Of a stretch of DNA of 64,000 nucleotides, positions 1 to 64,000 are shown piece after piece (within the stretch, counting starts at the first letter, position 1; each line of letters opens with the position of its first letter). The position numbers and the translations under genes were made by a program. The stretch is from positions 1 to 64,000 of the forward strand of contig MKWG01000036.1 in assembly GCA_001899685.1 (NCBI GenBank). Direction: 5' to 3'. The notes beneath the pieces were generated by a model. It was not told the origin of the DNA. It did no database searches and saw nothing but the letters and a program-made list of their open reading frames with translations. This DNA comes from Sphingobacteriales bacterium 44-15 (GTDB lineage: Bacteria; Bacteroidota; Bacteroidia; Chitinophagales; Chitinophagaceae).

Positions 1-1034
1 TCAAGAAACAGGTCAGGCTGTACAAGATTAGTGCAACTGGAGGTTACCAGGAAGCCGCCGGGCTTTACGAGCTTCATTCCACGAAGATTAATTTCCTTGT
101 AACCTGTTATCGCTTTCTGAATATTCTCACGGGTTTTTGTAAACGAAGGCGGATCAAGCATCACCACATCGTATTGTCTTCCTTCTTTAGCCCATGCTTT
201 CAGCGCGTCAAAAGCATTGATACATTGAAAACGGCAGACATTTTCATAACCATTCAACCCGGCGTTTTTTGTTGCCTGTGTGCAGGCATTTTCAGAAATA
301 TCAAGTCCCAGTACGGACTTTGCGCCATAATGCGCGGCATGAATTTCAAACGTGCCTGTATAGCAGAATGCACCCAGCACATCGGCGCCTTTTACAATAT
401 GCTGAATGGCTCTGCGATTATCCTGCTGGTCTAAAAAATATCCTGTTTTTTGCCCGTTCACTATATCAACATGAAACTTCAAACCATTTTCATTGATGAT
501 AATATTGGTGTCAAAAGGTTCAGATAAAAACCCTTTTTGCTGTATTAATCCTTCCAGTTCACGCACGGGCACATCATTACGCTCATAAATTCCTTTTGGA
601 GAAAATATTTTCTGCAAAGCTTTTACAATCGTGGGCTTCCATATATCAATACCTAGTGCAAGAGTTTGAATAACAAAATAATCATTGAACTTGTCAATGA
701 TGAGCTGCGGCATCTGGTCTGCTTCACCAAAGATCAGGCGGCAGTTTTCAATATAACCAATATGCTGGCGGTATTTCCAGGCCTCAGCCAGGCGGTTATA
801 AAAAAAATCTTCATTAATTTCTTCCTGCCTGCTGCGGGTTAGCAGGCGAATAATAATTTGCGACTTTGGATTGATATAACCCTTACCAATAAATTTTTTA
901 TCGTGCGTAAATACCTCCGCAATTTCGCCGCCGGCAGGATCGCCTTCAATATTTTTTACTTCATTTGCAAAAATCCAGGGGTGCCCGTTTTGTATACGAT
1001 GACTGATCTTTTGCCGGAGATATACCTTTATCAT
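1..1034 (-). CDS. rlmI: Class I SAM-dependent rRNA methyltransferase, RlmI-like (3' end cut by window)
   Basis: Read on the minus strand, an open frame begins MIKVYLRQKISHRIQNGHPW and runs off the window edge after about 344 codons. The N-terminus resembles the PUA domain of RlmI (23S rRNA m5C1962 methyltransferase). A Rossmann SAM-binding stretch (GADVLGAFCYTGTFEIHAA, near residue 215) and the motif-IV sequence DVVMLDPPSF follow. The motif-VI region TSSCT near residue 335 supplies the expected catalytic cysteine. The family is about 390-400 residues, so roughly the last 50 residues are missing here. The ATG at 1034 is preceded by a perfect TACCTTTG -7 box, supporting this start. Assignment to RlmI rather than another RlmI/RlmK-type paralogue is inference. 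Confidence 0.88.
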   Translation of the reverse strand, partial: MIKVYLRQKISHRIQNGHPWIFANEVKNIEGDPAGGEIAEVFTHDKKFIGKGYINPKSQIIIRLLTRSRQEEINEDFFYNRLAEAWKYRQHIGYIENCRLIFGEADQMPQLIIDKFNDYFVIQTLALGIDIWKPTIVKALQKIFSPKGIYERNDVPVRELEGLIQQKGFLSEPFDTNIIINENGLKFHVDIVNGQKTGYFLDQQDNRRAIQHIVKGADVLGAFCYTGTFEIHAAHYGAKSVLGLDISENACTQATKNAGLNGYENVCRFQCINAFDALKAWAKEGRQYDVVMLDPPSFTKTRENIQKAITGYKEINLRGMKLVKPGGFLVTSSCTNLVQPDLFL

Positions 1035-1039
1035 GTGCG

Positions 1040-1047
1040 CAAAGGTA
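1040..1047 (-). promoter_or_regulatory. Bacteroidota -7 box upstream of rlmI
   Basis: TACCTTTG on the minus strand matches the TAnnTTTG consensus of the Bacteroidota primary sigma factor and lies 5 bp before the rlmI ATG. A clear TTG -33 box at the right spacing is not seen, and the mRNA would be almost leaderless. Confidence 0.5.
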
Positions 1048-1204
1048 GAGAGAAAGGTGTCAGGTATGAGCTATCAGCTTAAGGCAGTCTGTGTCATGTC
1101 CTGAAATTTATCGGGTTTGCTTTCTTTTCCGCCAATTTGACCTTAAAATCAGGTTGGCAAACTTGTTGTTAACTATAATAGCTTCAAATACAACTAAATA
1201 AATC

Positions 1205-1777
1205 ATGAAAGATCATACCAGGAAAGACATTGATAATCAGGAACATAAGACGGATGCACCGGAGGCTGGCCATGAGCAGGATGCGAATGTGGCAGCCGGC
1301 GAAGAATTTGCTGAGGAACTGTCAGGTGCGCCAGGGGAAAAGCTGCTGTCTGAGCTGGCAGAGCAGAAAGAAAAATACCTGCGCCTGTATGCTGAATTCG
1401 ATAACTATAAGCGCAGAACTGCCAGGGAAAGGGTTGAGCTGATGCAAACTGCCGGTAAGGAAGTGATCGTTTCCTTGCTGGACGTGCTTGATGATTGCGA
1501 CAGGGCTGAAAAGCAAATCCAGGAAAACGGGGAAAAAAATGCCATAACGGAAGGCGTGCAGATTGTATTCAACAAGCTTCGTGCAACCTTGTATGCGAAA
1601 GGCTTAAAACCTATGGATTGTATCGGTAAAGATTTCGATCCCGACCAGGAAGAGGCTGTAACACAGATACCTGTACAGGATGACGCTATGAAAGGAAGGG
1701 TAGTGGACGAAATAGTAAAAGGTTACTATATGAATGACAAGATCATTCGTTTTGCAAAAGTAGTGGTAGGACAATAA
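1205..1777 (+). CDS. grpE: Nucleotide exchange factor GrpE
   Basis: 190 residues, typical for GrpE. GrpE releases ADP from the chaperone DnaK in the cytoplasm. An acidic, low-complexity N-terminal tail (about residues 1-45) leads into the long dimerisation helix (LLSELAEQKEKYLRLYAEFDNYKRRT), the hallmark of the family. The C-terminal beta domain holds the conserved segment around GLKPMDCIGKDFDPDQEEAV and ends with a GYYMNDKIIRFAKVVV-type motif. dnaJ follows 92 bp downstream on the same strand, so the two are probably co-transcribed. dnaK is not in the window. The gap to dnaJ contains an A/T-rich hairpin that could modulate the ratio of the two products. Confidence 0.96.
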   Translation: MKDHTRKDIDNQEHKTDAPEAGHEQDANVAAGEEFAEELSGAPGEKLLSELAEQKEKYLRLYAEFDNYKRRTARERVELMQTAGKEVIVSLLDVLDDCDRAEKQIQENGEKNAITEGVQIVFNKLRATLYAKGLKPMDCIGKDFDPDQEEAVTQIPVQDDAMKGRVVDEIVKGYYMNDKIIRFAKVVVGQ

Positions 1778-1791
1778 TATGAAAATACGGG

Positions 1792-1854
1792 AATTTGAAA
1801 ATTTGAAAATTCTTCTGCTCTGAACGCGGTTTTCAAATCACAAATTTTCAAATT
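1792..1854. repeat. A/T-rich inverted word-repeat between grpE and dnaJ
   Basis: AATTTGAAAATTTG (1792-1805) is repeated in inverse as CAAATTTTCAAATT (1841-1854), a perfect 14-bp stem with a 35-nt loop. Both arms consist of the short word TTTGAAAA in tandem. It is an AT-rich member of the short-word intergenic hairpins seen elsewhere in the window. Confidence 0.75.
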
Positions 1855-1869
1855 ACTATAATACGTTTT

Positions 1870-3018
1870 ATGAAAAGAGATTATTATGAGGTGCTTGGCG
1901 TTTCCAAAAGCGCTACTGCTGATGAGTTAAAGAAGGCATACCGCAAGGTAGCCATGCAGCATCACCCTGACCGTAACCCCGGAGATAAAGCTGCTGAAGA
2001 GAAATTTAAAGAAGCTGCTGAAGCTTACGAGGTGTTAAGCGACCCCCAGAAAAAATCACAGTATGACCGTTTTGGCCATGCCGGTGTCGGGAACAACCGT
2101 GGCGGCGGTTTTAGCGGTGGCATGAATATGGATGATATTTTCAGCCAGTTTGGGGATGTATTCGGGGATGATATTTTCGGGAGCTTTTTTGGCGGAGGCA
2201 GGAGCGGCAGGGGCAGGAGCGCCGGTACAAGAGGAAGCAACCTCCGTGTGAAGATAAAATTGAACTATGAGGAGATGGCAAACGGCGCCACTAAGACCAT
2301 CAAAGTAAAAAAATATGTTAACTGCAATACCTGCCATGGCAGCGGTGCAAAAGACAAAGGCTCTGTACAGACCTGCTCTGTATGTGGCGGGAGCGGTCAG
2401 GTCAGGAAAGTGACCAGCACCTTCCTGGGGCAGATGCAAACGGTAACTACCTGTTCCGCCTGTAATGGGGAAGGAACCACCATTACCAGTAAATGTACTA
2501 CCTGCCGCGGTGAAGGCAGGGTATATGGTGAAGAAACGGTGAATATAGAAATACCCGCCGGTGTGCAGGAAGGCATGCAGCTCAGTATGAGCGGTAAAGG
2601 CAATGCCGGTGAAAGAGGGGGCGCTCCCGGCGACCTGATCATTCTTATTGAAGAGGAGTCGCACCCTGAGCTCCAACGCGAAGGGCTTAACGTAGTGTAT
2701 GATCTTCATATCTCTTTTACAGACGCCGTCTTTGGTGTGCAACTGGAAGTGCCGACTATTGATGGTAAGGCAAAAATTAAAATTCCCCCGGGCACCCAAA
2801 GCGGTAAAATATTCCGCCTTAAAGGAAAGGGTTTCCCCGCAGTGAACTCTTATGAACGCGGCGACCAGATGATACATATAAATGTGTGGACCCCTCAGAA
2901 TATAAGCTCCGAAGAGAAAGAAATGCTGGAAAAATTACACCAGTCGCCTAATTTCAAGCCCCAGCCTGCAAAAGGAGATAAGAGCTTTTTTGAAAGGGTA
3001 AAGGAGATGTTTAGTTAG
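1870..3018 (+). CDS. dnaJ: Chaperone protein DnaJ (Hsp40)
   Basis: 382 residues, full length for a type I DnaJ. It stimulates DnaK ATPase activity and delivers unfolded substrates. The J domain occupies residues 1-70 with the HPD tripeptide in [12 protein letters not shown] Gly/Phe-rich linker follows ([26 protein letters not shown]...). The zinc domain has all four CxxCxGxG repeats ([32 protein letters not shown]), and then the two C-terminal beta-sandwich domains. The start [10 protein letters not shown] is the family norm. It lies downstream of grpE in the usual order. Confidence 0.98.
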
Positions 3019-3112
3019 TATGGCGAACGGCGGAAGAGGAGAATGTGAATGGTAAGATATAAATGTCTTGTCAGAGTTTACATCTGTTGCGGGTAGAGAA
3101 TCCGTAACTGCC

Positions 3113-3994
3113 TTATTCCTTACCCCTTACTCCGTATTCATACTCTATTCTTCCCAAAAGCTTTTTTTGTTTGCTGTAGCAGCGTTCTTCTGTCTTTAAG
3201 CCCTTTTCATTATAAGTATACAACCAGGTAAGGTAATCATTGTCGCCGGGCTGCACCGTTATCATCCTGCTTATTTTTCCTGTTGTATTATATTCAAAGA
3301 TATAGTCGGGCATCAGCCGTTGCAGCCTGGAGTTGAAACGTACAATATCGGTAAGGCGGTTAAGATCGTCGTAATAATAGTAGGTTTTACCTTTGGATAC
3401 GTTCCTGTACCAGCTTTCTTCTTCAATGATGTTATGTGCATCATCGAGCTTGAATTTCACTGTAGTAGTGTCGTTGTTGTTGATATATAACATATCAACG
3501 GGATAACCGTCACCACTATAATGCCATATATGCGTCTCGCCTTCATTTATGTTTTTTTTCTTGTCGGCAGTAACCGATGATGACAGGCTTGCTGCGCTGT
3601 ATAATTTTCCGGTAGAATCGTATGTATAAGTATAGGTGGTAATAAGGTCGGCGGTGCTGTCAACCGACTTATACAGCATTCCCCTGAAATTGTAAAAGGC
3701 AGAGAGTGAGGAAATGCCTGTTGATGCCGAAGTGGTATAGGTTCTGATTTGGGTAAAGCTGCTGTTGGGGACCACCTTGCATTCAAAGTTTTCCGAGGGG
3801 CTGTTGTCGGCTTCATAACTGTGCAACTGCACATAAGCTACCCGGTTCTTCTTATATAACTGTTGCTGTTCTCCGCTTTGCGCGGTAAGTATTATATCGC
3901 GGTAATAGTATTGCGCTTCAGACGACAGGAAAAAAAACAAGATAACAGCGGTTACTACGCTTTTTTGAATAAAGAACCTGTTGAGATGCTTCAT
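3113..3994 (-). CDS. Secreted hypothetical protein with YD/RHS-like repeats
   Basis: 293 residues from the chosen ATG at 3994 (MKHLNRFFIQKSV), which is followed by a hydrophobic signal segment ending near SSEAQ. A longer reading from 4021 adds nine residues and is less likely. The mature part is rich in Tyr, Ser and Thr. It contains several loosely repeated strand motifs such as YTYDSTGKLYSA, YYYDDLNRLTDIV, FEYNTTGKISRM and YTYNEKGLKTEE, which resemble YD repeats of the RHS type. No catalytic motif is recognised. Such proteins are probably periplasmic or surface-exposed beta structures. It is divergent from the DUF3667 gene with only 38 bp between start codons. Confidence 0.8.
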   Translation of the reverse strand: MKHLNRFFIQKSVVTAVILFFFLSSEAQYYYRDIILTAQSGEQQQLYKKNRVAYVQLHSYEADNSPSENFECKVVPNSSFTQIRTYTTSASTGISSLSAFYNFRGMLYKSVDSTADLITTYTYTYDSTGKLYSAASLSSSVTADKKKNINEGETHIWHYSGDGYPVDMLYINNNDTTTVKFKLDDAHNIIEEESWYRNVSKGKTYYYYDDLNRLTDIVRFNSRLQRLMPDYIFEYNTTGKISRMITVQPGDNDYLTWLYTYNEKGLKTEERCYSKQKKLLGRIEYEYGVRGKE

Positions 3995-4032
3995 AGGAGG
4001 CAAAATTATTACTTTTATCAAAATTTAACAGA

Positions 4033-5301
4033 TTGTCTCATTTCAGGGAAAGAACGGAAAAAAACTGTTTGAATTGTAATGCAGTGGTTGCGGGCAGGTA
4101 TTGCCAGGTATGCGGGCAGGAAAATATAGCACCCAAAGAATCTGCATGGCATCTCATTACTCATTTTTTTTACGATATTACTCATTTTGACGGCAGGTTT
4201 TTCAGCACGGTAAAGTACCTGCTGTTAAAGCCCGGGTTTCTTACTGCGGAATATACAAGAGGAAGACGGATGAGCTATCTGCATCCTGTACGGATGTACG
4301 TATTTACTTCAGCTTTATTCTTCCTGATTTATTTTTCTTTTATAAACGAACATTCAGACCATACAAAAGAACAGATAAGTTCTTTAAAAGAGCAGTTGGT
4401 ATTAAAGGAAGACCAGGCGAAACGATTGTATTTGCTGAAAGTTGCTAATGCTAAAGATACTGTAATGGCCGCTGCTATAGGCAGAGCGCTTAGCGACTAT
4501 GAAGCAGATATTGCACAATTGCAAAAGAAGGTGGCGGCAGCATCAGTACATGAAACCAATAGTAAAAAAATAGATAAAGCTTATACGGATATTAAAGGAA
4601 GATCAACGATATTAAATGCTGTTATTGATTCAGTCCGGGAGGAAAGTAAAAAAGAACGACAATCTCATATTGCGGATAGCGCATTGCATGCCGGCACACC
4701 CGATTCCCTGTCCGGCAGGGTGATCATAAATGACAGAGATATTTTAGATTTCAATGTATATAAGGACCAGGATGCCTATATAGCGGTGCAACGGCAATTG
4801 CCTCAGGATAGAAGAGATGGCATTATCGAACGTTCTGTCAAACTGCGTTTGCTCAGGATACATATGGAAAAACCGGAAGAAAGAGAAAAGCTGCTGGACG
4901 ATCTGTTTGAACGGTTTAAACATTCGTTTCCCAAGCTCCTTTTTGTATCGCTTCCTTTTTTTGCATTCTTCCTGTGGCTGCTGTATTTCCGCCGGAAGGA
5001 GTTTTATTACGCAGATCATGGTATATTCACCGTACATATATACTGTGCTATATTCATATTTATTCTTTTGTTTTATCTTTTGAGGGCTATGCAGGATGCA
5101 AGCGGCTGGAATATATTTTCATGGCTGAAAACGGGGCTTGTAGTGTACGGCGTATATTTTGTGTATAAAGCCATGCGCAATTTTTACGGACAGGGACGTT
5201 ATAAAACGCTGGTCAAGTATATTGTGCTGAGCGGAATGACCTCTGTTATTATGACGATCCTGGTCCTTATATTTTTGACTATCTCAGCATATAATATTTA
5301 A
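4033..5301 (+). CDS. DUF3667 domain membrane protein (TTG start)
   Basis: 422 residues. The N-terminus carries a zinc-ribbon-like pair of cysteine motifs (CLNCNAVVAGRYCQVCGQEN), followed by the DUF3667 signature around HFFYDITHFDGRFFSTVKYLLLKPG and YLHPVRMYVFTSALFF. Transmembrane segments lie near residues 90-105, 295-315, 330-350 and at the C-terminus. The middle (about 110-285) is a long, charged, probably coiled-coil insertion. The only in-frame initiator before the zinc motif is TTG at 4033; an in-frame stop lies at 3994, so a TTG start is needed. DUF3667 proteins are common in Bacteroidota and have no established function. Confidence 0.85.
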   Translation: MSHFRERTEKNCLNCNAVVAGRYCQVCGQENIAPKESAWHLITHFFYDITHFDGRFFSTVKYLLLKPGFLTAEYTRGRRMSYLHPVRMYVFTSALFFLIYFSFINEHSDHTKEQISSLKEQLVLKEDQAKRLYLLKVANAKDTVMAAAIGRALSDYEADIAQLQKKVAAASVHETNSKKIDKAYTDIKGRSTILNAVIDSVREESKKERQSHIADSALHAGTPDSLSGRVIINDRDILDFNVYKDQDAYIAVQRQLPQDRRDGIIERSVKLRLLRIHMEKPEEREKLLDDLFERFKHSFPKLLFVSLPFFAFFLWLLYFRRKEFYYADHGIFTVHIYCAIFIFILLFYLLRAMQDASGWNIFSWLKTGLVVYGVYFVYKAMRNFYGQGRYKTLVKYIVLSGMTSVIMTILVLIFLTISAYNI

Positions 5302-5306
5302 ATACT

Positions 5307-6074
5307 ATGGAAGCAGGCGGTGAAGCTTTTGAAAGGCTTGTACAAATAATGAATGATCTCAGGGAGAAATGCCCCTGGGACAGGAAGCAGACTATCCAGA
5401 CCCTCCGTTCACTTACTATTGAAGAAACTTATGAGCTGGCGGATGCCATTACTGATAATAACTGGAAAAATATAAAAGAAGAATTAGGCGATCTGCTGCT
5501 GCATATTGTTTTCTATAGTAAAATAGGCGCTGAGCAAAAGCAGTTTTCGCTGGAAGAAATGATACATGGAATATGTGAAAAGCTCATTGCCCGTCATCCG
5601 CATATATATGGGGATATAAAGGTGACTGATGATGAAGAGGTAAAGCGCAATTGGGAAAAGCTGAAGCTGAAAGAAGGAAAAAAATCGGTATTGGGAGGCG
5701 TGCCCCGCTCGTTGCCCGCAACGGTGAAGGCTATGCGTTTGCAGGAAAAGGCAAGGCAGGTGGGATTTGAATGGGATAACCGCGGGCAGGTATGGGAAAA
5801 AGTGGAAGAAGAAATGGGTGAGCTGCAGGAAGCTATTGCTGCCGGCAAACAGGATGATATAGAAGCAGAATACGGAGACCTGCTCTTTTCTCTCATTAAC
5901 TACGCACGGTTTTTGCATGTTGATGCTGAAAACGCTCTTGAGCGGACCAATAAAAAATTTATTGACCGCTTTACCCAAATGGAGCAGCGTGCTGACCTGC
6001 AGGGCAGGAATCTTACAGAGATGACCTTACAGGAGATGGATGAGATATGGAATGCTGTAAAACGTTCAAAATAG
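5307..6074 (+). CDS. mazG: Nucleoside triphosphate pyrophosphohydrolase MazG
   Basis: 255 residues, the length of full two-domain MazG. It hydrolyses non-canonical NTPs to NMP and pyrophosphate. The first MazG domain shows the conserved CPWDRKQT followed by EETYELADAI and EELGDLLLHIVFYS. The second shows EEEMGELQEAI and EAEYGDLLFSLINYAR. The ExxE and ExxD metal-binding helices are therefore both present. The start is 5 bp after the DUF3667 stop and the stop is 6 bp before the next gene, so the three form a compact operon. Confidence 0.95.
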   Translation: MEAGGEAFERLVQIMNDLREKCPWDRKQTIQTLRSLTIEETYELADAITDNNWKNIKEELGDLLLHIVFYSKIGAEQKQFSLEEMIHGICEKLIARHPHIYGDIKVTDDEEVKRNWEKLKLKEGKKSVLGGVPRSLPATVKAMRLQEKARQVGFEWDNRGQVWEKVEEEMGELQEAIAAGKQDDIEAEYGDLLFSLINYARFLHVDAENALERTNKKFIDRFTQMEQRADLQGRNLTEMTLQEMDEIWNAVKRSK

Positions 6075-6080
6075 TTCGGT

Positions 6081-9000
6081 TTGAAAAAGTTCTGGAGCGA
6101 TATTTTTTATAATAACGGCTACCTCCTGATAGGCGCTGCCTGGCTGTTTACCCTGTCATTCATTTTTAGTAATTACTGGTCATATACTTCTTCGCCGCGT
6201 GGTGTAAAGAAGTCCATGGAGAAATATATCTGGCAGAGCGAGAGAGATTTCGATTCTTTTTTAAGAGATACTGCCCTGCTCGGGCGTTTACTCAACCGGG
6301 AGGAAACGGAAAATGAAGTAGAAAGCATCCGTAATAAAAATTATAAAGTCTTCCTCTACAGGCAAAATGAGGATAGCAGCTATGATCTTCTTTTCTGGAA
6401 TACACAAACTATTTTACCTGATAATGACCTGATCCGGAAAGATGAATCATACTATATTATTTCCCTTGCCAATGGGCAGTATGAAGCTATAAGAAAAAAA
6501 GTAAGCAGTCGTAACAATAATCTCATAGCTATTTACCTGCTTCCTATTCACCGCCAGTATGTGTTGGAAAGTGAGTACCTCCGGAATGGCTTTGTGAGGC
6601 AGACAAATCTTGACGGTAACTATACAATAGCGCTTTCTCCTACCGACATTCCTATACGCAGCATTAATGGCAATACGCTCTTTTACCTGCAGGGCAAGCC
6701 TTTTAACAGCAGGAATAACAGCGACTGGATCACATTGCTGTTGCGTATTTTAGGTACATTGTTTACTTTATTCTTTTTGCACAATGTGGCTGTTGCTATT
6801 TCAAGGCAATATGGCGCATTGAAGGGTGTAGCATTTATGTCAGTATTGCTTATCGGGCTAAGGGTGCTGAGCTACTATTTCCCTATACCTGCCAATTTCA
6901 GGCAATTCGAGCTTTTTGACCCGGGCATATACGGCTCCAGTTTTATATCACCTTCATTAGGCGATCTGCTGATCAACAGTCTTATATTTTTCTGGCTGGT
7001 TATTTTTGCCAGGGTTCAGTTTTACAGGCATGGCTTTAACTTTACTCCACGTAATGTGTTATGGAGGAGAACTGCGGTTGCCGGGCTGATTGTATTGTTG
7101 CTGACCGCTACATTCTTATGCGGGCATGCAATACGGAGCCTTGTGGCGGACTCACAAATATCTTTTGATGTTACTAATTTTTTTACGCTCAATATATATA
7201 GTGTTTTCGGCTTTATAGTATTATGCTGTGTTTCGCTTGGTTATTTTATTTTTTCGCAAACGGTGCTTAAGATGATCAATACGCTGGTAAAGCGCGCTAA
7301 TTACCTGAAAGTTGTGCTGGTGGCTACCCTGGGATTGCTGATGCTCAGCGTCAGAATGAACAGCCCGTATATCATGTTTGAATTATTGCTGCTTGGCTGG
7401 CTGTTATTGTACGTATACCTGATGAATAAGATCGAGCTGAATTTTATCGCTCACAATTTTCTTGTAGGCAATGCGCTGTTCTGGTTATTCCTGTTTTCCG
7501 CCTCAATTGCTTCTATTATTATTTTTCAGAACCGGACAAGGGAAATTGAATTAAGAAAAAGAACTGCTGAAAAGTTAATTGTACAAACGGATCCGTCAAG
7601 CGAGCGGTTGCTGAACATAGCAATACAAAGCTTCAGCAATAATTTCTTTCTTTCCAACCTGCACCGCATCAGCGATCCGGTGCAGGGAGCGCGCTTTAAA
7701 GACAGCCTGATCAATGCTAACTTCACCGCTTATCTCAATAAGTATGATACCGAGCTTTTCTTTTATGATGCCGATGAGCACCCGCTTGGCAATGGGGCAA
7801 GAATAAGCTACGATGAGATGAACAGTATTTATTCTGTGCAGGGAAAAAACACAAAGATCCCCGGACTGCGTTATTATGAGACCGCATTTGATAAATTCAG
7901 CTATGTGTATCTTAAGAATATCAGGGATAGCTCTGATAATATAGTAGCGTATTTCTTTATGCTCGCGAATCCTAAGCGTTATCGCAGCGAGGCGCTCTAC
8001 CCTGAGCTTTTTAAGCAGGCAGAAGATTATTCTTTTGAGTATGCGCCCGACTATGCCTATGCCATTTATGATCATAATAACCTGCAGGTATATGTAAATG
8101 ATTATAGCTTTCCCACTTCGATCTCAGACGCTGATATTCCCAAACAGGGTTTCTATGAGCGGAGCGTTAATGGATATAGCGAGCTCTGGCATAAGTCGGG
8201 CAATAAAGTAGTGGTCATTACCAAGCGCAGTAATTTTATCATGGAGGCCATAGCCCTGTTCTCCTATCTTTTTGTAGCGTTCCTTTTGCTCGTGGCATTA
8301 TTCCAGGTGGCAAGCATTATTATATTGTCCGGTTTCCGTATCCGTTCGTTAAAGGAAATAGCTGAAGTCAATATCCGTTCCCAGATCTATGGTACAGTGA
8401 TCTTTGTAAGCATATTTTCATTTATAGTAGTGGGTGGCGCAACTATTGTTTTTTTTACTGCTTCCTACAATAAGAATAACAGGGATAAGCTTAGCAAGTC
8501 AATCCAGGATATTTCCAAAGAGCTGAAAAACCAGGTCAGCGACCTGAGAATGAAAGGCGGTGTTTTGCAGGTATATGATTCATCCTACGAAAAAAATCTC
8601 CGGAAAAAAATAACCGAGCTCGCCCAATTGCACAATGCAGATGTGAACCTATATAATTCCGACGGATCATTGCAAATATCTTCCCAGCCCTTTGTATATA
8701 ATAAAGGAGTATTGAGCAGGATGATGGAGCCGCTTGCTTTTTACAACCTGCAGCGGTTAAAGAAAATCCAGTATGTGCAGGAAGAGAGCTATGGTAAAAT
8801 GGAATACTTAAGCATTTATGTGCCGGTATTGGGTGATAACCGCAAGACGGTGGCTTACCTGAATATTCCTTATTTCAATTCGCAAAACAGGCTGAAGCAG
8901 GAAATTGCCAGCTTCCTTGTAACGATCATCAACCTCAATGCATTTATTTTTTTACTGTCAGGCATTATTGCGCTGTTTCTTACAAACAGGATAACAGGAT

Positions 9001-9860
9001 CGTTTACCCTTATCAGCGCCATGATGAAAGATGTAAACCTTGGCAAGCATAATGCTGAAATTGTCTGGACTAAAAAAGATGAGATAGGAGGGTTGGTAAA
9101 AGAGTATAATAAGATGGTGCAGAAGCTGGAGGAAAGCGCTGCCGCGCTGGCAAAAACAGAACGTGAAGGTGCATGGCGGGAAATGGCAAGACAGGTAGCC
9201 CATGAAATCAAGAATCCCCTTACTCCAATGAAGCTGAGCATTCAATACCTGCAGAAAGCAATATATAATAATGCTCCAAACGTAAAGGAGTTATCTGCTA
9301 ATGTAGCGCAGACACTTGTAGAGCAGATTGATCACCTTTCCCGTATCGCATCGGAATTTTCGCAATTTGCCAATATTGGCAATGCCAAAAATGAAGTATT
9401 TGATCTTAACACCCTGCTGGATTCCCTGGTATACCTGCATGATGTGCAGGACAGGGTAAGCATACTCTGGACGCCGGGGGCGGAGCCTGCAATAATAGAG
9501 GCGGATAAAACACAAATCAACAGGCTGTTTACTAACCTGCTGCAAAATGCGATCGAAGCTATTCCGGAAGAAGAGACCGGTACTATTGTAGTACAGGAGC
9601 ATACGAATGTCAGTGACGGGAAAGTAGTAGTGAGCATTAAGGACAGCGGTACGGGTATTTCCGCCAGCACAAGGACTAATATTTTTACGCCTAATTTTAC
9701 CACCAAAACATCCGGCACGGGACTGGGGCTGGCTATATGCAAGGGAATTGTAGAGCAGGCAAGGGGTAATCTCTGGTTCAATACCGAAGAAGGAAAAGGT
9801 AGTATATTTTTTGTAGAGCTGCCTCTATATCATAATGGTGTGGAATCGTTAAGCACATAA
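6081..9860 (+). CDS. Very large NtrY-like sensor histidine kinase (TTG start)
   Basis: 1259 residues, starting TTG (MKKFWSDIFYNNGYLL) 6 bp after mazG. A first transmembrane helix (about 12-32) precedes a sensory region. A cluster of about seven hydrophobic helices follows (roughly 218-480), then a second extracytoplasmic region (about 500-725), another helix, a third sensory domain and a last helix near 950-970 leading to a HAMP-like linker. The kinase core has the H-box MARQVAHEIKNPLTPMKLS with phospho-acceptor His1041, the N-box NLLQNAIEA with Asn1156, and the G boxes DSGTGIS and GTGLGLAICKG. The NPLTPMKLS form of the H-box is typical of NtrY-type kinases. No response regulator is adjacent, so it is an orphan here. 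Confidence 0.9.
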   Translation: MKKFWSDIFYNNGYLLIGAAWLFTLSFIFSNYWSYTSSPRGVKKSMEKYIWQSERDFDSFLRDTALLGRLLNREETENEVESIRNKNYKVFLYRQNEDSSYDLLFWNTQTILPDNDLIRKDESYYIISLANGQYEAIRKKVSSRNNNLIAIYLLPIHRQYVLESEYLRNGFVRQTNLDGNYTIALSPTDIPIRSINGNTLFYLQGKPFNSRNNSDWITLLLRILGTLFTLFFLHNVAVAISRQYGALKGVAFMSVLLIGLRVLSYYFPIPANFRQFELFDPGIYGSSFISPSLGDLLINSLIFFWLVIFARVQFYRHGFNFTPRNVLWRRTAVAGLIVLLLTATFLCGHAIRSLVADSQISFDVTNFFTLNIYSVFGFIVLCCVSLGYFIFSQTVLKMINTLVKRANYLKVVLVATLGLLMLSVRMNSPYIMFELLLLGWLLLYVYLMNKIELNFIAHNFLVGNALFWLFLFSASIASIIIFQNRTREIELRKRTAEKLIVQTDPSSERLLNIAIQSFSNNFFLSNLHRISDPVQGARFKDSLINANFTAYLNKYDTELFFYDADEHPLGNGARISYDEMNSIYSVQGKNTKIPGLRYYETAFDKFSYVYLKNIRDSSDNIVAYFFMLANPKRYRSEALYPELFKQAEDYSFEYAPDYAYAIYDHNNLQVYVNDYSFPTSISDADIPKQGFYERSVNGYSELWHKSGNKVVVITKRSNFIMEAIALFSYLFVAFLLLVALFQVASIIILSGFRIRSLKEIAEVNIRSQIYGTVIFVSIFSFIVVGGATIVFFTASYNKNNRDKLSKSIQDISKELKNQVSDLRMKGGVLQVYDSSYEKNLRKKITELAQLHNADVNLYNSDGSLQISSQPFVYNKGVLSRMMEPLAFYNLQRLKKIQYVQEESYGKMEYLSIYVPVLGDNRKTVAYLNIPYFNSQNRLKQEIASFLVTIINLNAFIFLLSGIIALFLTNRITGSFTLISAMMKDVNLGKHNAEIVWTKKDEIGGLVKEYNKMVQKLEESAAALAKTEREGAWREMARQVAHEIKNPLTPMKLSIQYLQKAIYNNAPNVKELSANVAQTLVEQIDHLSRIASEFSQFANIGNAKNEVFDLNTLLDSLVYLHDVQDRVSILWTPGAEPAIIEADKTQINRLFTNLLQNAIEAIPEEETGTIVVQEHTNVSDGKVVVSIKDSGTGISASTRTNIFTPNFTTKTSGTGLGLAICKGIVEQARGNLWFNTEEGKGSIFFVELPLYHNGVESLST

Positions 9861-9896
9861 CACCTAACTGAATTTTATTCACCAATTAATAATTGT

Positions 9897-11093
9897 ATGA
9901 GATACCTGGCAGGATTATTTGCATTGCTTTTATGTTATAGTTATTCCTTTGCTCAACCGGTGGCAGAAACCTCTTTAAAGGTTCCTGGTGTGGTTATTGC
10001 TCATAGCCCTGCCGCTTCGGGCCTCTATATAGGCTCGCCGAGCATTTGCATACTGCCCGACGGAAGTTACCTCGCATCGCATGACCTTTTCGGACCGGCC
10101 TCTAACGAATTTGTGCAACCGGTGTCGCGTATATACCGCTCTGTTAATAAAGGAAAGACCTGGCGCCAGGTGGCGGAAATTAAAGGGCAGTTCTGGTCAA
10201 AACTATTTGTGCAACAGGGCAGACTGTATTTTTTAGGCACTGACAAGCATCATGGCAATACTATTATACGCACTTCTTCAGATAATGGCACTACATGGAC
10301 TGATCCCGTGGATGAAGACCATGGGCTCCTGCTGAAGGGGGAATATCATTGTGCACCTATGCCGGTGATCATTCATGACGGCAGGATATGGAGAGCAATG
10401 GAAGATGCAATGGGGGAAATAAAAAAATGGGGAAAACGGTATGGCAGCATGATGCTTTCAGCGCCGGAAAATGCTGACCTGATGAAAGCCGCAAGCTGGA
10501 CATGCTCCAATTCTTTGCATTATGATTCTACTTTTCTTAATGGTAATTTTGGCGGATGGATTGAAGGCAATGCAGTAGTTGGCCCTGACGGGAATGTAGT
10601 GAATATGTTGCGGGTCGACGATAAATCTTCGCTTGAGGAAAAGGCGGCAATTGTTCATATCAGCGCTGATGGCAAAGTTGCTTCTTTTGATATAGCTTCA
10701 GGGTTTATTCCATTTGACGGAGGAAGTAAAAAATTCAGCATCCGGTATGATGCTTCTTCAAAACTGTATTGGTGCTTTTCCAATATTATTCCTCCGGCTG
10801 TAAAAGCTGCCAATCCCGGGAAAAATCCTGCTTCTATACGCAATACTTTAGCGTTGTTAAGTTCTCCTGATCTCCTGCACTGGACATTGCGGAAGGTTGT
10901 GCTGTCTCATCCGGATGATCTGAAGCATGGCTTTCAATATCCCGACTGGGCTTTTGATGGCAGGGACATTTTATTAGTTTCCAGAACAGCCTATGATGAT
11001 GCGGAAGGCGGGGCCCATAACCAGCATGATGCTAATTTTCTTACTTTTCACCGGATCAAAAAATTCAGGAAGCTGCCGGTTGTGAAGCAATAG
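9897..11093 (+). CDS. Secreted sialidase-fold (BNR repeat) protein
   Basis: 398 residues with a Sec signal peptide (MRYLAGLFALLLCYSYSFAQ). Asp-box/BNR motifs typical of six-bladed sialidase propellers are visible: RSVNKGKTW and TSSDNGTTW, plus the weaker YWCFSNI blade region. The N-terminal segment SGLYIGSPSICILPDGSYLASHD is common in sialidase-like hydrolases of Bacteroidota. Whether it cleaves sialic acid is not established by the sequence: an unambiguous arginine triad was not traced, and many family members act on other glycans or have unknown substrates. It lies alone on the plus strand, a few kilobases before the kdu genes. Confidence 0.8.
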   Translation: MRYLAGLFALLLCYSYSFAQPVAETSLKVPGVVIAHSPAASGLYIGSPSICILPDGSYLASHDLFGPASNEFVQPVSRIYRSVNKGKTWRQVAEIKGQFWSKLFVQQGRLYFLGTDKHHGNTIIRTSSDNGTTWTDPVDEDHGLLLKGEYHCAPMPVIIHDGRIWRAMEDAMGEIKKWGKRYGSMMLSAPENADLMKAASWTCSNSLHYDSTFLNGNFGGWIEGNAVVGPDGNVVNMLRVDDKSSLEEKAAIVHISADGKVASFDIASGFIPFDGGSKKFSIRYDASSKLYWCFSNIIPPAVKAANPGKNPASIRNTLALLSSPDLLHWTLRKVVLSHPDDLKHGFQYPDWAFDGRDILLVSRTAYDDAEGGAHNQHDANFLTFHRIKKFRKLPVVKQ

Positions 11094-11483
11094 GATGTGC
11101 TCAGTGACCGGAGAAGTCTTTTTGCAAAATTTGTTTCCCCCTGCAAAGTCAGCGCTTTTACCACCCGATTGCCAACGATGCAGTGGGGAAACAGCCATCA
11201 ACATATATAGATAAGAGTCCTTAACGTGGAATATTTCTTTCAGTAACAGCAGTAATCTCTAACAGTACTTTAAAGTTAATACACCGGTATTGAGCAAAAC
11301 CGGTATATGAGTACGCTGCAGGCTTTTTTGAGCAATCAGTGAGAATGAAGTGGTAGTTGACAATGGTGCTCTTTCCATGTAATAAAAATGATGTCGGAGC
11401 GAAGATTTTACGCTAAATATGTACTAATGATAAACCTGTAATCTTTGCTTCGTATAAATGCTTATGAATGAAAGCTTGAGTAT
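11094..11483. other. Gene-free 390-bp stretch
   Basis: No open frame with a credible start, tRNA or strong hairpin was found between the sialidase-fold gene and the convergent TMEM220 gene. A short inverted motif (ACCGGTAT/AACCGGTAT near 11282-11307) is present but weak. The sequence is A/T-rich and looks non-coding. Confidence 0.5.
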
Positions 11484-11864
11484 TTACTGTCGTGCACTTC
11501 TCTTTTTTGCATAAAAATAATCAATCAGCAGCACGCCAATCAGTATAGCAAGGCCGAAGAACTCCCTTGTATCTTCTATCCAGGGGGTTGAGGCCTTCAT
11601 TTGCGCTGCAATATTATCTGCATGATGCTTGGTAGCCCAGTCCCATACCCCGTTTGATTCAAAAAATTTATAAACTGCATACAAGGTATAGGCAGCGATG
11701 CCTGCGATATAAGCTTTGGGATAATATTTTCCCCGGAAGGCAAGCCAGCAAAGCACGGCACTATAGAGATATATAGGCATCCATAAATAAGGATCAGGGT
11801 CATTGTATTGGAGCGCGGCAAAAACAATAAACACCAGGCAAAAGAAGATATTAAAGATTTTCAT
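11484..11864 (-). CDS. TMEM220-family small membrane protein
   Basis: 126 residues with four hydrophobic segments. It starts MKIFNIFFCLVFIVFAALQYNDPD. The NDPDPYLWMPIY motif just after the first helix is the signature of the TMEM220 family, found in eukaryotes and many Bacteroidota with no assigned function. The C-terminus is short and basic (YAKKRSARQ). It is transcribed divergently from the DoxX-like gene with 46 bp of A/T-rich sequence between them, so they may share a control region. Confidence 0.85.
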   Translation of the reverse strand: MKIFNIFFCLVFIVFAALQYNDPDPYLWMPIYLYSAVLCWLAFRGKYYPKAYIAGIAAYTLYAVYKFFESNGVWDWATKHHADNIAAQMKASTPWIEDTREFFGLAILIGVLLIDYFYAKKRSARQ

Positions 11865-11910
11865 AGCTTAAAAGTAAAATAATAATGACTTTTATAAAAA
11901 TAAAAAGAAT

Positions 11911-12267
11911 ATGAAATCAACAAAGATCATTTACTGGACCACTACTGTTCTTTTTGCCGCCTTTATGATATTTTCGGCTATCCCCAATATTATGGTCACA
12001 GAGGACTCGAAGCAGCTGATAACACATCTCGGTTATCCCCTGTATTTCATACCCTTTATCGGCTTTGCAAAATTACTGGGCTCGGTTGCTATTTTAATTC
12101 CTTCGTTCAAAAAAATAAAGGAATGGGCTTATGCAGGATTGTTTTTTGATCTGATTGCTGTTGTATATTCTGCTGTGATGACCGATGGATTTGACCCGGC
12201 TATGCTGGTAATGGTATTGGTTTTTGCCGTGGCTATTACATCATATATCTTTAAAGACAAAAATTAA
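11911..12267 (+). CDS. DoxX-like family membrane protein
   Basis: 118 residues and four predicted transmembrane helices, starting MKSTKIIYWTTTVLFAAFMIFSAIPN. The pattern HLGYPLYFIPFIGFAKLLGSVAILIPSFKKIKEWAYAG matches the DoxX-like family, whose members sit in the inner membrane and are often linked to redox or detoxification genes; the function here is unknown. Its TAA stop overlaps the ATG of the next gene by one base (TAATG), indicating translational coupling with the DUF1801 gene. Confidence 0.88.
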   Translation: MKSTKIIYWTTTVLFAAFMIFSAIPNIMVTEDSKQLITHLGYPLYFIPFIGFAKLLGSVAILIPSFKKIKEWAYAGLFFDLIAVVYSAVMTDGFDPAMLVMVLVFAVAITSYIFKDKN

Positions 12268-12683
12268 TGCGGATGGCTACTTCCTCCCCCAAAAGAAGCC
12301 CTTACGGAGCAGCCAGGTTCAGTACTGTTGACGAATATATATCTTCCTTTGCGGGAAGAACAAAGCTGCTTTTGGAAGAGATGAGAGCCGTTATCAGGCA
12401 GGCTGCTCCTGAAGCGGAAGAAGTGATCAGCTACAATATGCCTGCATTTAAGCAGCATGGCGTGCTGGTATATTTTGCAGGGTATGATAAGCATATCGGG
12501 TTTTACCCAACCGGTAGTCCCGTACAGGTATTCAAAGAAGAGCTTACGGCGTATAAAACCTCGAAAGGAGCCATACAATTTCCACTGGATAAGACCATTC
12601 CCAAAGCGCTGGTAAAAAAAATCGTAAGATACAGGATAGCCGAAGACACTGAAAAGGTAAAAGCAAAAAAGAAGAAAAGTTGA
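12267..12683 (+). CDS. DUF1801 / YdhG-like (frataxin-like fold) protein
   Basis: 138 residues. The core STVDEYISSFAGRTKLLLEEMRAVIRQAAPEAEEVISYNMPAF, with YFAGYDKHIGFYPTGSPV after it, is characteristic of the DUF1801 family, sometimes annotated as iron chaperones from structural similarity to frataxin. The conserved ISYNMPAF and GFYP motifs are intact. The C-terminus is Lys-rich. It overlaps the DoxX-like stop by one base and is followed after 12 bp by the pentapeptide-repeat gene, so the three are likely one transcript. Biochemical role is not known. Confidence 0.88.
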   Translation: MRMATSSPKRSPYGAARFSTVDEYISSFAGRTKLLLEEMRAVIRQAAPEAEEVISYNMPAFKQHGVLVYFAGYDKHIGFYPTGSPVQVFKEELTAYKTSKGAIQFPLDKTIPKALVKKIVRYRIAEDTEKVKAKKKKS

Positions 12684-12695
12684 AACAGGCTGTTT

Positions 12696-13274
12696 ATGGA
12701 AGACACATTTATTGATAAAATATTTACCGGTCAGGATTTTATAGGCAGCAGTTTACAGGTTGCAGAATATGAGGGTTGTTGCTTTGACCGTTGTGATCTT
12801 TTCAATGCAGATCTTTCGTCCTGTATATTTATTGATTGCAGGTTTGATGGATGTAATCTTTCCCTTGTGAAATTAGGCAAGACCGTTTTTCGCGATGTGG
12901 CATTTAAGGATTGCAAAATGCTCGGGCTTCATTTTGGAGATTGCAATGGGAATGGATTGTCGGTAAAGTTTGATCAGTGCACGCTCAACCAGTCTTCTTT
13001 TTATCAGTGTAAACTGATCAAAACCATTTTTAAAAATTGCCTGTTACAGGAAACAGATTTTACGGAGGCAGATATATCCGCTTCTGTTTTTGAGCAGTGC
13101 GACTTCCTGGGAGCTTTATTTGAGCATACTATTCTTGAAAAAGCAGATATGCGTTCCTCCTTCAATTATGTGATAGACCCCGAGATAAATAAAATTAAAA
13201 AAGCCAGGTTCTCACTTTCAGCAATTGCCGGCCTGCTGTTGAAATATAATATCGAAATAGACAGGATAAGCTGA
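12696..13274 (+). CDS. Pentapeptide-repeat protein, Qnr/McbG-like architecture
   Basis: 192 residues built almost entirely of pentapeptide repeats A(D/N)LxX with central Phe/Leu (examples: CCFDR CDLFN ADLSS CIFID CRFDG CNLSL; later TDFTE ADISA SVFEQ CDFLG ALFEH). The chain should form a right-handed quadrilateral beta-helix. The C-terminal tail NYVIDPEINKIKKARFSLSA plus GLL...IEID resembles the capping helix of Qnr-like proteins, which mimic DNA and protect gyrase. A role in quinolone protection is only a family possibility; many such proteins have other or unknown roles. Cysteines are unusually frequent. Confidence 0.85.
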   Translation: MEDTFIDKIFTGQDFIGSSLQVAEYEGCCFDRCDLFNADLSSCIFIDCRFDGCNLSLVKLGKTVFRDVAFKDCKMLGLHFGDCNGNGLSVKFDQCTLNQSSFYQCKLIKTIFKNCLLQETDFTEADISASVFEQCDFLGALFEHTILEKADMRSSFNYVIDPEINKIKKARFSLSAIAGLLLKYNIEIDRIS

Positions 13275-13565
13275 AACGGGAGTCTATTAATTTTCAGGAC
13301 TGATTTTTATTACAGAATAAAGCTGCCTGCACCGCTACAACAGGGCTTCATAAACGGTAAACCATAAACATAAACCATAAACAATAAATCCTTTTAGTGC
13401 AACCTTATGTCTTCCTGCCTTAGTGGTTCAAAGATTGCTTCTTTCCTTTCTGAACGTTCGGGGCGAATCAGCTCATTTTACTGATACAGGTCTGTTTAAA
13501 GCAATAATACTTATTTTCACCAAAATTTTGATAGCTTTCTTCTTCTGTCAAATATCCGTGATGCC

Positions 13566-14336
13566 ATGAATAAGTTTACATTATTTGACCTTTCTGGGAA
13601 AACAGCATTAGTAACAGGTTGCAATAAAGGTATAGGCAAAGCCATGGCCACCGGGCTTGCTGAAGCCGGAGCAGACATTATCGGCATATCTTCTTCCATG
13701 CCTTCGTCCGGAAGTGATATTGAAAGGGAAGTAAAAGCGCTTGGAAGAAATTTTGCGGCATACAAGGCAGATCTCTCAGACAGGAAAAAATTGTATGCAA
13801 CAATTGAGCGGATACTTGCTGCTTACAGTACCATTGATATATTGGTAAATAATGCGGGCATTATTAAACGCGCTCCCGCTGCAGAACACAGTGATGACTT
13901 CTGGGATGAAGTACTCAATATCAACCTGAGCGCACAGTTTGTTCTTTCCCGTGAAATAGGAAAGCACATGCTGCAACGCGGTAGTGGTAAGATCATCTTT
14001 ACCTGTTCTCTGCTGAGCTTTCAGGGAGGGATCAATGTGCCCGGTTATACTGCTTCCAAATCGGCATTGGCCGGGCTGGTAAGGGCATTAGGCAATGAAT
14101 GGGGGAGTAAAGGTGTACAGGTAAACGGTATTGCGCCCGGCTATATAGCAACAGATAATACGCAGGCTTTGAGAGAAGATGTACAGAGGAACAAGTCAAT
14201 CCTGGAGCGTATTCCCGCCGGCCACTGGGGAGCGCCTGAAGATTTTAAGGGACCTGCAGTATTTCTGGCTTCTGCGGCTTCAGCCTATGTAAATGGAACG
14301 ATCCTGTTTGTAGATGGCGGCTGGATGGCGCGCTGA
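13566..14336 (+). CDS. kduD: 2-dehydro-3-deoxy-D-gluconate 5-dehydrogenase (SDR family)
   Basis: 256 residues, a classical short-chain dehydrogenase. The nucleotide-binding TGCNKGIG motif lies at about residues 17-24, NNAG near 97-100, and the catalytic pair in YTASKSAL near 160 with the upstream Ser. The N-terminus MNKFTLFDLSGKTALVTGCNKGIGKAMA and the C-terminal VNGTILFVDGGWMAR match KduD closely. KduD interconverts 2,5-diketo-3-deoxygluconate and 2-keto-3-deoxygluconate in unsaturated uronate breakdown. kduI follows 35 bp downstream, strongly supporting this assignment. Confidence 0.93.
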   Translation: MNKFTLFDLSGKTALVTGCNKGIGKAMATGLAEAGADIIGISSSMPSSGSDIEREVKALGRNFAAYKADLSDRKKLYATIERILAAYSTIDILVNNAGIIKRAPAAEHSDDFWDEVLNINLSAQFVLSREIGKHMLQRGSGKIIFTCSLLSFQGGINVPGYTASKSALAGLVRALGNEWGSKGVQVNGIAPGYIATDNTQALREDVQRNKSILERIPAGHWGAPEDFKGPAVFLASAASAYVNGTILFVDGGWMAR

Positions 14337-14371
14337 ACCCCCAATAATTTAATTTGTTAAATACATACGCA

Positions 14372-15202
14372 ATGGAAATCAGATTTCAAACGAGCCCTGC
14401 AGAGACAAAGCAGATGGATACGGCGCAACTGCGGCAAAACTTCCTGGTACAGCAACTAATGAAGGATGACGCGGTTGAGCTGGTATACTCGCATTATGAC
14501 AGGGTGATCTTAGGAGGGATAAAACCGCTGAGTAAAACGCTTGGACTACCCAATCACCCGGAACTCCGGGCCGAGTATTTCCTGGAACGCAGGGAACTGG
14601 GGGTTGTTAATGTGGGAGGACCGGGTAAGGTGACGGCTGACGGAAAGGACTTCATAATGCCGAAATTAAGTTGCCTGTATGTTGGCAAAGGAACGAAAGA
14701 AGTGCTGTTCAGCAGCGTTGCCAAAGATAATCCTGCTGTATTTTATATATTGTCATCCCCGGCGCATCATGCTTATCCCATTGCTTTGATGGAGAAAGAA
14801 AAAGCCGCTCCCGTGGAGCTGGGCACGGCAGAAACCTCTAATAAAAGGACGGTGTACAAATATATTCACCTCGACGGGATACAAAGTTGTCAACTGGTGA
14901 TGGGGCTTACTGTGCTGGCTCCGGGCAGCGTATGGAATTCTGTGCCGCCGCATACGCACACCAGAAGAATGGAAGCATATTTTTATTTTGATCTGCCTGA
15001 AGACCAGCGTATGTTCCATTTTATGGGCAACCCGCAGGAGACAAGGCATATTGTAATGAAAAATCATGAAGCGGTAATCTCTCCTCCCTGGAGCACCCAT
15101 TTTGGCTGTGGAACCTCAAACTATGGTTTCATCTGGGGAATGGCGGGAGAAAACCTGGTATATTCCGATATGGATCCTGTTCCTGTTCCCACATTATTGT
15201 AA
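14372..15202 (+). CDS. kduI: 5-dehydro-4-deoxy-D-glucuronate isomerase
   Basis: 276 residues from the ATG at 14372 (MEIRFQTSPAETKQMDTAQL), the usual KduI start and length; a TTG six codons earlier is ignored. KduI isomerises 4-deoxy-5-ketouronate released by pectate or glycosaminoglycan lyases. The cupin metal site is visible as PPHTHTRRMEAYFY (two His and the Glu) plus a downstream His in PPWSTHFGCG. It forms an operon with kduD and the DUF4861 gene. No polysaccharide lyase or KDG kinase/aldolase gene is in the window, so the unsaturated uronate must come from genes elsewhere. Confidence 0.95.
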   Translation: MEIRFQTSPAETKQMDTAQLRQNFLVQQLMKDDAVELVYSHYDRVILGGIKPLSKTLGLPNHPELRAEYFLERRELGVVNVGGPGKVTADGKDFIMPKLSCLYVGKGTKEVLFSSVAKDNPAVFYILSSPAHHAYPIALMEKEKAAPVELGTAETSNKRTVYKYIHLDGIQSCQLVMGLTVLAPGSVWNSVPPHTHTRRMEAYFYFDLPEDQRMFHFMGNPQETRHIVMKNHEAVISPPWSTHFGCGTSNYGFIWGMAGENLVYSDMDPVPVPTLL

Positions 15203-15224
15203 TCAGCTTTAAAATAATCATTCC

Positions 15225-16508
15225 ATGAAACCCCATAAAACGATTTGCTTCCTGGCGCTGATAGTATTTGGCTGCTGGCAAATATCGTGTGCGCAAAAAG
15301 AGGAGGTTGGTACGGTAACGATCAGCAATCCCGCACCTGTGCAAAGTAATGACGCTCTTATCGTATTGAAGCGAAGTGATATTGAAAAGAAGATTGGCGT
15401 TATTGCAGCCGGTAAATATGTGCAGGTGTTTGCTGAACAGCGTCCTGTAGTAGTGCAGTATGATGATATGGATGGAGACGGCAATTGGGATGAAGCCGCG
15501 TTCCTGTATTCATTTCAACCTAAAGCTTCTGTCAGGTTTTCATTTAAGGTGACCGATGCTCCGGCTACGGTCAAAGCTGTGGTGAGAGCGCATGTTCGTC
15601 ACCGTAAGAAAAACGAAGATAATAGCTTCGGACCTGTCATTACCCGTGATACCATGCCCCCCGCCAACCCTCCCACGAACTTTTCTAAAGTGCCGCTGCC
15701 GCCTTATTTGACAGAAGGTCCCGCATGGGAAAACGACAAGGTAGCTTTCCGGCTGTACTTTGATACACGTAACGGAAAAGATATTTTTGCCAAAAGACAG
15801 CCGGCGATGGTAATGGATACGGTTGGAGCGAATAAGAATGCCAGTTATCATGCACTTTCAGATTGGGGAATGGATGTGTTGCATGTGGGTAAGTCCCTTG
15901 GCGCAGGCTCTGTGGCGATCGCTGCCAGGGATGCGGGCGGAAAGGATACGCTTATCAGGCTGGGCGGCCCCAATGTAAAGAAAGAAATATACCATGCTAT
16001 AGCGGACGGACCGGTAAGAGCTGTCTTCACTATTGACTATGAATGGGAGATCAATGGCAACCCTGTTTCTATCATGGATGAGACCAGCATATGGGGTGGG
16101 CAGTATTTTTATGAAACAAGGCTAATGGTGAAGGGTGCCCCGGCAGATGCAACATTAGTTGCCGGCTTTGCAGACTTTTATGATAATGTGCCCGGAAGCC
16201 TGGACACGGCAGGAACAAAAATCTATTATTCTTACGGAGTACAGAGTGAAGGAAAAGATAAGCTGGGTATGGCAATAGCAGTGCCAGCAAAGAACTTTGC
16301 CTGGTACAAAAATATTAATGACGGTACAGGAGATATTGATCATTCCTATCTTGTTGCCCGGCATATTATACCCGGGGGACCAACAGGCTACCGTTTTTAC
16401 TCCGGCTGGGAAAAATCTGATACAGCTTTTCAATCATACGGGGGCTTCCGCAATTACCTGGAGAAGCAGGCTGTATTGCTGGGGATGCCGCTGAGATATG
16501 AGTGGTAA
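15225..16508 (+). CDS. DUF4861 secreted protein of the uronate operon
   Basis: 427 residues with a signal peptide (MKPHKTICFLALIVFGCWQISCAQ); cleavage after CAQ or a lipobox-like Cys are both possible. The first domain VTISNPAPVQSNDALIVLKRSDIEKKIG and the block GPAWENDKVAFRLYFDTRNGKDIFAK are typical of DUF4861. The family, as I recall it, clusters with pectin, alginate or glycosaminoglycan utilisation genes in Bacteroidota. The acidic YDDMDGDGNWDEAAFLYSF resembles a calcium-binding loop. It follows kduI by 22 bp and is probably co-transcribed. The reaction, if any, is not established. Confidence 0.85.
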   Translation: MKPHKTICFLALIVFGCWQISCAQKEEVGTVTISNPAPVQSNDALIVLKRSDIEKKIGVIAAGKYVQVFAEQRPVVVQYDDMDGDGNWDEAAFLYSFQPKASVRFSFKVTDAPATVKAVVRAHVRHRKKNEDNSFGPVITRDTMPPANPPTNFSKVPLPPYLTEGPAWENDKVAFRLYFDTRNGKDIFAKRQPAMVMDTVGANKNASYHALSDWGMDVLHVGKSLGAGSVAIAARDAGGKDTLIRLGGPNVKKEIYHAIADGPVRAVFTIDYEWEINGNPVSIMDETSIWGGQYFYETRLMVKGAPADATLVAGFADFYDNVPGSLDTAGTKIYYSYGVQSEGKDKLGMAIAVPAKNFAWYKNINDGTGDIDHSYLVARHIIPGGPTGYRFYSGWEKSDTAFQSYGGFRNYLEKQAVLLGMPLRYEW

Positions 16509-16559
16509 GTGGTAAGTGATAAGAGGTAAGTGGTTACTGACAAAGGGGGTAATCGATAG

Positions 16560-16615
16560 ACGTGAGACGATAAACGTGAAAAGTGAGAGGTTATCTCACG
16601 TTTATCGTCCCACGT
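16560..16615. repeat. Word-repeat hairpin (ACGTGAGACG type)
   Basis: The arm at 16560-16579 (ACGTGAGACGATAAACGTGA) pairs with 16596-16615 over 20 bp with one mismatch; the loop is 16 nt. Upstream, 16501-16540 is a degenerate tandem of the word GGTAAGT. It lies downstream of the DUF4861 stop and could terminate that transcript. Confidence 0.8.
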
Positions 16616-16747
16616 TTTATTCTTTATTCCCTATTCTATCTCTTTTCCCGATACCGGGTCTTTGCCAAAAACTTAACATAGCCGGTATTATATAATTGTT
16701 AAGTTTGTTATAGTATATTTAGATACGAACATTTAAATAAAGACAAT

Positions 16748-16978
16748 ATGGCAAAGACGACAAAGCCGGTACCCCTGAGCAGGAAAAAGCAGCTTAGGGC
16801 GCAAATTGCAACAACGCTTCAGAAAACATTTCCGGAACTTAAAAAACTTGTTGGTGAAAAGAAGTTTAATCAGCATGTAAAAAAAGCAAGTAAAGTGCTG
16901 GCGGCAGGAGCTGCAAAAAAAGAAAAGAAGCCTGTTGTAACAAAGAGGAAGACTGTAGAGGGCAAAGCTATAGCCTGA
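16748..16978 (+). CDS. Small basic protein, function unknown
   Basis: 76 residues, starting MAKTTKPVPLSRKKQLRAQI. It is strongly basic (Lys-rich), has no membrane segment and no recognised catalytic motif. An amphipathic helical core (TTLQKTFPELKKLVGEKKFNQHVKKASKVL) is flanked by Lys/Ala-rich tails reminiscent of nucleic-acid-binding tails. An A/T-rich leader with a TATATTTA element (near 16716) could act as a promoter. It may be a small nucleoid- or ribosome-associated protein, but that is only inference from charge. Confidence 0.75.
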   Translation: MAKTTKPVPLSRKKQLRAQIATTLQKTFPELKKLVGEKKFNQHVKKASKVLAAGAAKKEKKPVVTKRKTVEGKAIA

Positions 16979-17021
16979 TGAAGGGTAAGCTTGCAATGGT
17001 GCTGCTGTAATATAAAAGTGC

Positions 17022-17195
17022 TTACGAGATATCCCGTCTCATTTCTTTTTCCGTTTTATTTTCTTCCACGGGATCGGTTGATTCCGGCGGGAATAATTTT
17101 TTCCGATCGCGGCGGTTTCTCCAGTTGAGAAAAAGCAATAGTGCTGTTAGCACAATTACTACTATTATTATTAGTGGGATATTAATATCCTGCAT
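17022..17195 (-). CDS. Small single-span membrane protein
   Basis: 57 residues from the ATG at 17195 (MQDINIPLIIIVVIVLTALL). One hydrophobic helix (residues 5-22) is followed by a basic stretch (NWRNRRDRKK) and an acidic C-terminal tail. The layout predicts an N-out, C-in inner-membrane mini-protein. Small proteins of this layout recur in Bacteroidota, with no function known to me. A reading from 17246 adds 17 residues, breaks this pattern and is less likely. Confidence 0.65.
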   Translation of the reverse strand: MQDINIPLIIIVVIVLTALLLFLNWRNRRDRKKLFPPESTDPVEENKTEKEMRRDIS

Positions 17196-17384
17196 GTTCC
17201 CGGAATTTTCGTGTCTACAAAATAGCGATTTTCCCGGTCGAAGCAAGGTTATGTTTTTTTTAATATATTAATCCCGGGAGAGGTGTTGAGCGTGTTAAGT
17301 ATCCTTTCCATGAAAGACCAGTTCGGTTTTGAGATGGTGAAATCCGGCCGCTATCTTACGGGGCGATAGACAGCCAATGAACGG

Positions 17385-17520
17385 AAGAGAGAGGTGGTAA
17401 GTGGTAAGGTGAAACGTCAGACGAGAAACGTCAAATGGGAAACGTCATTCACGTCTCACGTCTCACCTTTCACGTCTCATTATGCACCATTGACTATTCA
17501 CTATTCACCAATTCACTCAG
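17385..17520. repeat. Word-repeat block upstream of the MFS gene
   Basis: A degenerate run of short words: GGTGGTAAGTGGTAAGGTGA, then GAAACGTCAGACGAGAAACGT, then the opposite strand form CACGTCTCACGTCTCACC, then ACTATTCACTATTCACCAA. The GTGA-type words on one side face TCAC-type words on the other, so the block can fold. It can be read through in frame with the MFS gene, which gives a spurious N-terminal extension. Confidence 0.75.
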
Positions 17521-17530
17521 AACAGAATTT

Positions 17531-18781
17531 ATGACCACAAACACGATTGCCAAACGACGCTGGGTACGGTTAATACCCATTGCTTTTATCACCTACAGTC
17601 TTGCTTATCTTGACCGGGCAAATTTTGGTTTTGCCACGGCCGGCGGCATGGCGGAAGATCTTACGATCACTCCTGCGCTGTCTTCCCTGCTCAGCTCGTT
17701 GTTTTTCCTGGGATATTTTTTCTTCCAGATCCCGGGAGCATTATATGCTGCAAATAAGAGCGCCAAAAAATTGATATTCTGGTCGCTGGTCCTCTGGGGC
17801 GGGCTTGCTATGGCTACAGGTATGATCAGCAATGTAAGTTTACTCATCGTCATCAGGTTTATGCTGGGTGTGGTAGAGAGCGCTGTGATGCCGGCTATGC
17901 TCATATTCCTGAGCCGCTGGTTCACCAAGGCAGAACGTTCAAGGGCCAATACTTTTTTGATACTCGGTAATCCTGTGACTATTTTGTGGATGTCTATTGT
18001 ATCGGGATACCTGGTAAAGTCGATGGGCTGGCGATGGATGTTTGTTATAGAAGGCGCCCCGGCGATAATATGGGCTTTCTTTTGGTGGCGATTAATAGAA
18101 GATAAGCCCGGGAAGGCGAAATGGCTGACCACAGAAGAAAAAGATGCCCTGGAAGCACAGTTGCAGCTGGAGCAGCAAAATATCAAACCGGTAAGAAATT
18201 ACGGAGAAGCATTTCGCCTGAAAGTAGTGATCCTGCTTTGCCTCCAGTATGCTTTGTGGAGTATAGGAGTATATGGTTTTATAATGTGGCTGCCTTCTAT
18301 TATCAATGCTGCTCCCAACAGTAATATTGTAACAACGGGATGGCTGTCGTCTGTGCCATATCTCCTGGCGGTAATAGCTATGCTGGGCGTATCTTATTTT
18401 TCTGATAAAACACTGAAGCGGAAAATTTTCGTGTGGCCGTTCCTGTTAACAGGTGCTATAGCTTTTTATGGTTCTTATTTAGCCGGAACAGGTAATTTCT
18501 GGCTCTCTTTCCTGTTGCTCGTAATAGCCGGCGGGGCAATGTATGCGCCTTATGGACCTTTCTTTGCCATTATTACAGAAGTGCTGCCCAAAAACGTATC
18601 AGGCGGCGCCATAGCTTTGATCAACAGTTTTGGCGCCCTGGGTTCCTTTACAGGCGCTTACCTGGTAGGTTATTTAAACGGTGCGACGGGTGGTTTCGGC
18701 TCCTCCTATATTTTCATGTCAGGCTCTCTTTTTCTTTCGGCTCTGATAACAATGGTGGCAGTGAAGGATGCAAGGGCTTAA
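17531..18781 (+). CDS. MFS transporter, anion:cation symporter type (hexuronate-like)
   Basis: 416 residues from ATG 17531 (MTTNTIAKRRWVRLIPIAFI). Twelve hydrophobic segments are visible. The first-helix motif LIPIAFITYSLAYLDRANFGFA and the loop FLSRWFTKAERSRANTFLILGNP are typical of the ACS family, which includes ExuT/GudP-type hexuronate and aldarate carriers. The kduD-kduI genes just upstream on the same strand make an unsaturated uronate or hexuronate a likely substrate, but this is contextual inference. A start at 17435 would translate the repeat block and is rejected. Confidence 0.88.
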   Translation: MTTNTIAKRRWVRLIPIAFITYSLAYLDRANFGFATAGGMAEDLTITPALSSLLSSLFFLGYFFFQIPGALYAANKSAKKLIFWSLVLWGGLAMATGMISNVSLLIVIRFMLGVVESAVMPAMLIFLSRWFTKAERSRANTFLILGNPVTILWMSIVSGYLVKSMGWRWMFVIEGAPAIIWAFFWWRLIEDKPGKAKWLTTEEKDALEAQLQLEQQNIKPVRNYGEAFRLKVVILLCLQYALWSIGVYGFIMWLPSIINAAPNSNIVTTGWLSSVPYLLAVIAMLGVSYFSDKTLKRKIFVWPFLLTGAIAFYGSYLAGTGNFWLSFLLLVIAGGAMYAPYGPFFAIITEVLPKNVSGGAIALINSFGALGSFTGAYLVGYLNGATGGFGSSYIFMSGSLFLSALITMVAVKDARA

Positions 18782-18835
18782 AGGATTTCTCGTTTTTGAC
18801 GTTTCTCGTTTCTCGTTTGACGTTTGAACACTTCT

Positions 18836-19618
18836 TTATTTCTGATACACCCTGATATAATCTACAATAAACACATCGGGGAAAACTGCGCGTTCAAGGT
18901 CTTTCAGTTCGTTGGGCAGCTCCATGCTCAGGATAATGTATTCTTCTGTCTGCGACACTCCTTCTGTGATCTCATAAAATTTATAGCCGTCAATATAGAA
19001 TACATATTTTTCGGGTGTCCATTCCAGTGCGAAGGTGTGAAAGCCTTTGCTTACACCTTTCTGATAGCTCTGGTAACCATGGGTAGTATGTTGCCCCGGA
19101 CCATAAGGCCCCCAGTGTACATTATGCGAAACGATATCGGTCCCCAGCTTTTTAAAGAATTCCATGATATCTATTTCAGCTCCGTAAACAGCCGGGTTAT
19201 CGCCTTCCGATAATTTAGGCGATTGCAGCCAGAATGCGGCCCATTGTCCTGATGACCGCTGCAGCTCTGCCCTGCATTCAAAGTACCCGTACCTGGTCAT
19301 AAACCGGTTCTGGGTGCCCACCGCGCTGATCAAAATGCTGTCTTCGCTCTTCAGTGCGAATAATTTCAGGAATCCATCCGATACAGATACGGCTTTCGGC
19401 GACACATATCCCGTGGCTCTTTTGCCAATGCCGCGGATCTCCCATTTGGAAGTGTCCAGCGCTTCATCGTTGAACTCATCTTGCCATACCAGTTTTGTAT
19501 AGCCCAGAGACTGAGGGGTATATAGTTGCTGTGATACGGGAGGCCGGGCGGGTCGCTGCGCCAGGCTTACAGCCGCCAGGAAGAAAGTAAGGGTAAATGT
19601 TGAAACAAAAGTCCTCAT
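18836..19618 (-). CDS. Secreted GH16-family glycoside hydrolase
   Basis: 260 residues from MRTFVSTFTLTFFLAAVSLAQ, a signal peptide. The catalytic GH16 signature E-x-D-x-x-E is present as AEIDIMEFF, and the flanking WAAFWLQSP and ALEWTPEKYVFYIDG blocks fit the beta-jelly-roll of GH16. Members cleave beta-1,3/1,4-glucans, agarose, carrageenan or related glycans; the exact substrate cannot be read from the sequence. The gene converges with the MFS gene with a T-rich word-repeat (CTCGTTT runs) between the stops. Confidence 0.92.
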   Translation of the reverse strand: MRTFVSTFTLTFFLAAVSLAQRPARPPVSQQLYTPQSLGYTKLVWQDEFNDEALDTSKWEIRGIGKRATGYVSPKAVSVSDGFLKLFALKSEDSILISAVGTQNRFMTRYGYFECRAELQRSSGQWAAFWLQSPKLSEGDNPAVYGAEIDIMEFFKKLGTDIVSHNVHWGPYGPGQHTTHGYQSYQKGVSKGFHTFALEWTPEKYVFYIDGYKFYEITEGVSQTEEYIILSMELPNELKDLERAVFPDVFIVDYIRVYQK

Positions 19619-19758
19619 AAGCATGTACAGCAAAATAATAAAAACTTTCTGTATTGCAATTGAAAAGGATGAAGCGGTTATTTTTTACTGAAAAGTGCAC
19701 TAAGGATTTATATAAAACGCAAAGAAGACAATTTTATCACGGAAATTTTCCGCAGGGA

Positions 19759-20016
19759 TCATTTTTCCGGGGCTTCTTCGTGTAGCGTACAGCCGCCTTC
19801 TTCAAGGCATCTTTTAGGGCGGAAGAACCCTGTCGCAAAAAAGACAGCTCCAAAGAGGATGGCAGGCCAGCCGCCCTGGTCATAGTAATAAATACCGCCA
19901 CCGATAAACAGCATTCCAAATCCCCAGCGGATGATCCGGCTGAACCATACAGCTATTTTGTCCGACTTACTACGCTCCCGGGTAGACAGAACCTCCGTTT
20001 TCAGGGATGAATGCAT
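19759..20016 (-). CDS. Small two-helix membrane protein with C-terminal Cys pair
   Basis: 85 residues from ATG 20016 (MHSSLKTEVLSTRERSKSDK), chosen because AAAGG lies at a fitting distance. Hydrophobic stretches IIRWGFGMLFIGGGIYYY and GGWPAILFGAVFFATGFF form a hairpin, followed by the tail KRCLEEGGCTLHEEAPEK with two cysteines. The start lies one base after the stop of the DUF6132 gene, so it is translationally coupled to it. It is the last gene of the sulfur module. The function is unknown; the cysteines suggest thiol or persulfide chemistry. Confidence 0.75.
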   Translation of the reverse strand: MHSSLKTEVLSTRERSKSDKIAVWFSRIIRWGFGMLFIGGGIYYYDQGGWPAILFGAVFFATGFFRPKRCLEEGGCTLHEEAPEK

Positions 20017-20017
20017 A

Positions 20018-20224
20018 TCACGAGCCTTTTTGTTCACTTTTCTTGAAAATATTAAAAAGCAATATTCCCATCACAGAAAAATATACGATACTGTTACGGG
20101 GATTGGAGGTGATAGGACAGGTACCTGTACTGCAGCCAATAAATTTCCAGTATAGGTATCCCCCCAGCGCACCTACAGCCGCACCTATGATGGGCAATTT
20201 ATTTTTCAGCGTCCACTGTTTCAT
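20018..20224 (-). CDS. DUF6132 family small membrane protein
   Basis: 68 residues from ATG 20224 (MKQWTLKNKLPIIGAAVGAL). Two membrane helices flank the conserved loop FIGCSTGTCPITSNP, the recognisable DUF6132 signature with its C-x4-C pair; the C-terminus is basic. The start overlaps the end of the upstream DUF2892-like gene by 26 bp. In Bacteroidota these genes, as I recall them, occur near rhodanese and metallo-beta-lactamase genes, as here. A role in moving or handling sulfane sulfur at the membrane is plausible but unproven. Confidence 0.85.
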   Translation of the reverse strand: MKQWTLKNKLPIIGAAVGALGGYLYWKFIGCSTGTCPITSNPRNSIVYFSVMGILLFNIFKKSEQKGS

Positions 20225-20438
20225 AAGTGATTTCTTTTTGGCTTCCGGCAGGACCGGAGCGTGGTAAATTTGTACTGCATCCACCGGCGCCACAACACCC
20301 GATATTAAATACTGACATTATCATCAACATTATACCTGCCGCGCCAAGCAAATAATCTTTCATTAATATTGCCTGCCACAACGCTATTATACCCACCAGC
20401 AGCCTCAGAATGCGCATAAAGCTCCAGTTGCTTTTCAT
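20199..20438 (-). CDS. YgaP-like transmembrane protein (DUF2892 type)
   Basis: 79 residues from ATG 20438 (MKSNWSFMRILRLLVGIIAL), chosen because GGAG precedes it by 5 bp; another ATG at 20450 is possible. Two helices (ILRLLVGIIALWQAIL and LLGAAGIMLMIMSVFNIG) are followed by CCGAGGCS, a cysteine cluster. This layout matches the transmembrane part of YgaP-type rhodaneses, which carry a rhodanese domain fused to such a helical pair. Here the rhodanese is a separate upstream gene, so the two may act as a split YgaP. Confidence 0.8.
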   Translation of the reverse strand: MKSNWSFMRILRLLVGIIALWQAILMKDYLLGAAGIMLMIMSVFNIGCCGAGGCSTNLPRSGPAGSQKEITYETVDAEK

Positions 20439-20451
20439 TATTCTCCACATG

Positions 20452-20760
20452 CTATTGAATTTTTTGCTGTAATGCATTCCATGCGCCGCCATTATATACT
20501 TCGATACCTGCTGCTGCCAATACTGATTTTGCAATTCCCGATCTTACGCCACTGCGGCAAACGGTAATGACCGGTTTATTTTTTTTCTTCAATGCAGGGA
20601 TATTTTGCTTTACCTGCTCCAGCGGAATATTGGTAGCGCCCTTAATATGTCCGGATCCGAATTCTCCCTCACTGCGCACGTCCAGTATAATAGCGCCGTT
20701 GCTCACCAGTCCCTTATAATCGGTTGTATTGCCGAATAATTTTTTTAACATGCTAAACAT
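20452..20760 (-). CDS. Single-domain rhodanese
   Basis: 102 residues. The rhodanese domain has the CH2A-like start ILDVRSEGEFGSGHIKGATNIP and an active-site loop CRSGVRS with the nucleophilic cysteine. It transfers sulfane sulfur between donor and thiol acceptors such as glutathione or cyanide. It starts 12 bp after the stop of the MBL-rhodanese gene. A second Met three codons in (MLKKLFGN) could be the true start. It sits between the sulfur dioxygenase-like enzyme and a membrane protein of YgaP type. Confidence 0.9.
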   Translation of the reverse strand: MFSMLKKLFGNTTDYKGLVSNGAIILDVRSEGEFGSGHIKGATNIPLEQVKQNIPALKKKNKPVITVCRSGVRSGIAKSVLAAAGIEVYNGGAWNALQQKIQ

Positions 20761-20772
20761 AACCTGTGATTT

Positions 20773-22191
20773 TTATAACATTGTGGTTGGACAAACATAT
20801 TCGCTTATCTTAAAATTCCCGCTGTCTTTGATGGCTTTAAATCCTCCCTGTATATCCACCAGGTTGTCATATCCTCTTGCCTTGAGCGTTGAATTGAATA
20901 TCATTGATCTGTATCCTCCGGCGCAATGCACGTAATAGGTCTTGTTGCGGTCAAGCATAGGCATATGTTCGTTGATAACATCCAGTGGCATATTCTCAGC
21001 ATTCAGCAGATGCTCGCTGTCATATTCGCTTTTTTTCCGAACGTCGAGTATATTCACGCCTTCTTTTTTCTGGAGGTCGGCAAGCTCATCTGCAGATACA
21101 GATCGGATAGCGTCTGTTTCTTTACCCGCTTTTTTCCATGATGCGAAGCCACCTTTCAGGTAACCTATAGTAAAATCGTATCCCACTCTTGCCAGCCGGG
21201 TGATCACTTCTTCTTCCCTGCCTTCATCGGTTATCAGCAGTATCTCCTGGCGGATGTCGGGGATCATTGCGCCTACCCACGGTGCAAAATTGCCGTCAAT
21301 GCCAATATTGATGGAGTTGGGTATAAATCCTTTTGCAAATACCTGTGCATCCCTGGTGTCGAGGATCAGCGCTCCTGTTTCATTTGCCGCTGCTTCAAAT
21401 GCATCCGGGTCGAAGGCATGCTGCCCGCGTTCCAACACTTTGTCTATGCTTTCATAGCCTTTGATATTCATCATCACATTGAGCGGGAAATAAGAAGGCG
21501 GTGTGGTAAGACCTGTAGTGACTTCCTTAATGAATTCATCTTTGGTCATATCCGGGCGCAATGCATAATTGGTTTGTTTCTGGTGTCCCAGGGTATCAGT
21601 AGTTTCTTTGCTCATGTTTTTGCCGCAGGCGCTCCCTGCGCCATGCGCGGGATATATTACTACATCATCCGGAAGTGTCATGATCTTATTGCGGAGCGAA
21701 TCAAAAAGATGTGCAGCCAGCACATCCTGTGTCAGTTCTGCTTTTACCTTTTGGGCGAGGTCCGGCCGGCCCACATCACCAATAAAGAGCGTGTCGCCGC
21801 TGAACAATGCTACAGGCCTTCCTTTTTCATCCTTGAGCAGATAGCAACTGCTTTCCATAGTGTGTCCCGGTGTGTGGATCACCTGTATCGTAATGTTGCC
21901 GACTTTTAATGCTTCCCCGTCTTTAGCGATATGTGCCTCAAAAGCAGGTTGCGCTTCGGGTCCGTACACAATAGTTGCCCCGGTCTTCTTAGCCAGATCA
22001 AGGTGTCCCGATACAAAGTCGGCATGAAAATGTGTTTCCAGCACGTATTTTATGGTTGCCTTATTGCGTTCTGCCTTTTGAATATAAGGCGCTACTTCAC
22101 GCAGCGGGTCAATCACTACAGCTTCATTACCACTTTGTATATAATAGGCTCCCTGCGCAAGACATCCGGTGTAGATCTGTTCTATAGTCAT
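20773..22191 (-). CDS. Metallo-beta-lactamase / double rhodanese fusion (persulfide dioxygenase-like)
   Basis: 472 residues from ATG 22191 (MTIEQIYTGCLAQGAYYIQS), the conserved start of the family. The N-terminal MBL domain has THFHADFVSGH, HTPGHT, SGDTLFIGDVGRPD and YPAHGAGS, matching ETHE1-type persulfide dioxygenases that oxidise glutathione persulfide to sulfite. Two rhodanese domains follow. The first (near 275-370) has ITDEGREE where the active Cys would lie, so it is probably inactive. The second has the intact VHCAGGYRS loop. The gene belongs to a minus-strand operon and has a CRP-type site 57 bp upstream of its start. Confidence 0.92.
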   Translation of the reverse strand: MTIEQIYTGCLAQGAYYIQSGNEAVVIDPLREVAPYIQKAERNKATIKYVLETHFHADFVSGHLDLAKKTGATIVYGPEAQPAFEAHIAKDGEALKVGNITIQVIHTPGHTMESSCYLLKDEKGRPVALFSGDTLFIGDVGRPDLAQKVKAELTQDVLAAHLFDSLRNKIMTLPDDVVIYPAHGAGSACGKNMSKETTDTLGHQKQTNYALRPDMTKDEFIKEVTTGLTTPPSYFPLNVMMNIKGYESIDKVLERGQHAFDPDAFEAAANETGALILDTRDAQVFAKGFIPNSINIGIDGNFAPWVGAMIPDIRQEILLITDEGREEEVITRLARVGYDFTIGYLKGGFASWKKAGKETDAIRSVSADELADLQKKEGVNILDVRKKSEYDSEHLLNAENMPLDVINEHMPMLDRNKTYYVHCAGGYRSMIFNSTLKARGYDNLVDIQGGFKAIKDSGNFKISEYVCPTTML

Positions 22192-22241
22192 CTTGTTTGG
22201 TTTTTGTAGTGCAAATTTGAGCATAATATCCGGGTTATAAC

Positions 22242-22255
22242 GTGACAATCGTCAC
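22242..22255 (-). promoter_or_regulatory. CRP/FNR-type operator upstream of the MBL-rhodanese gene
   Basis: GTGACAATCGTCAC is a perfect GTGA-N6-TCAC palindrome overlapping the stop codon of the TauE/SafE gene. Its centre is 57 bp upstream of the ATG and 33 bp upstream of a CAAATTTG element (22212-22219) resembling a degenerate -7 box. This fits class II activation by the CRP-like regulator encoded two genes upstream. Confidence 0.7.
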
Positions 22256-23058
22256 GCGCCCCGGAGTATAAGTATTTCTTTAACAATAATGAAAATGCCG
22301 GTCAGTAATACAAACCAGCCGAAAGCTTTTTTTAATCTTCCTGCTTCAATTCTGCGCGATAAAGCGGCTCCGGCAAGTATTCCGGCAACTGCAATAGCTG
22401 TGATTGTCAACAGCTTTCTCCATTCAATACTAAGGTTGCCGATATCGCCGGCAAAACCGATCAGCGAATTAATGGCTATGATAAGCAGCGAAGTGCCTAC
22501 CGCTTCCTTCATTGGAAGTTTTAACGATGTTACCAGTATGGGGATGAGCAGGAAACCTCCCCCCGCCCCAAGCAGGCCTGTTACAAAGCCGATGGCCAGT
22601 CCATACCATAAAAGGTGGAGTACGTGGAGAGTGGTATTATCAGTGTTTTTATGCTGCTTTATTTTACGATGCTTTAACATGCTGAATGCAGCAGCTACCA
22701 TTAGCACGGCAAACAATACCATGGTCAGCATATCGCTGGTAACGGCATAGGTTGCTGTTTCAACAATCACTTTTGGAATAGCGGGAACGACCCATCTGCG
22801 GGTAGCGAAGACTGTAATAAAAGAAGATATCCCGAAAATTAATGCTGTTCTTATATTTACCAATCCGTGCATGTAATTTTTTAATGCGCCTGTAAGACTG
22901 GTAAAGCCCACGATAAAGAGTGAATAAGACGTGGCATACAGCGGCTGCATCCTGAAAAAATATACAAGTACCGGCACCGTAAGAATAGAGCCGCCGCCTC
23001 CCATTAACCCGAGCGACAAGCCAATCAATGCTGCTGCGATATACCCGGCAGTTTCCAT
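22252..23058 (-). CDS. TauE/SafE family sulfite/sulfur-compound exporter
   Basis: 268 residues from ATG 23058 (METAGYIAAALIGLSLGLMG); a start seven codons earlier is possible. Eight or so hydrophobic helices and the glycine-rich repeats GLMGGGGSILTVPVLVY and GLLGAGGGFLLIPILV are the internal repeats of the TauE/SafE (DUF81) family. Members export sulfite, sulfoacetate or other sulfur anions across the inner membrane. Here it could remove sulfite produced by the downstream persulfide dioxygenase. A CRP-type operator lies 55 bp upstream of the start. Confidence 0.9.
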   Translation of the reverse strand: METAGYIAAALIGLSLGLMGGGGSILTVPVLVYFFRMQPLYATSYSLFIVGFTSLTGALKNYMHGLVNIRTALIFGISSFITVFATRRWVVPAIPKVIVETATYAVTSDMLTMVLFAVLMVAAAFSMLKHRKIKQHKNTDNTTLHVLHLLWYGLAIGFVTGLLGAGGGFLLIPILVTSLKLPMKEAVGTSLLIIAINSLIGFAGDIGNLSIEWRKLLTITAIAVAGILAGAALSRRIEAGRLKKAFGWFVLLTGIFIIVKEILILRGA

Positions 23059-23106
23059 GAACGAATTGTTTTCATGCAAAACTGCCTTCTGTTTTTTTCT
23101 CTGGCC

Positions 23107-23120
23107 GTGACAAATATCAC
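23107..23120 (-). promoter_or_regulatory. CRP/FNR-type operator upstream of the TauE/SafE gene
   Basis: GTGACAAATATCAC is a perfect GTGA-N6-TCAC palindrome overlapping the 3' end of the regulator gene. Its centre lies 55 bp upstream of the TauE/SafE start and 33 bp from a minus-strand CAGTTTTG element (23077-23084), the same geometry as the site at 22242-22255. Confidence 0.7.
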
Positions 23121-23770
23121 TCCAGCATATTGCTGTTATTGATCACCTCTATGTAAGACTTATGTAATTTAACTAACCCTTTGTCAGCCAGTTTCTTCAT
23201 CAGGCGGGAAATAACTTCCCTTGAAGAATTGAGCTCCTGTGCGATCTCGGTAAAGGATGCGGTTATCTTATTGCTTTTTAAGCTTTGCTGGTGTTTGCGC
23301 AGGTAAAATACGAGTCGTTCGTCCATATTACGGAACGCGATATGATCAATGGTTTGCAGCAATTCCTCAAAACGGTTGCGGTAAGTTTCTAATACGAAAT
23401 AATACCAGGTTTTATATTTTTTCATCCATTCGTCCATGAGCGAAATGGGAATGGCGATGATCTCCGTATCTGCAGCCGCCCTGGCCATTACCTGGCTGGT
23501 CTCCCGCTTGGTAGCGCATATCATCGAAACGGCACAGGCTTCGCCGGGGTGCAGGTAATACATAAAATACTCATCGCCTTCTTCATCTTCGCGGTACACC
23601 TTTATCAACCCGTCTACCACCAGCACTGTTGACCTGATATTTTGTCCTGTACGCATGATCGTATCACCTTCACTGAAGTGCTGGATAACACCCGCTTCTG
23701 CCAGCTCTGATACCAGTTCGTGCTGGAACTCCGGGAAAAGTGTTTGCAACGTCTGCTGTATATTTTCCAT
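23117..23770 (-). CDS. Crp/Fnr-family transcriptional regulator of the sulfur module
   Basis: 217 residues. The cyclic-nucleotide-binding-like beta roll covers about residues 15-120 (FSEGDTIMRTGQNIRSTVLVVDGLIKVYR), then a dimer helix, then a winged HTH. The recognition helix reads SSREVISR, with Arg184, Glu185 and Arg189 at the positions by which E. coli CRP reads GTGA half-sites. Two matching GTGA-N6-TCAC operators lie at the two downstream promoters. Cys79 and Cys85 in the sensor domain could sense thiol or persulfide state, but this is inference; no FNR-like N-terminal cysteine cluster is present. Confidence 0.9.
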   Translation of the reverse strand: MENIQQTLQTLFPEFQHELVSELAEAGVIQHFSEGDTIMRTGQNIRSTVLVVDGLIKVYREDEEGDEYFMYYLHPGEACAVSMICATKRETSQVMARAAADTEIIAIPISLMDEWMKKYKTWYYFVLETYRNRFEELLQTIDHIAFRNMDERLVFYLRKHQQSLKSNKITASFTEIAQELNSSREVISRLMKKLADKGLVKLHKSYIEVINNSNMLE

Positions 23771-23918
23771 GCAAAAGATTAAATGACCTGCAATTTATTG
23801 TTTTAACCATAAAGCGTTTGTTCGTGATTTTTTAATTCAGTACTTATTTTAACAATAAAATCCGTAACTTAAGAGAGTCAAATCCCTGGGTTTTTTTCAT
23901 AATTTTTAAAAATTGTAT

Positions 23919-24134
23919 ATGAACAGCAAGATCAAGCCAAAACAGTGCGTGCAAAAGGAGATCAATCTTGCAATGCCTGAAGTGAAAGATATTCCCGGGC
24001 AGGAACATATACGCCCGCCCCGCTTCCGCGGAATGATGGATATTACGGTGGCTTCACCGGGAGAAGAAGGTGAAGGAGTGTTGGACGATCTTAATAAGGA
24101 AGAAGAGGAAGATGCGGGAACTGCCGCCAGGTGA
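23919..24134 (+). CDS. Small hypothetical protein, acidic C-terminus
   Basis: 71 residues from ATG 23919 (MNSKIKPKQCVQKEINLAMP). It has no signal or membrane segment. The N-terminal half is basic with PEVKDIPGQEHIRPPRFRG, and the C-terminal half is very acidic (GEEGEGVLDDLNKEEEEDAG). No family was recognised. The intact frame and A/T-rich leader support it as a gene, but the lack of a clear ribosome site keeps confidence moderate. A word-repeat block starts just after its stop. Confidence 0.55.
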   Translation: MNSKIKPKQCVQKEINLAMPEVKDIPGQEHIRPPRFRGMMDITVASPGEEGEGVLDDLNKEEEEDAGTAAR

Positions 24135-24204
24135 ATAGTGAATGGGCAATAGTGAATGAAACGTGAGAAGTGAGACGTGAAAAGTGAGAGGCCTTTCATG
24201 TTTG

Positions 24205-24316
24205 GGCGCATTTCAATTTTTCGCTTCATACACAACTTTCCGGTCGGTGAGACACCGACCGGTAGCGGTTCTACAGGCGGGTGTCACCACCCGCCTGCGA
24301 AGAATTGAAATGCGCC
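24205..24316. mobile_element. 112-bp MITE-like element with 11-bp target duplication
   Basis: Terminal inverted repeats GGCGCATTTCAATT (24205-24218) and AATTGAAATGCGCC (24303-24316) extend to 20 bp with one mismatch. Two perfect 10-bp hairpins lie inside: CCGGTCGGTG with loop AGA (24240-24262) and CAGGCGGGTG with loop TCAC (24274-24297). The element is bounded by the exact direct repeat TTTCATGTTTG at 24194-24204 and 24317-24327. It sits inside a GTGA/TCAC word-repeat block. It has no coding capacity, so it would need a transposase in trans. Confidence 0.8.
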
Positions 24317-24381
24317 TTTCATGTTTGTCATCTCACGTTTATCGTATATTGCAGCATTATTCAGCGGTAAAGGAGGTCTAC

Positions 24382-25671
24382 ATGAAATATCTTCCGTTAA
24401 ACCCGGAAATCTTTATTCACAACCGGAAACGTTTCGCAGCGGCGATGGAAAAAAATGCCATCGCGATCTTTAACAGCAATGATGAACTGCCTGCCAATGG
24501 AGATGCACTATACCCATACAGGCAGAGCTCCGACCTGTACTGGCTTACCGGCATTGAACAGGAAGATACCATGCTGGTACTTTTCCCTGACAACCCGGAT
24601 AAAAAGTACAGGGAAGTGCTGGTGCTGGTACGCCCGAACGAGCTGAAGGAAAAATGGGACGGGCACCGGCTCCGGGCTAAAGAAGCTCAGGATATATCAG
24701 GTATCCCTACAATAGTATGGCTTGATACGCTGGACGGGATGCTGCAGCCCTGGGTACACCTTGCCGATACGATCTATCTTAACACCAATGAAAATGATCG
24801 CAAGGCTAATCTTGTGCCTGTAAGAGATTACCGCTATGCGGAAGACATGCGGAAACGTTACCCGCTGCACCAGTACCGGAGGAGCGCAAAGATCCTGAAG
24901 AAATTGAGGGCTGTTAAAACGCCGGAAGAAATTGCCGTAATGCAGCAGGCTATTGATATTACAGAGAAGGCTTTCAGGAGACTGTTGTCGTTTATACATC
25001 CCGGCGTGATGGAATATGAAATTGAAGCGGAGATATTGCACGAATTTTTACGCAACAGGGCCACGGGACCTGCATATAGTTCTATCATCGCGAGTGGAGA
25101 CAGGGCCAGAACGCTGCATTATATATCCAACAACCAGGAATGTAAAAGCGGAGAGCTTGTGCTGATGGATTTTGGCGCTGAATATGGCGGCTATTGCGCG
25201 GATCTCACCCGCACTGTACCTGTGAGCGGTAAATTCACCAAACGGCAGAAAGAAGTATACAATGCATGCCTGCACCTGCACCGGTATGCCGCTTCAATAT
25301 TAAAGCCCGGTATCACGTTAATGGATTATACAGATAAAGTCGGGGAAGAGGCGACAAAGCAGTTTGTAAAGCTCGGACTTATCAAAAAAGCTGATCTTAA
25401 AAATGAAGACAAAGACAACAGGGCATACCGCAAATATTTATATCATGGCATATCGCACCATCTCGGCATAGATGTGCATGATCTTGGCCCCCGCGTTACG
25501 CCCGTTCAGCCGGGAATGGTATTTACGGTAGAGCCGGGGATCTACATTGAAGAGGAGCAGATGGGCATACGTATAGAAAACAATTTCTGGATCACCAAAA
25601 ATGGAAATAAAGACCTGATGAAGAACATCCCCATCACTGCAGAAGATATTGAATCCCTGATGAAAAAATAA
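24382..25671 (+). CDS. pepP: Aminopeptidase P family metallopeptidase (Xaa-Pro aminopeptidase)
   Basis: 429 residues from ATG 24382 (MKYLPLNPEIFIHNRKRFAA), preceded by a strong AAAGGAGG ribosome site, unusual for Bacteroidota. It removes an N-terminal residue from peptides with proline in the second position. The N-terminal domain (YPYRQSSDLYWLTGIEQED) matches PepP. The creatinase-fold domain has the dimetal ligands in LMDFGAEYGGYCADLTRT, YHGISHHLGIDVHDLG, FTVEPGIYIEE and GIRIENNFW. All expected ligands (D, D, H, E, E) appear intact. A longer reading through the upstream repeats is rejected. Confidence 0.94.
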   Translation: MKYLPLNPEIFIHNRKRFAAAMEKNAIAIFNSNDELPANGDALYPYRQSSDLYWLTGIEQEDTMLVLFPDNPDKKYREVLVLVRPNELKEKWDGHRLRAKEAQDISGIPTIVWLDTLDGMLQPWVHLADTIYLNTNENDRKANLVPVRDYRYAEDMRKRYPLHQYRRSAKILKKLRAVKTPEEIAVMQQAIDITEKAFRRLLSFIHPGVMEYEIEAEILHEFLRNRATGPAYSSIIASGDRARTLHYISNNQECKSGELVLMDFGAEYGGYCADLTRTVPVSGKFTKRQKEVYNACLHLHRYAASILKPGITLMDYTDKVGEEATKQFVKLGLIKKADLKNEDKDNRAYRKYLYHGISHHLGIDVHDLGPRVTPVQPGMVFTVEPGIYIEEEQMGIRIENNFWITKNGNKDLMKNIPITAEDIESLMKK

Positions 25672-25693
25672 ATGCAAAGACTAAAATACCGGA

Positions 25694-26461
25694 ATGAAAC
25701 AGATCCCTAACATTTTTACGCTGTTGAATCTTTTTTTTGGCTGCCTGGCGATTATCGTAATCCTTCAGTCAGGCATCAGCCTGGTAAATACTGCAGACGG
25801 GGCACAGATGATGAATATGCCTGAAGCAATTTTCATGGCTGCGCTCTACATCGGGCTGGCCGCCGTTGTTGATTTTTTTGACGGCTTTATAGCAAGGCTG
25901 TTCAAAGCGCAGTCGGCTATGGGCAAAGAATTGGATTCCCTGGCTGATGTGGTAAGCTTTGGTGTGGCGCCGGGTATGATCATTTACCAGTTTCTCCGTT
26001 TATCCCTGGCGCGCCAGGAAGACGGCATGGACGCGTCTTTTGCATGGCTGCTTCCGGCACTGATATTGCCTTGTGCGGCAGCATGGCGGCTGGCAAAATT
26101 CAATACCGATGATGCGCAGCATTTTTCATTCAGGGGCGTGCCTACGCCGGCAGTAGGTATACTGGTTGCATCCTTTCCCCTGATATTCTGGGGGAGTAAT
26201 GCGGCTGCGTTCACTGACCTTTTTTTGAATAAATGGTTATGGTATGCTATTGTACTGCTGCTGAGCTATCTTATGGTTTCCGACATTCCCATTATGAGCC
26301 TGAAGTTTAAAAGTTATGCCTTTAAGGACAATATACCCAAGATCATATTGCTGGGCATTGGGATTGTATTGGTGATATTGTTTCAATGGCTTGCCGTACC
26401 ACTTATTTTTATCGCTTACATTCTTTTATCTTTGCTGCTCAAAAATAAGATCACATCATGA
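25694..26461 (+). CDS. pssA: CDP-diacylglycerol--serine O-phosphatidyltransferase
   Basis: 255 residues with six or more membrane helices. The CDP-alcohol phosphatidyltransferase motif D-G-x2-A-R-x8-G-x3-D-x3-D is present in DFFDGFIARLFKAQSAMG followed by KELDSLAD. The start MKQIPNIFTLLNLFFGCLAI matches type II bacterial PssA. It makes phosphatidylserine, precursor of phosphatidylethanolamine, in the inner membrane. Its TGA overlaps the purS ATG (ATGA), so the two are translationally coupled. Confidence 0.93.
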   Translation: MKQIPNIFTLLNLFFGCLAIIVILQSGISLVNTADGAQMMNMPEAIFMAALYIGLAAVVDFFDGFIARLFKAQSAMGKELDSLADVVSFGVAPGMIIYQFLRLSLARQEDGMDASFAWLLPALILPCAAAWRLAKFNTDDAQHFSFRGVPTPAVGILVASFPLIFWGSNAAAFTDLFLNKWLWYAIVLLLSYLMVSDIPIMSLKFKSYAFKDNIPKIILLGIGIVLVILFQWLAVPLIFIAYILLSLLLKNKITS

Positions 26462-26703
26462 CCTACGCAGTACATATCAATATTATGCCTTTAAAGGAAT
26501 TGCTGGATCCACAGGGAAAAGCAGTAATGAGCGGATTAAGCAACCTGGGATTAAAAGGTATTGGCGATGTACGTATAGGCAAGCATATTACCCTGCAGAT
26601 AGAAGCAGGCTCCAAAGAAGCTGCCCGGAAAATAGCAGAAGAAGCTTCTCAAAAGCTGCTCGCCAACCAGGTAATGGAGTATTTTGAAATCACTGTTAAT
26701 TAG
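26458..26703 (+). CDS. purS: Phosphoribosylformylglycinamidine synthase subunit PurS
   Basis: 81 residues, the usual PurS length. PurS bridges PurL and PurQ in the FGAM synthase step of purine synthesis. The pattern YAVHINIMPLKELLDPQGKA, VMSGLSNLGLKGIGDVRIGK and VMEYFEITV is characteristic. The start overlaps the pssA stop by four bases. PurL and PurQ are not in this window. The pssA-purS-rsmI order is a tight, mixed-function operon. Confidence 0.93.
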   Translation: MTYAVHINIMPLKELLDPQGKAVMSGLSNLGLKGIGDVRIGKHITLQIEAGSKEAARKIAEEASQKLLANQVMEYFEITVN

Positions 26704-26710
26704 GCAATGA

Positions 26711-27376
26711 ATGCTTTATATTGTTCCTTCTCCCATCGGCAATCTTGCTGATATCAGTTTCAGGGCGATAGCAACATTAAAGCAGGTTGATCTGATACTG
26801 GCAGAAGATACCCGCACCTCTTCTATCCTGTTGCGGCACTATGATATTCAAAAGCCTGTTACACCTTACCATCAGCATAATGAGCATAAAATAGTAGCGC
26901 ATTTGGCCGATCAGTTGCGGGCAGGCAAAACAATGGCTTTGCTTACGGATGCCGGCACTCCGGGTATATCTGATCCTGCCTTCCTGCTGGTGCGGGAATG
27001 TGTGAGAAATGATATCCGCGTGGAATGTCTGCCGGGCGCCACTGCCTTTGTGCCCGCGCTGGTGAACAGCGGACTGCCTATTCATCGCTTTTGTTTTGAA
27101 GGCTTTTTGCCGTTAAAAAAAGGAAGACAAACCCTCTTTAAAAAGCTGTCGGAAGAAGAACGGACCATTGTATTTTATGAATCTCCCATGCGCCTGGTAA
27201 AGACTTTGCAGGAATGCATTCAGTATTTTGGCGCCGGGCGGCAATGCTGTGTAAGCAGAGAACTTACCAAGGTCTTTGAAGAAAACAAGCGCGGAACCTT
27301 ACAGGAAGTATGTGATTATTTTTCCTTAAAGCCCGTTAAAGGCGAGATAGTAGTGGTGATAGAAGGCGTCTCCTGA
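26711..27376 (+). CDS. rsmI: 16S rRNA (cytidine(1402)-2'-O)-methyltransferase
   Basis: 221 residues; RsmI methylates C1402 in the ribosomal decoding centre. The start MLYIVPSPIGNLADISFRAI and the motifs LILAEDTRTSSILLRHY, LTDAGTPGISDPAFLLVREC and PGATAFVPALVNSGL are diagnostic of the tetrapyrrole-methylase fold. It is shorter than E. coli RsmI (286), lacking a C-terminal extension, which is common in Bacteroidota. Its start is 7 bp after the purS stop. Its last 61 bp overlap the convergent lipoprotein gene. Confidence 0.93.
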   Translation: MLYIVPSPIGNLADISFRAIATLKQVDLILAEDTRTSSILLRHYDIQKPVTPYHQHNEHKIVAHLADQLRAGKTMALLTDAGTPGISDPAFLLVRECVRNDIRVECLPGATAFVPALVNSGLPIHRFCFEGFLPLKKGRQTLFKKLSEEERTIVFYESPMRLVKTLQECIQYFGAGRQCCVSRELTKVFEENKRGTLQEVCDYFSLKPVKGEIVVVIEGVS

Positions 27377-27840
27377 GCCTTAATATCATAATATAGCCTG
27401 GGAGTGAGGAAGCCACCGGTATAATTAAATTTTTCCCTTCTGAAATCATTTATCCCATTTAATAATGTATCCGTTTTATTGTTTAAGCTTACTATTACTA
27501 CTGCATCCTCACGGGGCGAATCATTTATAAAACGTCCAGCCATATCCGAAACATCTACTGTCGTTTTCGGCTGTATCTCGAGCTTGAAATGGTCAATATC
27601 AATCCATGTAACATTCTGAGTGCTGTCGAAATGCCTGTTATAACCGGATCTTACATTTATTATACTATTCGCTACTCTTATCTTATTAGGAAGCGTTTTT
27701 AAATTGGTCTTATCAGGAAGAAATACATCAACGGTAGCAACATCATTCGTTGTATTCCGGATACAGACATTAAACAGAAGAGAGCATGAGGCAACACTTA
27801 AGGACAAGCACAGGGTCAGAATAATGCAAAAGCCCTTCAT
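27316..27840 (-). CDS. Putative lipoprotein of unknown function
   Basis: 174 residues. It begins MKGFCIILTLCLSLSVASCS, a lipoprotein signal with lipobox SVASC (Cys19). The mature part has a beta-rich pattern (VCIRNTTNDVATVDVFLP, FKLEIQPKTTVDVSDMAG) with no motif I can assign. It converges on rsmI and the two coding regions overlap by 61 bp at their 3' ends. No terminator separates them. Confidence 0.7.
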   Translation of the reverse strand: MKGFCIILTLCLSLSVASCSLLFNVCIRNTTNDVATVDVFLPDKTNLKTLPNKIRVANSIINVRSGYNRHFDSTQNVTWIDIDHFKLEIQPKTTVDVSDMAGRFINDSPREDAVVIVSLNNKTDTLLNGINDFRREKFNYTGGFLTPRLYYDIKAQETPSITTTISPLTGFKEK

Positions 27841-27930
27841 GAGTTATTATTAAGAATTTTTTATCAGTTGCTTTAGTGCTTTTAGCCTTTTGTGGCACGA
27901 AATTGCACCTTTAAAAAATAAACTCAATAT

Positions 27931-28377
27931 ATGAAAAAAATATTTTTATTAGCGCTGGTCTTGTCTGCTGGGCTTACCTATACTGTTAATGCACAGATCA
28001 GGAAGCTTCCGGCAGAAGTGACCAATAGTTTTTCGGAAAAATATCCCGATGCAAAAAACGTGGAATGGAAAGATAAGCTGAGTAATTTTTCTGCCGGTTT
28101 TGAATGGAAGGATGAAAAATATGAAGCGCATTTCAACAAAAAAGGTGAATGGCTCAGTACTGACAAAGAAATAGACATCAATGATCTGCCTGCAAAAGTG
28201 AAAGACGGCTTTGATAAAAGCAAATACAGTGACTGGGAAACGAAAAATGTATACCGTATTGATATGCCCGACGATAAGATCAACTACAGGGTACATGTAT
28301 CCAAAAGCACTATTCAGAAAAAAATACTCCTGTTTAATGAAAAGGGTAAGCTGCTAAAAGATAACCTTACACTATAA
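27931..28377 (+). CDS. Periplasmic PepSY-like (DUF2874) protein
   Basis: 148 residues with a cleavable signal (MKKIFLLALVLSAGLTYTVNAQ). The mature protein has two PepSY-like halves: LPAEVTNSFSEKYPDAKNVEWKDK with FSAGFEWKDEKYEAHFNKKG, then LPAKVKDGFDKSKYSDWETK with YRVHVSKSTIQKKILLFNEKGKL. This duplicated beta-alpha-beta pattern is the DUF2874/PepSY-like domain, secreted by Bacteroidota and possibly inhibitory or calcium-binding. Function is not established. Confidence 0.88.
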   Translation: MKKIFLLALVLSAGLTYTVNAQIRKLPAEVTNSFSEKYPDAKNVEWKDKLSNFSAGFEWKDEKYEAHFNKKGEWLSTDKEIDINDLPAKVKDGFDKSKYSDWETKNVYRIDMPDDKINYRVHVSKSTIQKKILLFNEKGKLLKDNLTL

Positions 28378-28434
28378 GGATTGCAAATATATTTTCCCGG
28401 AACGGGAATAAGAGTAGAACCTATGCCACGAATT

Positions 28435-28526
28435 CCAGCGTCCCGCGGAACGCTGGATGATTTTTGGATACAGCAAAGCCACTAATGCACGAATTTATTT
28501 TAATATATTTATTAGTGCATTAGTGG
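28435..28526. repeat. Double-hairpin intergenic palindromic element
   Basis: A hairpin CCAGCGT/ACGCTGG (28435-28456) is followed by CCACTAATGCAC (28479-28490) and its exact inverse GTGCATTAGTGG (28515-28526), a perfect 12-bp stem with a 24-nt A/T loop. The 279-bp region 28378-28656 has no gene and otherwise shows no recognised feature. Confidence 0.75.
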
Positions 28527-28656
28527 GGTTATACTAAGCACAAACGATAAGTCAACAAAAGAATAACCCTCACCTTAGCATAGCGAGCATACAAAAGCAT
28601 AAGGCGTAATCAGCGGACAGACGGGCTCCGGTACTCTTATTGTTGCCCTGGGTTTA

Positions 28657-29097
28657 TTACCCGGCTAAATCGTTAATGGCTTTTTCAATTCTTTTCATTT
28701 TTGTTTCTTCTGTTTTTGCTTCCGTAACGGAAAGCGCTATCGCTTTTTTCCTGCCCGGAGCAAGCTTTTCAAATCCAGCTTTTGCCTTTTTATTTTTGTT
28801 TAATGCAGCCTGTAGCTCGGCAGGCAATTCCACTATTCTCGGTTCGGTATCCAGCGCCAAGGTTACTTCCAAAGTATCACCGCCATTTACTCCTGCATTT
28901 TTCCTGTTTTCGGCACTAAGGCTTATCATAAATCTGTCGCCCATTTTCCCTACAGCACTGCGATAAGCGTAGCCGTTCAGCATAACTTTTACCAACGGCT
29001 TTTTGCCTCCGTTCAATTTTTCCAAAATTGGTTCAGGGACATGAATGCCGGTGTTGTTTCCTGTTTGAGCGATTGTGGTTTTGTATTTTACTTCCAT
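28657..29097 (-). CDS. DUF1905 / YdeI-family protein
   Basis: 146 residues. The N-terminal DUF1905 domain starts MEVKYKTTIAQTGNNTGIHVPEPILEKLNGGKKPLVKVMLNG and contains RFMISLSAENRKNAGVNGGD. A YdeI/OmpD-associated C-terminal helix bundle follows (LPAELQAALNKNKKAKAGFEKLAPGRKKAI). Both domains are small and cytoplasmic with no known enzymatic role. Stop and start are clear, and upstream lies a separate minus-strand gene. Confidence 0.88.
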   Translation of the reverse strand: MEVKYKTTIAQTGNNTGIHVPEPILEKLNGGKKPLVKVMLNGYAYRSAVGKMGDRFMISLSAENRKNAGVNGGDTLEVTLALDTEPRIVELPAELQAALNKNKKAKAGFEKLAPGRKKAIALSVTEAKTEETKMKRIEKAINDLAG

Positions 29098-29181
29098 TGT
29101 TTTCTGCTTTTTAGTTTATAAATGAACGGCTTTATTAATTGGTCTGTACCGTTAGCCGAACTTCTATCGCCTGAAATTTTA

Positions 29182-30066
29182 TTAACGTGTCCAGTTTTCA
29201 AGTTTACCATTGTCCTCCACCCAGATTTCAATGTAAATATCCTCTGATATCGGTTTGCCTGCATCTTTGATGATGTCAAACTTTAATGTCTTAAGTGCAT
29301 TATAAACTTTGCTGATGCAGAAATTATATTCATCCTTCTCATAGTATTTCTCAATTTCATCTTCAGCATAGAGCATTCTGACCTTTGAAACATTACCGTT
29401 CCCGTCAATGGTCACCATGTATTTTTCAGAGCAGTCAAAATCTGCATTATTCTTCCATTTGGCTTTTTTCAGTTTCTTAAACAGGGTGTCTGAGATTTTG
29501 TTCTTGTCTTTACGGTTAATTCTCCCGGGGTCGTCAATGTAATTTTCAACGTCTTTCATAGCCAAAACCCTGCCACCTGAAATACTGATAACTTTTTCTC
29601 TTTCATAAATTGTATAAAATACTCCGTCCCACCTCAGCACCTTATTGGTCAGCGGGAATTTTATATCTCCGGAAAACCAGTTAATGTAAACCCTGTCATT
29701 GAAAAATTTTTCATTGAAAATCTTTTTCATCTTTTCAACAGACGCAGCTTTGTTAATTTTTCCATTTCTTCGCTCACCACAATATATGATGTCAACCAGG
29801 AAAAGGCTGTCATTGTCAACTTCATAAATTGCCTGATATCCCCGCCAGCAATTAAACGATGCCCCGTCACGGAAACTCAGACCAAACAATTTTCCCTGCT
29901 CAGCTTTATCCTGCTGTTGAAAATACAGTTCAAGCAATAAGGTATATGTCGCAACAGTATCTCCCTTGAAAATAATATAGTCTGGCGATTGCGGGCTTGT
30001 AAATGCCCGAAGCGAGCATAGCGTTAAGAATGAAAAGATCAGGAAAACGCTGAAATGCTTTCTCAT
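29182..30066 (-). CDS. Secreted hypothetical protein
   Basis: 294 residues with a signal peptide (MRKHFSVFLIFSFLTLCSLRAF). The mature chain has no domain I recognise. It includes a Trp/Cys-bearing segment (FNCWRGYQAIYEVDNDSLFLVDIIYCGERR), basic KKLKKAKWKNNADFDCSEKY, and a C-terminal region (SKVYNALKTLKFDIIKDAGK, then ISEDIYIEIWVED) that slightly resembles TonB C-terminal-like folds. It is probably periplasmic. It precedes the DUF1905 gene by 84 bp. Confidence 0.7.
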   Translation of the reverse strand: MRKHFSVFLIFSFLTLCSLRAFTSPQSPDYIIFKGDTVATYTLLLELYFQQQDKAEQGKLFGLSFRDGASFNCWRGYQAIYEVDNDSLFLVDIIYCGERRNGKINKAASVEKMKKIFNEKFFNDRVYINWFSGDIKFPLTNKVLRWDGVFYTIYEREKVISISGGRVLAMKDVENYIDDPGRINRKDKNKISDTLFKKLKKAKWKNNADFDCSEKYMVTIDGNGNVSKVRMLYAEDEIEKYYEKDEYNFCISKVYNALKTLKFDIIKDAGKPISEDIYIEIWVEDNGKLENWTR

Positions 30067-30165
30067 ATGTTTTATGTCAGGATGCTGTGAGTTGTCTGAT
30101 TACATCTGCTGTCTGAAAAAAAATACAGGCGGCCGGTCATGAATTATACACATATACCTTCCCGG

Positions 30166-31299
30166 TTATTTAAAATGCACTTCAGAACCTTTTTGAACGC
30201 TGGTAATTTTTGCAATAGCATTTAAGTCGCTAAGAAAGTCGTTAAGAGGTAGTTTCTTATCTATAATGCCGGCAAATCGTTTTTTATACAGATCAGGGTT
30301 TTCAACTATCACAGTTACGCCAAACCATCTGTTAAGAACATCTGCTATCTCTGCAATATTCGCTTCGTCCATATAGAATATTCCCTGTTGCCAACTTAGC
30401 ACAGTCCTGGAATTAAAATCATTTTTAGTAAAGTTTTCTCCATCAAAGACAATCTGTTTTCCCCGCTCAAGCGATTGCGTGCTGCCTCCTCCTGTAAAAT
30501 TTACTTTCCCTTCCATCAATGACACCACTGTTTTATCAGGCAGGTATGTGTTTACGTTAAACTCAGTTCCAAGTACAGTAACAGTACTTTCCGGAAGATG
30601 CAGGATAAACGGGCTTTCTTTGTTTTTTGCTATTTTGCAGTACGCTTCCCCATGAATGGTGACTTCTCTCACACTATCGGAAAAATAAAAGGGAAAGCTG
30701 AGTGTAGTTTGAGCATTCATCCAAATTTCAGAACCATCGCTCAGGGTAATTTTATAGTCTTTTCCTGTAGGTACATATATAGTATTTATCCCTGATTCTT
30801 TTTTATCATTAACAGCGAAACTTAAATTATTTCCATCATTGTCGAGCGATATGGCACCCGTTTTAATCATTTCCTTATTATTGGTGAGCTGTATGATTTT
30901 TCCATTGGCAAGCTTCAGTTGCACATTTGCGGTGTTGCTGTTCAAGGAGAGTGTTGCTTTTCCGGGCCTATTGTTAACAGCTAACAAATACCACCCGATA
31001 CAAAATAATCCAATAAATACGGCAGCCATCGCAGCTATTCTTTTCACTACCATGCGTTTATTTCCGGCTTTTCTTTTTAGTTCTGAAGCCAGATCTCTCC
31101 ACTCCGAAGTGTCATCCATTTTTTTAAAGCCGGTTTCCACCATCGATGCGGGCAATTTTGAAATCAACTCTTTATATGCAAGCTCAAATTCCCGATCGCC
31201 TGAAAGCAGATTTTCGAATTCAACAACCTCATCATCAGATAAAGCATGGGTAACCTTACCCAGGAGCAAATGCTGATGATATTCGGACATATTTATCAT
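30166..31299 (-). CDS. FecR-family anti-sigma factor
   Basis: 377 residues; MSEYHQ three codons in is an alternative start. The N-terminal cytoplasmic part (about 1-85) binds the sigma factor, one membrane helix follows (AAMAAVFIGLFCIGWYLLA), then the periplasmic FecR domain with TIYVPTGKDYKITLSDGSEIWMNAQTTLSFP and GEAYCKIAKNKESPFILHLP. A C-terminal DUF4974-like domain (EIADVLNRWFGVTVIVENPD...RFAGIIDKKLPLNDFLSDL) completes the usual Bacteroidota form. It lies downstream of the ECF sigma gene with 44 bp between and is expected to transmit a signal from the SusC STN domain. Confidence 0.95.
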   Translation of the reverse strand: MINMSEYHQHLLLGKVTHALSDDEVVEFENLLSGDREFELAYKELISKLPASMVETGFKKMDDTSEWRDLASELKRKAGNKRMVVKRIAAMAAVFIGLFCIGWYLLAVNNRPGKATLSLNSNTANVQLKLANGKIIQLTNNKEMIKTGAISLDNDGNNLSFAVNDKKESGINTIYVPTGKDYKITLSDGSEIWMNAQTTLSFPFYFSDSVREVTIHGEAYCKIAKNKESPFILHLPESTVTVLGTEFNVNTYLPDKTVVSLMEGKVNFTGGGSTQSLERGKQIVFDGENFTKNDFNSRTVLSWQQGIFYMDEANIAEIADVLNRWFGVTVIVENPDLYKKRFAGIIDKKLPLNDFLSDLNAIAKITSVQKGSEVHFK

Positions 31300-31343
31300 A
31301 CGAGATGAATTGTAGATTATTAATTGGTCTTTAACAAAATGGA

Positions 31344-31892
31344 CTATTGGCTTTTTTGTAAATACGATCTGAGCTTTTTTAAAGCACGATCCATATGAGT
31401 ACTGATAGTAGAATGACTGATCCCAAGTTTTAAAGAAATCTCTTTATAGCTTAAATGGTTTATATAATGCAGTTGAAATACCTTTGATGACATCGGTGGT
31501 AATTGATGGATCGCTGCATCCAATTCTTTACTTAGCTCGTTGTTATCAAGTGCGCCGTATCCATTCTCAAAAACTGAATAAGGCAACTCTCTTTTAGCCG
31601 ACGCAATGTATGTTTGCTTTTTCTTTAACGTGATGGCTTTATTTTTTACCGCTCTGTACAAATAATGCTCAATGGATACGTTTATCTTTTCGTATATTCT
31701 GTTCTCCCAAAAATCTACAAACAGATCCTGTACAATATCTTTCGCGTTTTCTTCATGCTCTACAATATACAACGCCAAAACAAACAACCTTTTTCGCAAT
31801 GAAATATACAAATGATTAAAGGCTTCTATATCCCGCTCCCGCAGAGAGATTATTAAAGTATCATAATCAGAAAAATCCTTGGTTACGCTCAT
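31344..31892 (-). CDS. ECF-type RNA polymerase sigma factor (SusC/D-associated)
   Basis: 182 residues. Region 2 (LRERDIEAFNHLYISLRKRLFVLALYIVEHEENAKDIVQDLFVDFWENR) and region 4 (LPPMSSKVFQLHYINHLSYKEISLKLGISHSTISTHMDRALKKL) are typical of the Bacteroidota sigma-70 family that pairs with FecR. It is transcribed divergently from the SusC gene across a 300-bp region and likely controls that locus. A minus-strand TATTTTTG -7 box lies at 31932-31939, 40 bp from the start. Confidence 0.94.
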   Translation of the reverse strand: MSVTKDFSDYDTLIISLRERDIEAFNHLYISLRKRLFVLALYIVEHEENAKDIVQDLFVDFWENRIYEKINVSIEHYLYRAVKNKAITLKKKQTYIASAKRELPYSVFENGYGALDNNELSKELDAAIHQLPPMSSKVFQLHYINHLSYKEISLKLGISHSTISTHMDRALKKLRSYLQKSQ

Positions 31893-32192
31893 AAGGGTCT
31901 AGTATTAGAAACCAGGTAATTTTTGGTCAGACAAAAATAGAATGAAGAACTTGTTTTTAAAAGCAATTTATTTTTTTTCGTCTTGTAGTGATAAATACAT
32001 TTTTCTTTGTCTTGTAGTATAATAGCGGGCTATTTTGCCGGGAGTAAAGGATATTATAAAATACCTGTAACATTTCTTAACCAAAACAACTTTTTTATGA
32101 ACGAGTCTTCCTAAAAAAATACCCCCAATGTTTTGCTGCACGGGGGTAATGGTCTTTTATCAAATTACTTAAATATAAAACCACTGCAAATT
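31893..32192. promoter_or_regulatory. Divergent control region between sigma and susC
   Basis: Contains a minus-strand TATTTTTG element (31932-31939) for the sigma-FecR operon and a 10-bp direct repeat GTCTTGTAGT (31980-31989 and 32009-32018), spaced 29 bp, each copy followed by a TATAA- or GATAA-like word. A TATTTTGCC element lies downstream (32031-32039). The repeats are candidates for the ECF sigma or a regulator on the susC side. No gene is seen. Confidence 0.55.
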
Positions 32193-35100
32193 ATGCAAAA
32201 AACTATGTTTTTTTGTATCGGTCGTTGTTTGTCTTTTTTGTCAAGATCAAATAACTTAAAGTTTATCATGAAAGTTAGTACCTGTTTTTTTCTGTTAATG
32301 GTTGTAGCTGCTGATTTACTGCTAGCTTCTCCTGCAAAAGGACAGGAAAATGTTGACACAAAAATTGACCTGGATTTCAGAAATGTTAAGCTGAGAAGCA
32401 TTTTTAAGGCGATTGAGCTAAAAGCTGACATCGTAATTATGTTCGAATCCACCCAGTCGCCGGTTAACCAGAAGGTAAGTATTTCAGTAAAGCAAATGCC
32501 GGTGAGAGATGTACTTGACCTTTTACTGGCTAAACAACAACTGAAATGGGACCTTGTTCGTAACAACATTGTCCGAATACAGGAAGCAACAGATTCTGCC
32601 AGGAAGGTGGTTCAGGATACAAACTCTTTGCTTGAATTTTTGTTGCCACCTTTTACTATCAGGGGAAGAATAGTGAACGAAAAGCAGGAGCCGGTAGTAG
32701 CTTCTATAACGATCAAGGGTACCAGCAGGGGTACCACTTCAGACACAAACGGTGAGTTCGAATTAAAAGACGTGGAGCAAGGGGATATACTGGTCATCAC
32801 GGCTGTTAATATACAGACACAGGAATTAAAGATAACCGAATATGTACAATACAAATCAGGGGTGATCCCTATTGCTGTTAAAACGCTTTCTACCGAGATG
32901 AATGAAGTGGTGCTGGTGGGTTATGGAACACAGAAGAAGGTTAATCTTACCGGTGCAGTAGCACAGGTTAGTGGCAGGGTTTTGGAAAACAGGGGGATCA
33001 CCAATATTGGTCAGGGATTGCAGGGGGTGATCGGGAATCTTTATATAACAACCACCGCAGATCCGGGGGGCGTCGGAACGCCGGCATCCTTTAACGTAAG
33101 AGGCGTTACCAGCCTGAACGGCGGAGGTCCCCTGTTCATCGTGGATGGTGTTCCCACTGCCTCCATTGACAACCTTAACCCATATGATATAGAAAACATA
33201 ACGGTATTAAAGGATGCCGCATCGGCAGCAATATACGGCGCCAGGGCAGCTTACGGCGTAGTGCTGATCTCAACCAAGAAAGGAAGGAAAAGCGAGAATG
33301 TTTCTGTTATGTATGGTTCCATGCTTTCATGGTCTGCTCCAACCGTACTTCCTAAAATGGCAAATACAGTGGAATTTGCGAATGCCAACAACGATGCCAA
33401 TAAGAACAGCGGGCTTCCCGCAGCATTCAGCGATGAGCAAATAGCAAAGTTCAAGCAATACATGGAAGATCCAACCAGTATTCCCGTCACCACCCCTAAT
33501 CCTAACAGCCCTAATTTCTGGGGATGGGATAATGCGAATAACAATGTGGACTGGTTTAAAGAATATGTGAAACCCTGGGCGCTCAACCAAAAGCACGACC
33601 TTTCCATCAGCGGCGGCACAAAAAATACCACCTATTATGCCTCCCTGGGGTTCCTGGATCAAAACGGGCTTTTAAGATATGGCAATGATAATTTCAAGAG
33701 ATATAATGTTTCAAGCAACGTGCATACCGAGCCTGCGTCATGGATGAAACTGGACTTCAGGATGCGCTTTGCAAAAAGCATTACAGACAACCCGTTTCCC
33801 TATGCGAATCTTACCGGTAACTGGTTCCATTTAGCCGGAACCCGGCTGCCTTTCTGGCCGGTACGCAATCCCGATGGACAGCTAAGCAATATTTCTGCCA
33901 TTCCCTTCTTTAATTCAGGCGGCAGAGCCATCACAGACGGGCAGGACCTCTGGTTAACAGGTGCTGCTGAAATAGAGCCTGTAAAAAACTGGAAGATCAA
34001 TTTAGACTATTCCTGGAACCAGTACAACAGCAAGGTTTCCAATCACGATGCCTTTGTATATGCCTATGCGGTAGACGGGTCGAAATACATCATAGGAAAT
34101 GGACAGAATTCGATCAGCGAGAGCGCTTCATCAAATCAATACAGCTCCTTCAATGTATATACGTCATACGACAAGCAGCTATCCAAGCACTATGCAAAAA
34201 TACTTGTAGGACAGCAACTGGAATTGAGTAAGTTCTTTACGCTGTCCGGCACCCGCAGAGACCTGATCACAGATGCCATTCCTTCCATGGGTGTTGCCAC
34301 GGGAACGCAATTGACCAGTGATGCTATTTCTCATTGGGCCACTTCGGGATCATTTATCCGCTTCAACTATAACTTTGATGAACGGTACCTGGTAGAATTC
34401 AATGGCAGGTACGATGGAACATCTAAATTTCCTTCGCATAAAAGATTCGGATTTTTCCCATCTGTTTCGGTGGGCTATAATATAGCCAAGGAAAAGTTCT
34501 GGCCTTTAAAAGATGTCAACCTGTTTAAAATAAGAGCATCTTACGGTTCGCTCGGCAACCAGGCGGTAGCCAACTACCTTTATCTTTCCACTATTCCCGT
34601 TAACAGCAATCTTGCGTATCTCATCAATAATCAACGCCCCAACTATCTGTCTGCTCCGGGACTTGTGAGCTCCGATCTCACCTGGGAAACGGCAAGAACA
34701 AAAAATCTGGGTATTGATCTCGGGTTACTTAGAAACCGCTTAGATATATCTTTCGATGTTTACAGAAGAGAAACACTTAATATGCTTGGCCCCGCCCAGG
34801 CACTTCCTGTCGTATTAGGCACATCCGTACCGGTAATGAACAACGCCAACCTTGTTACAAAGGGTTTCGAGCTAAGCATTGGGTGGAAAGACAAGATCGG
34901 TGAAAACCTGAGTTATCAGGCATCGCTTGTATTATCGGATTACCTCGGAAAAGTAACCAAATACAACAATCCCACCAATATCCTGTCTACCTATTATGAA
35001 GGATATACCATTGGAGAAATATGGGGATGGAGAAGCAAAGGACTCATTCAAACGGATGATCAGTTAGGTTCCATGCCTGATCAATCGTTCCTGTATGGCG

Positions 35101-35708
35101 GAAACTGGTACAAGGGAGACGTATTGTACGAAGATCTCAATAAAGACGGCAAGGTAGATTATGGCAACTATACGTTGGGAAACACCGGGGACTATACGAT
35201 CATCGGGAACAACACACCCAGATATGCTTTTGGGCTTACCGCCGGACTTACCTGGAAGGGATTTGATTTCAGCATGTTCTGGCAGGGAATAGCCAAAAGA
35301 GACGCATGGCTTACGGGTACTATCTTTTATGGCTTATTGGGAGAATACGGATCTGCTGTCTGGAAAAATACACTTGATTACTGGACCCCCGAAAACACGG
35401 GCGCATATTGGCCCCGGCCCTATAATACGGGAGAGATCCTCAAAAACAGGGCCACTACAGACAGGTATATGCAGAATGCCGCATACATACGGCTTAAAAA
35501 TCTGCAGTTAGGATATTCCTTACCGGATCAATTGCTCAACAGGATCAGGCTAAAGCAGATCAGGGTATTTGCCACAGGTGAGAACCTGCTCACATTTTCT
35601 AAGATTAATGACAATTTTGACCCGGAAGCAATTGGCGGCCGATACGGATCGGGTAAGATCTATCCGCTCCTGAAAACCCTTACGCTTGGAGTGAACATTG
35701 GTTTATAA
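32193..35708 (+). CDS. SusC/RagA-type TonB-dependent receptor with STN signalling domain
   Basis: 1171 residues from ATG 32193 (MQKTMFFCIGRCLSFLSRSN), a typical Chitinophagaceae SusC start with a second signal-like stretch (MKVSTCFFLLMVVAADLLLA). A Secretin/TonB short N-terminal (STN) domain (about residues 50-110, IDLDFRNVKLRSIFKAIELKA) links it to the FecR-sigma pair. A carboxypeptidase-like regulatory domain (about 155-225), the plug (NEVVLVGYGTQKKVNLTGAV) and the beta-barrel follow. The barrel ends LLKTLTLGVNIGL. It imports a SusD-bound oligosaccharide across the outer membrane. Confidence 0.96.
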   Translation: MQKTMFFCIGRCLSFLSRSNNLKFIMKVSTCFFLLMVVAADLLLASPAKGQENVDTKIDLDFRNVKLRSIFKAIELKADIVIMFESTQSPVNQKVSISVKQMPVRDVLDLLLAKQQLKWDLVRNNIVRIQEATDSARKVVQDTNSLLEFLLPPFTIRGRIVNEKQEPVVASITIKGTSRGTTSDTNGEFELKDVEQGDILVITAVNIQTQELKITEYVQYKSGVIPIAVKTLSTEMNEVVLVGYGTQKKVNLTGAVAQVSGRVLENRGITNIGQGLQGVIGNLYITTTADPGGVGTPASFNVRGVTSLNGGGPLFIVDGVPTASIDNLNPYDIENITVLKDAASAAIYGARAAYGVVLISTKKGRKSENVSVMYGSMLSWSAPTVLPKMANTVEFANANNDANKNSGLPAAFSDEQIAKFKQYMEDPTSIPVTTPNPNSPNFWGWDNANNNVDWFKEYVKPWALNQKHDLSISGGTKNTTYYASLGFLDQNGLLRYGNDNFKRYNVSSNVHTEPASWMKLDFRMRFAKSITDNPFPYANLTGNWFHLAGTRLPFWPVRNPDGQLSNISAIPFFNSGGRAITDGQDLWLTGAAEIEPVKNWKINLDYSWNQYNSKVSNHDAFVYAYAVDGSKYIIGNGQNSISESASSNQYSSFNVYTSYDKQLSKHYAKILVGQQLELSKFFTLSGTRRDLITDAIPSMGVATGTQLTSDAISHWATSGSFIRFNYNFDERYLVEFNGRYDGTSKFPSHKRFGFFPSVSVGYNIAKEKFWPLKDVNLFKIRASYGSLGNQAVANYLYLSTIPVNSNLAYLINNQRPNYLSAPGLVSSDLTWETARTKNLGIDLGLLRNRLDISFDVYRRETLNMLGPAQALPVVLGTSVPVMNNANLVTKGFELSIGWKDKIGENLSYQASLVLSDYLGKVTKYNNPTNILSTYYEGYTIGEIWGWRSKGLIQTDDQLGSMPDQSFLYGGNWYKGDVLYEDLNKDGKVDYGNYTLGNTGDYTIIGNNTPRYAFGLTAGLTWKGFDFSMFWQGIAKRDAWLTGTIFYGLLGEYGSAVWKNTLDYWTPENTGAYWPRPYNTGEILKNRATTDRYMQNAAYIRLKNLQLGYSLPDQLLNRIRLKQIRVFATGENLLTFSKINDNFDPEAIGGRYGSGKIYPLLKTLTLGVNIGL

Positions 35709-35726
35709 CCCCTCAAAATTTCTATA

Positions 35727-37454
35727 ATGCAAAAGCTTATATATCTTTTTATTGCCACTTTGGTGTTAACTACCTCTTGTGAGAAATTCCTGGACAGGCC
35801 TCCTTTGGACACCATTACAGACAAGGAAATGAAATTTTCCAAAAAAGAAATGGAATTATACGCTAACCAGTACTATGTGAATTTTCCGCAATTCCTGGAT
35901 GCGTTCTATGCCGATAATTCATCTGACAACATGGTGTATGGAAGCTTTGATTATACCCCCCTGCTGGCTGGCACTGTTACCGTGCCCAATAGTGGGGGAG
36001 GATGGTCCTGGACGAATATAAGAAGTGTGAATTATTTCCTGGCCAATTACCAGGTTACAACAGAAGCGCTTGCAGATGTAGGCACGTATATCGGTGAGGT
36101 TTATTTCTGGAGAGCATGGTTCTATTTTAACCTTATGAAACGCTTTGGTGATCTACCCTGGTATAATGCCCCACTAGGCACCAATTCAGAAGAATTATAC
36201 ACCCCGAGAATATCCCGCAGCATAATTGCAGATTCTATCCTCTCCGACCTCGACCGCGCGATCAACCTGCTGGCGCCTGTGGCCCAAAGTACCCCACAGC
36301 GTATCCATAAAGATGTAGCGGTTGCTTTTAAGGCCAGGGTTGCCTTGTATGAAGGTAGCTGGGAAAAGTATCACGAAGGAACGCCTTTTGGCGTAGCTAA
36401 TGCCAATTACAACAAATATTTCCAGGCTGCCGCGGATGCCGCGGAAATGCTCATCAATAGTGGCTACTACAACATTTCCCCAGGGTCTAACCCCCAATGG
36501 GACTACTGGTCTTTATTTAATCAACGCGACCTTTCCGGTAACAAAGAAGTGATTTTCTGGAGAAAATACGACCTGTCCCAGGGACTAACGCACAACGGGC
36601 AGGCTATGCTGCTGCTCGAGGGAGGAAATACAGGACTATCTAAGCAACTTGTGGATGATTATTTGTGCAAAGACGGGTTGCCCGTTTCACTGAGTCCCTT
36701 ATACCTTGGAGACGATTCCATTGCCCGGGTGATCACCAACCGTGACCCCCGGCTATCCCAAACAATATATGTAAGGGGCTATGCCCGGGTAATACAGAAT
36801 GGCGATACCTCATCCCGGTTTTCTGAGCCGGATCTTAACAAAACAGGCTCCATCCGAAACACAACCGGATACCAGCTCTATAAAGGAGCCGCGCCGAACC
36901 TCGAGTCGCAGGGAGGGGGTGCCGCCAGTGGTGTGGGCGCCACAACAGCCAGCATACTTTTCAGGTATGCAGAAGTATTGCTTACTTACGCGGAGGCAAA
37001 AGCGGAACTGGGCGCATGCACACAGGAAGTACTCGATGCAACCGTCAATAAACTCAGGGATAAGGTAGCCATGCCTCACCTTGCGGTAAGCGTTGGCTTT
37101 TCTGATCCTAATTGGGACTTCCCTTCTTTATCGCCGCTGCTCAATGAGATAAGAAGAGAGAGAAGGATAGAACTGGCGTGTGAGGGTTACCGTTATGACG
37201 ACCTGATGCGCTGGGCCGCCACACATCTGATCAAAGCGCCATTGCTGGGTGCAAAGTTCAGCCAGTTTGAAGGAAAAACATTTGATCCCCCGCTTTCAGG
37301 TATCTCGGTAAATGCAAACGGATATATAGCGCCTTATCTCAATACCCCTGCTGCCGGCGGCTGGCAATTTGATCCGTCAAAACATTACCTGGCGCCCCTG
37401 CCAACCAATGAGCTGACGATCAATACTGCCCTAACTCAAAATCCGAACTATTAA
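35727..37454 (+). CDS. SusD/RagB-family surface lipoprotein
   Basis: 575 residues. It begins MQKLIYLFIATLVLTTSCEK with lipobox Cys18. It contains SusD TPR-like helices and signatures such as YFWRAWFYFNLMKRFGDLPW, RISRSIIADSILSDLDRAINLL, FRYAEVLLTYAEAKAELG, EIRRERRIELACEGYRYDDLMRW and HYLAPLPTNELTIN. It lies 18 bp downstream of SusC and forms the lid of the outer-membrane complex that captures the glycan. The substrate cannot be read from the sequence. Confidence 0.96.
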   Translation: MQKLIYLFIATLVLTTSCEKFLDRPPLDTITDKEMKFSKKEMELYANQYYVNFPQFLDAFYADNSSDNMVYGSFDYTPLLAGTVTVPNSGGGWSWTNIRSVNYFLANYQVTTEALADVGTYIGEVYFWRAWFYFNLMKRFGDLPWYNAPLGTNSEELYTPRISRSIIADSILSDLDRAINLLAPVAQSTPQRIHKDVAVAFKARVALYEGSWEKYHEGTPFGVANANYNKYFQAAADAAEMLINSGYYNISPGSNPQWDYWSLFNQRDLSGNKEVIFWRKYDLSQGLTHNGQAMLLLEGGNTGLSKQLVDDYLCKDGLPVSLSPLYLGDDSIARVITNRDPRLSQTIYVRGYARVIQNGDTSSRFSEPDLNKTGSIRNTTGYQLYKGAAPNLESQGGGAASGVGATTASILFRYAEVLLTYAEAKAELGACTQEVLDATVNKLRDKVAMPHLAVSVGFSDPNWDFPSLSPLLNEIRRERRIELACEGYRYDDLMRWAATHLIKAPLLGAKFSQFEGKTFDPPLSGISVNANGYIAPYLNTPAAGGWQFDPSKHYLAPLPTNELTINTALTQNPNY

Positions 37455-37456
37455 AA

Positions 37457-39601
37457 ATGACTATTTATAAACTTACCGCTGTTTTTATCTGTTGCGGTAT
37501 TTTACTGGGTTTCACTTCGGACAATTCACCGGCGGGTGAGATCTCCGTCAGTGGCAGCGCATCAAATGATCTTTGCAGGGCATTGAAAGGTCAAAATATA
37601 AGTTACACGCTTTATGATGCTCCGTCTGAAGCAATAGCAAAGGCTAAGAAAGGATCGGGGGTGATCATAGTAGCAGATCATTATCCTGCTGTAAGGGTGC
37701 CGGTCAGCGGCGCCGATATAAAACTTGCAAAAGAAAAAAAGTTAAGAGTCTACCTTGAATATCCTGATGCTTTCCCGGGCATAGAAGCAGCTTCCGATCC
37801 TTTTGTTACTAACCTTGAACGTTTGGTGGTTGCGGGAAAAACATTTGATCATGATCTGAAGCCTCTCGCACTGCTTGGCATAAATGAAGGATACATTTTA
37901 AGAGCTGATGTACGGGAGCCATTGCTGGTGGCAGCTAAAGTAGCAGGATTTGACCGTGCTGTATATGGCATTGACGATGTAAAGCAATATCCCGTTTTAT
38001 GGATGCGGGATAACTTCATGGTCGCAGCTACAAAGCTCTCTAATTTCAGAACCGGACGCTATGAACCAACCCTGTCGTGGAAACAGCTTTGGGAAAATAT
38101 CATCTCCTGGGCAAAAGGCGGAACCCGGTTCAAATTTAATTCCTGGAATACAGATGTATCACCTTCCTACACCCGGCAGGAGCGCCTGCCGGGCAATGCC
38201 AGAAGACAATCTGTTGCAAAAGGGGTCGAATGGTTCTATAAGGGCCGGTTTTTTATAGACTCCAGCTGGAAATCGCTCAGTGATCAGCGCCAGGGTGATG
38301 GCACTAATCCTTTTGGTCCCCCGGTCGGGCATCACCTGCCCAGCGGCGATGGAACATGGGGTATCCTTGAAGGACATGCATCCCGGATTTATCACGATGG
38401 CAGTCAGCAATACCGGTACTGGATACGTGCGGATGTGCAGGGTGAAGTATCTTACGCTATGGCGTTGGCGGGTAAGTTTCTCGGCCGCAGAGAATACTAT
38501 AAGGTATCTCAAAACCTTACTGATTTTATATTCGAAAATTCAAACCTGCGAAAAGAAGCAAGGGGTAACAAAGACAGCGCTGTGTACGGCCTGATTGGTT
38601 GGGCAGTTACCCATCCCTATATTTTTTATGCAGACGATAACGCTCGCGCCGTGCTGGGTGTAATAGGCGCTTCTGCAGCAATGCGATCTGGCAAATGGGA
38701 CAAGGAAATAGTGGAGAATATCATAGCTAATTTCAGGCTCAGCAGCAAACAGGGCTTCCAGGGAATGAACCTGAAGCAGAAAGATATACAAGAAAAAGGA
38801 TGGCAATACTTTGCCAACAGAGATCTGGTTCAGCCCAGTCCCAACTTTGAAGCCTGGATGATCGCCTGCTATTTGTGGTTGTATGATAAAACACAGCACA
38901 AGCCTCTGCTGGATAAAGCTAAAACGGCGCTTCGCCTCATCATGGAGGCTTATCCTGAAAAATGGCAATGGTCGGTGGATATCCAGTTGGAAAGAGCGCG
39001 TATGTTATTACCGCTTTCCTGGCTTGTTCGTGTTGAAGATACAGAAGAACACCGGCAATGGCTCGACAAGATGGCTTCAGAGCTATTGAAATTTCAGGAT
39101 GGGTGTGGTGGCCTCAGAGTAGAACTTGGCAAAGGAAATCTGGGCATGAGTGGAAAAACCACATCGAATGAAACCTATGGTAAATATGAAGCGCCCCTGA
39201 TAGCAGAAGACGGAGACAGGGTATGCGACATGCTGTACACCAACAATTTTGCTTTTTTCGGACTCAACGAAGCAGCAAAAGCTACAGGCAACCCGAAATA
39301 TAAAGCGGCGGTGCAAAAGATGTCGGATTTTTTGACACGCATACAGGTAAAAAGCGAAAATCATCCGGACGTAGACGGAGCCTGGTTCAGGGCATTTGAT
39401 TACGGACGCTGGGATTACTGGGCTTCTAATGCCGATGCAGGATGGGGAACATGGTCTACGCTTACGGGTTGGATACAAACCTGGATCGTTGCTACGCAGA
39501 TATTGATAGAACAGGGTGACAGCTTCTGGGATGCCACCAAAACTTCCGGGGTAAATCAATACTTCCCTCAAACCCTTGACCTTTTTTTTCATAAACATTA
39601 A
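37457..39601 (+). CDS. Secreted 714-residue protein of unknown function, PUL operon
   Basis: Starts 2 bp after SusD. A signal segment (MTIYKLTAVFICCGILLGFT) leads to an N-terminal Rossmann-like part (residues about 25-135, with GSGVIIVADHYPAVRVPVSG). A long helical region follows with Trp-, Asp- and Tyr-rich motifs (PVLWMRDNFMVAATKLS; GDGTWGILEGHASRIYHDGSQQY as parts; WFRAFDYGRWDYWASNADAG) resembling (alpha/alpha)6-toroid glycan-active enzymes. No known family is assigned. Location between SusD and a GH20 enzyme makes a periplasmic or surface glycan hydrolase or lyase likely, as inference only. Confidence 0.8.
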   Translation: MTIYKLTAVFICCGILLGFTSDNSPAGEISVSGSASNDLCRALKGQNISYTLYDAPSEAIAKAKKGSGVIIVADHYPAVRVPVSGADIKLAKEKKLRVYLEYPDAFPGIEAASDPFVTNLERLVVAGKTFDHDLKPLALLGINEGYILRADVREPLLVAAKVAGFDRAVYGIDDVKQYPVLWMRDNFMVAATKLSNFRTGRYEPTLSWKQLWENIISWAKGGTRFKFNSWNTDVSPSYTRQERLPGNARRQSVAKGVEWFYKGRFFIDSSWKSLSDQRQGDGTNPFGPPVGHHLPSGDGTWGILEGHASRIYHDGSQQYRYWIRADVQGEVSYAMALAGKFLGRREYYKVSQNLTDFIFENSNLRKEARGNKDSAVYGLIGWAVTHPYIFYADDNARAVLGVIGASAAMRSGKWDKEIVENIIANFRLSSKQGFQGMNLKQKDIQEKGWQYFANRDLVQPSPNFEAWMIACYLWLYDKTQHKPLLDKAKTALRLIMEAYPEKWQWSVDIQLERARMLLPLSWLVRVEDTEEHRQWLDKMASELLKFQDGCGGLRVELGKGNLGMSGKTTSNETYGKYEAPLIAEDGDRVCDMLYTNNFAFFGLNEAAKATGNPKYKAAVQKMSDFLTRIQVKSENHPDVDGAWFRAFDYGRWDYWASNADAGWGTWSTLTGWIQTWIVATQILIEQGDSFWDATKTSGVNQYFPQTLDLFFHKH

Positions 39602-39607
39602 TGTAAA

Positions 39608-41164
39608 ATGCATCCCGTATTCAGGAAATTATTTTCAACTGTACTTGGCGTTGCGTTGTTTTCATTCCCTGCTACAGCCCAGTCAATTATACCCCAGCCT
39701 TTGAAAATGAAGATGGGAGGGGGCCGTTTTATGCTCCCGGAAAGGGTGTTGTATCACTTCAAAGAAGGCTGTGAAAAAGAGGCCGCATACTTCCAACAAA
39801 AACTGGAAAATATATTTTCAATAAAAACAGCCGCTGTACAGGGCAGGAAGAAACGGCAGGTTTCATTTGATATTGATCATAACCACATCTCCCTGTTCGG
39901 TACGGAAGGATACCAATTAATAATTAACAACAGTGGCATACATGTTTCCGCAGCAGCGCCGGCAGGTATATTTTACGCTATACAGTCGATCCTCCAGCTA
40001 ATGGAAAAAGACGAACGGAACTACTCACTTCCCTACACGGAAATATTTGATAAGCCACGTTTCTCATGGAGAGCTTTCCTGATGGATGACGCGCGGTCTT
40101 TTAAGGGGGCTGCCACTGTAAAAAAGATGCTGGATGAAATGGCCTTTCTTAAAATGAATGTTTTTCACTGGCATCTTACCGATGACCAGGGCTGGCGTAT
40201 TCAAATCCCCCGGTACCCGAAATTGACCTCGGTAAGCAGCGGCATGATTACCGCCATACCCGGCAAAACATTTTACACACAGGGAGAGATCCGTGATATT
40301 GTTGAATATGCGGCAGAAAGGCATATTCTCATTGTGCCCGAGATTGAAATGCCCGGGCATGCCAGTGCCGCTATTGCCGCCTACCCTGAGCTGGGAGTTG
40401 AAAAAAAACCGGTAACCATGCCTTCCGGGCAGGGAATATTTGAGAACATCTATGATGTTTCAGATACTTCCGTAATACAATTCATTCATGACGTTATAAA
40501 CGAGGTAAAGACATTGTTTCCTTCGGGGATCATTCATATAGGAGGAGATGAAGTGAAATACCGGCCCTGGGAAAACAGTGGACGGGTACAGGCTTTTATA
40601 AAGCAGCATAAGATCGCTTCCCCCGCGGCATTGCAGCAATGGTTTGTAAATGGAATATCCCGTTATATACAGGCAATGGGTTACCGGATGATGGGCTGGA
40701 ATGACATGTTGGGAAAGCAACATGATACGCAGCAGCCTACCATCCCGGAAGGACTGGCTGCTGAAACGATTATCCACTTCTGGCTCGGCTCTCCCAAACT
40801 GATCAACACTGCCGCACGTGCAGGGTACGATGTGGTGAACTCCTTTCATGAGTACACCTACCTGGATTACAGTTATAAAAGCATTAGTCTTGAAAAGGCT
40901 TACAGCTTTGACCCTATGCCTCCTTCACTCGATACAGCTTTGTATAACAAGATACTTGGTTTGGGGTGCCAGATGTGGGGGGAGCACATTCCTACGGTTG
41001 AAAAAATGTATTACCAGGTTTTTCCAAGAATCGCCGCATATGCCGAGGTAGGATGGACATCGCCGGACAATAAGGATTTCCGGCGGTTTAAAAACGCATT
41101 ACCTCACATTATTGCTCACTGGAAAGCCAATGGCATATCCATAGATCCTGCCACCATTGAGTAG
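39608..41164 (+). CDS. GH20 beta-N-acetylhexosaminidase
   Basis: 518 residues with signal peptide (MHPVFRKLFSTVLGVALFSF...ATAQ). An N-terminal GH20b domain (about 25-140) precedes the catalytic (beta/alpha)8 domain beginning FSWRAFLMDDARSF. The catalytic Asp-Glu pair of the family is visible in IHIGGDEVKYRPW. HWHLTDDQGWRIQIPRYP and IVPEIEMPGHASAAIAAYPEL are also typical. Such enzymes remove terminal GlcNAc or GalNAc using substrate-assisted catalysis. It sits in the PUL 6 bp downstream of the 714-aa gene. Confidence 0.95.
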   Translation: MHPVFRKLFSTVLGVALFSFPATAQSIIPQPLKMKMGGGRFMLPERVLYHFKEGCEKEAAYFQQKLENIFSIKTAAVQGRKKRQVSFDIDHNHISLFGTEGYQLIINNSGIHVSAAAPAGIFYAIQSILQLMEKDERNYSLPYTEIFDKPRFSWRAFLMDDARSFKGAATVKKMLDEMAFLKMNVFHWHLTDDQGWRIQIPRYPKLTSVSSGMITAIPGKTFYTQGEIRDIVEYAAERHILIVPEIEMPGHASAAIAAYPELGVEKKPVTMPSGQGIFENIYDVSDTSVIQFIHDVINEVKTLFPSGIIHIGGDEVKYRPWENSGRVQAFIKQHKIASPAALQQWFVNGISRYIQAMGYRMMGWNDMLGKQHDTQQPTIPEGLAAETIIHFWLGSPKLINTAARAGYDVVNSFHEYTYLDYSYKSISLEKAYSFDPMPPSLDTALYNKILGLGCQMWGEHIPTVEKMYYQVFPRIAAYAEVGWTSPDNKDFRRFKNALPHIIAHWKANGISIDPATIE

Positions 41165-41196
41165 GCCGCTTTCATTAATTCGGTAGTCAAAAAAAC

Positions 41197-42963
41197 ATGG
41201 ACTGGAAATATCTCGACTTAGCTATAGTGATCGGATATATGCTCCTGATGCTGGGAGTGGCATTCTATTACTACAAATTTGCAAGGAAAAGCCTGGAAAA
41301 CTTTTTCCTGGGAGGAAGGAACGTTCCGGGATGGATGAACGGGATTTCCTATGCAGCCGCATTGGTGAGCCCCGACGCTGCCACAGGCTATGGCGGATTG
41401 GCCATTGTATCCGGCGCGTTCATCTCGTGGTGGTATTTAAGCAGGTTTGGTTTGGCGCTGTTTTTCGCCGGGGTACTGTTCGCTGTTTTCTGGCGCAGGT
41501 TAAATCTTTTTACAAGCCTGGAATACTATGATTTACGCTTCAACAAAAGAACGGCCTTCCTGATGAGGTTGTGGATCGCATTCAGGACTTCGTTCGTTGC
41601 CATGCCTGCCTGGACTGGTATTACATTGCTTGCCGCGTGTAAAATTATGGGACCTGCACTGGACTTCTCCCGGATGCAGACCCTGCTGCTCGTATTGCCG
41701 GTATCGTTCATGTATGTATTTTTTTCCGGCTATAAGGGAGTAGTCATTTCGAATGTTATCCAGATGGTGATATTCTTCCTGGGAACATTAACGATGGCGA
41801 TCCTAACGCTGAATTATTTTGGTGGTGCGGAAACAATGGCGGGGTTGCTCAAGGAAAATTTTGCAGCTTCTCACCCTGATATCTTTGCCGTTGTGCCGCC
41901 CGCACAACACGATGTGTTCCCTCTTCCTGCAGCGCTTGCATGGCTTTTGGGACAAAGTATAGGATACGGCGGAGACGCTGCGCCCATGGGAGGAGCGATG
42001 GAAGGGCAACGGATACTATCCACACGTACCCCTTCGGAAGCGCTCACGATGTATGTGGTAACTGCCATTTCAATGTTTATTTTACTATTGCTGGTAACCT
42101 TGCCATGTATAAGCGCCGCTTTATTGTGGCCGGAATTACGCGAAGCACATGCAGACAGGGAGCTTGTATATGGGAGATTGATGAAATTGCTGCTGCCATC
42201 GGGCGCTATGGGGTTGATGATAGCAGCCATGATGGCCGCAACCATGTCTACTGTTGCTGACAACCTGAATTTTGGCAGCCAGATACTGGTAAGCGACGGC
42301 TATAAAAAATGGATCAATAAAACAGCTTCCGACAGACACTATTTGTGGATGGGTAGGCTTGGCATGTTGCTGATACTCGGGCTGGCATTACTGGTGGTGT
42401 TTAATGTAAATATCATCATAGATGTTGCCATCTTCATGCTACAGCTCAGTGCAGCAGAGCTCCCGGCCAACTGGGCGCAATGGTGGTGGTGGCGTTTTAA
42501 CAGCGCTGCCCGCATTGCAGCATCTTTTGGCGGTCCCGTAATATTCTGTATAGTGGTGCTGGGTCCAAAAGCTTTGCTCTATTTTAATATACACGGTGCT
42601 GAACAGTTGGTGCTGCCATGGTGGTGGCAAACACTAATAGTAATGCTCGCAACAACAGTGCTTTGGATTGTAGTTGCGCTCTTTACAAAGCCTGATCCAG
42701 CTCCCATTCTTATAAATTTTTATAATCGCGCCAACCCCCTGGGCTGGTGGAAGCCTGTATCCGGCGTCAATAAAATAGGAGCGATATTCAAGGGAATGGG
42801 GATTGCCATTGTGGGGGCATCGTCCGTATCGTTATTGATCGTATCCCTGTCTAAAGCATGGTTTGCCATGTGGGATGAATCGCTTGCTCTACTTATACTA
42901 TCCGTTGTATTATTTATCATTTTCAGATCCACTTCAAGATCATTCATCAATAAAGAAATATAA
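41197..42963 (+). CDS. Sodium:solute symporter family (SSS) transporter
   Basis: 588 residues and about 14 membrane helices. The N-terminus (DLAIVIGYMLLMLGVAFYYYKFARKSLENFFLGGRNVPGW) and the SSS signature region around GLMIAAMMAATMSTVADNLNFGSQI match sodium/sugar or sialic-acid/MurNAc-type symporters in Bacteroidota. It imports a monosaccharide or small sugar product from the periplasm. It lies 32 bp after GH20 and its stop overlaps the following ATG (TAATG). The exact solute is not known. Confidence 0.93.
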   Translation: MDWKYLDLAIVIGYMLLMLGVAFYYYKFARKSLENFFLGGRNVPGWMNGISYAAALVSPDAATGYGGLAIVSGAFISWWYLSRFGLALFFAGVLFAVFWRRLNLFTSLEYYDLRFNKRTAFLMRLWIAFRTSFVAMPAWTGITLLAACKIMGPALDFSRMQTLLLVLPVSFMYVFFSGYKGVVISNVIQMVIFFLGTLTMAILTLNYFGGAETMAGLLKENFAASHPDIFAVVPPAQHDVFPLPAALAWLLGQSIGYGGDAAPMGGAMEGQRILSTRTPSEALTMYVVTAISMFILLLLVTLPCISAALLWPELREAHADRELVYGRLMKLLLPSGAMGLMIAAMMAATMSTVADNLNFGSQILVSDGYKKWINKTASDRHYLWMGRLGMLLILGLALLVVFNVNIIIDVAIFMLQLSAAELPANWAQWWWWRFNSAARIAASFGGPVIFCIVVLGPKALLYFNIHGAEQLVLPWWWQTLIVMLATTVLWIVVALFTKPDPAPILINFYNRANPLGWWKPVSGVNKIGAIFKGMGIAIVGASSVSLLIVSLSKAWFAMWDESLALLILSVVLFIIFRSTSRSFINKEI

Positions 42964-43760
42964 TGAAACAGAATGCAACAAAAAGTCATGTATTGTACCT
43001 GGGTGACTGGGTGTTCAGCCTCGGGCCGGTTTATATTGAAACACCTTTTGGCACCGAAACAAAAGATGCCGACCTGTACTTCTATGGTAAAAGACTGAAG
43101 CAGGCTATTGAAGAGGATGTAGACGTCACCACCCTGCCCAACTGGGATCTTTACCGGCTGGCGCCGGGAGGGTTGGAGCGTCACATGGATAAATCATCGG
43201 CCGTCATCATCAGTGATGTGGAAGCCCGCTGCTTTCATTTATATCCCAGCTTTTTTGACCGTGCCAGTCGTGGGAATGAGGTAGTGACATTTCCCGACAG
43301 ACTAGACCTGATGAAGAGCTGGGTTGCTGGGGGAGGAGGAATACTCATGCTTGGAGGATGGCTCTCTTTTAGCGGAGTACAGGCCAAGTCGGGTTGGGGC
43401 AGAAGCCGGTTTGCAGAAGCGCTGCCGGTTGAATGCCTGCATACAGAAGACCTGGTGGAGTCTTCAGCAGGGTTTACCGCAGAAGTGCTAAACAGTGAGC
43501 ATCCTGTATCAAAAGGATTGCCATGGGATCTGTTCCCACCAATATTCGGGTATAACGAAGTGAAGGTAAAACCCGGAGCAGAAGTATTGGTTCGCGTAAA
43601 AGAAACCGGCGACCCGCTGGTTGTTGTGGGAGGATATGGTAAAGGAAGGATATTGACTTATATGTCTGACCCTGCTCCGCATTGGGGTATCAATTTTGAA
43701 TTGTGGGAAGGCTATGATAAATTCTGGAAGCAGGCCATTCACTGGGTTGAAAAAAAATAA
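42963..43760 (+). CDS. Class I glutamine amidotransferase-like protein (PF07090 type)
   Basis: 265 residues, starting MKQNATKSHVLYLGDWVFSL. It has the architecture of the GATase1-like family PF07090: WVAGGGGILMLGGWLSFSG, RFAEALPVECLHTED, FGYNEVKVKPGAEVLVRVKE and TYMSDPAPHWGINFELWEGY. The catalytic Cys of true glutamine amidotransferases is not obvious; the nucleophile-elbow-like GGWLSFSG has no cysteine. The chain is cytosolic as read. Its first base overlaps the symporter stop, so it is translationally coupled to it. Family function is unknown. Confidence 0.85.
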   Translation: MKQNATKSHVLYLGDWVFSLGPVYIETPFGTETKDADLYFYGKRLKQAIEEDVDVTTLPNWDLYRLAPGGLERHMDKSSAVIISDVEARCFHLYPSFFDRASRGNEVVTFPDRLDLMKSWVAGGGGILMLGGWLSFSGVQAKSGWGRSRFAEALPVECLHTEDLVESSAGFTAEVLNSEHPVSKGLPWDLFPPIFGYNEVKVKPGAEVLVRVKETGDPLVVVGGYGKGRILTYMSDPAPHWGINFELWEGYDKFWKQAIHWVEKK

Positions 43761-43770
43761 GCTGGCAACT

Positions 43771-44979
43771 GTGAAATCATTAAAGGCAGGAACTGCAAAA
43801 GTTGATATTACCCCTCCTCTGGATATTGGCATTTTAATGTCATCTGTTGAAAGGAAATGGTCTCCCTTTTTGTCCATCCGAAGACCCCTGATGTGCCGGG
43901 TGTTGGTTTTATCAGATGATGATACCACGGTGGCAGTTGTTGCTCTTGACCTTCTTGGGCTTACAGATACCTCGGTAGGGGGGTGGAAATACTTTAAGGA
44001 AACCCTGGGAGAAGCCGTGGGGCATATTAACATTATTGTGCACTGCACGCATACTCACAGCGCACCTGAGTCGCTGGCGCTGACGGACCTGTACAAAAAT
44101 CCCGGGTTCCGGCAATGGATTATGCACGTTGCCCAACAGGTAAAGCAATGTGTTGAATATGCAGTGCTTAAACTGCAGGAATGTTATGTGACGTATGGCT
44201 CAGATATACTGGAACATTTTTCATTACAACGCAGGATTGTTACGGAAAAAGGAATGCAGGTTTCCCATACCTTACAGCCAATCCCGGAGGCGCTTTTTAA
44301 AAAAAAGCCTGTAGACAGGCGAATACGTGTAGTGCGGTTTATATCGGTACAAAGCAATACCGTAATCGCAAGCATTATTCACGCCATCTGCCATCCCGTA
44401 CATGAAATGTGTATACCCCACATTTCACCCGACTATCCCGGCGTGCTTTGTGCGCTGCTTGAGTCAGGCGCTCCATCCGGAATGCCGGTTTTTTTAAACG
44501 GAGCGGCGGCGGATATTAATCCTCCAACGGTCTCCTGCGGAGCAGCCTGCGCTGACACACATGCCAGGGCTATAGCAGCTATAATTGACCACATCCCATT
44601 TAAAACTGTCAAGATTACTCCTTTCAAACATATTCGAAGAAACATTCAATTACATCCACGAATTTTTCCTGACGCCCCGATGTTAACTGATTGTCTTGCC
44701 AGAATTAATATCATTCGTCTCGGCGATTTATCCATTGTTTTTCTACCTGGCGAACCCTTTGTTCAAACCGGGCTGGATATTGAAACGCAATCTTTATTTA
44801 AAAATACGCTGGTAGCAGGCTACTGTGAAAACAGCATCGGGTATATTCCGCCCGAATATGCTTTTGAAGAAGGTGGGTACGAAACAGGGCCGGGCAGGTG
44901 GTCGTATCTTGATACCAGTGCCGAATCTTTGTTGAAGCAGGGTGCATTGGATATGTTGGTTAAGGCTGCACAGCAATAA
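43771..44979 (+). CDS. Neutral/alkaline ceramidase-like protein (GTG start)
   Basis: 402 residues from GTG 43771 (MKSLKAGTAKVDITPP); TTG at 43747 is an alternative. The VDITPPLDIG start, the HCTHTHSAPES histidine motif, the HPVHE segment and VFLNGAAADINP are the conserved metal-binding and structural motifs of the neutral ceramidase family. No signal peptide is seen in the chosen frame. Many bacterial members occur in carbohydrate loci and are not known to act on ceramide. It follows the GATase-like gene by 10 bp and precedes the MurQ-like gene. Confidence 0.82.
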   Translation: MKSLKAGTAKVDITPPLDIGILMSSVERKWSPFLSIRRPLMCRVLVLSDDDTTVAVVALDLLGLTDTSVGGWKYFKETLGEAVGHINIIVHCTHTHSAPESLALTDLYKNPGFRQWIMHVAQQVKQCVEYAVLKLQECYVTYGSDILEHFSLQRRIVTEKGMQVSHTLQPIPEALFKKKPVDRRIRVVRFISVQSNTVIASIIHAICHPVHEMCIPHISPDYPGVLCALLESGAPSGMPVFLNGAAADINPPTVSCGAACADTHARAIAAIIDHIPFKTVKITPFKHIRRNIQLHPRIFPDAPMLTDCLARINIIRLGDLSIVFLPGEPFVQTGLDIETQSLFKNTLVAGYCENSIGYIPPEYAFEEGGYETGPGRWSYLDTSAESLLKQGALDMLVKAAQQ

Positions 44980-45065
44980 ACAGCTTACAGGCGTGCCGCT
45001 CATTGATTTTTAAATAAATAATTCCCCTACCCGGCATTGAACAGCAGTGATCAAAATAATTTGCA

Positions 45066-45872
45066 ATGAATATTATAACAGAACAGTCTTCCCATTACAG
45101 GTATCTTGAAAAAATGAGCATAGCGGAAATTACCGCCTGCATCAATGATGAAGATCAGAAAGTAGCGCTCGCCATTAAAGAAAAATTGTTTCAGATCAAT
45201 AACCTGATAACTGTAATTACCGGCATGCTTAGAAATGGAGGCAGATTATTTTACGCTGGCGCGGGAGCAGGTGGCAGGCTTGCTGTGCTTGATACACTCG
45301 AACTTCCTACTACTTATGGTATTAAAAAGGGTATGGTGAATGTAATATTAGCGGGAGGGCTTGAAAATCTTATTCATGCTCCGGAAGACAGGGAAGATGA
45401 CACTTCTGCCGGCTGGCTGGCACTCCAGGATTTTAATATTTCTGTAAAGGATATTGTGGTAGGTGTTTCCGCAAGTGGGGCTACTCCGTTTGTGCTGGCA
45501 ACTTTAAAAAATTGCAGGCAGGCGTCTATTACCACGGGATGCATTGTCAGTAACCCGTATTCTCCTTTAGCGATGATGGCGGATTATCCTGTCGAAGTAA
45601 TAACAGGGCCGGAGTTTGTCACGGGCAGCACACGCATGAAATGCGGCAGCACACAGAAAATGATCCTTGATATGATCAGCACCACAATAATGATTCAGCT
45701 CGGGAAAGTGGATGATAATAGTATGATAGACGTAATGCCGGTTAATAATAAAATTATGGACAGGTCTGTGAAAATATTAATGAACAAAACCGGCATAAAC
45801 AAATATGAGCAGGCAAAAGAGTTACTACTGAAATATGGAAGCATACGCGAAGCAATGACAGCCTTTCGCTAA
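45066..45872 (+). CDS. MurQ-like SIS-domain etherase with altered sugar-phosphate loop
   Basis: 268 residues, the length of Bacteroidota MurQ. MurQ opens the lactyl ether of N-acetylmuramic acid 6-phosphate. The catalytic Glu of MurQ is kept as Glu79 in VLDTLELPTTYG and a second Glu (110) in DREDDTS, and the motif TGSTRMKCGSTQKM is close to the family. However, the first SIS phosphate loop reads GAGAGGR (residues 65-71) where MurQ has GAGTSGR, losing the Ser/Thr that would contact the sugar phosphate. No sugar kinase gene is nearby. The C-terminus is short, as in other Bacteroidota MurQ. The true substrate is unknown. Confidence 0.85.
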   Translation: MNIITEQSSHYRYLEKMSIAEITACINDEDQKVALAIKEKLFQINNLITVITGMLRNGGRLFYAGAGAGGRLAVLDTLELPTTYGIKKGMVNVILAGGLENLIHAPEDREDDTSAGWLALQDFNISVKDIVVGVSASGATPFVLATLKNCRQASITTGCIVSNPYSPLAMMADYPVEVITGPEFVTGSTRMKCGSTQKMILDMISTTIMIQLGKVDDNSMIDVMPVNNKIMDRSVKILMNKTGINKYEQAKELLLKYGSIREAMTAFR

Positions 45873-46114
45873 ACGACGCACAACCTGCGGCAGCAATAGC
45901 AGCCAATCCCCTAAAAAATAATTGATCAGCCGGAAATACGGATGGAGTAGCAAGGGAGCTCAAAATATGCTTGACCTTAGAGTTATGAATAAAAATCACT
46001 AATGGAGCAAAATAATTGAAATGTCTAAATATGGATTAAAAGCTACCGGATGACTTGCGACAATTTGGAATGCACCCTAACGATGCTTTAGCGCTGTTAC
46101 ATAGCGGGTTTTCC

Positions 46115-46122
46115 TACCTTTG
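46115..46122 (+). promoter_or_regulatory. -7 box upstream of the M1-type peptidase gene
   Basis: TACCTTTG matches the Bacteroidota TAnnTTTG consensus and lies 23 bp before the ATG at 46146. No good TTG -33 box at 17-20 bp spacing was found. Confidence 0.5.
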
Positions 46123-46145
46123 GTGATATTTCACAAAAAAATCTT

Positions 46146-48086
46146 ATGATGATACAGCGACTTACGCTTTTGTTGGCAATGATCTTCACCATAACAACGT
46201 TTCTTTTTGCCCAGCCCGACCGTTGGCAGCAACGCGTAAAATATGTGATGGATATCAATATGGATGTAACCACTAATCGTTTTACCGGCAAACAAAAGCT
46301 GGAATATTGGAATAACAGCCCTGATACTTTAGACAAAGTATTTTATCATTTATACTGGAATGCGTTTCAGCCCAACAGCATGATGGACAGCCGCAGCAGG
46401 GAATTGGGGAAAATATTGTTCAGGGGAAGAGATGGCAAGCCTGTTGGTGACTGGGATCCAAGAGTGCAGGATCGTATACAGCATCTTAAACCGGATGAAA
46501 CCGGATATCAGAAGATCATTTCACTGAAGATGAATGGCGTGGCACAGCAGTATACAGTTTATGAAACTATACTTGAAGTGAAATTGGCGAAGCCTATATT
46601 GCCTAAGTCCGGTGTAGTGTTTGATATGGAATTTGAAGCCCAGGTGCCGTTGCAGATACGAAGATCGGGCCGGGACAATCCTAATACCGGAGTTCGGTAT
46701 TCTATGAGTCAGTGGTATCCCAAAATATGTGAATACGATTATGAAGGCTGGCACCCAACTCCTTATATAGCTCGTGAGTTTTATGGAGTATGGGGAGATT
46801 ATGATGTAAATATTACTATTGATAAGTCCTATATTATAGGCGGCACAGGATATTTGCAGAATGCTAACCAGGTAGGCTATGGTTATGAGGCTGCCGGCAC
46901 AAAAGTAGTGCGGCCTGCAGGTAATACGCTTACATGGCGCTTTACAGCGCCTAATGTGCATGATTTTGTATGGGCGGCAGATCCGCAGTTTAAGCATATC
47001 AGCCGTCATGTTGCGGGTGGGCCTACGATTAATGTGCTGTATAAATACAAGCCAAACGATACAGCTAATGACAAGGCCTGGAACGAGGTGGCGGATGCTG
47101 CAGTAATGGTGCTGCCTTTCATCGAAAAGCATTTCGGAGCATATCCTTATAAGCAATATTCGTTTATCCATGGGGGTGATGGCGGCATGGAGTATCCTAT
47201 GGCAACGCTGGTCAGCGGCCCCGGGCTGGGCACCGCTTTTCATGAGTGGATGCATAGCTGGTACCAGATGATGCTTGCCACTAATGAATCGCTCTATGCC
47301 TGGATGGATGAAGGCTTTGTCAGTTATGCCGAAGGGCTTGTTTCTGCCTATTACCAGCAAAAAAAGAATAAGGAGATCACCGGCAACGATCTTCGCACAG
47401 GTCCTTCTCCATCCGGGGATACCGGCGATCTGCCGCTGTATGAGGCAGATTCCTATGCCGGCTATTTTAACCTGGTACGGAGTGGACTGGAAGAGCCGCT
47501 TTCCACGCACGCAGATCATTTCAATACTAATTATGCATATAGCCAGGCGTCTTACTCCAAAGGAGCGGTTTTTTTATGCCAGTTGGGATATATTATCAGT
47601 GATTCTCTCAGGGATAAAACACTCCTGGAATATTACCGCCTCTGGAGGTTTAAGCATCCTAATGCCAATGATTTTATTCGTGTAGCCGAAAAGGTTAGCG
47701 GTATTCAACTGGACTGGTATAAAGAATACTGGGTGTATACTACCAAAACAATTGATTATGCCATCGACAGCCTGTGGGAACAAAATGGTAAGACCAATAT
47801 ACGCTTGCGCATGATCGGTAAAATACCCATGCCCATAGACGTGCAGTTGAAATATAAAGATGGTACAGGCGAAACCGCCTATATCCCGCAGTTGATCATG
47901 TTTGGGCAAAAACCACAGGAAGATACTATTCCCCGTACAGTATATGAGCCCTGGAAATGGACACATCCCACTTATACTTTTGAAGTTAACCAGCGGCTGA
48001 TGAATATCAGGTCCATTGAGATTGACCCCACCTGGCGAATGGCGGATACTGACCGGAAAAATAATAAGCTGGAACTGACCTGGTAA
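46146..48086 (+). CDS. Secreted M1-family metallopeptidase
   Basis: 646 residues with a signal (MMIQRLTLLLAMIFTITTFLFAQ). The zinc motif HExxH is present as AFHEWMHSWYQ, with the third ligand Glu in WMDEGFVSYAEG 20 residues later, and the exopeptidase-like GGMEYPM motif (DGGMEYPMATLVSG) in place of GAMEN. The N-terminal domain (VKYVMDINMDVTTNRFTGKQKLEYWNNSPD) fits a gluzincin aminopeptidase-like fold. It is probably periplasmic and acts on peptides. It stands alone on the plus strand. Confidence 0.92.
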   Translation: MMIQRLTLLLAMIFTITTFLFAQPDRWQQRVKYVMDINMDVTTNRFTGKQKLEYWNNSPDTLDKVFYHLYWNAFQPNSMMDSRSRELGKILFRGRDGKPVGDWDPRVQDRIQHLKPDETGYQKIISLKMNGVAQQYTVYETILEVKLAKPILPKSGVVFDMEFEAQVPLQIRRSGRDNPNTGVRYSMSQWYPKICEYDYEGWHPTPYIAREFYGVWGDYDVNITIDKSYIIGGTGYLQNANQVGYGYEAAGTKVVRPAGNTLTWRFTAPNVHDFVWAADPQFKHISRHVAGGPTINVLYKYKPNDTANDKAWNEVADAAVMVLPFIEKHFGAYPYKQYSFIHGGDGGMEYPMATLVSGPGLGTAFHEWMHSWYQMMLATNESLYAWMDEGFVSYAEGLVSAYYQQKKNKEITGNDLRTGPSPSGDTGDLPLYEADSYAGYFNLVRSGLEEPLSTHADHFNTNYAYSQASYSKGAVFLCQLGYIISDSLRDKTLLEYYRLWRFKHPNANDFIRVAEKVSGIQLDWYKEYWVYTTKTIDYAIDSLWEQNGKTNIRLRMIGKIPMPIDVQLKYKDGTGETAYIPQLIMFGQKPQEDTIPRTVYEPWKWTHPTYTFEVNQRLMNIRSIEIDPTWRMADTDRKNNKLELTW

Positions 48087-48208
48087 TCGGGCTTGCTCAA
48101 TAATGCCCTTATATATTCTTCTATACCACCCGGTCTATCGGGGAACGAATGGATGGTTAACAGGGAAAGCCTTATTCGTGGCATGCACCGTAATTTCTGC
48201 ATTTGCAG

Positions 48209-48216
48209 TATCTTTG
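48209..48216 (+). promoter_or_regulatory. -7 box immediately upstream of mtaB
   Basis: TATCTTTG matches TAnnTTTG and ends 7 bp before the ATG at 48224, implying a nearly leaderless transcript. No -33 box at standard spacing is obvious. Confidence 0.5.
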
Positions 48217-48223
48217 CGCCCTT

Positions 48224-49507
48224 ATGTCTTTTTCTAAAACAGTAGCTTTTCATACACTGGGCTGTAAGCTCAATTATGCCGAAACATCCACGCTTTCGCG
48301 CATGCTCGAAAAGGAAGGTTTTGGAAAAAAGGCGTTTGACGAGATTGCAGATGTATACGTGATCAATACCTGTTCTGTTACGGATAATGCAGATAAGGAA
48401 TGCCGGCAATTAGTACGGCGTATCCAGCGCAGGTCACCGGAAAGCCTTGTGGTGATCACCGGTTGTTATGCACAACTGAAGCCGGAAGAGATCGCCGGCA
48501 TAGAGGGCGTGGACCTTGTGCTGGGCGCTGCAGAAAAATTTAATATCGCTTCCCATCTCAGGGAGCTTTCAAAAGGTGATTCTACCAAAATATCAAGTTG
48601 TGATATAGGAGATGTGAACGGGTTTAACAGCTCTTACTCCGTCAATGACAGAACACGTACTTTTCTTAAAGTACAGGATGGGTGCGACTACAGTTGTTCT
48701 TTCTGCACTATTCCAATGGCAAGGGGTAGAAGCAGGAGTGACAGCATCGCAAATGTTGTTCACAATGCAAATGAACTGGCAGCAGGCGGTGTAAAGGAGA
48801 TTGTGCTGACCGGTGTCAACCTGGGTGATTTTGGACTGAACGGGATAGCAGATGAAAAATCTGGTAAAAGGAAAGAACATTTCTTTGATCTTGTGCAGCA
48901 GTTGGATGAGGTGGAGGGAATAGAAAGGTTCAGGATATCATCCATCGAGCCTAACCTGCTTTCCAATGATATCATAGATTTTGTAGCGGGCAGTAAAAAA
49001 TTCATGCCTCATTTTCATATCCCGCTGCAAAGCGGAAATAACCGTATACTCGGACAAATGCGCAGGAGGTACAGGCGGGAACTGTATGCGGAGCGCGTGG
49101 AAAAAATAAAAGCAGTAATGCCGCACTGCTGCATAGGCGCGGATGTAATTGTTGGCTTCCCCGGTGAATCTGACGAAGACTTTAAAGACACTTTTGACTT
49201 TTTACATGCGATGGATGTTTCTTACCTGCACGTGTTCACTTATTCGGAAAGGGATGACACTGCGGCATTGAATATTACGCCTGTAGTGCCTGTGCAATTA
49301 AGGCATACCAGGAATAAAACGTTACGCAACCTCTCGTATATGAAAATGCAGTATTTTACCTCGCTGCATTCCGGCTCAGCCCGCCCTGTACTGTTTGAAT
49401 CGGTTAGTAAAAATGACATGATGGAAGGTTATACCGATAACTATATCAGGATCACGGCACCTTATAAAAAAGAGATGGTAAATACCATTACTTCCTGGGT
49501 GATATAA
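48224..49507 (+). CDS. mtaB: tRNA (t6A37) C2-methylthiotransferase MtaB
   Basis: 427 residues from ATG 48224 (MSFSKTVAFHTLGCKLNYAE). It is a radical-SAM enzyme that converts t6A to ms2t6A at tRNA position 37. The N-terminal UPF0004 domain has the cysteine ligands (TLGCKLN, INTCSVTDNAD, VITGCYAQ). The radical SAM motif CxxxCxxC is DGCDYSCSFCTIP. PEEIAGIEGVDLVLG and LQSGNNRILGQMRRRY are also diagnostic; the C-terminal TRAM region is short. The start seven codons upstream is less likely because of the -7 box. Confidence 0.94.
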   Translation: MSFSKTVAFHTLGCKLNYAETSTLSRMLEKEGFGKKAFDEIADVYVINTCSVTDNADKECRQLVRRIQRRSPESLVVITGCYAQLKPEEIAGIEGVDLVLGAAEKFNIASHLRELSKGDSTKISSCDIGDVNGFNSSYSVNDRTRTFLKVQDGCDYSCSFCTIPMARGRSRSDSIANVVHNANELAAGGVKEIVLTGVNLGDFGLNGIADEKSGKRKEHFFDLVQQLDEVEGIERFRISSIEPNLLSNDIIDFVAGSKKFMPHFHIPLQSGNNRILGQMRRRYRRELYAERVEKIKAVMPHCCIGADVIVGFPGESDEDFKDTFDFLHAMDVSYLHVFTYSERDDTAALNITPVVPVQLRHTRNKTLRNLSYMKMQYFTSLHSGSARPVLFESVSKNDMMEGYTDNYIRITAPYKKEMVNTITSWVI

Positions 49508-49589
49508 TAGTGATATTTTAACATTTTTTGTGCTAACATTGCCCTGATCATCATTGAGAAAAGCAGTCAAAAGGATAGGAATATCGGAG

Positions 49590-49880
49590 ATGAAAAAATA
49601 TCAGGTTACCATAAAATTCAGAATGAGTGATGATTTCATGCAGTTGATACCCGATCATCGCGAATATATTAACTCACTTATTGAGGATAATGTTATTGAT
49701 CAGTATGCGGTTACCATGGAATCTCAGACTATATGGATCACTTTTTCCGCAAAAAACAAGCGTGAAATAAGAAAATATCTTTCAGGCTCACCCCTCTTCA
49801 AATACTGGAAATTTCAGGTGAATGAACTGGTAGTGATAGATGGTCAGCTGCATCGTTTGCCTGCAGTTCAGTTGAATTAA
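49590..49880 (+). CDS. Small ferredoxin-fold-like hypothetical protein
   Basis: 96 residues from ATG 49590 (MKKYQVTIKFRMSDDFMQLI), preceded by an AGGA stretch. It has a beta-alpha-beta pattern (YQVTIKFRMSD, EYINSLIEDNVIDQYAVTME, IWITFSAKNKREIRKYLSGS) that suggests a ferredoxin-like fold of the YciI/muconolactone-isomerase type. No catalytic residue is identifiable. A long hairpin separates it from the convergent lpdA gene. Confidence 0.7.
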   Translation: MKKYQVTIKFRMSDDFMQLIPDHREYINSLIEDNVIDQYAVTMESQTIWITFSAKNKREIRKYLSGSPLFKYWKFQVNELVVIDGQLHRLPAVQLN

Positions 49881-49934
49881 TGCTCAGTTAATGGCGAAAA
49901 ACAAACGTCAAATGTGAAAAGACAAAAACGACAA

Positions 49935-49986
49935 ACGTGAAACGATAAACGTGAGACTTTCACCACTCACGTTTATCGTTTCACGT
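49935..49986. terminator. Long perfect hairpin between convergent genes (word-repeat family)
   Basis: Positions 49935-49955 and 49966-49986 form a perfect 21-bp inverted repeat (core GTGAAACGATAAACGTGAG) with a 10-nt loop. It lies between the stops of the 96-aa gene (plus) and lpdA (minus), so it may act as a bidirectional terminator. It is also the cleanest member of the ACGTGA word-repeat family. Confidence 0.65.
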
Positions 49987-49992
49987 CTCACT

Positions 49993-51399
49993 TTATATGT
50001 CTATCGCTTCACCGTAAGCTGCTGCCGTAGCTTCTTTCACTCCTTCACTCATGGTAGGATGCGGATGAGAAGCATTGAGCACTTCATGGTAGGTTGTTTC
50101 AAGCTTACGGGCTACAGATACTTCAGCAATTAATTCGGTCACATTGTATCCGATCATGTGAGCTCCCAGCAATTCCCCGTATTTGGCATCGTAGATTATT
50201 TTGATAAATCCTTCTGTGGCTCCCGCAGCGCTGGCCTTTCCCGAAGCCATAAAAGGAAACTTGCCGATCTTCAGTTCATAGCCCGCTTCTTTGGCCGCTT
50301 TTTCAGTATAACCTATGGAGGCTACTTCCGGCGTGCAATAAGTACATCCCGGAATATTGTTGTAGTCTATAGTATCAGGCAGATGACCGTATTTCTTTTC
50401 ATTATAGCCGATATGTTCTGCTGCAATGATGCCTTCTTTGGTTGCCACATGTGCAAGCGCCTGCCCGGGTGTGCAATCTCCGATAGCATAAAATCCAGGC
50501 ACGCTGGTTTGCTGGTATTTATCTACTGTGATTTTTCCTTTTTCTGTTTTGATGCCTGTTTGCTCCAGCCCGATATTTTCAATATTAGCTACTATCCCTG
50601 CAGCGCTCAGTAATATGTCTGCCTCAAGGGTTACCTCGCCGGAAGGCGTTTTTACTTTAGCTTTTACCCCTGCACCGCTGGTATCCACACCAGTCACTTC
50701 ACTGCTGGTGTATATTTCGATACCCTGCTTTTTATATTGCTTTTCCAGCTCTTTAGATATCTCTTCATCTTCTACAGGCACTACCCTGGGTAAAAATTCT
50801 ACGATAGTAACTTTCGTGCCCATACTATTATAGAAATAAGCGAACTCTACCCCGATAGCGCCGCTGCCTACCACGATCATGGTTTTAGGCTGTTGCGGCA
50901 ATACCATCGCTTCGCGGTAACCGATCACCTTTTTACCATCTATCGGCATACTCGGCAACTGGCGTGAACGCGCACCGGTAGCAACGATAATATATTTGCC
51001 TTCCACAACCTGTGTTTTGCCGTCGACGCCGGTTACTTCTACCTGTCCTTTTGCCTTTAGCTTGCCATATCCCATTATCACATCAATCTTGTTCTTCTTC
51101 ATAAGGAACTGAACACCGCGGCTCATTTTATCTGCCACACCGCGGCTGCGTTTGATCACGGCGTCAAAATTCTGCTGCACCCCCGAGGCTTCAATGCCAT
51201 AGTCTTTGCTGTGTTTCATGGATTCATACACCTGCGCGCTTTTCAATAAAGCTTTTGTAGGAATGCATCCCCAGTTGAGACAGATCCCGCCTAAGCTTTC
51301 TTTTTCTATGATCGCCACTTTAAAACCCAACTGGGAAGCACGGATCGCTGCAGGATAACCGCCGGGACCGCTGCCTAAAACTATTACATCGTATGCCAT
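49993..51399 (-). CDS. lpdA: Dihydrolipoyl dehydrogenase (E3)
   Basis: 468 residues. The FAD-binding GSGPGGYPAAIRASQLG at the N-terminus, the redox disulfide GGICLNWGCIPTKALL, the NAD-binding VVGSGAIGVEFAYFYNSMG and the C-terminal active-site HPHPTMSEGVKEA are all intact. It reoxidises the lipoyl groups of pyruvate, 2-oxoglutarate or glycine-cleavage complexes. It lies alone; the PDH E1-beta gene is more than 11 kb away, so the complex genes are scattered. Confidence 0.96.
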   Translation of the reverse strand: MAYDVIVLGSGPGGYPAAIRASQLGFKVAIIEKESLGGICLNWGCIPTKALLKSAQVYESMKHSKDYGIEASGVQQNFDAVIKRSRGVADKMSRGVQFLMKKNKIDVIMGYGKLKAKGQVEVTGVDGKTQVVEGKYIIVATGARSRQLPSMPIDGKKVIGYREAMVLPQQPKTMIVVGSGAIGVEFAYFYNSMGTKVTIVEFLPRVVPVEDEEISKELEKQYKKQGIEIYTSSEVTGVDTSGAGVKAKVKTPSGEVTLEADILLSAAGIVANIENIGLEQTGIKTEKGKITVDKYQQTSVPGFYAIGDCTPGQALAHVATKEGIIAAEHIGYNEKKYGHLPDTIDYNNIPGCTYCTPEVASIGYTEKAAKEAGYELKIGKFPFMASGKASAAGATEGFIKIIYDAKYGELLGAHMIGYNVTELIAEVSVARKLETTYHEVLNASHPHPTMSEGVKEATAAAYGEAIDI

Positions 51400-51567
51400 A
51401 ACAGATTATGTGTTTTTTAAAGAATGATACCGGGTCAGATCCTTGCCGGAATAGTCCCCGTAATTTGATCTGCGAAAATACTTGCAAATGAGCAAACGAA
51501 AAAATGGTTGGTGTACAGCCTGTTATCGCTGCTGCTGCCTGGCGGGTGAAGCAGCATTTTTGTAAAA

Positions 51568-51592
51568 TAAAAAAACCTCCCGGAAGGAGGCT
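51568..51592 (-). terminator. Rho-independent terminator of tRNA-fMet
   Basis: On the minus strand CCTCC-TTCCG-GGAGG (51576-51590) is followed by a run of seven T, just downstream of the tRNA 3' end. Confidence 0.75.
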
Positions 51593-51596
51593 TTCG

Positions 51597-51668
<72 letters not shown>

Positions 51669-51679
51669 ATATGAAGGCG

Positions 51680-51711
51680 CAAAGGTAAGCGTATGTATTT
51701 TATCATCCAAA
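51680..51711 (-). promoter_or_regulatory. Promoter of tRNA-fMet
   Basis: On the minus strand TTTG (51708-51711), a 20-bp spacer and TACCTTTG (51680-51687) match the Bacteroidota -33/-7 pattern and precede the tRNA by 11 bp. Confidence 0.7.
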
Positions 51712-51727
51712 CAAATTTTGTTTCAGT

Positions 51728-51735
51728 TACCTTTG
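51728..51735 (+). promoter_or_regulatory. -7 box upstream of era
   Basis: TACCTTTG lies 27 bp before the era ATG. The -33 position does not show a clear TTG, so this is supported by the -7 match only. Confidence 0.45.
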
Positions 51736-51762
51736 CAAAAAATTTTTGCAGCTGTTCGTGTT

Positions 51763-52629
51763 ATGAAAGTTGGATTTGTAAATATTTTTGGCAGACCCAA
51801 TGCAGGGAAAAGCACGCTGCTGAATGCGCTGATAGGAGAGAAGCTGGCAATTGTTTCACCCAAGGTGCAGACTACCCGTCACCGCATTAAAGGATTTCTT
51901 AATAACGAAAACTACCAGGTCATATTTTCTGATACACCTGGTATTATAGCGCCCAAATACAAGCTGCACGAAAAAATGATGCAGGCGGTGAAAAATAGTC
52001 TTGAAGATGCGGATGTGGCATTATTGCTTGTTGATGTACAGGATGATCCTGAAGCAGCAGATAAAATATTTACTGAGCTTAAGCTGAATGTCCCTGCTAT
52101 TGTGGTGCTGAATAAGACAGATGCTGCAGATAGTAAGACAATAACCGCATTGAAAGCTTTTTTTGAAAACAAGCCGTATGCCCGGAAGACGATCGCTGTA
52201 TCTGCCCTCCGGAAGCAGCATATAGATTTGTTGCTTAGTGATATACTTGAGCTTTTGCCGGAAGGAACACCGTTTTATGACCAGGATGACCTTACAGATC
52301 TCCCGGTAAAATTTTTTGTGGGAGAAATGATAAGAGAAAAGGTGTTTGAGTGGTTTGAGGATGAAATACCTTATCATACCACGGTGCTGGTAAATGAATT
52401 CAAAGAGAAGACCGGGTTAATTAAAATTGCCGCTGAAATTATTGTACATCGGGAATCGCAAAAAGCGATCATTATAGGAGAAAAAGGAAAGATGATAAAG
52501 CAGATCGGAACAGCGGCGAGGCAGGAGATTGAGAAGTTTTTGGATAGCAAAGTCTTTTTAGAATTATTCGTGAAAGTGCGCCCCAGATGGAGAGATAATG
52601 ATGTGCATTTGAAAGAATATGGGTATTAG
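51763..52629 (+). CDS. era: GTPase Era
   Basis: 288 residues from ATG 51763 (MKVGFVNIFGRPNAGKSTLL). Era is a GTPase needed for 16S rRNA maturation and 30S assembly. G1 GRPNAGKST, G3 DTPG (SDTPGII), G4 NKTD and G5 SALR are present, followed by the KH domain with GEKGKMIKQIG. The longer frame starting at 51634 overlaps tRNA-fMet and is rejected. Confidence 0.96.
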   Translation: MKVGFVNIFGRPNAGKSTLLNALIGEKLAIVSPKVQTTRHRIKGFLNNENYQVIFSDTPGIIAPKYKLHEKMMQAVKNSLEDADVALLLVDVQDDPEAADKIFTELKLNVPAIVVLNKTDAADSKTITALKAFFENKPYARKTIAVSALRKQHIDLLLSDILELLPEGTPFYDQDDLTDLPVKFFVGEMIREKVFEWFEDEIPYHTTVLVNEFKEKTGLIKIAAEIIVHRESQKAIIIGEKGKMIKQIGTAARQEIEKFLDSKVFLELFVKVRPRWRDNDVHLKEYGY

Positions 52630-52718
52630 TGAATGGTGAAAACGTCAAATGTGAAAGGTGAGACGTGAGACGTGAAACCTGTAACTTACCACTTACCCCT
52701 CATCACTTATTACTAATT

Positions 52719-54029
52719 ATGAGTTTTACAGTAGCAATAGTTGGAAGGCCGAATGTTGGAAAAAGCACCTTTTTCAACCGCATGCTCGAAGAGCGTAAAG
52801 CCATCGTGGATAATACCAGCGGTGTCACGCGCGACCGGCAGTACGGAGAAGCGGAATGGAATGGTAAAAAATTTAATCTCATTGATACAGGCGGTTTTGT
52901 CGCAGGCAGCGATGACATATTTGAAAAAGAGATCCGCCGGCAGGTAAGCATTGCCGTGAATGAAGCCAATGCCATTATTTTTATGTGCGACGCAGAAAGC
53001 GGCATTACTGCAATGGATGAGGCGGTGTCAGAAATGCTTCGTGATGTTAAAAAGCCATTGTTCCTTGTGGTAAACAAGGTAGATAATTCCGAGCGTATGC
53101 TGGATGCCACAGAGTTTTACAGCATGGGCTTCGAGCATATTCATTTTTTGTCGAGCATCAGCGGCAGCGGTACGGGTGAACTGCTGGATGATCTTACCGC
53201 TCTTATTCCGGATACGCCTGATGAAGCTGCGGAAAAGCAGGAACTGCCACGATTTGCGATCATCGGGCAGCCTAATGTAGGGAAGTCTTCCCTGCTGAAT
53301 GCATTAATAGGCGAAGACAGGACCATAGTAAGTGAAATAGCCGGCACTACAAGAGATACCATTCACACACATTATAATCTTTTTCAGAAAGAGTTCATCT
53401 TAATTGATACCGCCGGCATCCGCCGTAAAAAGAAGGTGGAAGAAGACCTGGAATTCTATGCTGTAATAAGGGCGATCAAAGCAATGGATGAAGCGGATGT
53501 ATGCCTGCTGCTGCTGGATGCTGCCAAGGGAATTACCGCCCAGGATCTCAGCATATTCTCGCTGGCTGCCCGCAAGGGAAAAGGGATAGTACTGCTGGTG
53601 AATAAATGGGACCTGGCGGAAAAAGAAACAAATACTGCCAGGGACTACGAAAAAACATTAAAAAACAGGCTGGCTCCTTTTTCCGATGTGCCGGTCCTCT
53701 TTATTTCTGTGAAAGATAAGGTGCGCATTTTTAAAGTGATCGAAACAGCTTTGCAGGTGTATGACAGCCGCCGGAGAAAAATACCTACATCTGCGCTGAA
53801 TGATGTTATGCTGAAGGCCGTTGAATCATATCATCCCCCGGTAGTACGGGGGAATACGATAAAAATTAAATATGTAACCCAGTTGCCTACTGTAGTGCCA
53901 AGCTTTGCTTTTTTCTGCAATTATCCTGATGATATTAAGCAACCCTACAAAAATTACCTTGAGAATCAGCTGCGGTCAAACTTTGATTTTAAAGGAGTAC
54001 CGTTAAGGTTATTTTTCAGGAAAAAATAG
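52719..54029 (+). CDS. der: Ribosome biogenesis GTPase Der (EngA)
   Basis: 436 residues from ATG 52719 (MSFTVAIVGRPNVGKSTFFN). Two tandem G domains are visible: GRPNVGKS/DTGG/NKVD in the first and GQPNVGKS/DTAG/NKWD in the second, plus the C-terminal KH-like domain (FAFFCNYPDDIKQPYKNYLE). Der works in 50S assembly. A start 18 codons upstream would translate a GTGA/TCAC word repeat and is rejected. It follows era after 89 bp. Confidence 0.96.
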   Translation: MSFTVAIVGRPNVGKSTFFNRMLEERKAIVDNTSGVTRDRQYGEAEWNGKKFNLIDTGGFVAGSDDIFEKEIRRQVSIAVNEANAIIFMCDAESGITAMDEAVSEMLRDVKKPLFLVVNKVDNSERMLDATEFYSMGFEHIHFLSSISGSGTGELLDDLTALIPDTPDEAAEKQELPRFAIIGQPNVGKSSLLNALIGEDRTIVSEIAGTTRDTIHTHYNLFQKEFILIDTAGIRRKKKVEEDLEFYAVIRAIKAMDEADVCLLLLDAAKGITAQDLSIFSLAARKGKGIVLLVNKWDLAEKETNTARDYEKTLKNRLAPFSDVPVLFISVKDKVRIFKVIETALQVYDSRRRKIPTSALNDVMLKAVESYHPPVVRGNTIKIKYVTQLPTVVPSFAFFCNYPDDIKQPYKNYLENQLRSNFDFKGVPLRLFFRKK

Positions 54030-54043
54030 AGTTAAACTATCTG

Positions 54044-54178
54044 GGGGCTGACCAAAAAGGTCGTCATTGCGATCCCGACCGGAAGTTGGGAGAAGTAATC
54101 TCAATATTTAAACCTCTATGAGATTGCTTTGATCGTTCCTCCCTCGCAAAGACATTCAACGACCTTTTGGTCAGCCCC
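54044..54178. mobile_element. 135-bp palindromic MITE-like element
   Basis: Terminal inverted repeats GGGGCTGACCAAAAAGGTCGT-type (54044-54064) and its near-inverse (54158-54178) flank arms containing the GTCATTGCGA...AATCTC motif in inverse orientation, a palindromic layout common to short dispersed elements in Bacteroidota and other bacteria. It lies between der and pcm. No clear target duplication was seen. Confidence 0.7.
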
Positions 54179-54221
54179 TAATTCTTTTTTGACCCCGCAT
54201 TTTTTTATCTTGCAACGACTT

Positions 54222-54884
54222 ATGAGAAAGTATGAAGATGAATACCGTCACAAAGGGCTTCGCCGGCAATTGATAAATTCATTGCGGGCTAAAGGCATAA
54301 CAGATGAAAAAGTGCTTGAGGCAATGAATAATACCCCCCGTCATTTTTTTATGGACCTGGCCTTAGACCGTATTGCTTATGAAGACCGGGCATTTCCTAT
54401 TGCGAAGGATCAAACCATTTCACAGCCCTATACCGTAGCCTATCAAACCCAGCTGCTGGAGGTAAAACCTTTTGAAAAAGTCCTGGAAATAGGCACCGGA
54501 AGCGGCTACCAGTCCTGTATTCTTGCCCGGCTTGGCGCGCAGGTCTACACTATTGAAAGGCAGAAAGTATTGTTTGATAACAACAAGCACTTTGAATATC
54601 TCCGGAAATTCCCTTCCATAAAATTTTTCTACGGTGATGGATTTGAGGGATTGCCCACATTTGCTCCATTCGATAAGATCATTGTTACTGCGGCTGCGGA
54701 ATACGTTCCTCCCAAACTGGTAGAGCAGTTAAAAACCGGAGGCAAAATGGTAATACCGGTAGATGAAAACAAGGGTCAGCGCATGCTGCGGCTTACCAGG
54801 CGTGCCGATGGAGGGGTGGATGAAGAAAAGTTTGATATGTTCTCCTTTGTACGGATGGTGGAAGGAAAAGAAAACGGGGATTGA
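54222..54884 (+). CDS. pcm: Protein-L-isoaspartate O-methyltransferase
   Basis: 220 residues from ATG 54222 (MRKYEDEYRHKGLRRQLINS). The PCMT signature is intact: motif FPIAKDQTISQPYTVAYQTQLL, the SAM motif I VLEIGTGSGYQSCILARLG, and FYGDGFEGLPTFAPFDKIIVTAA with PVDENKGQRML. It repairs isoaspartyl damage in proteins. A longer frame from 54129 lies inside the palindromic element and is rejected. Confidence 0.95.
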   Translation: MRKYEDEYRHKGLRRQLINSLRAKGITDEKVLEAMNNTPRHFFMDLALDRIAYEDRAFPIAKDQTISQPYTVAYQTQLLEVKPFEKVLEIGTGSGYQSCILARLGAQVYTIERQKVLFDNNKHFEYLRKFPSIKFFYGDGFEGLPTFAPFDKIIVTAAAEYVPPKLVEQLKTGGKMVIPVDENKGQRMLRLTRRADGGVDEEKFDMFSFVRMVEGKENGD

Positions 54885-55026
54885 GCGGCGTAACAGCGCT
54901 CTGAGGATTATTTCCTGGGGGTATGTTAAACGTGAAAAGTGAGACGTGAAACATTCTTTCACCTCAGTCTCCTCACTTCTCACGATAACATACAAACATA
55001 ATTGGCGGCGACTTAGCACCAGATGT

Positions 55027-57642
55027 TTACATATTCATATCATCTCCTGAATCAGCCCCTGTTTTATTATTCTTTCTTTTAAACAGGGAGGCATCAAATT
55101 TCCCGAATTTATAAGAGAAGTTCAGCCTTACGATCTGCCAGTCCCGCCGGCGTGAAATATCCTGGATAAACACACTGTTTTCAGAATGTGCATCATATTT
55201 CCTGGTTTTCAGGATATCATTTACACTCAGGGTTATAGCAGCGCGTTTATTTTTCATAAATTCCTTGCGCAGCGCAATATCAACACCGTAATTAGGATTG
55301 ATATATCCCTGTGCTGCGCCTGTGGGGCCGCCAAAGAACCCGCGTCTTCCACCTCCGCCGCCCTGGGGTACGAGGGTCCTGGATTGATAGTCTCCCGAAA
55401 GCTGAATGGTAAAATTGGAAGGCAGCTTAAAATTGAAATTCATTTTACCGAAAAACGCCCACCTGTCATTAACGCCGAGTGTAGAATCAAGACCGCTGTT
55501 ATCAATACGCGCATTATAAAAATTAAGATTGGTAGTGACATCAACCCAGGATGCCAGGGGATTTTTTGAAGTCAGCTCCAGCCCGTACGACCTGCTTGAA
55601 TTAGCATTAATATAGGAAGTGACAAGTGCAGAATCAAGTTTACCGTCAGGCAGCGGTACGTCGTATTGCCTGCTTTGGTATTGGGTAATAAGATTATTGG
55701 TCTGCTTGAAATATACAGAAGTCAAAAGACTGTGCCCTTCTCCGAGGGATTGGGTATAATTCAACTCGAAAGAGTTGGTAAATTCAGGCTTAAGCCCCGG
55801 ATTCCCCACACTTATGTTCAGCAGGTCAGATACATCGTAAAAGGGTATCAGTTGCCAGAAATTAGGGCGGTTTACACGCCTGCTATAATTTAATTGCAGA
55901 TCCTGTCCCGGTTTGAAGCTCTTGGTCATGAACAGGCTCGGGAAAAACTGCAATGCGTACTGGTTGGAAAACTTTTGATTGGTGTTTAATAAAGTACCGG
56001 TATAGTTAGAGCTTTCCACGCGCAGCCCTGCCTGGTAGGAAAAACCTTCTCCCAGCTTATTGGAATAGGTGGCATAGGCCGCATATACCTGGTCGTTATA
56101 TTTATAGTTGGAGCTGGCGGAAGGAATAACGATATAGTCGTTAAGATCATAGTTAAAAGATGAGTTTTCCGTAACGCTGTTGGTATTCCTGACAGCGGCA
56201 CGTACACCCGATTCAAATTTGGCTTTCCCCATCGGGGTGGTAAAATCAGACTGAATAGTCCAGTTTTTACTGTTGCCTGATCCTATCAACTGCTGAAGTG
56301 CAGGGTTGCCAAGGGTATCGGAAAAGCTATTGTCGTAAAAGTATTTTGTTATATAACTGGCACCTCCTGCATTCCTGTTGGAATTAAAGCTCATATCTGC
56401 GGTGAGCTCACGGCCCTGCTTTGGAAAAAGATGTTTATAGCCTATGGCAGGTTCTACTGCATGAAAGCTGCGTTTGCTTGCTGTTGTTCTGGTAGCATAC
56501 TGTGTCTTTACCGGTAAAGACAGTGTGTCAATCTGGATCTTGTCTTCCTGGTTGCTGTTGAAGTTCCCGTTGGGCAGCGCCATGGAAAGCGTTAATGTAT
56601 TGCGGTTGTCCATCAGGTAATCAAAGCCGAACCTGCCGAAGACGAACTGCCCGGGATTGAGCGTATTGCTTTCCTGGTTGAGTATGGTATTCTGGGTTTT
56701 ATCTGCATATTTGTTTTCCCGGTAAGTAGAGCCGATGCTTTTGCTTTTGCGTTGGTTAAAAAATACACCTGCAAAGAAATTGATCTTGCCCTGCTTGATA
56801 TTGATATCCCCGCCAAGGTTCATTCTGCCTCTTGAGTCAATGCCCGCTCTTATATTGCCGTTGTAACCTGCCTTCCTGTTTTTCTTAAGTATTACATTTA
56901 AAATACCTGCTGTTCCCCCGGATGCATCAAATTTTGCCGAGGGGTTCGTAATGATCTCCACGCTCTCTATAGCGTCTGCCGGTATTTGATCCAGCGTCAT
57001 GGTTGTAGGACGCCCGTCTACAAATATGGTAGGAGCGGCATTCCTCAGGGTTACATTACCATCAATATCAACATTCACACCGGGAACATTCTTCATGATC
57101 TCAGTAGCAGTTTGCCCGGTGGTAACAATATTTTTATCAACATTGAATATTTTTCTGTCAACCCCCATCTGGAACATAGGCTTGGAGGCCACTACTTTTA
57201 CTTCGCTCAACTGTTGTGCATCTATCTCCATTTTTATATTCCCGAGGTCCTTATCAAGATTATTCATCATGTCTGAAGAGTTACCTCCACGTTTTACATC
57301 GAACTGAACGGCTTTGTCTATAGGAGTATATCCTATTGCTGTAACAAGCAGGCGGTATTTGCCAAACGGAGAAAGGTTTTCAAGACTGAAATTACCTTTT
57401 GAAGTAAGCTGCCCTGCCACGGAAACATCTTTTTGTTTCCCTGAGGCGGAATCAAATTTTGATTGGATGAGCTGCACCGAAGCGGCATCTATGCCTTTAT
57501 TGTTAGAAGCATCTACTATTTTTCCATAGAACCTGGCAATGCTCATTTGCCCCTGGCCACCCTGTCTTCCGGGCATCCGGTTTTGTGCGTTTACTGATGA
57601 TCCTGCCAATAATACCAATACAACGAATAGAAATGCTCTCAT
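55027..57642 (-). CDS. TonB-dependent receptor-like outer-membrane beta-barrel protein
   Basis: 871 residues with signal peptide (MRAFLFVVLVLLAGSSVNAQ). A carboxypeptidase-regulatory-like domain (about 36-110) precedes a plug with TTGQTATEIMKNVPGVNVDIDGNV and SVEIITNPSAKFDASGGTAGILNVILKK. The rest is the outer-membrane protein beta-barrel family (OMP_b-brl_3). No SusD-type partner is adjacent. The substrate is unknown. Confidence 0.92.
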   Translation of the reverse strand: MRAFLFVVLVLLAGSSVNAQNRMPGRQGGQGQMSIARFYGKIVDASNNKGIDAASVQLIQSKFDSASGKQKDVSVAGQLTSKGNFSLENLSPFGKYRLLVTAIGYTPIDKAVQFDVKRGGNSSDMMNNLDKDLGNIKMEIDAQQLSEVKVVASKPMFQMGVDRKIFNVDKNIVTTGQTATEIMKNVPGVNVDIDGNVTLRNAAPTIFVDGRPTTMTLDQIPADAIESVEIITNPSAKFDASGGTAGILNVILKKNRKAGYNGNIRAGIDSRGRMNLGGDINIKQGKINFFAGVFFNQRKSKSIGSTYRENKYADKTQNTILNQESNTLNPGQFVFGRFGFDYLMDNRNTLTLSMALPNGNFNSNQEDKIQIDTLSLPVKTQYATRTTASKRSFHAVEPAIGYKHLFPKQGRELTADMSFNSNRNAGGASYITKYFYDNSFSDTLGNPALQQLIGSGNSKNWTIQSDFTTPMGKAKFESGVRAAVRNTNSVTENSSFNYDLNDYIVIPSASSNYKYNDQVYAAYATYSNKLGEGFSYQAGLRVESSNYTGTLLNTNQKFSNQYALQFFPSLFMTKSFKPGQDLQLNYSRRVNRPNFWQLIPFYDVSDLLNISVGNPGLKPEFTNSFELNYTQSLGEGHSLLTSVYFKQTNNLITQYQSRQYDVPLPDGKLDSALVTSYINANSSRSYGLELTSKNPLASWVDVTTNLNFYNARIDNSGLDSTLGVNDRWAFFGKMNFNFKLPSNFTIQLSGDYQSRTLVPQGGGGGRRGFFGGPTGAAQGYINPNYGVDIALRKEFMKNKRAAITLSVNDILKTRKYDAHSENSVFIQDISRRRDWQIVRLNFSYKFGKFDASLFKRKNNKTGADSGDDMNM

Positions 57643-57750
57643 TATTTGCTTTTTATGTAAGGGGTTTAGTTGTTAATCCGGCTATGCCCGGATAAATGAA
57701 ACGCGAAATTATATTGATTAAAGGTTAATAAAGGTTAAAGGTTGAGGAGA

Positions 57751-57822
57751 GGTATCGGCTGATGGCTATGGGCTATGAGCCATGGGCTATCAGCTCACAG
57801 CCCATGGCTCACAGCCGATACC
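57751..57822. repeat. 72-bp nested palindrome
   Basis: Outer arms GGTATCGGCTG (57751-57761) and CAGCCGATACC (57812-57822) are perfect inverses. Inner arms GAGCCATGGGCT (57777-57788) and AGCCCATGGCTC (57799-57810) are another perfect 12-bp inverse. The body is made of the word GGCTATG/CAGCTCA. It sits upstream of tRNA-His. Confidence 0.8.
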
Positions 57823-57846
57823 TTCAATTGAAATTCCTCTCTGAAA

Positions 57847-57878
57847 TTTTGAGTGCATGTGTTTTTCATTTACTTTTG
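57847..57878 (+). promoter_or_regulatory. Promoter of tRNA-His
   Basis: TTTTG (57847-57851), a 19-bp spacer and TACTTTTG (57871-57878) form a near-ideal Bacteroidota promoter 15 bp before the tRNA gene. Confidence 0.75.
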
Positions 57879-57893
57879 CACTCTTTAAAAATG

Positions 57894-57967
57894 GTGGCTG
57901 TAGCTCAGTTGGTTAGAGCATCAGATTGTGGTTCTGAGGGTCGCCGGTTCGAACCCGGTTAGCCACC
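57894..57967 (+). tRNA. tRNA-His (GUG)
   Basis: Cloverleaf with acceptor GTGGCTG/TAGCCAC, D-arm GCTCAGTTGGTTAGAGC, anticodon loop around TTGTGGT (GUG) and T-arm CCGGTTCGAACCCGG. A G at 57893 would be the G-1 typical of tRNA-His and C73 is present. CCA is not encoded. Confidence 0.95.
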
Positions 57968-57972
57968 CATTA

Positions 57973-58001
57973 GCAAAAAAGCGGTCATTCCGCTTTTTTG
58001 C
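57973..58001 (+). terminator. Rho-independent terminator of tRNA-His
   Basis: GCAAAAAAGCGG-TCATT-CCGCTTTTTTGC is a perfect 12-bp stem just downstream of the tRNA, ending in a T-run. Confidence 0.8.
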
Positions 58002-58128
58002 TTTCCTCCCTTAATTGCAGTAATACGCTCATACCCTGTATTTACCCCTGATATATATTTTGCAAATACTTAGCTAACAGATTTTGCCTTCCGGCAACAT
58101 TAAAGTATTATTTCCGTTATTTTTGGAG

Positions 58129-60279
58129 ATGCAAAAAGTGTTGAAATTTATGTTTAATAAAAAAACGCTACCGGTCTTACTGGTTATTCTCGGCATTGGT
58201 ATTTTTGCCGCTTTTCAAACGATCGGATCAGGAAATCCACCCACTAAGTATGAAAGAATTCTGAGGCAGGTAGGTATTATGCTTGAGCAGGGGCACTATA
58301 GCCCCAAGAAAATAGATGATGCTTTTTCCAGGGAAGTCTTTACCAAATATCTTGAGGCGATAGACCCCGAAAAGCAGTTGTTCATGAAGCCTGATATAGA
58401 CCAGTTAAAACAATTCAGCGATAAGATAGATGATGAAATTCACGGCGCCGCTCTCCAGTCTTTCCAGGCTATTAATAGTGTGTACGCCCAAAGATTGAAT
58501 GAATACCTGTCTTCCTACAAAGAATTGCTGGATAAGCCTTTTGATTTTACCGCCGATGAAACTTTTGTAGACGATAAGGACAAGCTGGATTATCCTGCCA
58601 ATGATAAGGAAAGGAAGGAATTGTGGAGGAAACGGCTCAAATACCAGGTGCTTATACGTTATGCAGACCTTATATCAACTAATGAAAAATTGTCGAAAGA
58701 CAAAGCAAGGACAACTGCAAGCATGGAAAAGGAAGCGAGAGATAAAGTGCTGCAGTCTACCAATCGCATTGCCGAAAGACTGAAAAATAAATTTACCGAA
58801 GAAGACAGGTTCAACGACTTTGTGAATACCATTACTTCTTGCATGGACCCGCATACCACGTTCTTTCCGCCGCTTGAAAAAAGATCTTTCGATGAGCAGA
58901 TGAGCGGAAGGTTTTATGGTATAGGCGCTTCCCTGCGGCAGGAAGAGGGTAATATCAAGATACTGACGCTGGTAACGGGCAGCCCGGCATGGAAATCGGG
59001 AGAAGTGCAGATCGGCGATGTTATTGCCAAAGTAGGGCAGGCCAATGAAGAGCCGCAGGATATGGCCGGTTATGACGTGGAAGATGCAGTGAAGCTGATC
59101 CGTGGTAAAAAAGGTACCGAAGTAAAGCTTACGCTGAAAAAGACAGACGGCACTACTAAAGTTGTTTCACTGATAAGAGATGAAATTGTAATTGATGAAA
59201 CATTCGCCAGAAGCGCTATTGTAAATGAAGGCAGCCGTAAGATAGGGTATATTTTCCTGCCTGAGTTTTATGCCGACTGGGAACGTCCGAATGGCGCAAA
59301 ATGTGCAGAGGATGTGGCTAAGGAAGTACAAAAGCTGAAAGCGGAAAAAGTGGATGGCATTATTATGGACCTCCGCAACAACGGTGGCGGCTCTTTGTAC
59401 GACGTTATCCAGATGGTTGGATTATTTATTGACGAGGGACCAATAGTGCAGGTAAAAGATCGCGACGGAACCCCTTCTGTGCTGCGGGATAAAGAAAAAG
59501 GTGTTTTGTATGATGGGCCGCTTGCAGTGATGGTAAATGAGTTCAGCGCTTCAGCTTCCGAAATATTTGCCGCAGCCATACAGGATTATCACAGGGGCAT
59601 AATCATTGGCAGCACTTCAACGTATGGCAAAGGCACCGTGCAGCGTAATATCGGGCTCGACGGTGGCCGCGGGGGACTGATGGCAATGACCGGGGATGAT
59701 GCCGCATCAAATCTCGGCACCGTAAAATTGACGCTTCAAAAGTTTTATCGTATTAACGGCGGCTCCACGCAATTAAGGGGTGTGGCTTCTGATGTTGTAT
59801 TGCCTGATCAGTATGAAAATTTCAAATTCCGGGAGAAGGATAATCCTGATGCCCTGAAATGGGATGAAATAGCTAAGGCAAAATACAATGTATGGACTTC
59901 CGGAGCCGATTTAGATGTTATTAAAAAAGCTGAAGCGGAAAGAATCAGGAATGATAATGTATTTTCTGCCATAAAGAAGAATGCCGATAAGCTTGCTGAA
60001 CTGAATGACCGGGTATATACGCTTAACCTGAAAAAATATATGGAAGAGCAAAAAGAGATCAAAGACCTGGTAAAGGAAATGGACAGGCTTACGAAAACCC
60101 AGAAAGCAAATCCCGTGGAATTACTGCCGGAAGATCTTGCCCGCTATGATTCGGACCAGGCTAAAAAGGACCGGCAGACACAATGGCTCAATAACCTCAA
60201 GAACGATATTTACCTGAATGAAACGGTAAATGTGGTGAATAACATGATCAGCCAGCAGGCGATAGTAAAGACCAAATAG
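58129..60279 (+). CDS. prc: Carboxy-terminal-processing (tail-specific) protease, S41 family
   Basis: 716 residues from ATG 58129 (MQKVLKFMFNKKTLPVLLVI), an uncleaved or long signal anchor. A Tsp-like N-terminal helical domain (about 40-225) is followed by a PDZ domain (GIGASLRQEEGNIKILTLVT) and the S41 catalytic domain with FSASASEIFAAAIQDYHRG (catalytic Ser) and GSTSTYGKGTVQ (catalytic Lys). The C-terminal region contains a DUF3340-like helical part. It degrades or processes C-termini of periplasmic proteins. A TTG start at 58084 is possible but less likely. Confidence 0.93.
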   Translation: MQKVLKFMFNKKTLPVLLVILGIGIFAAFQTIGSGNPPTKYERILRQVGIMLEQGHYSPKKIDDAFSREVFTKYLEAIDPEKQLFMKPDIDQLKQFSDKIDDEIHGAALQSFQAINSVYAQRLNEYLSSYKELLDKPFDFTADETFVDDKDKLDYPANDKERKELWRKRLKYQVLIRYADLISTNEKLSKDKARTTASMEKEARDKVLQSTNRIAERLKNKFTEEDRFNDFVNTITSCMDPHTTFFPPLEKRSFDEQMSGRFYGIGASLRQEEGNIKILTLVTGSPAWKSGEVQIGDVIAKVGQANEEPQDMAGYDVEDAVKLIRGKKGTEVKLTLKKTDGTTKVVSLIRDEIVIDETFARSAIVNEGSRKIGYIFLPEFYADWERPNGAKCAEDVAKEVQKLKAEKVDGIIMDLRNNGGGSLYDVIQMVGLFIDEGPIVQVKDRDGTPSVLRDKEKGVLYDGPLAVMVNEFSASASEIFAAAIQDYHRGIIIGSTSTYGKGTVQRNIGLDGGRGGLMAMTGDDAASNLGTVKLTLQKFYRINGGSTQLRGVASDVVLPDQYENFKFREKDNPDALKWDEIAKAKYNVWTSGADLDVIKKAEAERIRNDNVFSAIKKNADKLAELNDRVYTLNLKKYMEEQKEIKDLVKEMDRLTKTQKANPVELLPEDLARYDSDQAKKDRQTQWLNNLKNDIYLNETVNVVNNMISQQAIVKTK

Positions 60280-60413
60280 ATAGGGAGTGGTGAATGGTGG
60301 GAGGAGAACTGTGAGAGGTGAGAAGTGAGAGGTTGTGCCTGAAACCTGCAGCCTTCCCCCGCATTAGCAAATGCTAAAATGGCAGGGTTTTAAAATATTT
60401 TGCCCTAAAACCA

Positions 60414-60444
60414 TTGCATATTATATTGAGGAAATATATTTTTG
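60414..60444 (+). promoter_or_regulatory. Promoter of the 48-aa small gene
   Basis: TTG (60414-60416), a 20-bp spacer and TATTTTTG (60437-60444) match the Bacteroidota promoter and lie 44 bp before the ATG at 60489. Confidence 0.65.
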
Positions 60445-60488
60445 CGTTATTCATTTTGATATCCTTGTAAATACTAAAAATTAATTCC

Positions 60489-60635
60489 ATGAAAACTCAA
60501 GCATTAAGAGCTACACAGCACATTGAAATCCCTACCTGGAAATTAGTTACAAAACTTGGTTTATTGGCAGCTTTCTGTATGGGGCTGTGCTACCTTTTCG
60601 CCATTGGAGTGTCTTCCCTGGCATCAGTATTTTAA
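60489..60635 (+). CDS. 48-residue small membrane protein
   Basis: The frame at 60489-60635 encodes 48 residues beginning MKTQALRATQHIEIPTWKLV and ending in a hydrophobic segment (LGLLAAFCMGLCYLFAIGV) and SSLASVF. It has a well-placed promoter (60414-60444). The single membrane helix predicts an inner-membrane mini-protein. It ends one base before the stop of the convergent TonB receptor gene. No family is recognised. Confidence 0.65.
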   Translation: MKTQALRATQHIEIPTWKLVTKLGLLAAFCMGLCYLFAIGVSSLASVF

Positions 60636-60636
60636 T

Positions 60637-62712
60637 TTAGAAAGCTACAGATATGCCTGCGGTATAATTGCGCCCGGCAGCAGGATTATAAAACCTGTTC
60701 CCAAAAGCATTAAGATCGTTGCCCAGGCTGTATAACTGATCCAATGCATTGTTAATCCCGGCAAATATGTTGAGAGACAATGCATTGATTTTTTTCCCCC
60801 ATCCCATTTTCCCCGACAGGAGCCGGTAAGGACTGGCATAAGCGGAATTATCATCATTGAGCGGTAATGCGGATGTATACGTAAAGCCAGTCTTTAGATA
60901 CAATCCCGGCGCTGTAACAAGATCAAACCCGAAAGAAGTGATGTTTTTGGCTACTCCTGTCAGCGCATTACCGGAATAATTCTTATCATCAACCGGGTAG
61001 TCTGAAAATCTGAAATCATTCTGTGTAAGACTGCTCCATATCTTAAGAGACTGGAGAAACCTTTTATTATTTGTGAATATGCTGTAATCAGCATATACTT
61101 CCAGTCCTTTCTGATCAGTGCTGCCGGCATTTATAAAATATTCGTCGTCGTTGATTGTTTTCCTTACAATAGCATCTTTCAGCTTGAATAAGTATCCTGT
61201 AATGTCAAATTGCAGGCGTTCCTTTAAAAGACTTCCCCGGAAGCCTGCCTCGTAATTCCATCCGAATTCAGGCTGAAGCCGGTTGTTGATAAGACCGCCG
61301 GAAGGGCGTATTTCTGCAATAGAAGGCGGCGAAAATCCTTTATTTATTGAGCTATGGAAAGAGATCTCATCTGTGATGCGATACAATAATGCAAACCTCG
61401 GAAGCACCTGGTTATCCAGCCTGTTCCTGTTTTTAGGATCGCCCGGGTCGGTGAGCCGCTGATAATGATACATAAAATCATTTGTGCTGCTTCCCGCCTG
61501 CAGGAGAAGGTTTTTGCCAATACCCCATTCTGCCTGCAAAAAAGGGAAGAACTGCCTTGCCCATAATTTATCTTTGTACTGAACAGCGTCCGGTACGCCG
61601 CCTTTATTGTCATAATTGTTGATGGCAGAATAATTATATTGCCATTCAAGCCCTGCTGTGACGCGGAGATCATTTTTGCCAAAATTGTTATGATATACAA
61701 ATTTTGTTCTCAGCCCCAGGTTGTTCTCACTCCGTTTTTCATAATTGGTAAGAAAGGGATTGGTGAAATCTGTATAGGAGAACATTCCCGATGTGGTATT
61801 GCTCCAGTGACCGTCAAAATCATAGCGGTTGCTTAGTCCCACGAAAGGCGTTTTATTGTATATAGCTGCTTTTTGCGCTATAGCTCCTGCCTGTGCCGGC
61901 GTTGAGGGTCTTGCCTGCCTGGGGTTATCTCTCATTTGCTGCAATGTAAGCCCCCCGGGCGTCTGGTAATACATATCTGCGTACAGCATTACCCAGCTCA
62001 GCTTGTCCCTGGCCGACAATGCAGTTGCACCGTTCCACTGCAGCACATCTTTTCTCAGCCGGCTGTTTTGCCTGTACCCATCGGACTGCAGATGGCTCTG
62101 GGTAATAGAGGATGTAAGGTGGCTGTTTGCATATTTCCATTGGGCATTCTCTGCAAAAAGCCCGTAAGATCCTGCAGATATGCCTGCCCTGAACTGTTGC
62201 TGGTGCGGTTCGTTATTGTCTGTAAGCCCGGGCTCATCGCTGTGCAGGATAACTACTCCCCCCGTATTGGCTCCATATACGCTGCTGCCGGGACCCTTTA
62301 AGATCTCTACCTGGCGGATACTGTTCTGATCAACAAGGTTGAAATAGGTATTGCCTCCCGCATCTGTAAAAGGAATATCATCCCAGTATACTTTGATATT
62401 TCTCACGCCGAAGGGGGAGCGCAGGAGACTGCCCCTGATGCTCAGCCGGTAGCTGCCGGGCGATCTTTCCTCCATCCTTACCCCGGGCACAAGATTGACG
62501 GCAGGCAGCAGGGATACTGTAGAAAACCGCTGCATATCTGATGGGCTGAGCACACCGGCAGATACCGGAGATTCCAGCAGCCTGCGGTCGGATTCATATC
62601 CTTTGATGACGATCTCAGATAAAGAAGTTGCACTATCAGGTGCCTGCAGACCCTGTTGTGCAAAATTTTGCAGGGAAAGCAGCAGCAATGTTATAACCAA
62701 GCTATTTTTCAT
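60637..62712 (-). CDS. TonB-dependent outer-membrane receptor
   Basis: 691 residues with a signal peptide (MKNSLVITLLLLSLQNFAQQ). TonB-box region (SLSEIVIKGYES), plug with AVNLVPGVRMEERSPGSYRLSIRGS and IRQVEILKGPGSSVYGANTGGVVILHS, and a beta-barrel ending in YNPAAGRNYTAGISVAF are typical. It has no N-terminal carboxypeptidase-like or STN domain, so it resembles metal or siderophore/vitamin receptors rather than SusC; the substrate is not known. It is convergent with the 48-aa gene. Confidence 0.9.
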   Translation of the reverse strand: MKNSLVITLLLLSLQNFAQQGLQAPDSATSLSEIVIKGYESDRRLLESPVSAGVLSPSDMQRFSTVSLLPAVNLVPGVRMEERSPGSYRLSIRGSLLRSPFGVRNIKVYWDDIPFTDAGGNTYFNLVDQNSIRQVEILKGPGSSVYGANTGGVVILHSDEPGLTDNNEPHQQQFRAGISAGSYGLFAENAQWKYANSHLTSSITQSHLQSDGYRQNSRLRKDVLQWNGATALSARDKLSWVMLYADMYYQTPGGLTLQQMRDNPRQARPSTPAQAGAIAQKAAIYNKTPFVGLSNRYDFDGHWSNTTSGMFSYTDFTNPFLTNYEKRSENNLGLRTKFVYHNNFGKNDLRVTAGLEWQYNYSAINNYDNKGGVPDAVQYKDKLWARQFFPFLQAEWGIGKNLLLQAGSSTNDFMYHYQRLTDPGDPKNRNRLDNQVLPRFALLYRITDEISFHSSINKGFSPPSIAEIRPSGGLINNRLQPEFGWNYEAGFRGSLLKERLQFDITGYLFKLKDAIVRKTINDDEYFINAGSTDQKGLEVYADYSIFTNNKRFLQSLKIWSSLTQNDFRFSDYPVDDKNYSGNALTGVAKNITSFGFDLVTAPGLYLKTGFTYTSALPLNDDNSAYASPYRLLSGKMGWGKKINALSLNIFAGINNALDQLYSLGNDLNAFGNRFYNPAAGRNYTAGISVAF

Positions 62713-62739
62713 ACCACAGTAATGATCGTAAAGGTATTC

Positions 62740-62772
62740 AAAAAAAATCCCGAAGAGGTGTTCTTCGGGATC
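62740..62772 (-). terminator. Terminator downstream of pdhB
   Basis: On the minus strand ATCCCGAAGA-ACACC-TCTTCGGGAT followed by a T-run (complement of 62740-62747) forms a strong hairpin about 150 bp beyond the pdhB stop. A word-repeat block lies between. Confidence 0.75.
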
Positions 62773-62821
62773 TTCAATGATTTATATAAGCCTACTGCTA
62801 TGTCAACAATAATTTGTCCTA

Positions 62822-62910
62822 TTTCTTTGTGAGAAGTGAGACGACAAATGTGAGTTACTCACGTTTATCGCCTGCCTGCCGGTAGGCAAGTCTGTCGTTT
62901 CACGTTTGAC
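62822..62910. repeat. Word-repeat block between pdhB and its terminator
   Basis: Contains GTGAGAAGTGAGACGACAAATG, TCACGTTTATCG, a palindromic CTGCCTGCCGGTAGGCAAG core and TCGTTTCACGTTTGACAT, so GTGA words on the left face TCAC/TTTCACG words on the right around a GCCTGCCGG palindrome. Confidence 0.7.
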
Positions 62911-62922
62911 ATAACACTACAT

Positions 62923-63912
62923 TTATTTGTTTACATACATCACCTCTTTTACGATCTTCACTGTTCTTGGTACATCCGGCAGGTAAGCTGCAACAAGCGT
63001 AGGCGCATAGTGCATAGGTGCATCGGCGCTGGTAATCCTGCGGACGGGGGCATCGAGGTAATCAAAAGCTTCTTTCTGGATACGGTAGGCTATTTCGGAA
63101 GATACCGAAGCGAATGGCCATTGTTCTTCTACAATTACCAGGCGATTCGTTTTCTTTACCGATTCAAAAATAGTATGCCAGTCGAGCGGCCGTATGGTAC
63201 GAAGGTCAATTACCTCCGCGCTGATATCTTCCTTTGCCAGCTCGTCCGCAGCAGCAAGCGCCACTTTCATCATTTTATTGAAGGAAACGATCGTAACATC
63301 GGTGCCTGCTCTTTTCACATCGGCTTTCCCGATAGGAATGAGATATTCTTCTTCCGGAACTTCCCCTTTGTCGCCATACATTACTTCACTTTCCATAAAG
63401 ATGACCGGGTCATCATCACGGATGGCGCTTTTCAACAGCCCTTTTGCATCATAGGGGTTTGATACCGACACCACTTTCAGACCGGGAATATTGGCATAAA
63501 GGCTTTCAAAAGCAGTGGAGTGCTGCGCGCCAAGCTGACCGGCAGAACCGTTGGGCCCGCGGAAAACAATAGGGCAGCCTACCTGGCCGCCACTCATAGC
63601 CAGCATTTTAGAAGCGGTATTCAGTATCTGGTCGAGCGGTAATACGGCAAAATTCCATGTCATGAACTCCACAATAGGACGAAGCCCGTTTTGGGCTGCA
63701 CCCACGGCTACAGCTGCAAAACCAAGCTCGGAAATGGGCGTATCGATCACTCTTTTTGGCCCAAATTCGTCCAGCATCCCCTGGCTTACCTTGTATGCCC
63801 CATTATATTCAGCTACTTCTTCACCCATTAAAAAGACACGTTCATCACGGCGCATTTCTTCGTTCATTGCTTCACGCAATGCTTCACGGAATTGTATTAC
63901 ACGGTTTGCCAT
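62923..63912 (-). CDS. pdhB: Pyruvate dehydrogenase E1 component subunit beta
   Basis: 329 residues, starting MANRVIQFREALREAMNEEM. The transketolase-type pyrimidine-binding and C-terminal domains show RVFLMGEEVAEYNGAYKVSQ, ELGFAAVAVGAAQNGLRPIVEFM, VFRGPNGSAGQLGAQHSTAFE and VIDLRTIRPLDWHTIFESV, matching the E1-beta of branched-chain or pyruvate dehydrogenase; pyruvate is the likely substrate. The E1-alpha and E2 genes are not in the window. A promoter with TTG-N20-TATTTTTG (63938-63968) precedes it. Confidence 0.94.
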   Translation of the reverse strand: MANRVIQFREALREAMNEEMRRDERVFLMGEEVAEYNGAYKVSQGMLDEFGPKRVIDTPISELGFAAVAVGAAQNGLRPIVEFMTWNFAVLPLDQILNTASKMLAMSGGQVGCPIVFRGPNGSAGQLGAQHSTAFESLYANIPGLKVVSVSNPYDAKGLLKSAIRDDDPVIFMESEVMYGDKGEVPEEEYLIPIGKADVKRAGTDVTIVSFNKMMKVALAAADELAKEDISAEVIDLRTIRPLDWHTIFESVKKTNRLVIVEEQWPFASVSSEIAYRIQKEAFDYLDAPVRRITSADAPMHYAPTLVAAYLPDVPRTVKIVKEVMYVNK

Positions 63913-63937
63913 TCTGTATAAAAAGATTTGAGGAGAG

Positions 63938-63968
63938 CAAAAATATCGGATGTGGGGGAGATAACCAA
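63938..63968 (-). promoter_or_regulatory. Promoter of pdhB
   Basis: On the minus strand TTG (63966-63968), 20 bp and TATTTTTG (63938-63945) match the Bacteroidota promoter; the ATG follows 26 bp downstream. Confidence 0.65.
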
Positions 63969-64000
63969 AAAAGGGGCGGGCGACGGCCAGCTATCAGCCC

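Follow-up and report, generated by a model that had tools for sequence, protein, structure and literature searches.

Genes and promoter elements of the module

The window analyzed here, a stretch of 64,000 nucleotides from Sphingobacteriales bacterium 44-15, carries on its minus strand a module with the gene order regulator, TauE/SafE, MBL-rhodanese, rhodanese and three small open reading frames. The regulator (217 aa, 23117..23770) is a member of the Crp/Fnr superfamily, with matches to PF00027 (42.7 bits) and PF13545 (35.6 bits) that both exceed the cut-offs. It is followed by a TauE/SafE-family membrane protein (268 aa, 22252..23058; PF01925, 148.7 bits) and a 472-aa MBL-fold protein that contains two rhodanese stretches (20773..22191; PF00753, 60.7 bits; PF00581, 105 bits). 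As all NCBIfam hits shown for the MBL-rhodanese protein fall below the cut-offs, its assigned activity rests on its domain architecture, which suggests a persulfide-dioxygenase-like enzyme. Judging by gene order, a single-domain rhodanese (20452..20760; PF00581, 56.1 bits) and a small open reading frame without a family (20199-20534) probably belong to the same operon, as probably do two further small open reading frames, one with a profile match to DUF6132 (20018-20293) and one that is YgaP-like and transmembrane (19759-20037; 22.2 bits, under the cut-off of 25.3).

Two GTGA-N6-TCAC palindromes, which have no strand of their own, lie in this module. Operator 1, GTGACAAATATCAC (minus-strand GTGATATTTGTCAC), is located at 23107..23120 with its centre at 23113.5, and operator 2, GTGACAATCGTCAC (minus-strand GTGACGATTGTCAC), at 22242..22255 with its centre at 22248.5. 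Read on the minus strand, the centre of operator 1 is 55 bp from the ATG of the TauE/SafE gene (23058) and the centre of operator 2 is 57 bp from the ATG of the MBL-rhodanese gene (22191). Each operator is accompanied on the minus strand by a -7 element, CAGTTTTG at 23077..23084 for operator 1 and CAAATTTG at 22212..22219 for operator 2; both have a centre-to-centre distance of exactly 33 bp to their operator, were assigned from the offset peak described below, and deviate from TAnnTTTG in the first base alone. A sequence-only reading of this DNA had reported both palindromes, their distances to the start codons and the CAnnTTTG elements one base away from the consensus, and all of these were recovered in the sequence, the distances being counted from the operator centres. 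From the -7 elements and the box position given in PMC9723704, transcription is predicted to start on the minus strand at 23072 for the TauE promoter and at 22207 for the MBL-rhodanese promoter.

Operator 1 includes the stop codon of the regulator gene and operator 2 that of the TauE gene (the TGA of GTGA). A stop codon within the operator was ruled out as a general rule, being found in only 26 of the 111 operator-bearing regulator genes among 166 examined (19 TGA and 7 TAA). The window also holds a third GTGA-N6-TCAC palindrome (GTGACTTCTCTCAC, 30659-30672), which is mismatched to the Y/R pattern used below.

Operator conservation and promoter class

In the 6.0 Mb genome, GTGA-N6-TCAC occurs 75 times versus 47 for the reversed control, and GTGAY-N4-RTCAC 22 times versus 10; the palindrome by itself is therefore not rare. 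When the operator was combined with the -7 box (GTGAYN4RTCAY followed by NANNTTT 21-23 bases on), 3 places were found genome-wide versus 1 for the control, and two of these are the module promoters. Sixteen of the 22 GTGAY sites were read in context: two belong to the module, one lies on contig C41, and each of the other 13 falls inside a stop-to-stop frame of at least 230 codons on one strand. At none of these 13 sites does either strand have TAnnTTTG (up to one mismatch) between +32 and +34, and the remaining 6 of the 22 sites have no NANNTTT at the composite spacing according to the composite pattern scan. The sequence-only reading had called for such a genome-wide scan, and many equal matches at random gene positions were not seen once the -7 box was demanded. 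Chance palindromes were rejected as an explanation from these counts, the composite scan, the conservation in relatives and the control stretches. The site on C41 (5733-5746, locus L193), GTGACGATCGTCAC, is perfectly palindromic; GAGCTTTG lies at offset 34 from it, and an ATG at a distance of 54 bp. By eye, the gene behind it resembles the VOC/glyoxalase type, and the site is a possible third target.

For the analysis of conservation, the best 80 of 146 loci, ranked by likeness to the window regulator, were kept and the window was added; these 80 come mostly from Chitinophagaceae and Bacteroidota. Hits below 45% identity, alignments beginning after residue 12 and starts less than 200 bp from the end of a locus were omitted from the upstream count. 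In this set of the best 80 of 146 loci plus the window, 39 of 40 TauE genes have the strict site GTGAY-N4-RTCAC in the 150 bp upstream, as do 49 of 53 MBL-rhodanese genes (all 53 with one outer base left free) and 12 of 79 regulator genes. Neither of two reversed control patterns had a hit upstream of the TauE, MBL-rhodanese or regulator genes, and size-matched control stretches gave none either (0/186 within genes and 0/93 at 450-600 bp upstream).

Aligning promoters on the operator (102 of 104 sites after removal of duplicates, 90 of which do not precede regulator genes) placed TANNTTTG, with up to one mismatch, at +33 in 71 of 102 promoters, with no other tested offset exceeding 5. Likewise, NANNTTT was found at +33 in 83 of the 90 TauE and MBL-rhodanese promoters and at other offsets in at most 5. 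Over the 102 promoters, positions 9-27 after the operator centre carry no more than about 0.2 bits each, while position 31 and positions 34-37 carry more than 1 bit. Since the operators are kept before the same genes while the spacer to the -7 box diverges, they appear to be under selection.

The presence of operators was also compared with that of the regulator across genomes, using an MBL-rhodanese search in which loci were assigned to 30 of 82 matches in 58 relatives. By hand tally, GTGA-half operators accompany an MBL-rhodanese or TauE gene in 13 of the 16 genomes where a close regulator occurs (E <= 1e-60), as opposed to 2 of the 14 where none does; G013, G017 and G045 have a close regulator and yet no GTGA-half operator at these genes. 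An apparent lack of operators in class-level relatives of family f24 was dropped as a finding, the GTGA-only scan having missed hybrid sites: the upstream DNA of these relatives, when read, was found to hold hybrid GTGAY-N4-GTTAC and GTAAC-N4-RTCAC sites, also at +33. Loci L251-L263 and L297-L308 of this group, which have SREV helices, mostly carry hybrid operators in which one half is GTGA and the other GTAA. G613 and L312 hold a V-type homologue (see below) as well, and both types of regulator might read hybrid operators.

A search of relatives for further targets, allowing two mismatches and reading palindromes on both strands, returned single loci or a few for each target; unlabelled rows of this search include chance hits, and ten representatives were scanned with profiles. 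Sulfur-related proteins among the targets include an SQR-like protein (NF049943, 222.7 bits versus a cut-off of 525), YeeE/YedE-type proteins (PF04143, 58.8 bits) and a CoA-disulfide reductase with a rhodanese (TIGR03385, 475.4 bits versus a cut-off of 578.8). Thioredoxin, peroxiredoxin, OsmC, single rhodanese, YgaP-like and DUF302 proteins were found as well, along with an outer-membrane efflux protein and a protein with a T9SS tail, and the non-sulfur targets belong to this list as real members. A 531-aa protein is encoded behind an operator that ends in TCAT at L128, L132, L134 and L142; the -7 box of this operator is at +33, and the ATG follows its centre by only 41 bp. Of these proteins, that of L128 was scanned and proved to carry a T9SS sorting tail, without any obvious connection to sulfur.

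The sigma-A box TAnnTTTG of F. psychrophilum occupies -12 to -5 (PMC9723704). Because the centre of this box is at -8.5 and the offset is fixed at 33, the operator centre is placed at -41.5 from the predicted starts, where a class II site would replace a -33/-35 element. In E. coli, -41.5 is the position of the CRP operator at class II promoters. Given the spacing of the -33 box from the -7 box, the expected place of a -33 box is the TCAC half-site of the operator. TTG was found at +2 to +8 in none of 90 promoters, at +9 in 2 and at +11 in 3. The class II geometry claimed by the sequence-only reading is thus borne out by the offset of 33 and the operator centre at -41.5, and the -33 box that the regulator is proposed to replace is indeed missing, an absence partly forced by the operator, whose half-site takes its place. 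Among 83 promoters, the -7 box begins with G in 41, with C in 34, and with A or T in 4 each, and a weak -7 box together with an activator site at -41.5 would best be read as activator dependence. From this geometry, activation would be expected rather than repression.

Recognition helix and operator sequence

The recognition helix of the regulator, S182-S-R-E185-V-I-S-R189, is encoded at 23204..23227 on the minus strand; Glu185 takes the place of Glu181 of CRP and covaries with the operator. CRP mutants of this residue with altered specificity are known. According to PMC11253593, the cytosine of the fourth TGTGA pair is the base that Glu181 of CRP touches. Many more distant regulators that adjoin the same genes have Val at this place. 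With the operator defined so as to be blind to the covarying base (RTnAY-N4-RTnAY plus the -7 box), the 147 genes linked to SRE regulators included 104 with GTGA/GTGA, 27 with hybrid, 0 with GTAA/GTAA and 16 with no operators. The 16 genes linked to SRV regulators included 8 with GTAA/GTAA, 1 with GTGA/GTGA, 1 with another and 6 with no operator, and the 14 linked to the ARV/ARA clade included 1 GTAA/GTAA, 2 A/T, 1 GTGA/GTGA and 10 with none.

The same relationship was examined downstream of 160 regulator genes by taking whichever operator came first in the 300 bp after each, with one regulator retained per identical C-terminus and those with less than 60 bp after the stop or an unrecognizable helix dropped. 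The downstream operator has a GTGA half for all 91 SRE regulators that have one, and has none for 14 of 15 V-type regulators, the latter in keeping with the NtcA-type site code (GTA-N8-TAC). This covariation of helix and operator gives a Fisher P of 1.4e-16, a value that ignores relatedness. No fitting operator was found within 300 bp downstream of 54 of the 160 regulators (33 of 124 SRE and 21 of 36 SRV/ARV/ARA). In a tree of 71 of 147 regulators (45 of 121 SRE, 16 of 16 SRV and 10 of 10 ARV/ARA), 3 label changes are needed, and V requires at least 2. L087, a V type, falls within the E side; the E types L277 and L292 fall near the V/ARV side, although the E-type row of L277 is a long branch whose placement is unsure. 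At L277 the two types share a locus, with GTTACTTTTGTTAC after the V regulator and GTGACATTTGTCAC after the E regulator; L292 (E) has GTGACTTATATCAC downstream, and in G045, the genome of L087 (V), GTAACATTAGTAAC precedes the MBL-rhodanese gene.

Predictions of operator from helix that were noted in advance were correct in 4 of 5 genomes and failed in G597; the four correct ones are to be taken as modest support, since Val is commoner among distant homologues. Exceptions among the V-type regulators are L280 and L325, with hybrid downstream operators that have one GTGA half, and L275, with a GTGA/GTGA operator at the MBL-rhodanese gene. At the level of genomes, contradictions were seen in G573, which has an SREVISR regulator but, at an MBL-rhodanese gene not linked to it, a GTAAC operator, and in G014 and G026, where MBL-rhodanese genes have GTGA operators and only ARVV homologues were found. 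Despite these exceptions, the adjacent regulator proposed by the sequence-only reading holds up as the likely reader of the operators, as its helix residue covaries with the base that Glu181 of CRP contacts.

A second close homologue is encoded in the same genome on contig C7 and has the helix SRVVISR. About 1.2 kb from this V-type paralogue, an operator GTAACTAAAGTTAC (C7:190585-190598; locus L321, reverse index ~6909) sits between divergent thioredoxin-like and heme-protein-like genes (named by eye) and has a -7 box on each strand, one at +33 and the other at +32. The GTAAC composite pattern occurs at 4 places in the genome versus 1 for the control, and two of these are GTAACTAAAGTTAC counted on both strands.

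Regulator cysteines, likely signal and alternative readings

By its profiles and its structural model, the regulator has a cNMP-binding-like domain, a Crp-type HTH and a CRP fold, as expected of the CRP/FNR superfamily. The predicted fold (mean pLDDT 86.2) has 4ev0 as its top PDB match (TM 0.73). The sole cysteines of the window regulator are Cys79 (codon 23534..23536, minus strand), which aligns with Ile70 of CRP, and Cys85 (23516..23518, minus strand), which aligns with Phe76; both are invariant in 41 aligned regulators, an alignment that excludes L131. The pair is found in 80 of 81 regulators, 72 of which have no other cysteine, and thus provides the conserved candidate cysteines expected of a persulfide-sensing regulator. 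L131 is the lone regulator of the 81 without the second cysteine (CALSMIA). The SRV clade has an extra cysteine right after the second one, and the ARV clade has one cysteine in the region. In the model, C79 and C85 bracket the start of helix 80-88, a part of low confidence (mean pLDDT of about 55 for residues 81-90). The N-terminal cysteine cluster and further cysteine of FNR (4Fe-4S) are not present in the window regulator.

Glu72 and Arg82 of CRP are cAMP contacts. In the alignment, these two residues correspond to V81 and T91 of the window regulator, and among the 80 relatives with the cysteine pair the Glu72 place is Leu, Ile, Val or Met in all 80 and the Arg82 place is Arg in 2. The window regulator therefore does not look like a cAMP-dependent CRP, and "CRP-type" should not be understood as implying dependence on cAMP, as the residues that contact it are gone. 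The target genes and the thiols of the cassette point to sulfane sulfur as the likely signal; that persulfide or polysulfide switches the regulator through Cys79, and through Cys85 where it is present, is a proposal we consider evenly balanced.

Known systems resemble parts of this arrangement. The window regulator shares with E. coli CRP the superfamily, the fold, the R-E-x-x-x-R helix, the GTGA-N6-TCAC operator and the operator centre at -41.5, but differs from it in V/T at E72/R82 and a cysteine pair in the cAMP cassette; its promoters, unlike those of CRP, have a TAnnTTTG-type -7 box, and the genome has only 3 composite promoters. NtcA of cyanobacteria, which senses 2-oxoglutarate, resembles the V-type relatives in having Val at the Glu181 place by alignment, and its site GTA-N8-TAC is one that we take to be equivalent to the GTAAC-N4-GTTAC found beside these relatives. 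The window regulator differs from NtcA in its Glu and GTGA operators, with 22-24% identity in the fold match. The Crp/Fnr-family structure 3dv8 from Eubacterium rectale is the best PDB sequence match (E 1.9e-18) and has Cys at both positions of the pair, but is only about 24% identical to the window regulator. The persulfide sensors CstR, BigR, SqrR and FisR have other folds (CsoR, ArsR and sigma-54 activator); they resemble the present case in the likely thiol control of persulfide-dioxygenase, rhodanese and transporter genes. A1S_1182, a Crp-like protein of Acinetobacter baumannii, is reported in PMC7315123 to be highly persulfidated in sulfide-treated cells, with a Cys opposite the ligand pocket; unlike the window regulator, it is closely related to E. 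coli CRP (50%) and is not linked there to an operator of persulfide genes. The literature searched, mostly outside subscription papers, yielded no account of persulfide genes in Bacteroidota being controlled by a Crp/Fnr regulator; the accessible part of PMC12531629 yielded no passage on Bacteroidota, E181 or persulfide, and that of PMC9774590 names Crp in its references alone. A Crp/Fnr activator is a known kind of system, and it is the gene set and the likely signal that are new.

The explanation that we favor is that a dedicated Crp/Fnr-family activator would control genes for the handling of sulfide and persulfide. A dimer of the regulator would bind each operator, centred at -41.5, and would recruit RNA polymerase in class II fashion, and this recruitment would compensate for the missing -33 box and the weak -7 box. 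A further and less certain step is that sulfane sulfur would switch the regulator through a reaction with Cys79, and with Cys85 in proteins that have it, inside what was once the phosphate-binding cassette for cAMP. Operator, adjacent regulator and class II activation, taken jointly, form a reading that we regard as quite probable. More tentative, and in our estimate slightly short of evenly balanced, is the full proposal of a Crp/Fnr-fold sulfane-sulfur sensor in which Cys-x5-Cys replaces cAMP, which governs a class II persulfide regulon of Bacteroidota and whose paralogues, including one in the same genome, are kept apart by a code of one residue and one base (Glu-GTGA/Val-GTAA) that may have switched more than once.

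Three alternatives were weighed against this explanation. With regulator, operators and class II activation unchanged, the thiols could instead sense oxidants, nitrosative stress or general disulfide stress; paired thiols react with many species, and peroxiredoxin, thioredoxin and OsmC genes are among those behind similar promoters in relatives. We consider this distinctly less likely than sulfane sulfur, since the most conserved targets are the sulfur genes MBL-rhodanese and TauE, and rhodanese, SQR-like, CoA-disulfide-reductase-rhodanese and YeeE/YedE-type targets are found in relatives. The exact class II position, along with a -7 box whose first base is off consensus in 79 of 83 promoters, which would leave the promoter weak even when free, makes it improbable that the regulator is a repressor whose dimer at -41.5 blocks polymerase until released by reactive sulfur, as with repressors of the CstR/BigR type, even though the known persulfide sensors in the literature searched are often repressors and the operator fills the -33 region.

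It could also be that a different Crp/Fnr paralogue reads the operators and that the adjacent regulator is a mere neighbor. The genome offers 18-20 first-look candidates, two of them at E <= 1e-20, GTGA-N6-TCAC is a general CRP-type palindrome, and no SRE regulator was found to go with the GTGA operators of G014 and G026. This reading appears very improbable given the covariation of helix and operator across linked loci, the tally of GTGA-half operators in relatives with and without a close regulator (13/16 versus 2/14), and the SRVVISR helix and nearby GTAAC operator of the other close homologue in the same genome.

To the extent that sequence is able to probe them, both the observation and the inference of the sequence-only reading stand, and the relatives make the case much stronger than the window by itself could. 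Beyond the original observation, the activator reading now includes conservation within and outside the family, the exact class II offset and the Glu/Val-G/A code with its exceptions, as well as a wider set of sulfur genes and a thiol pair at the old cAMP site. If it is true, another fold would join the persulfide sensors, and a natural set of class II promoters would be available for the sigma factor that recognizes TAnnTTTG. The base contact of Glu181 in CRP would have been rewired in nature, with the operator following, and the Bacteroidota would gain a dedicated activator of the sulfide response.
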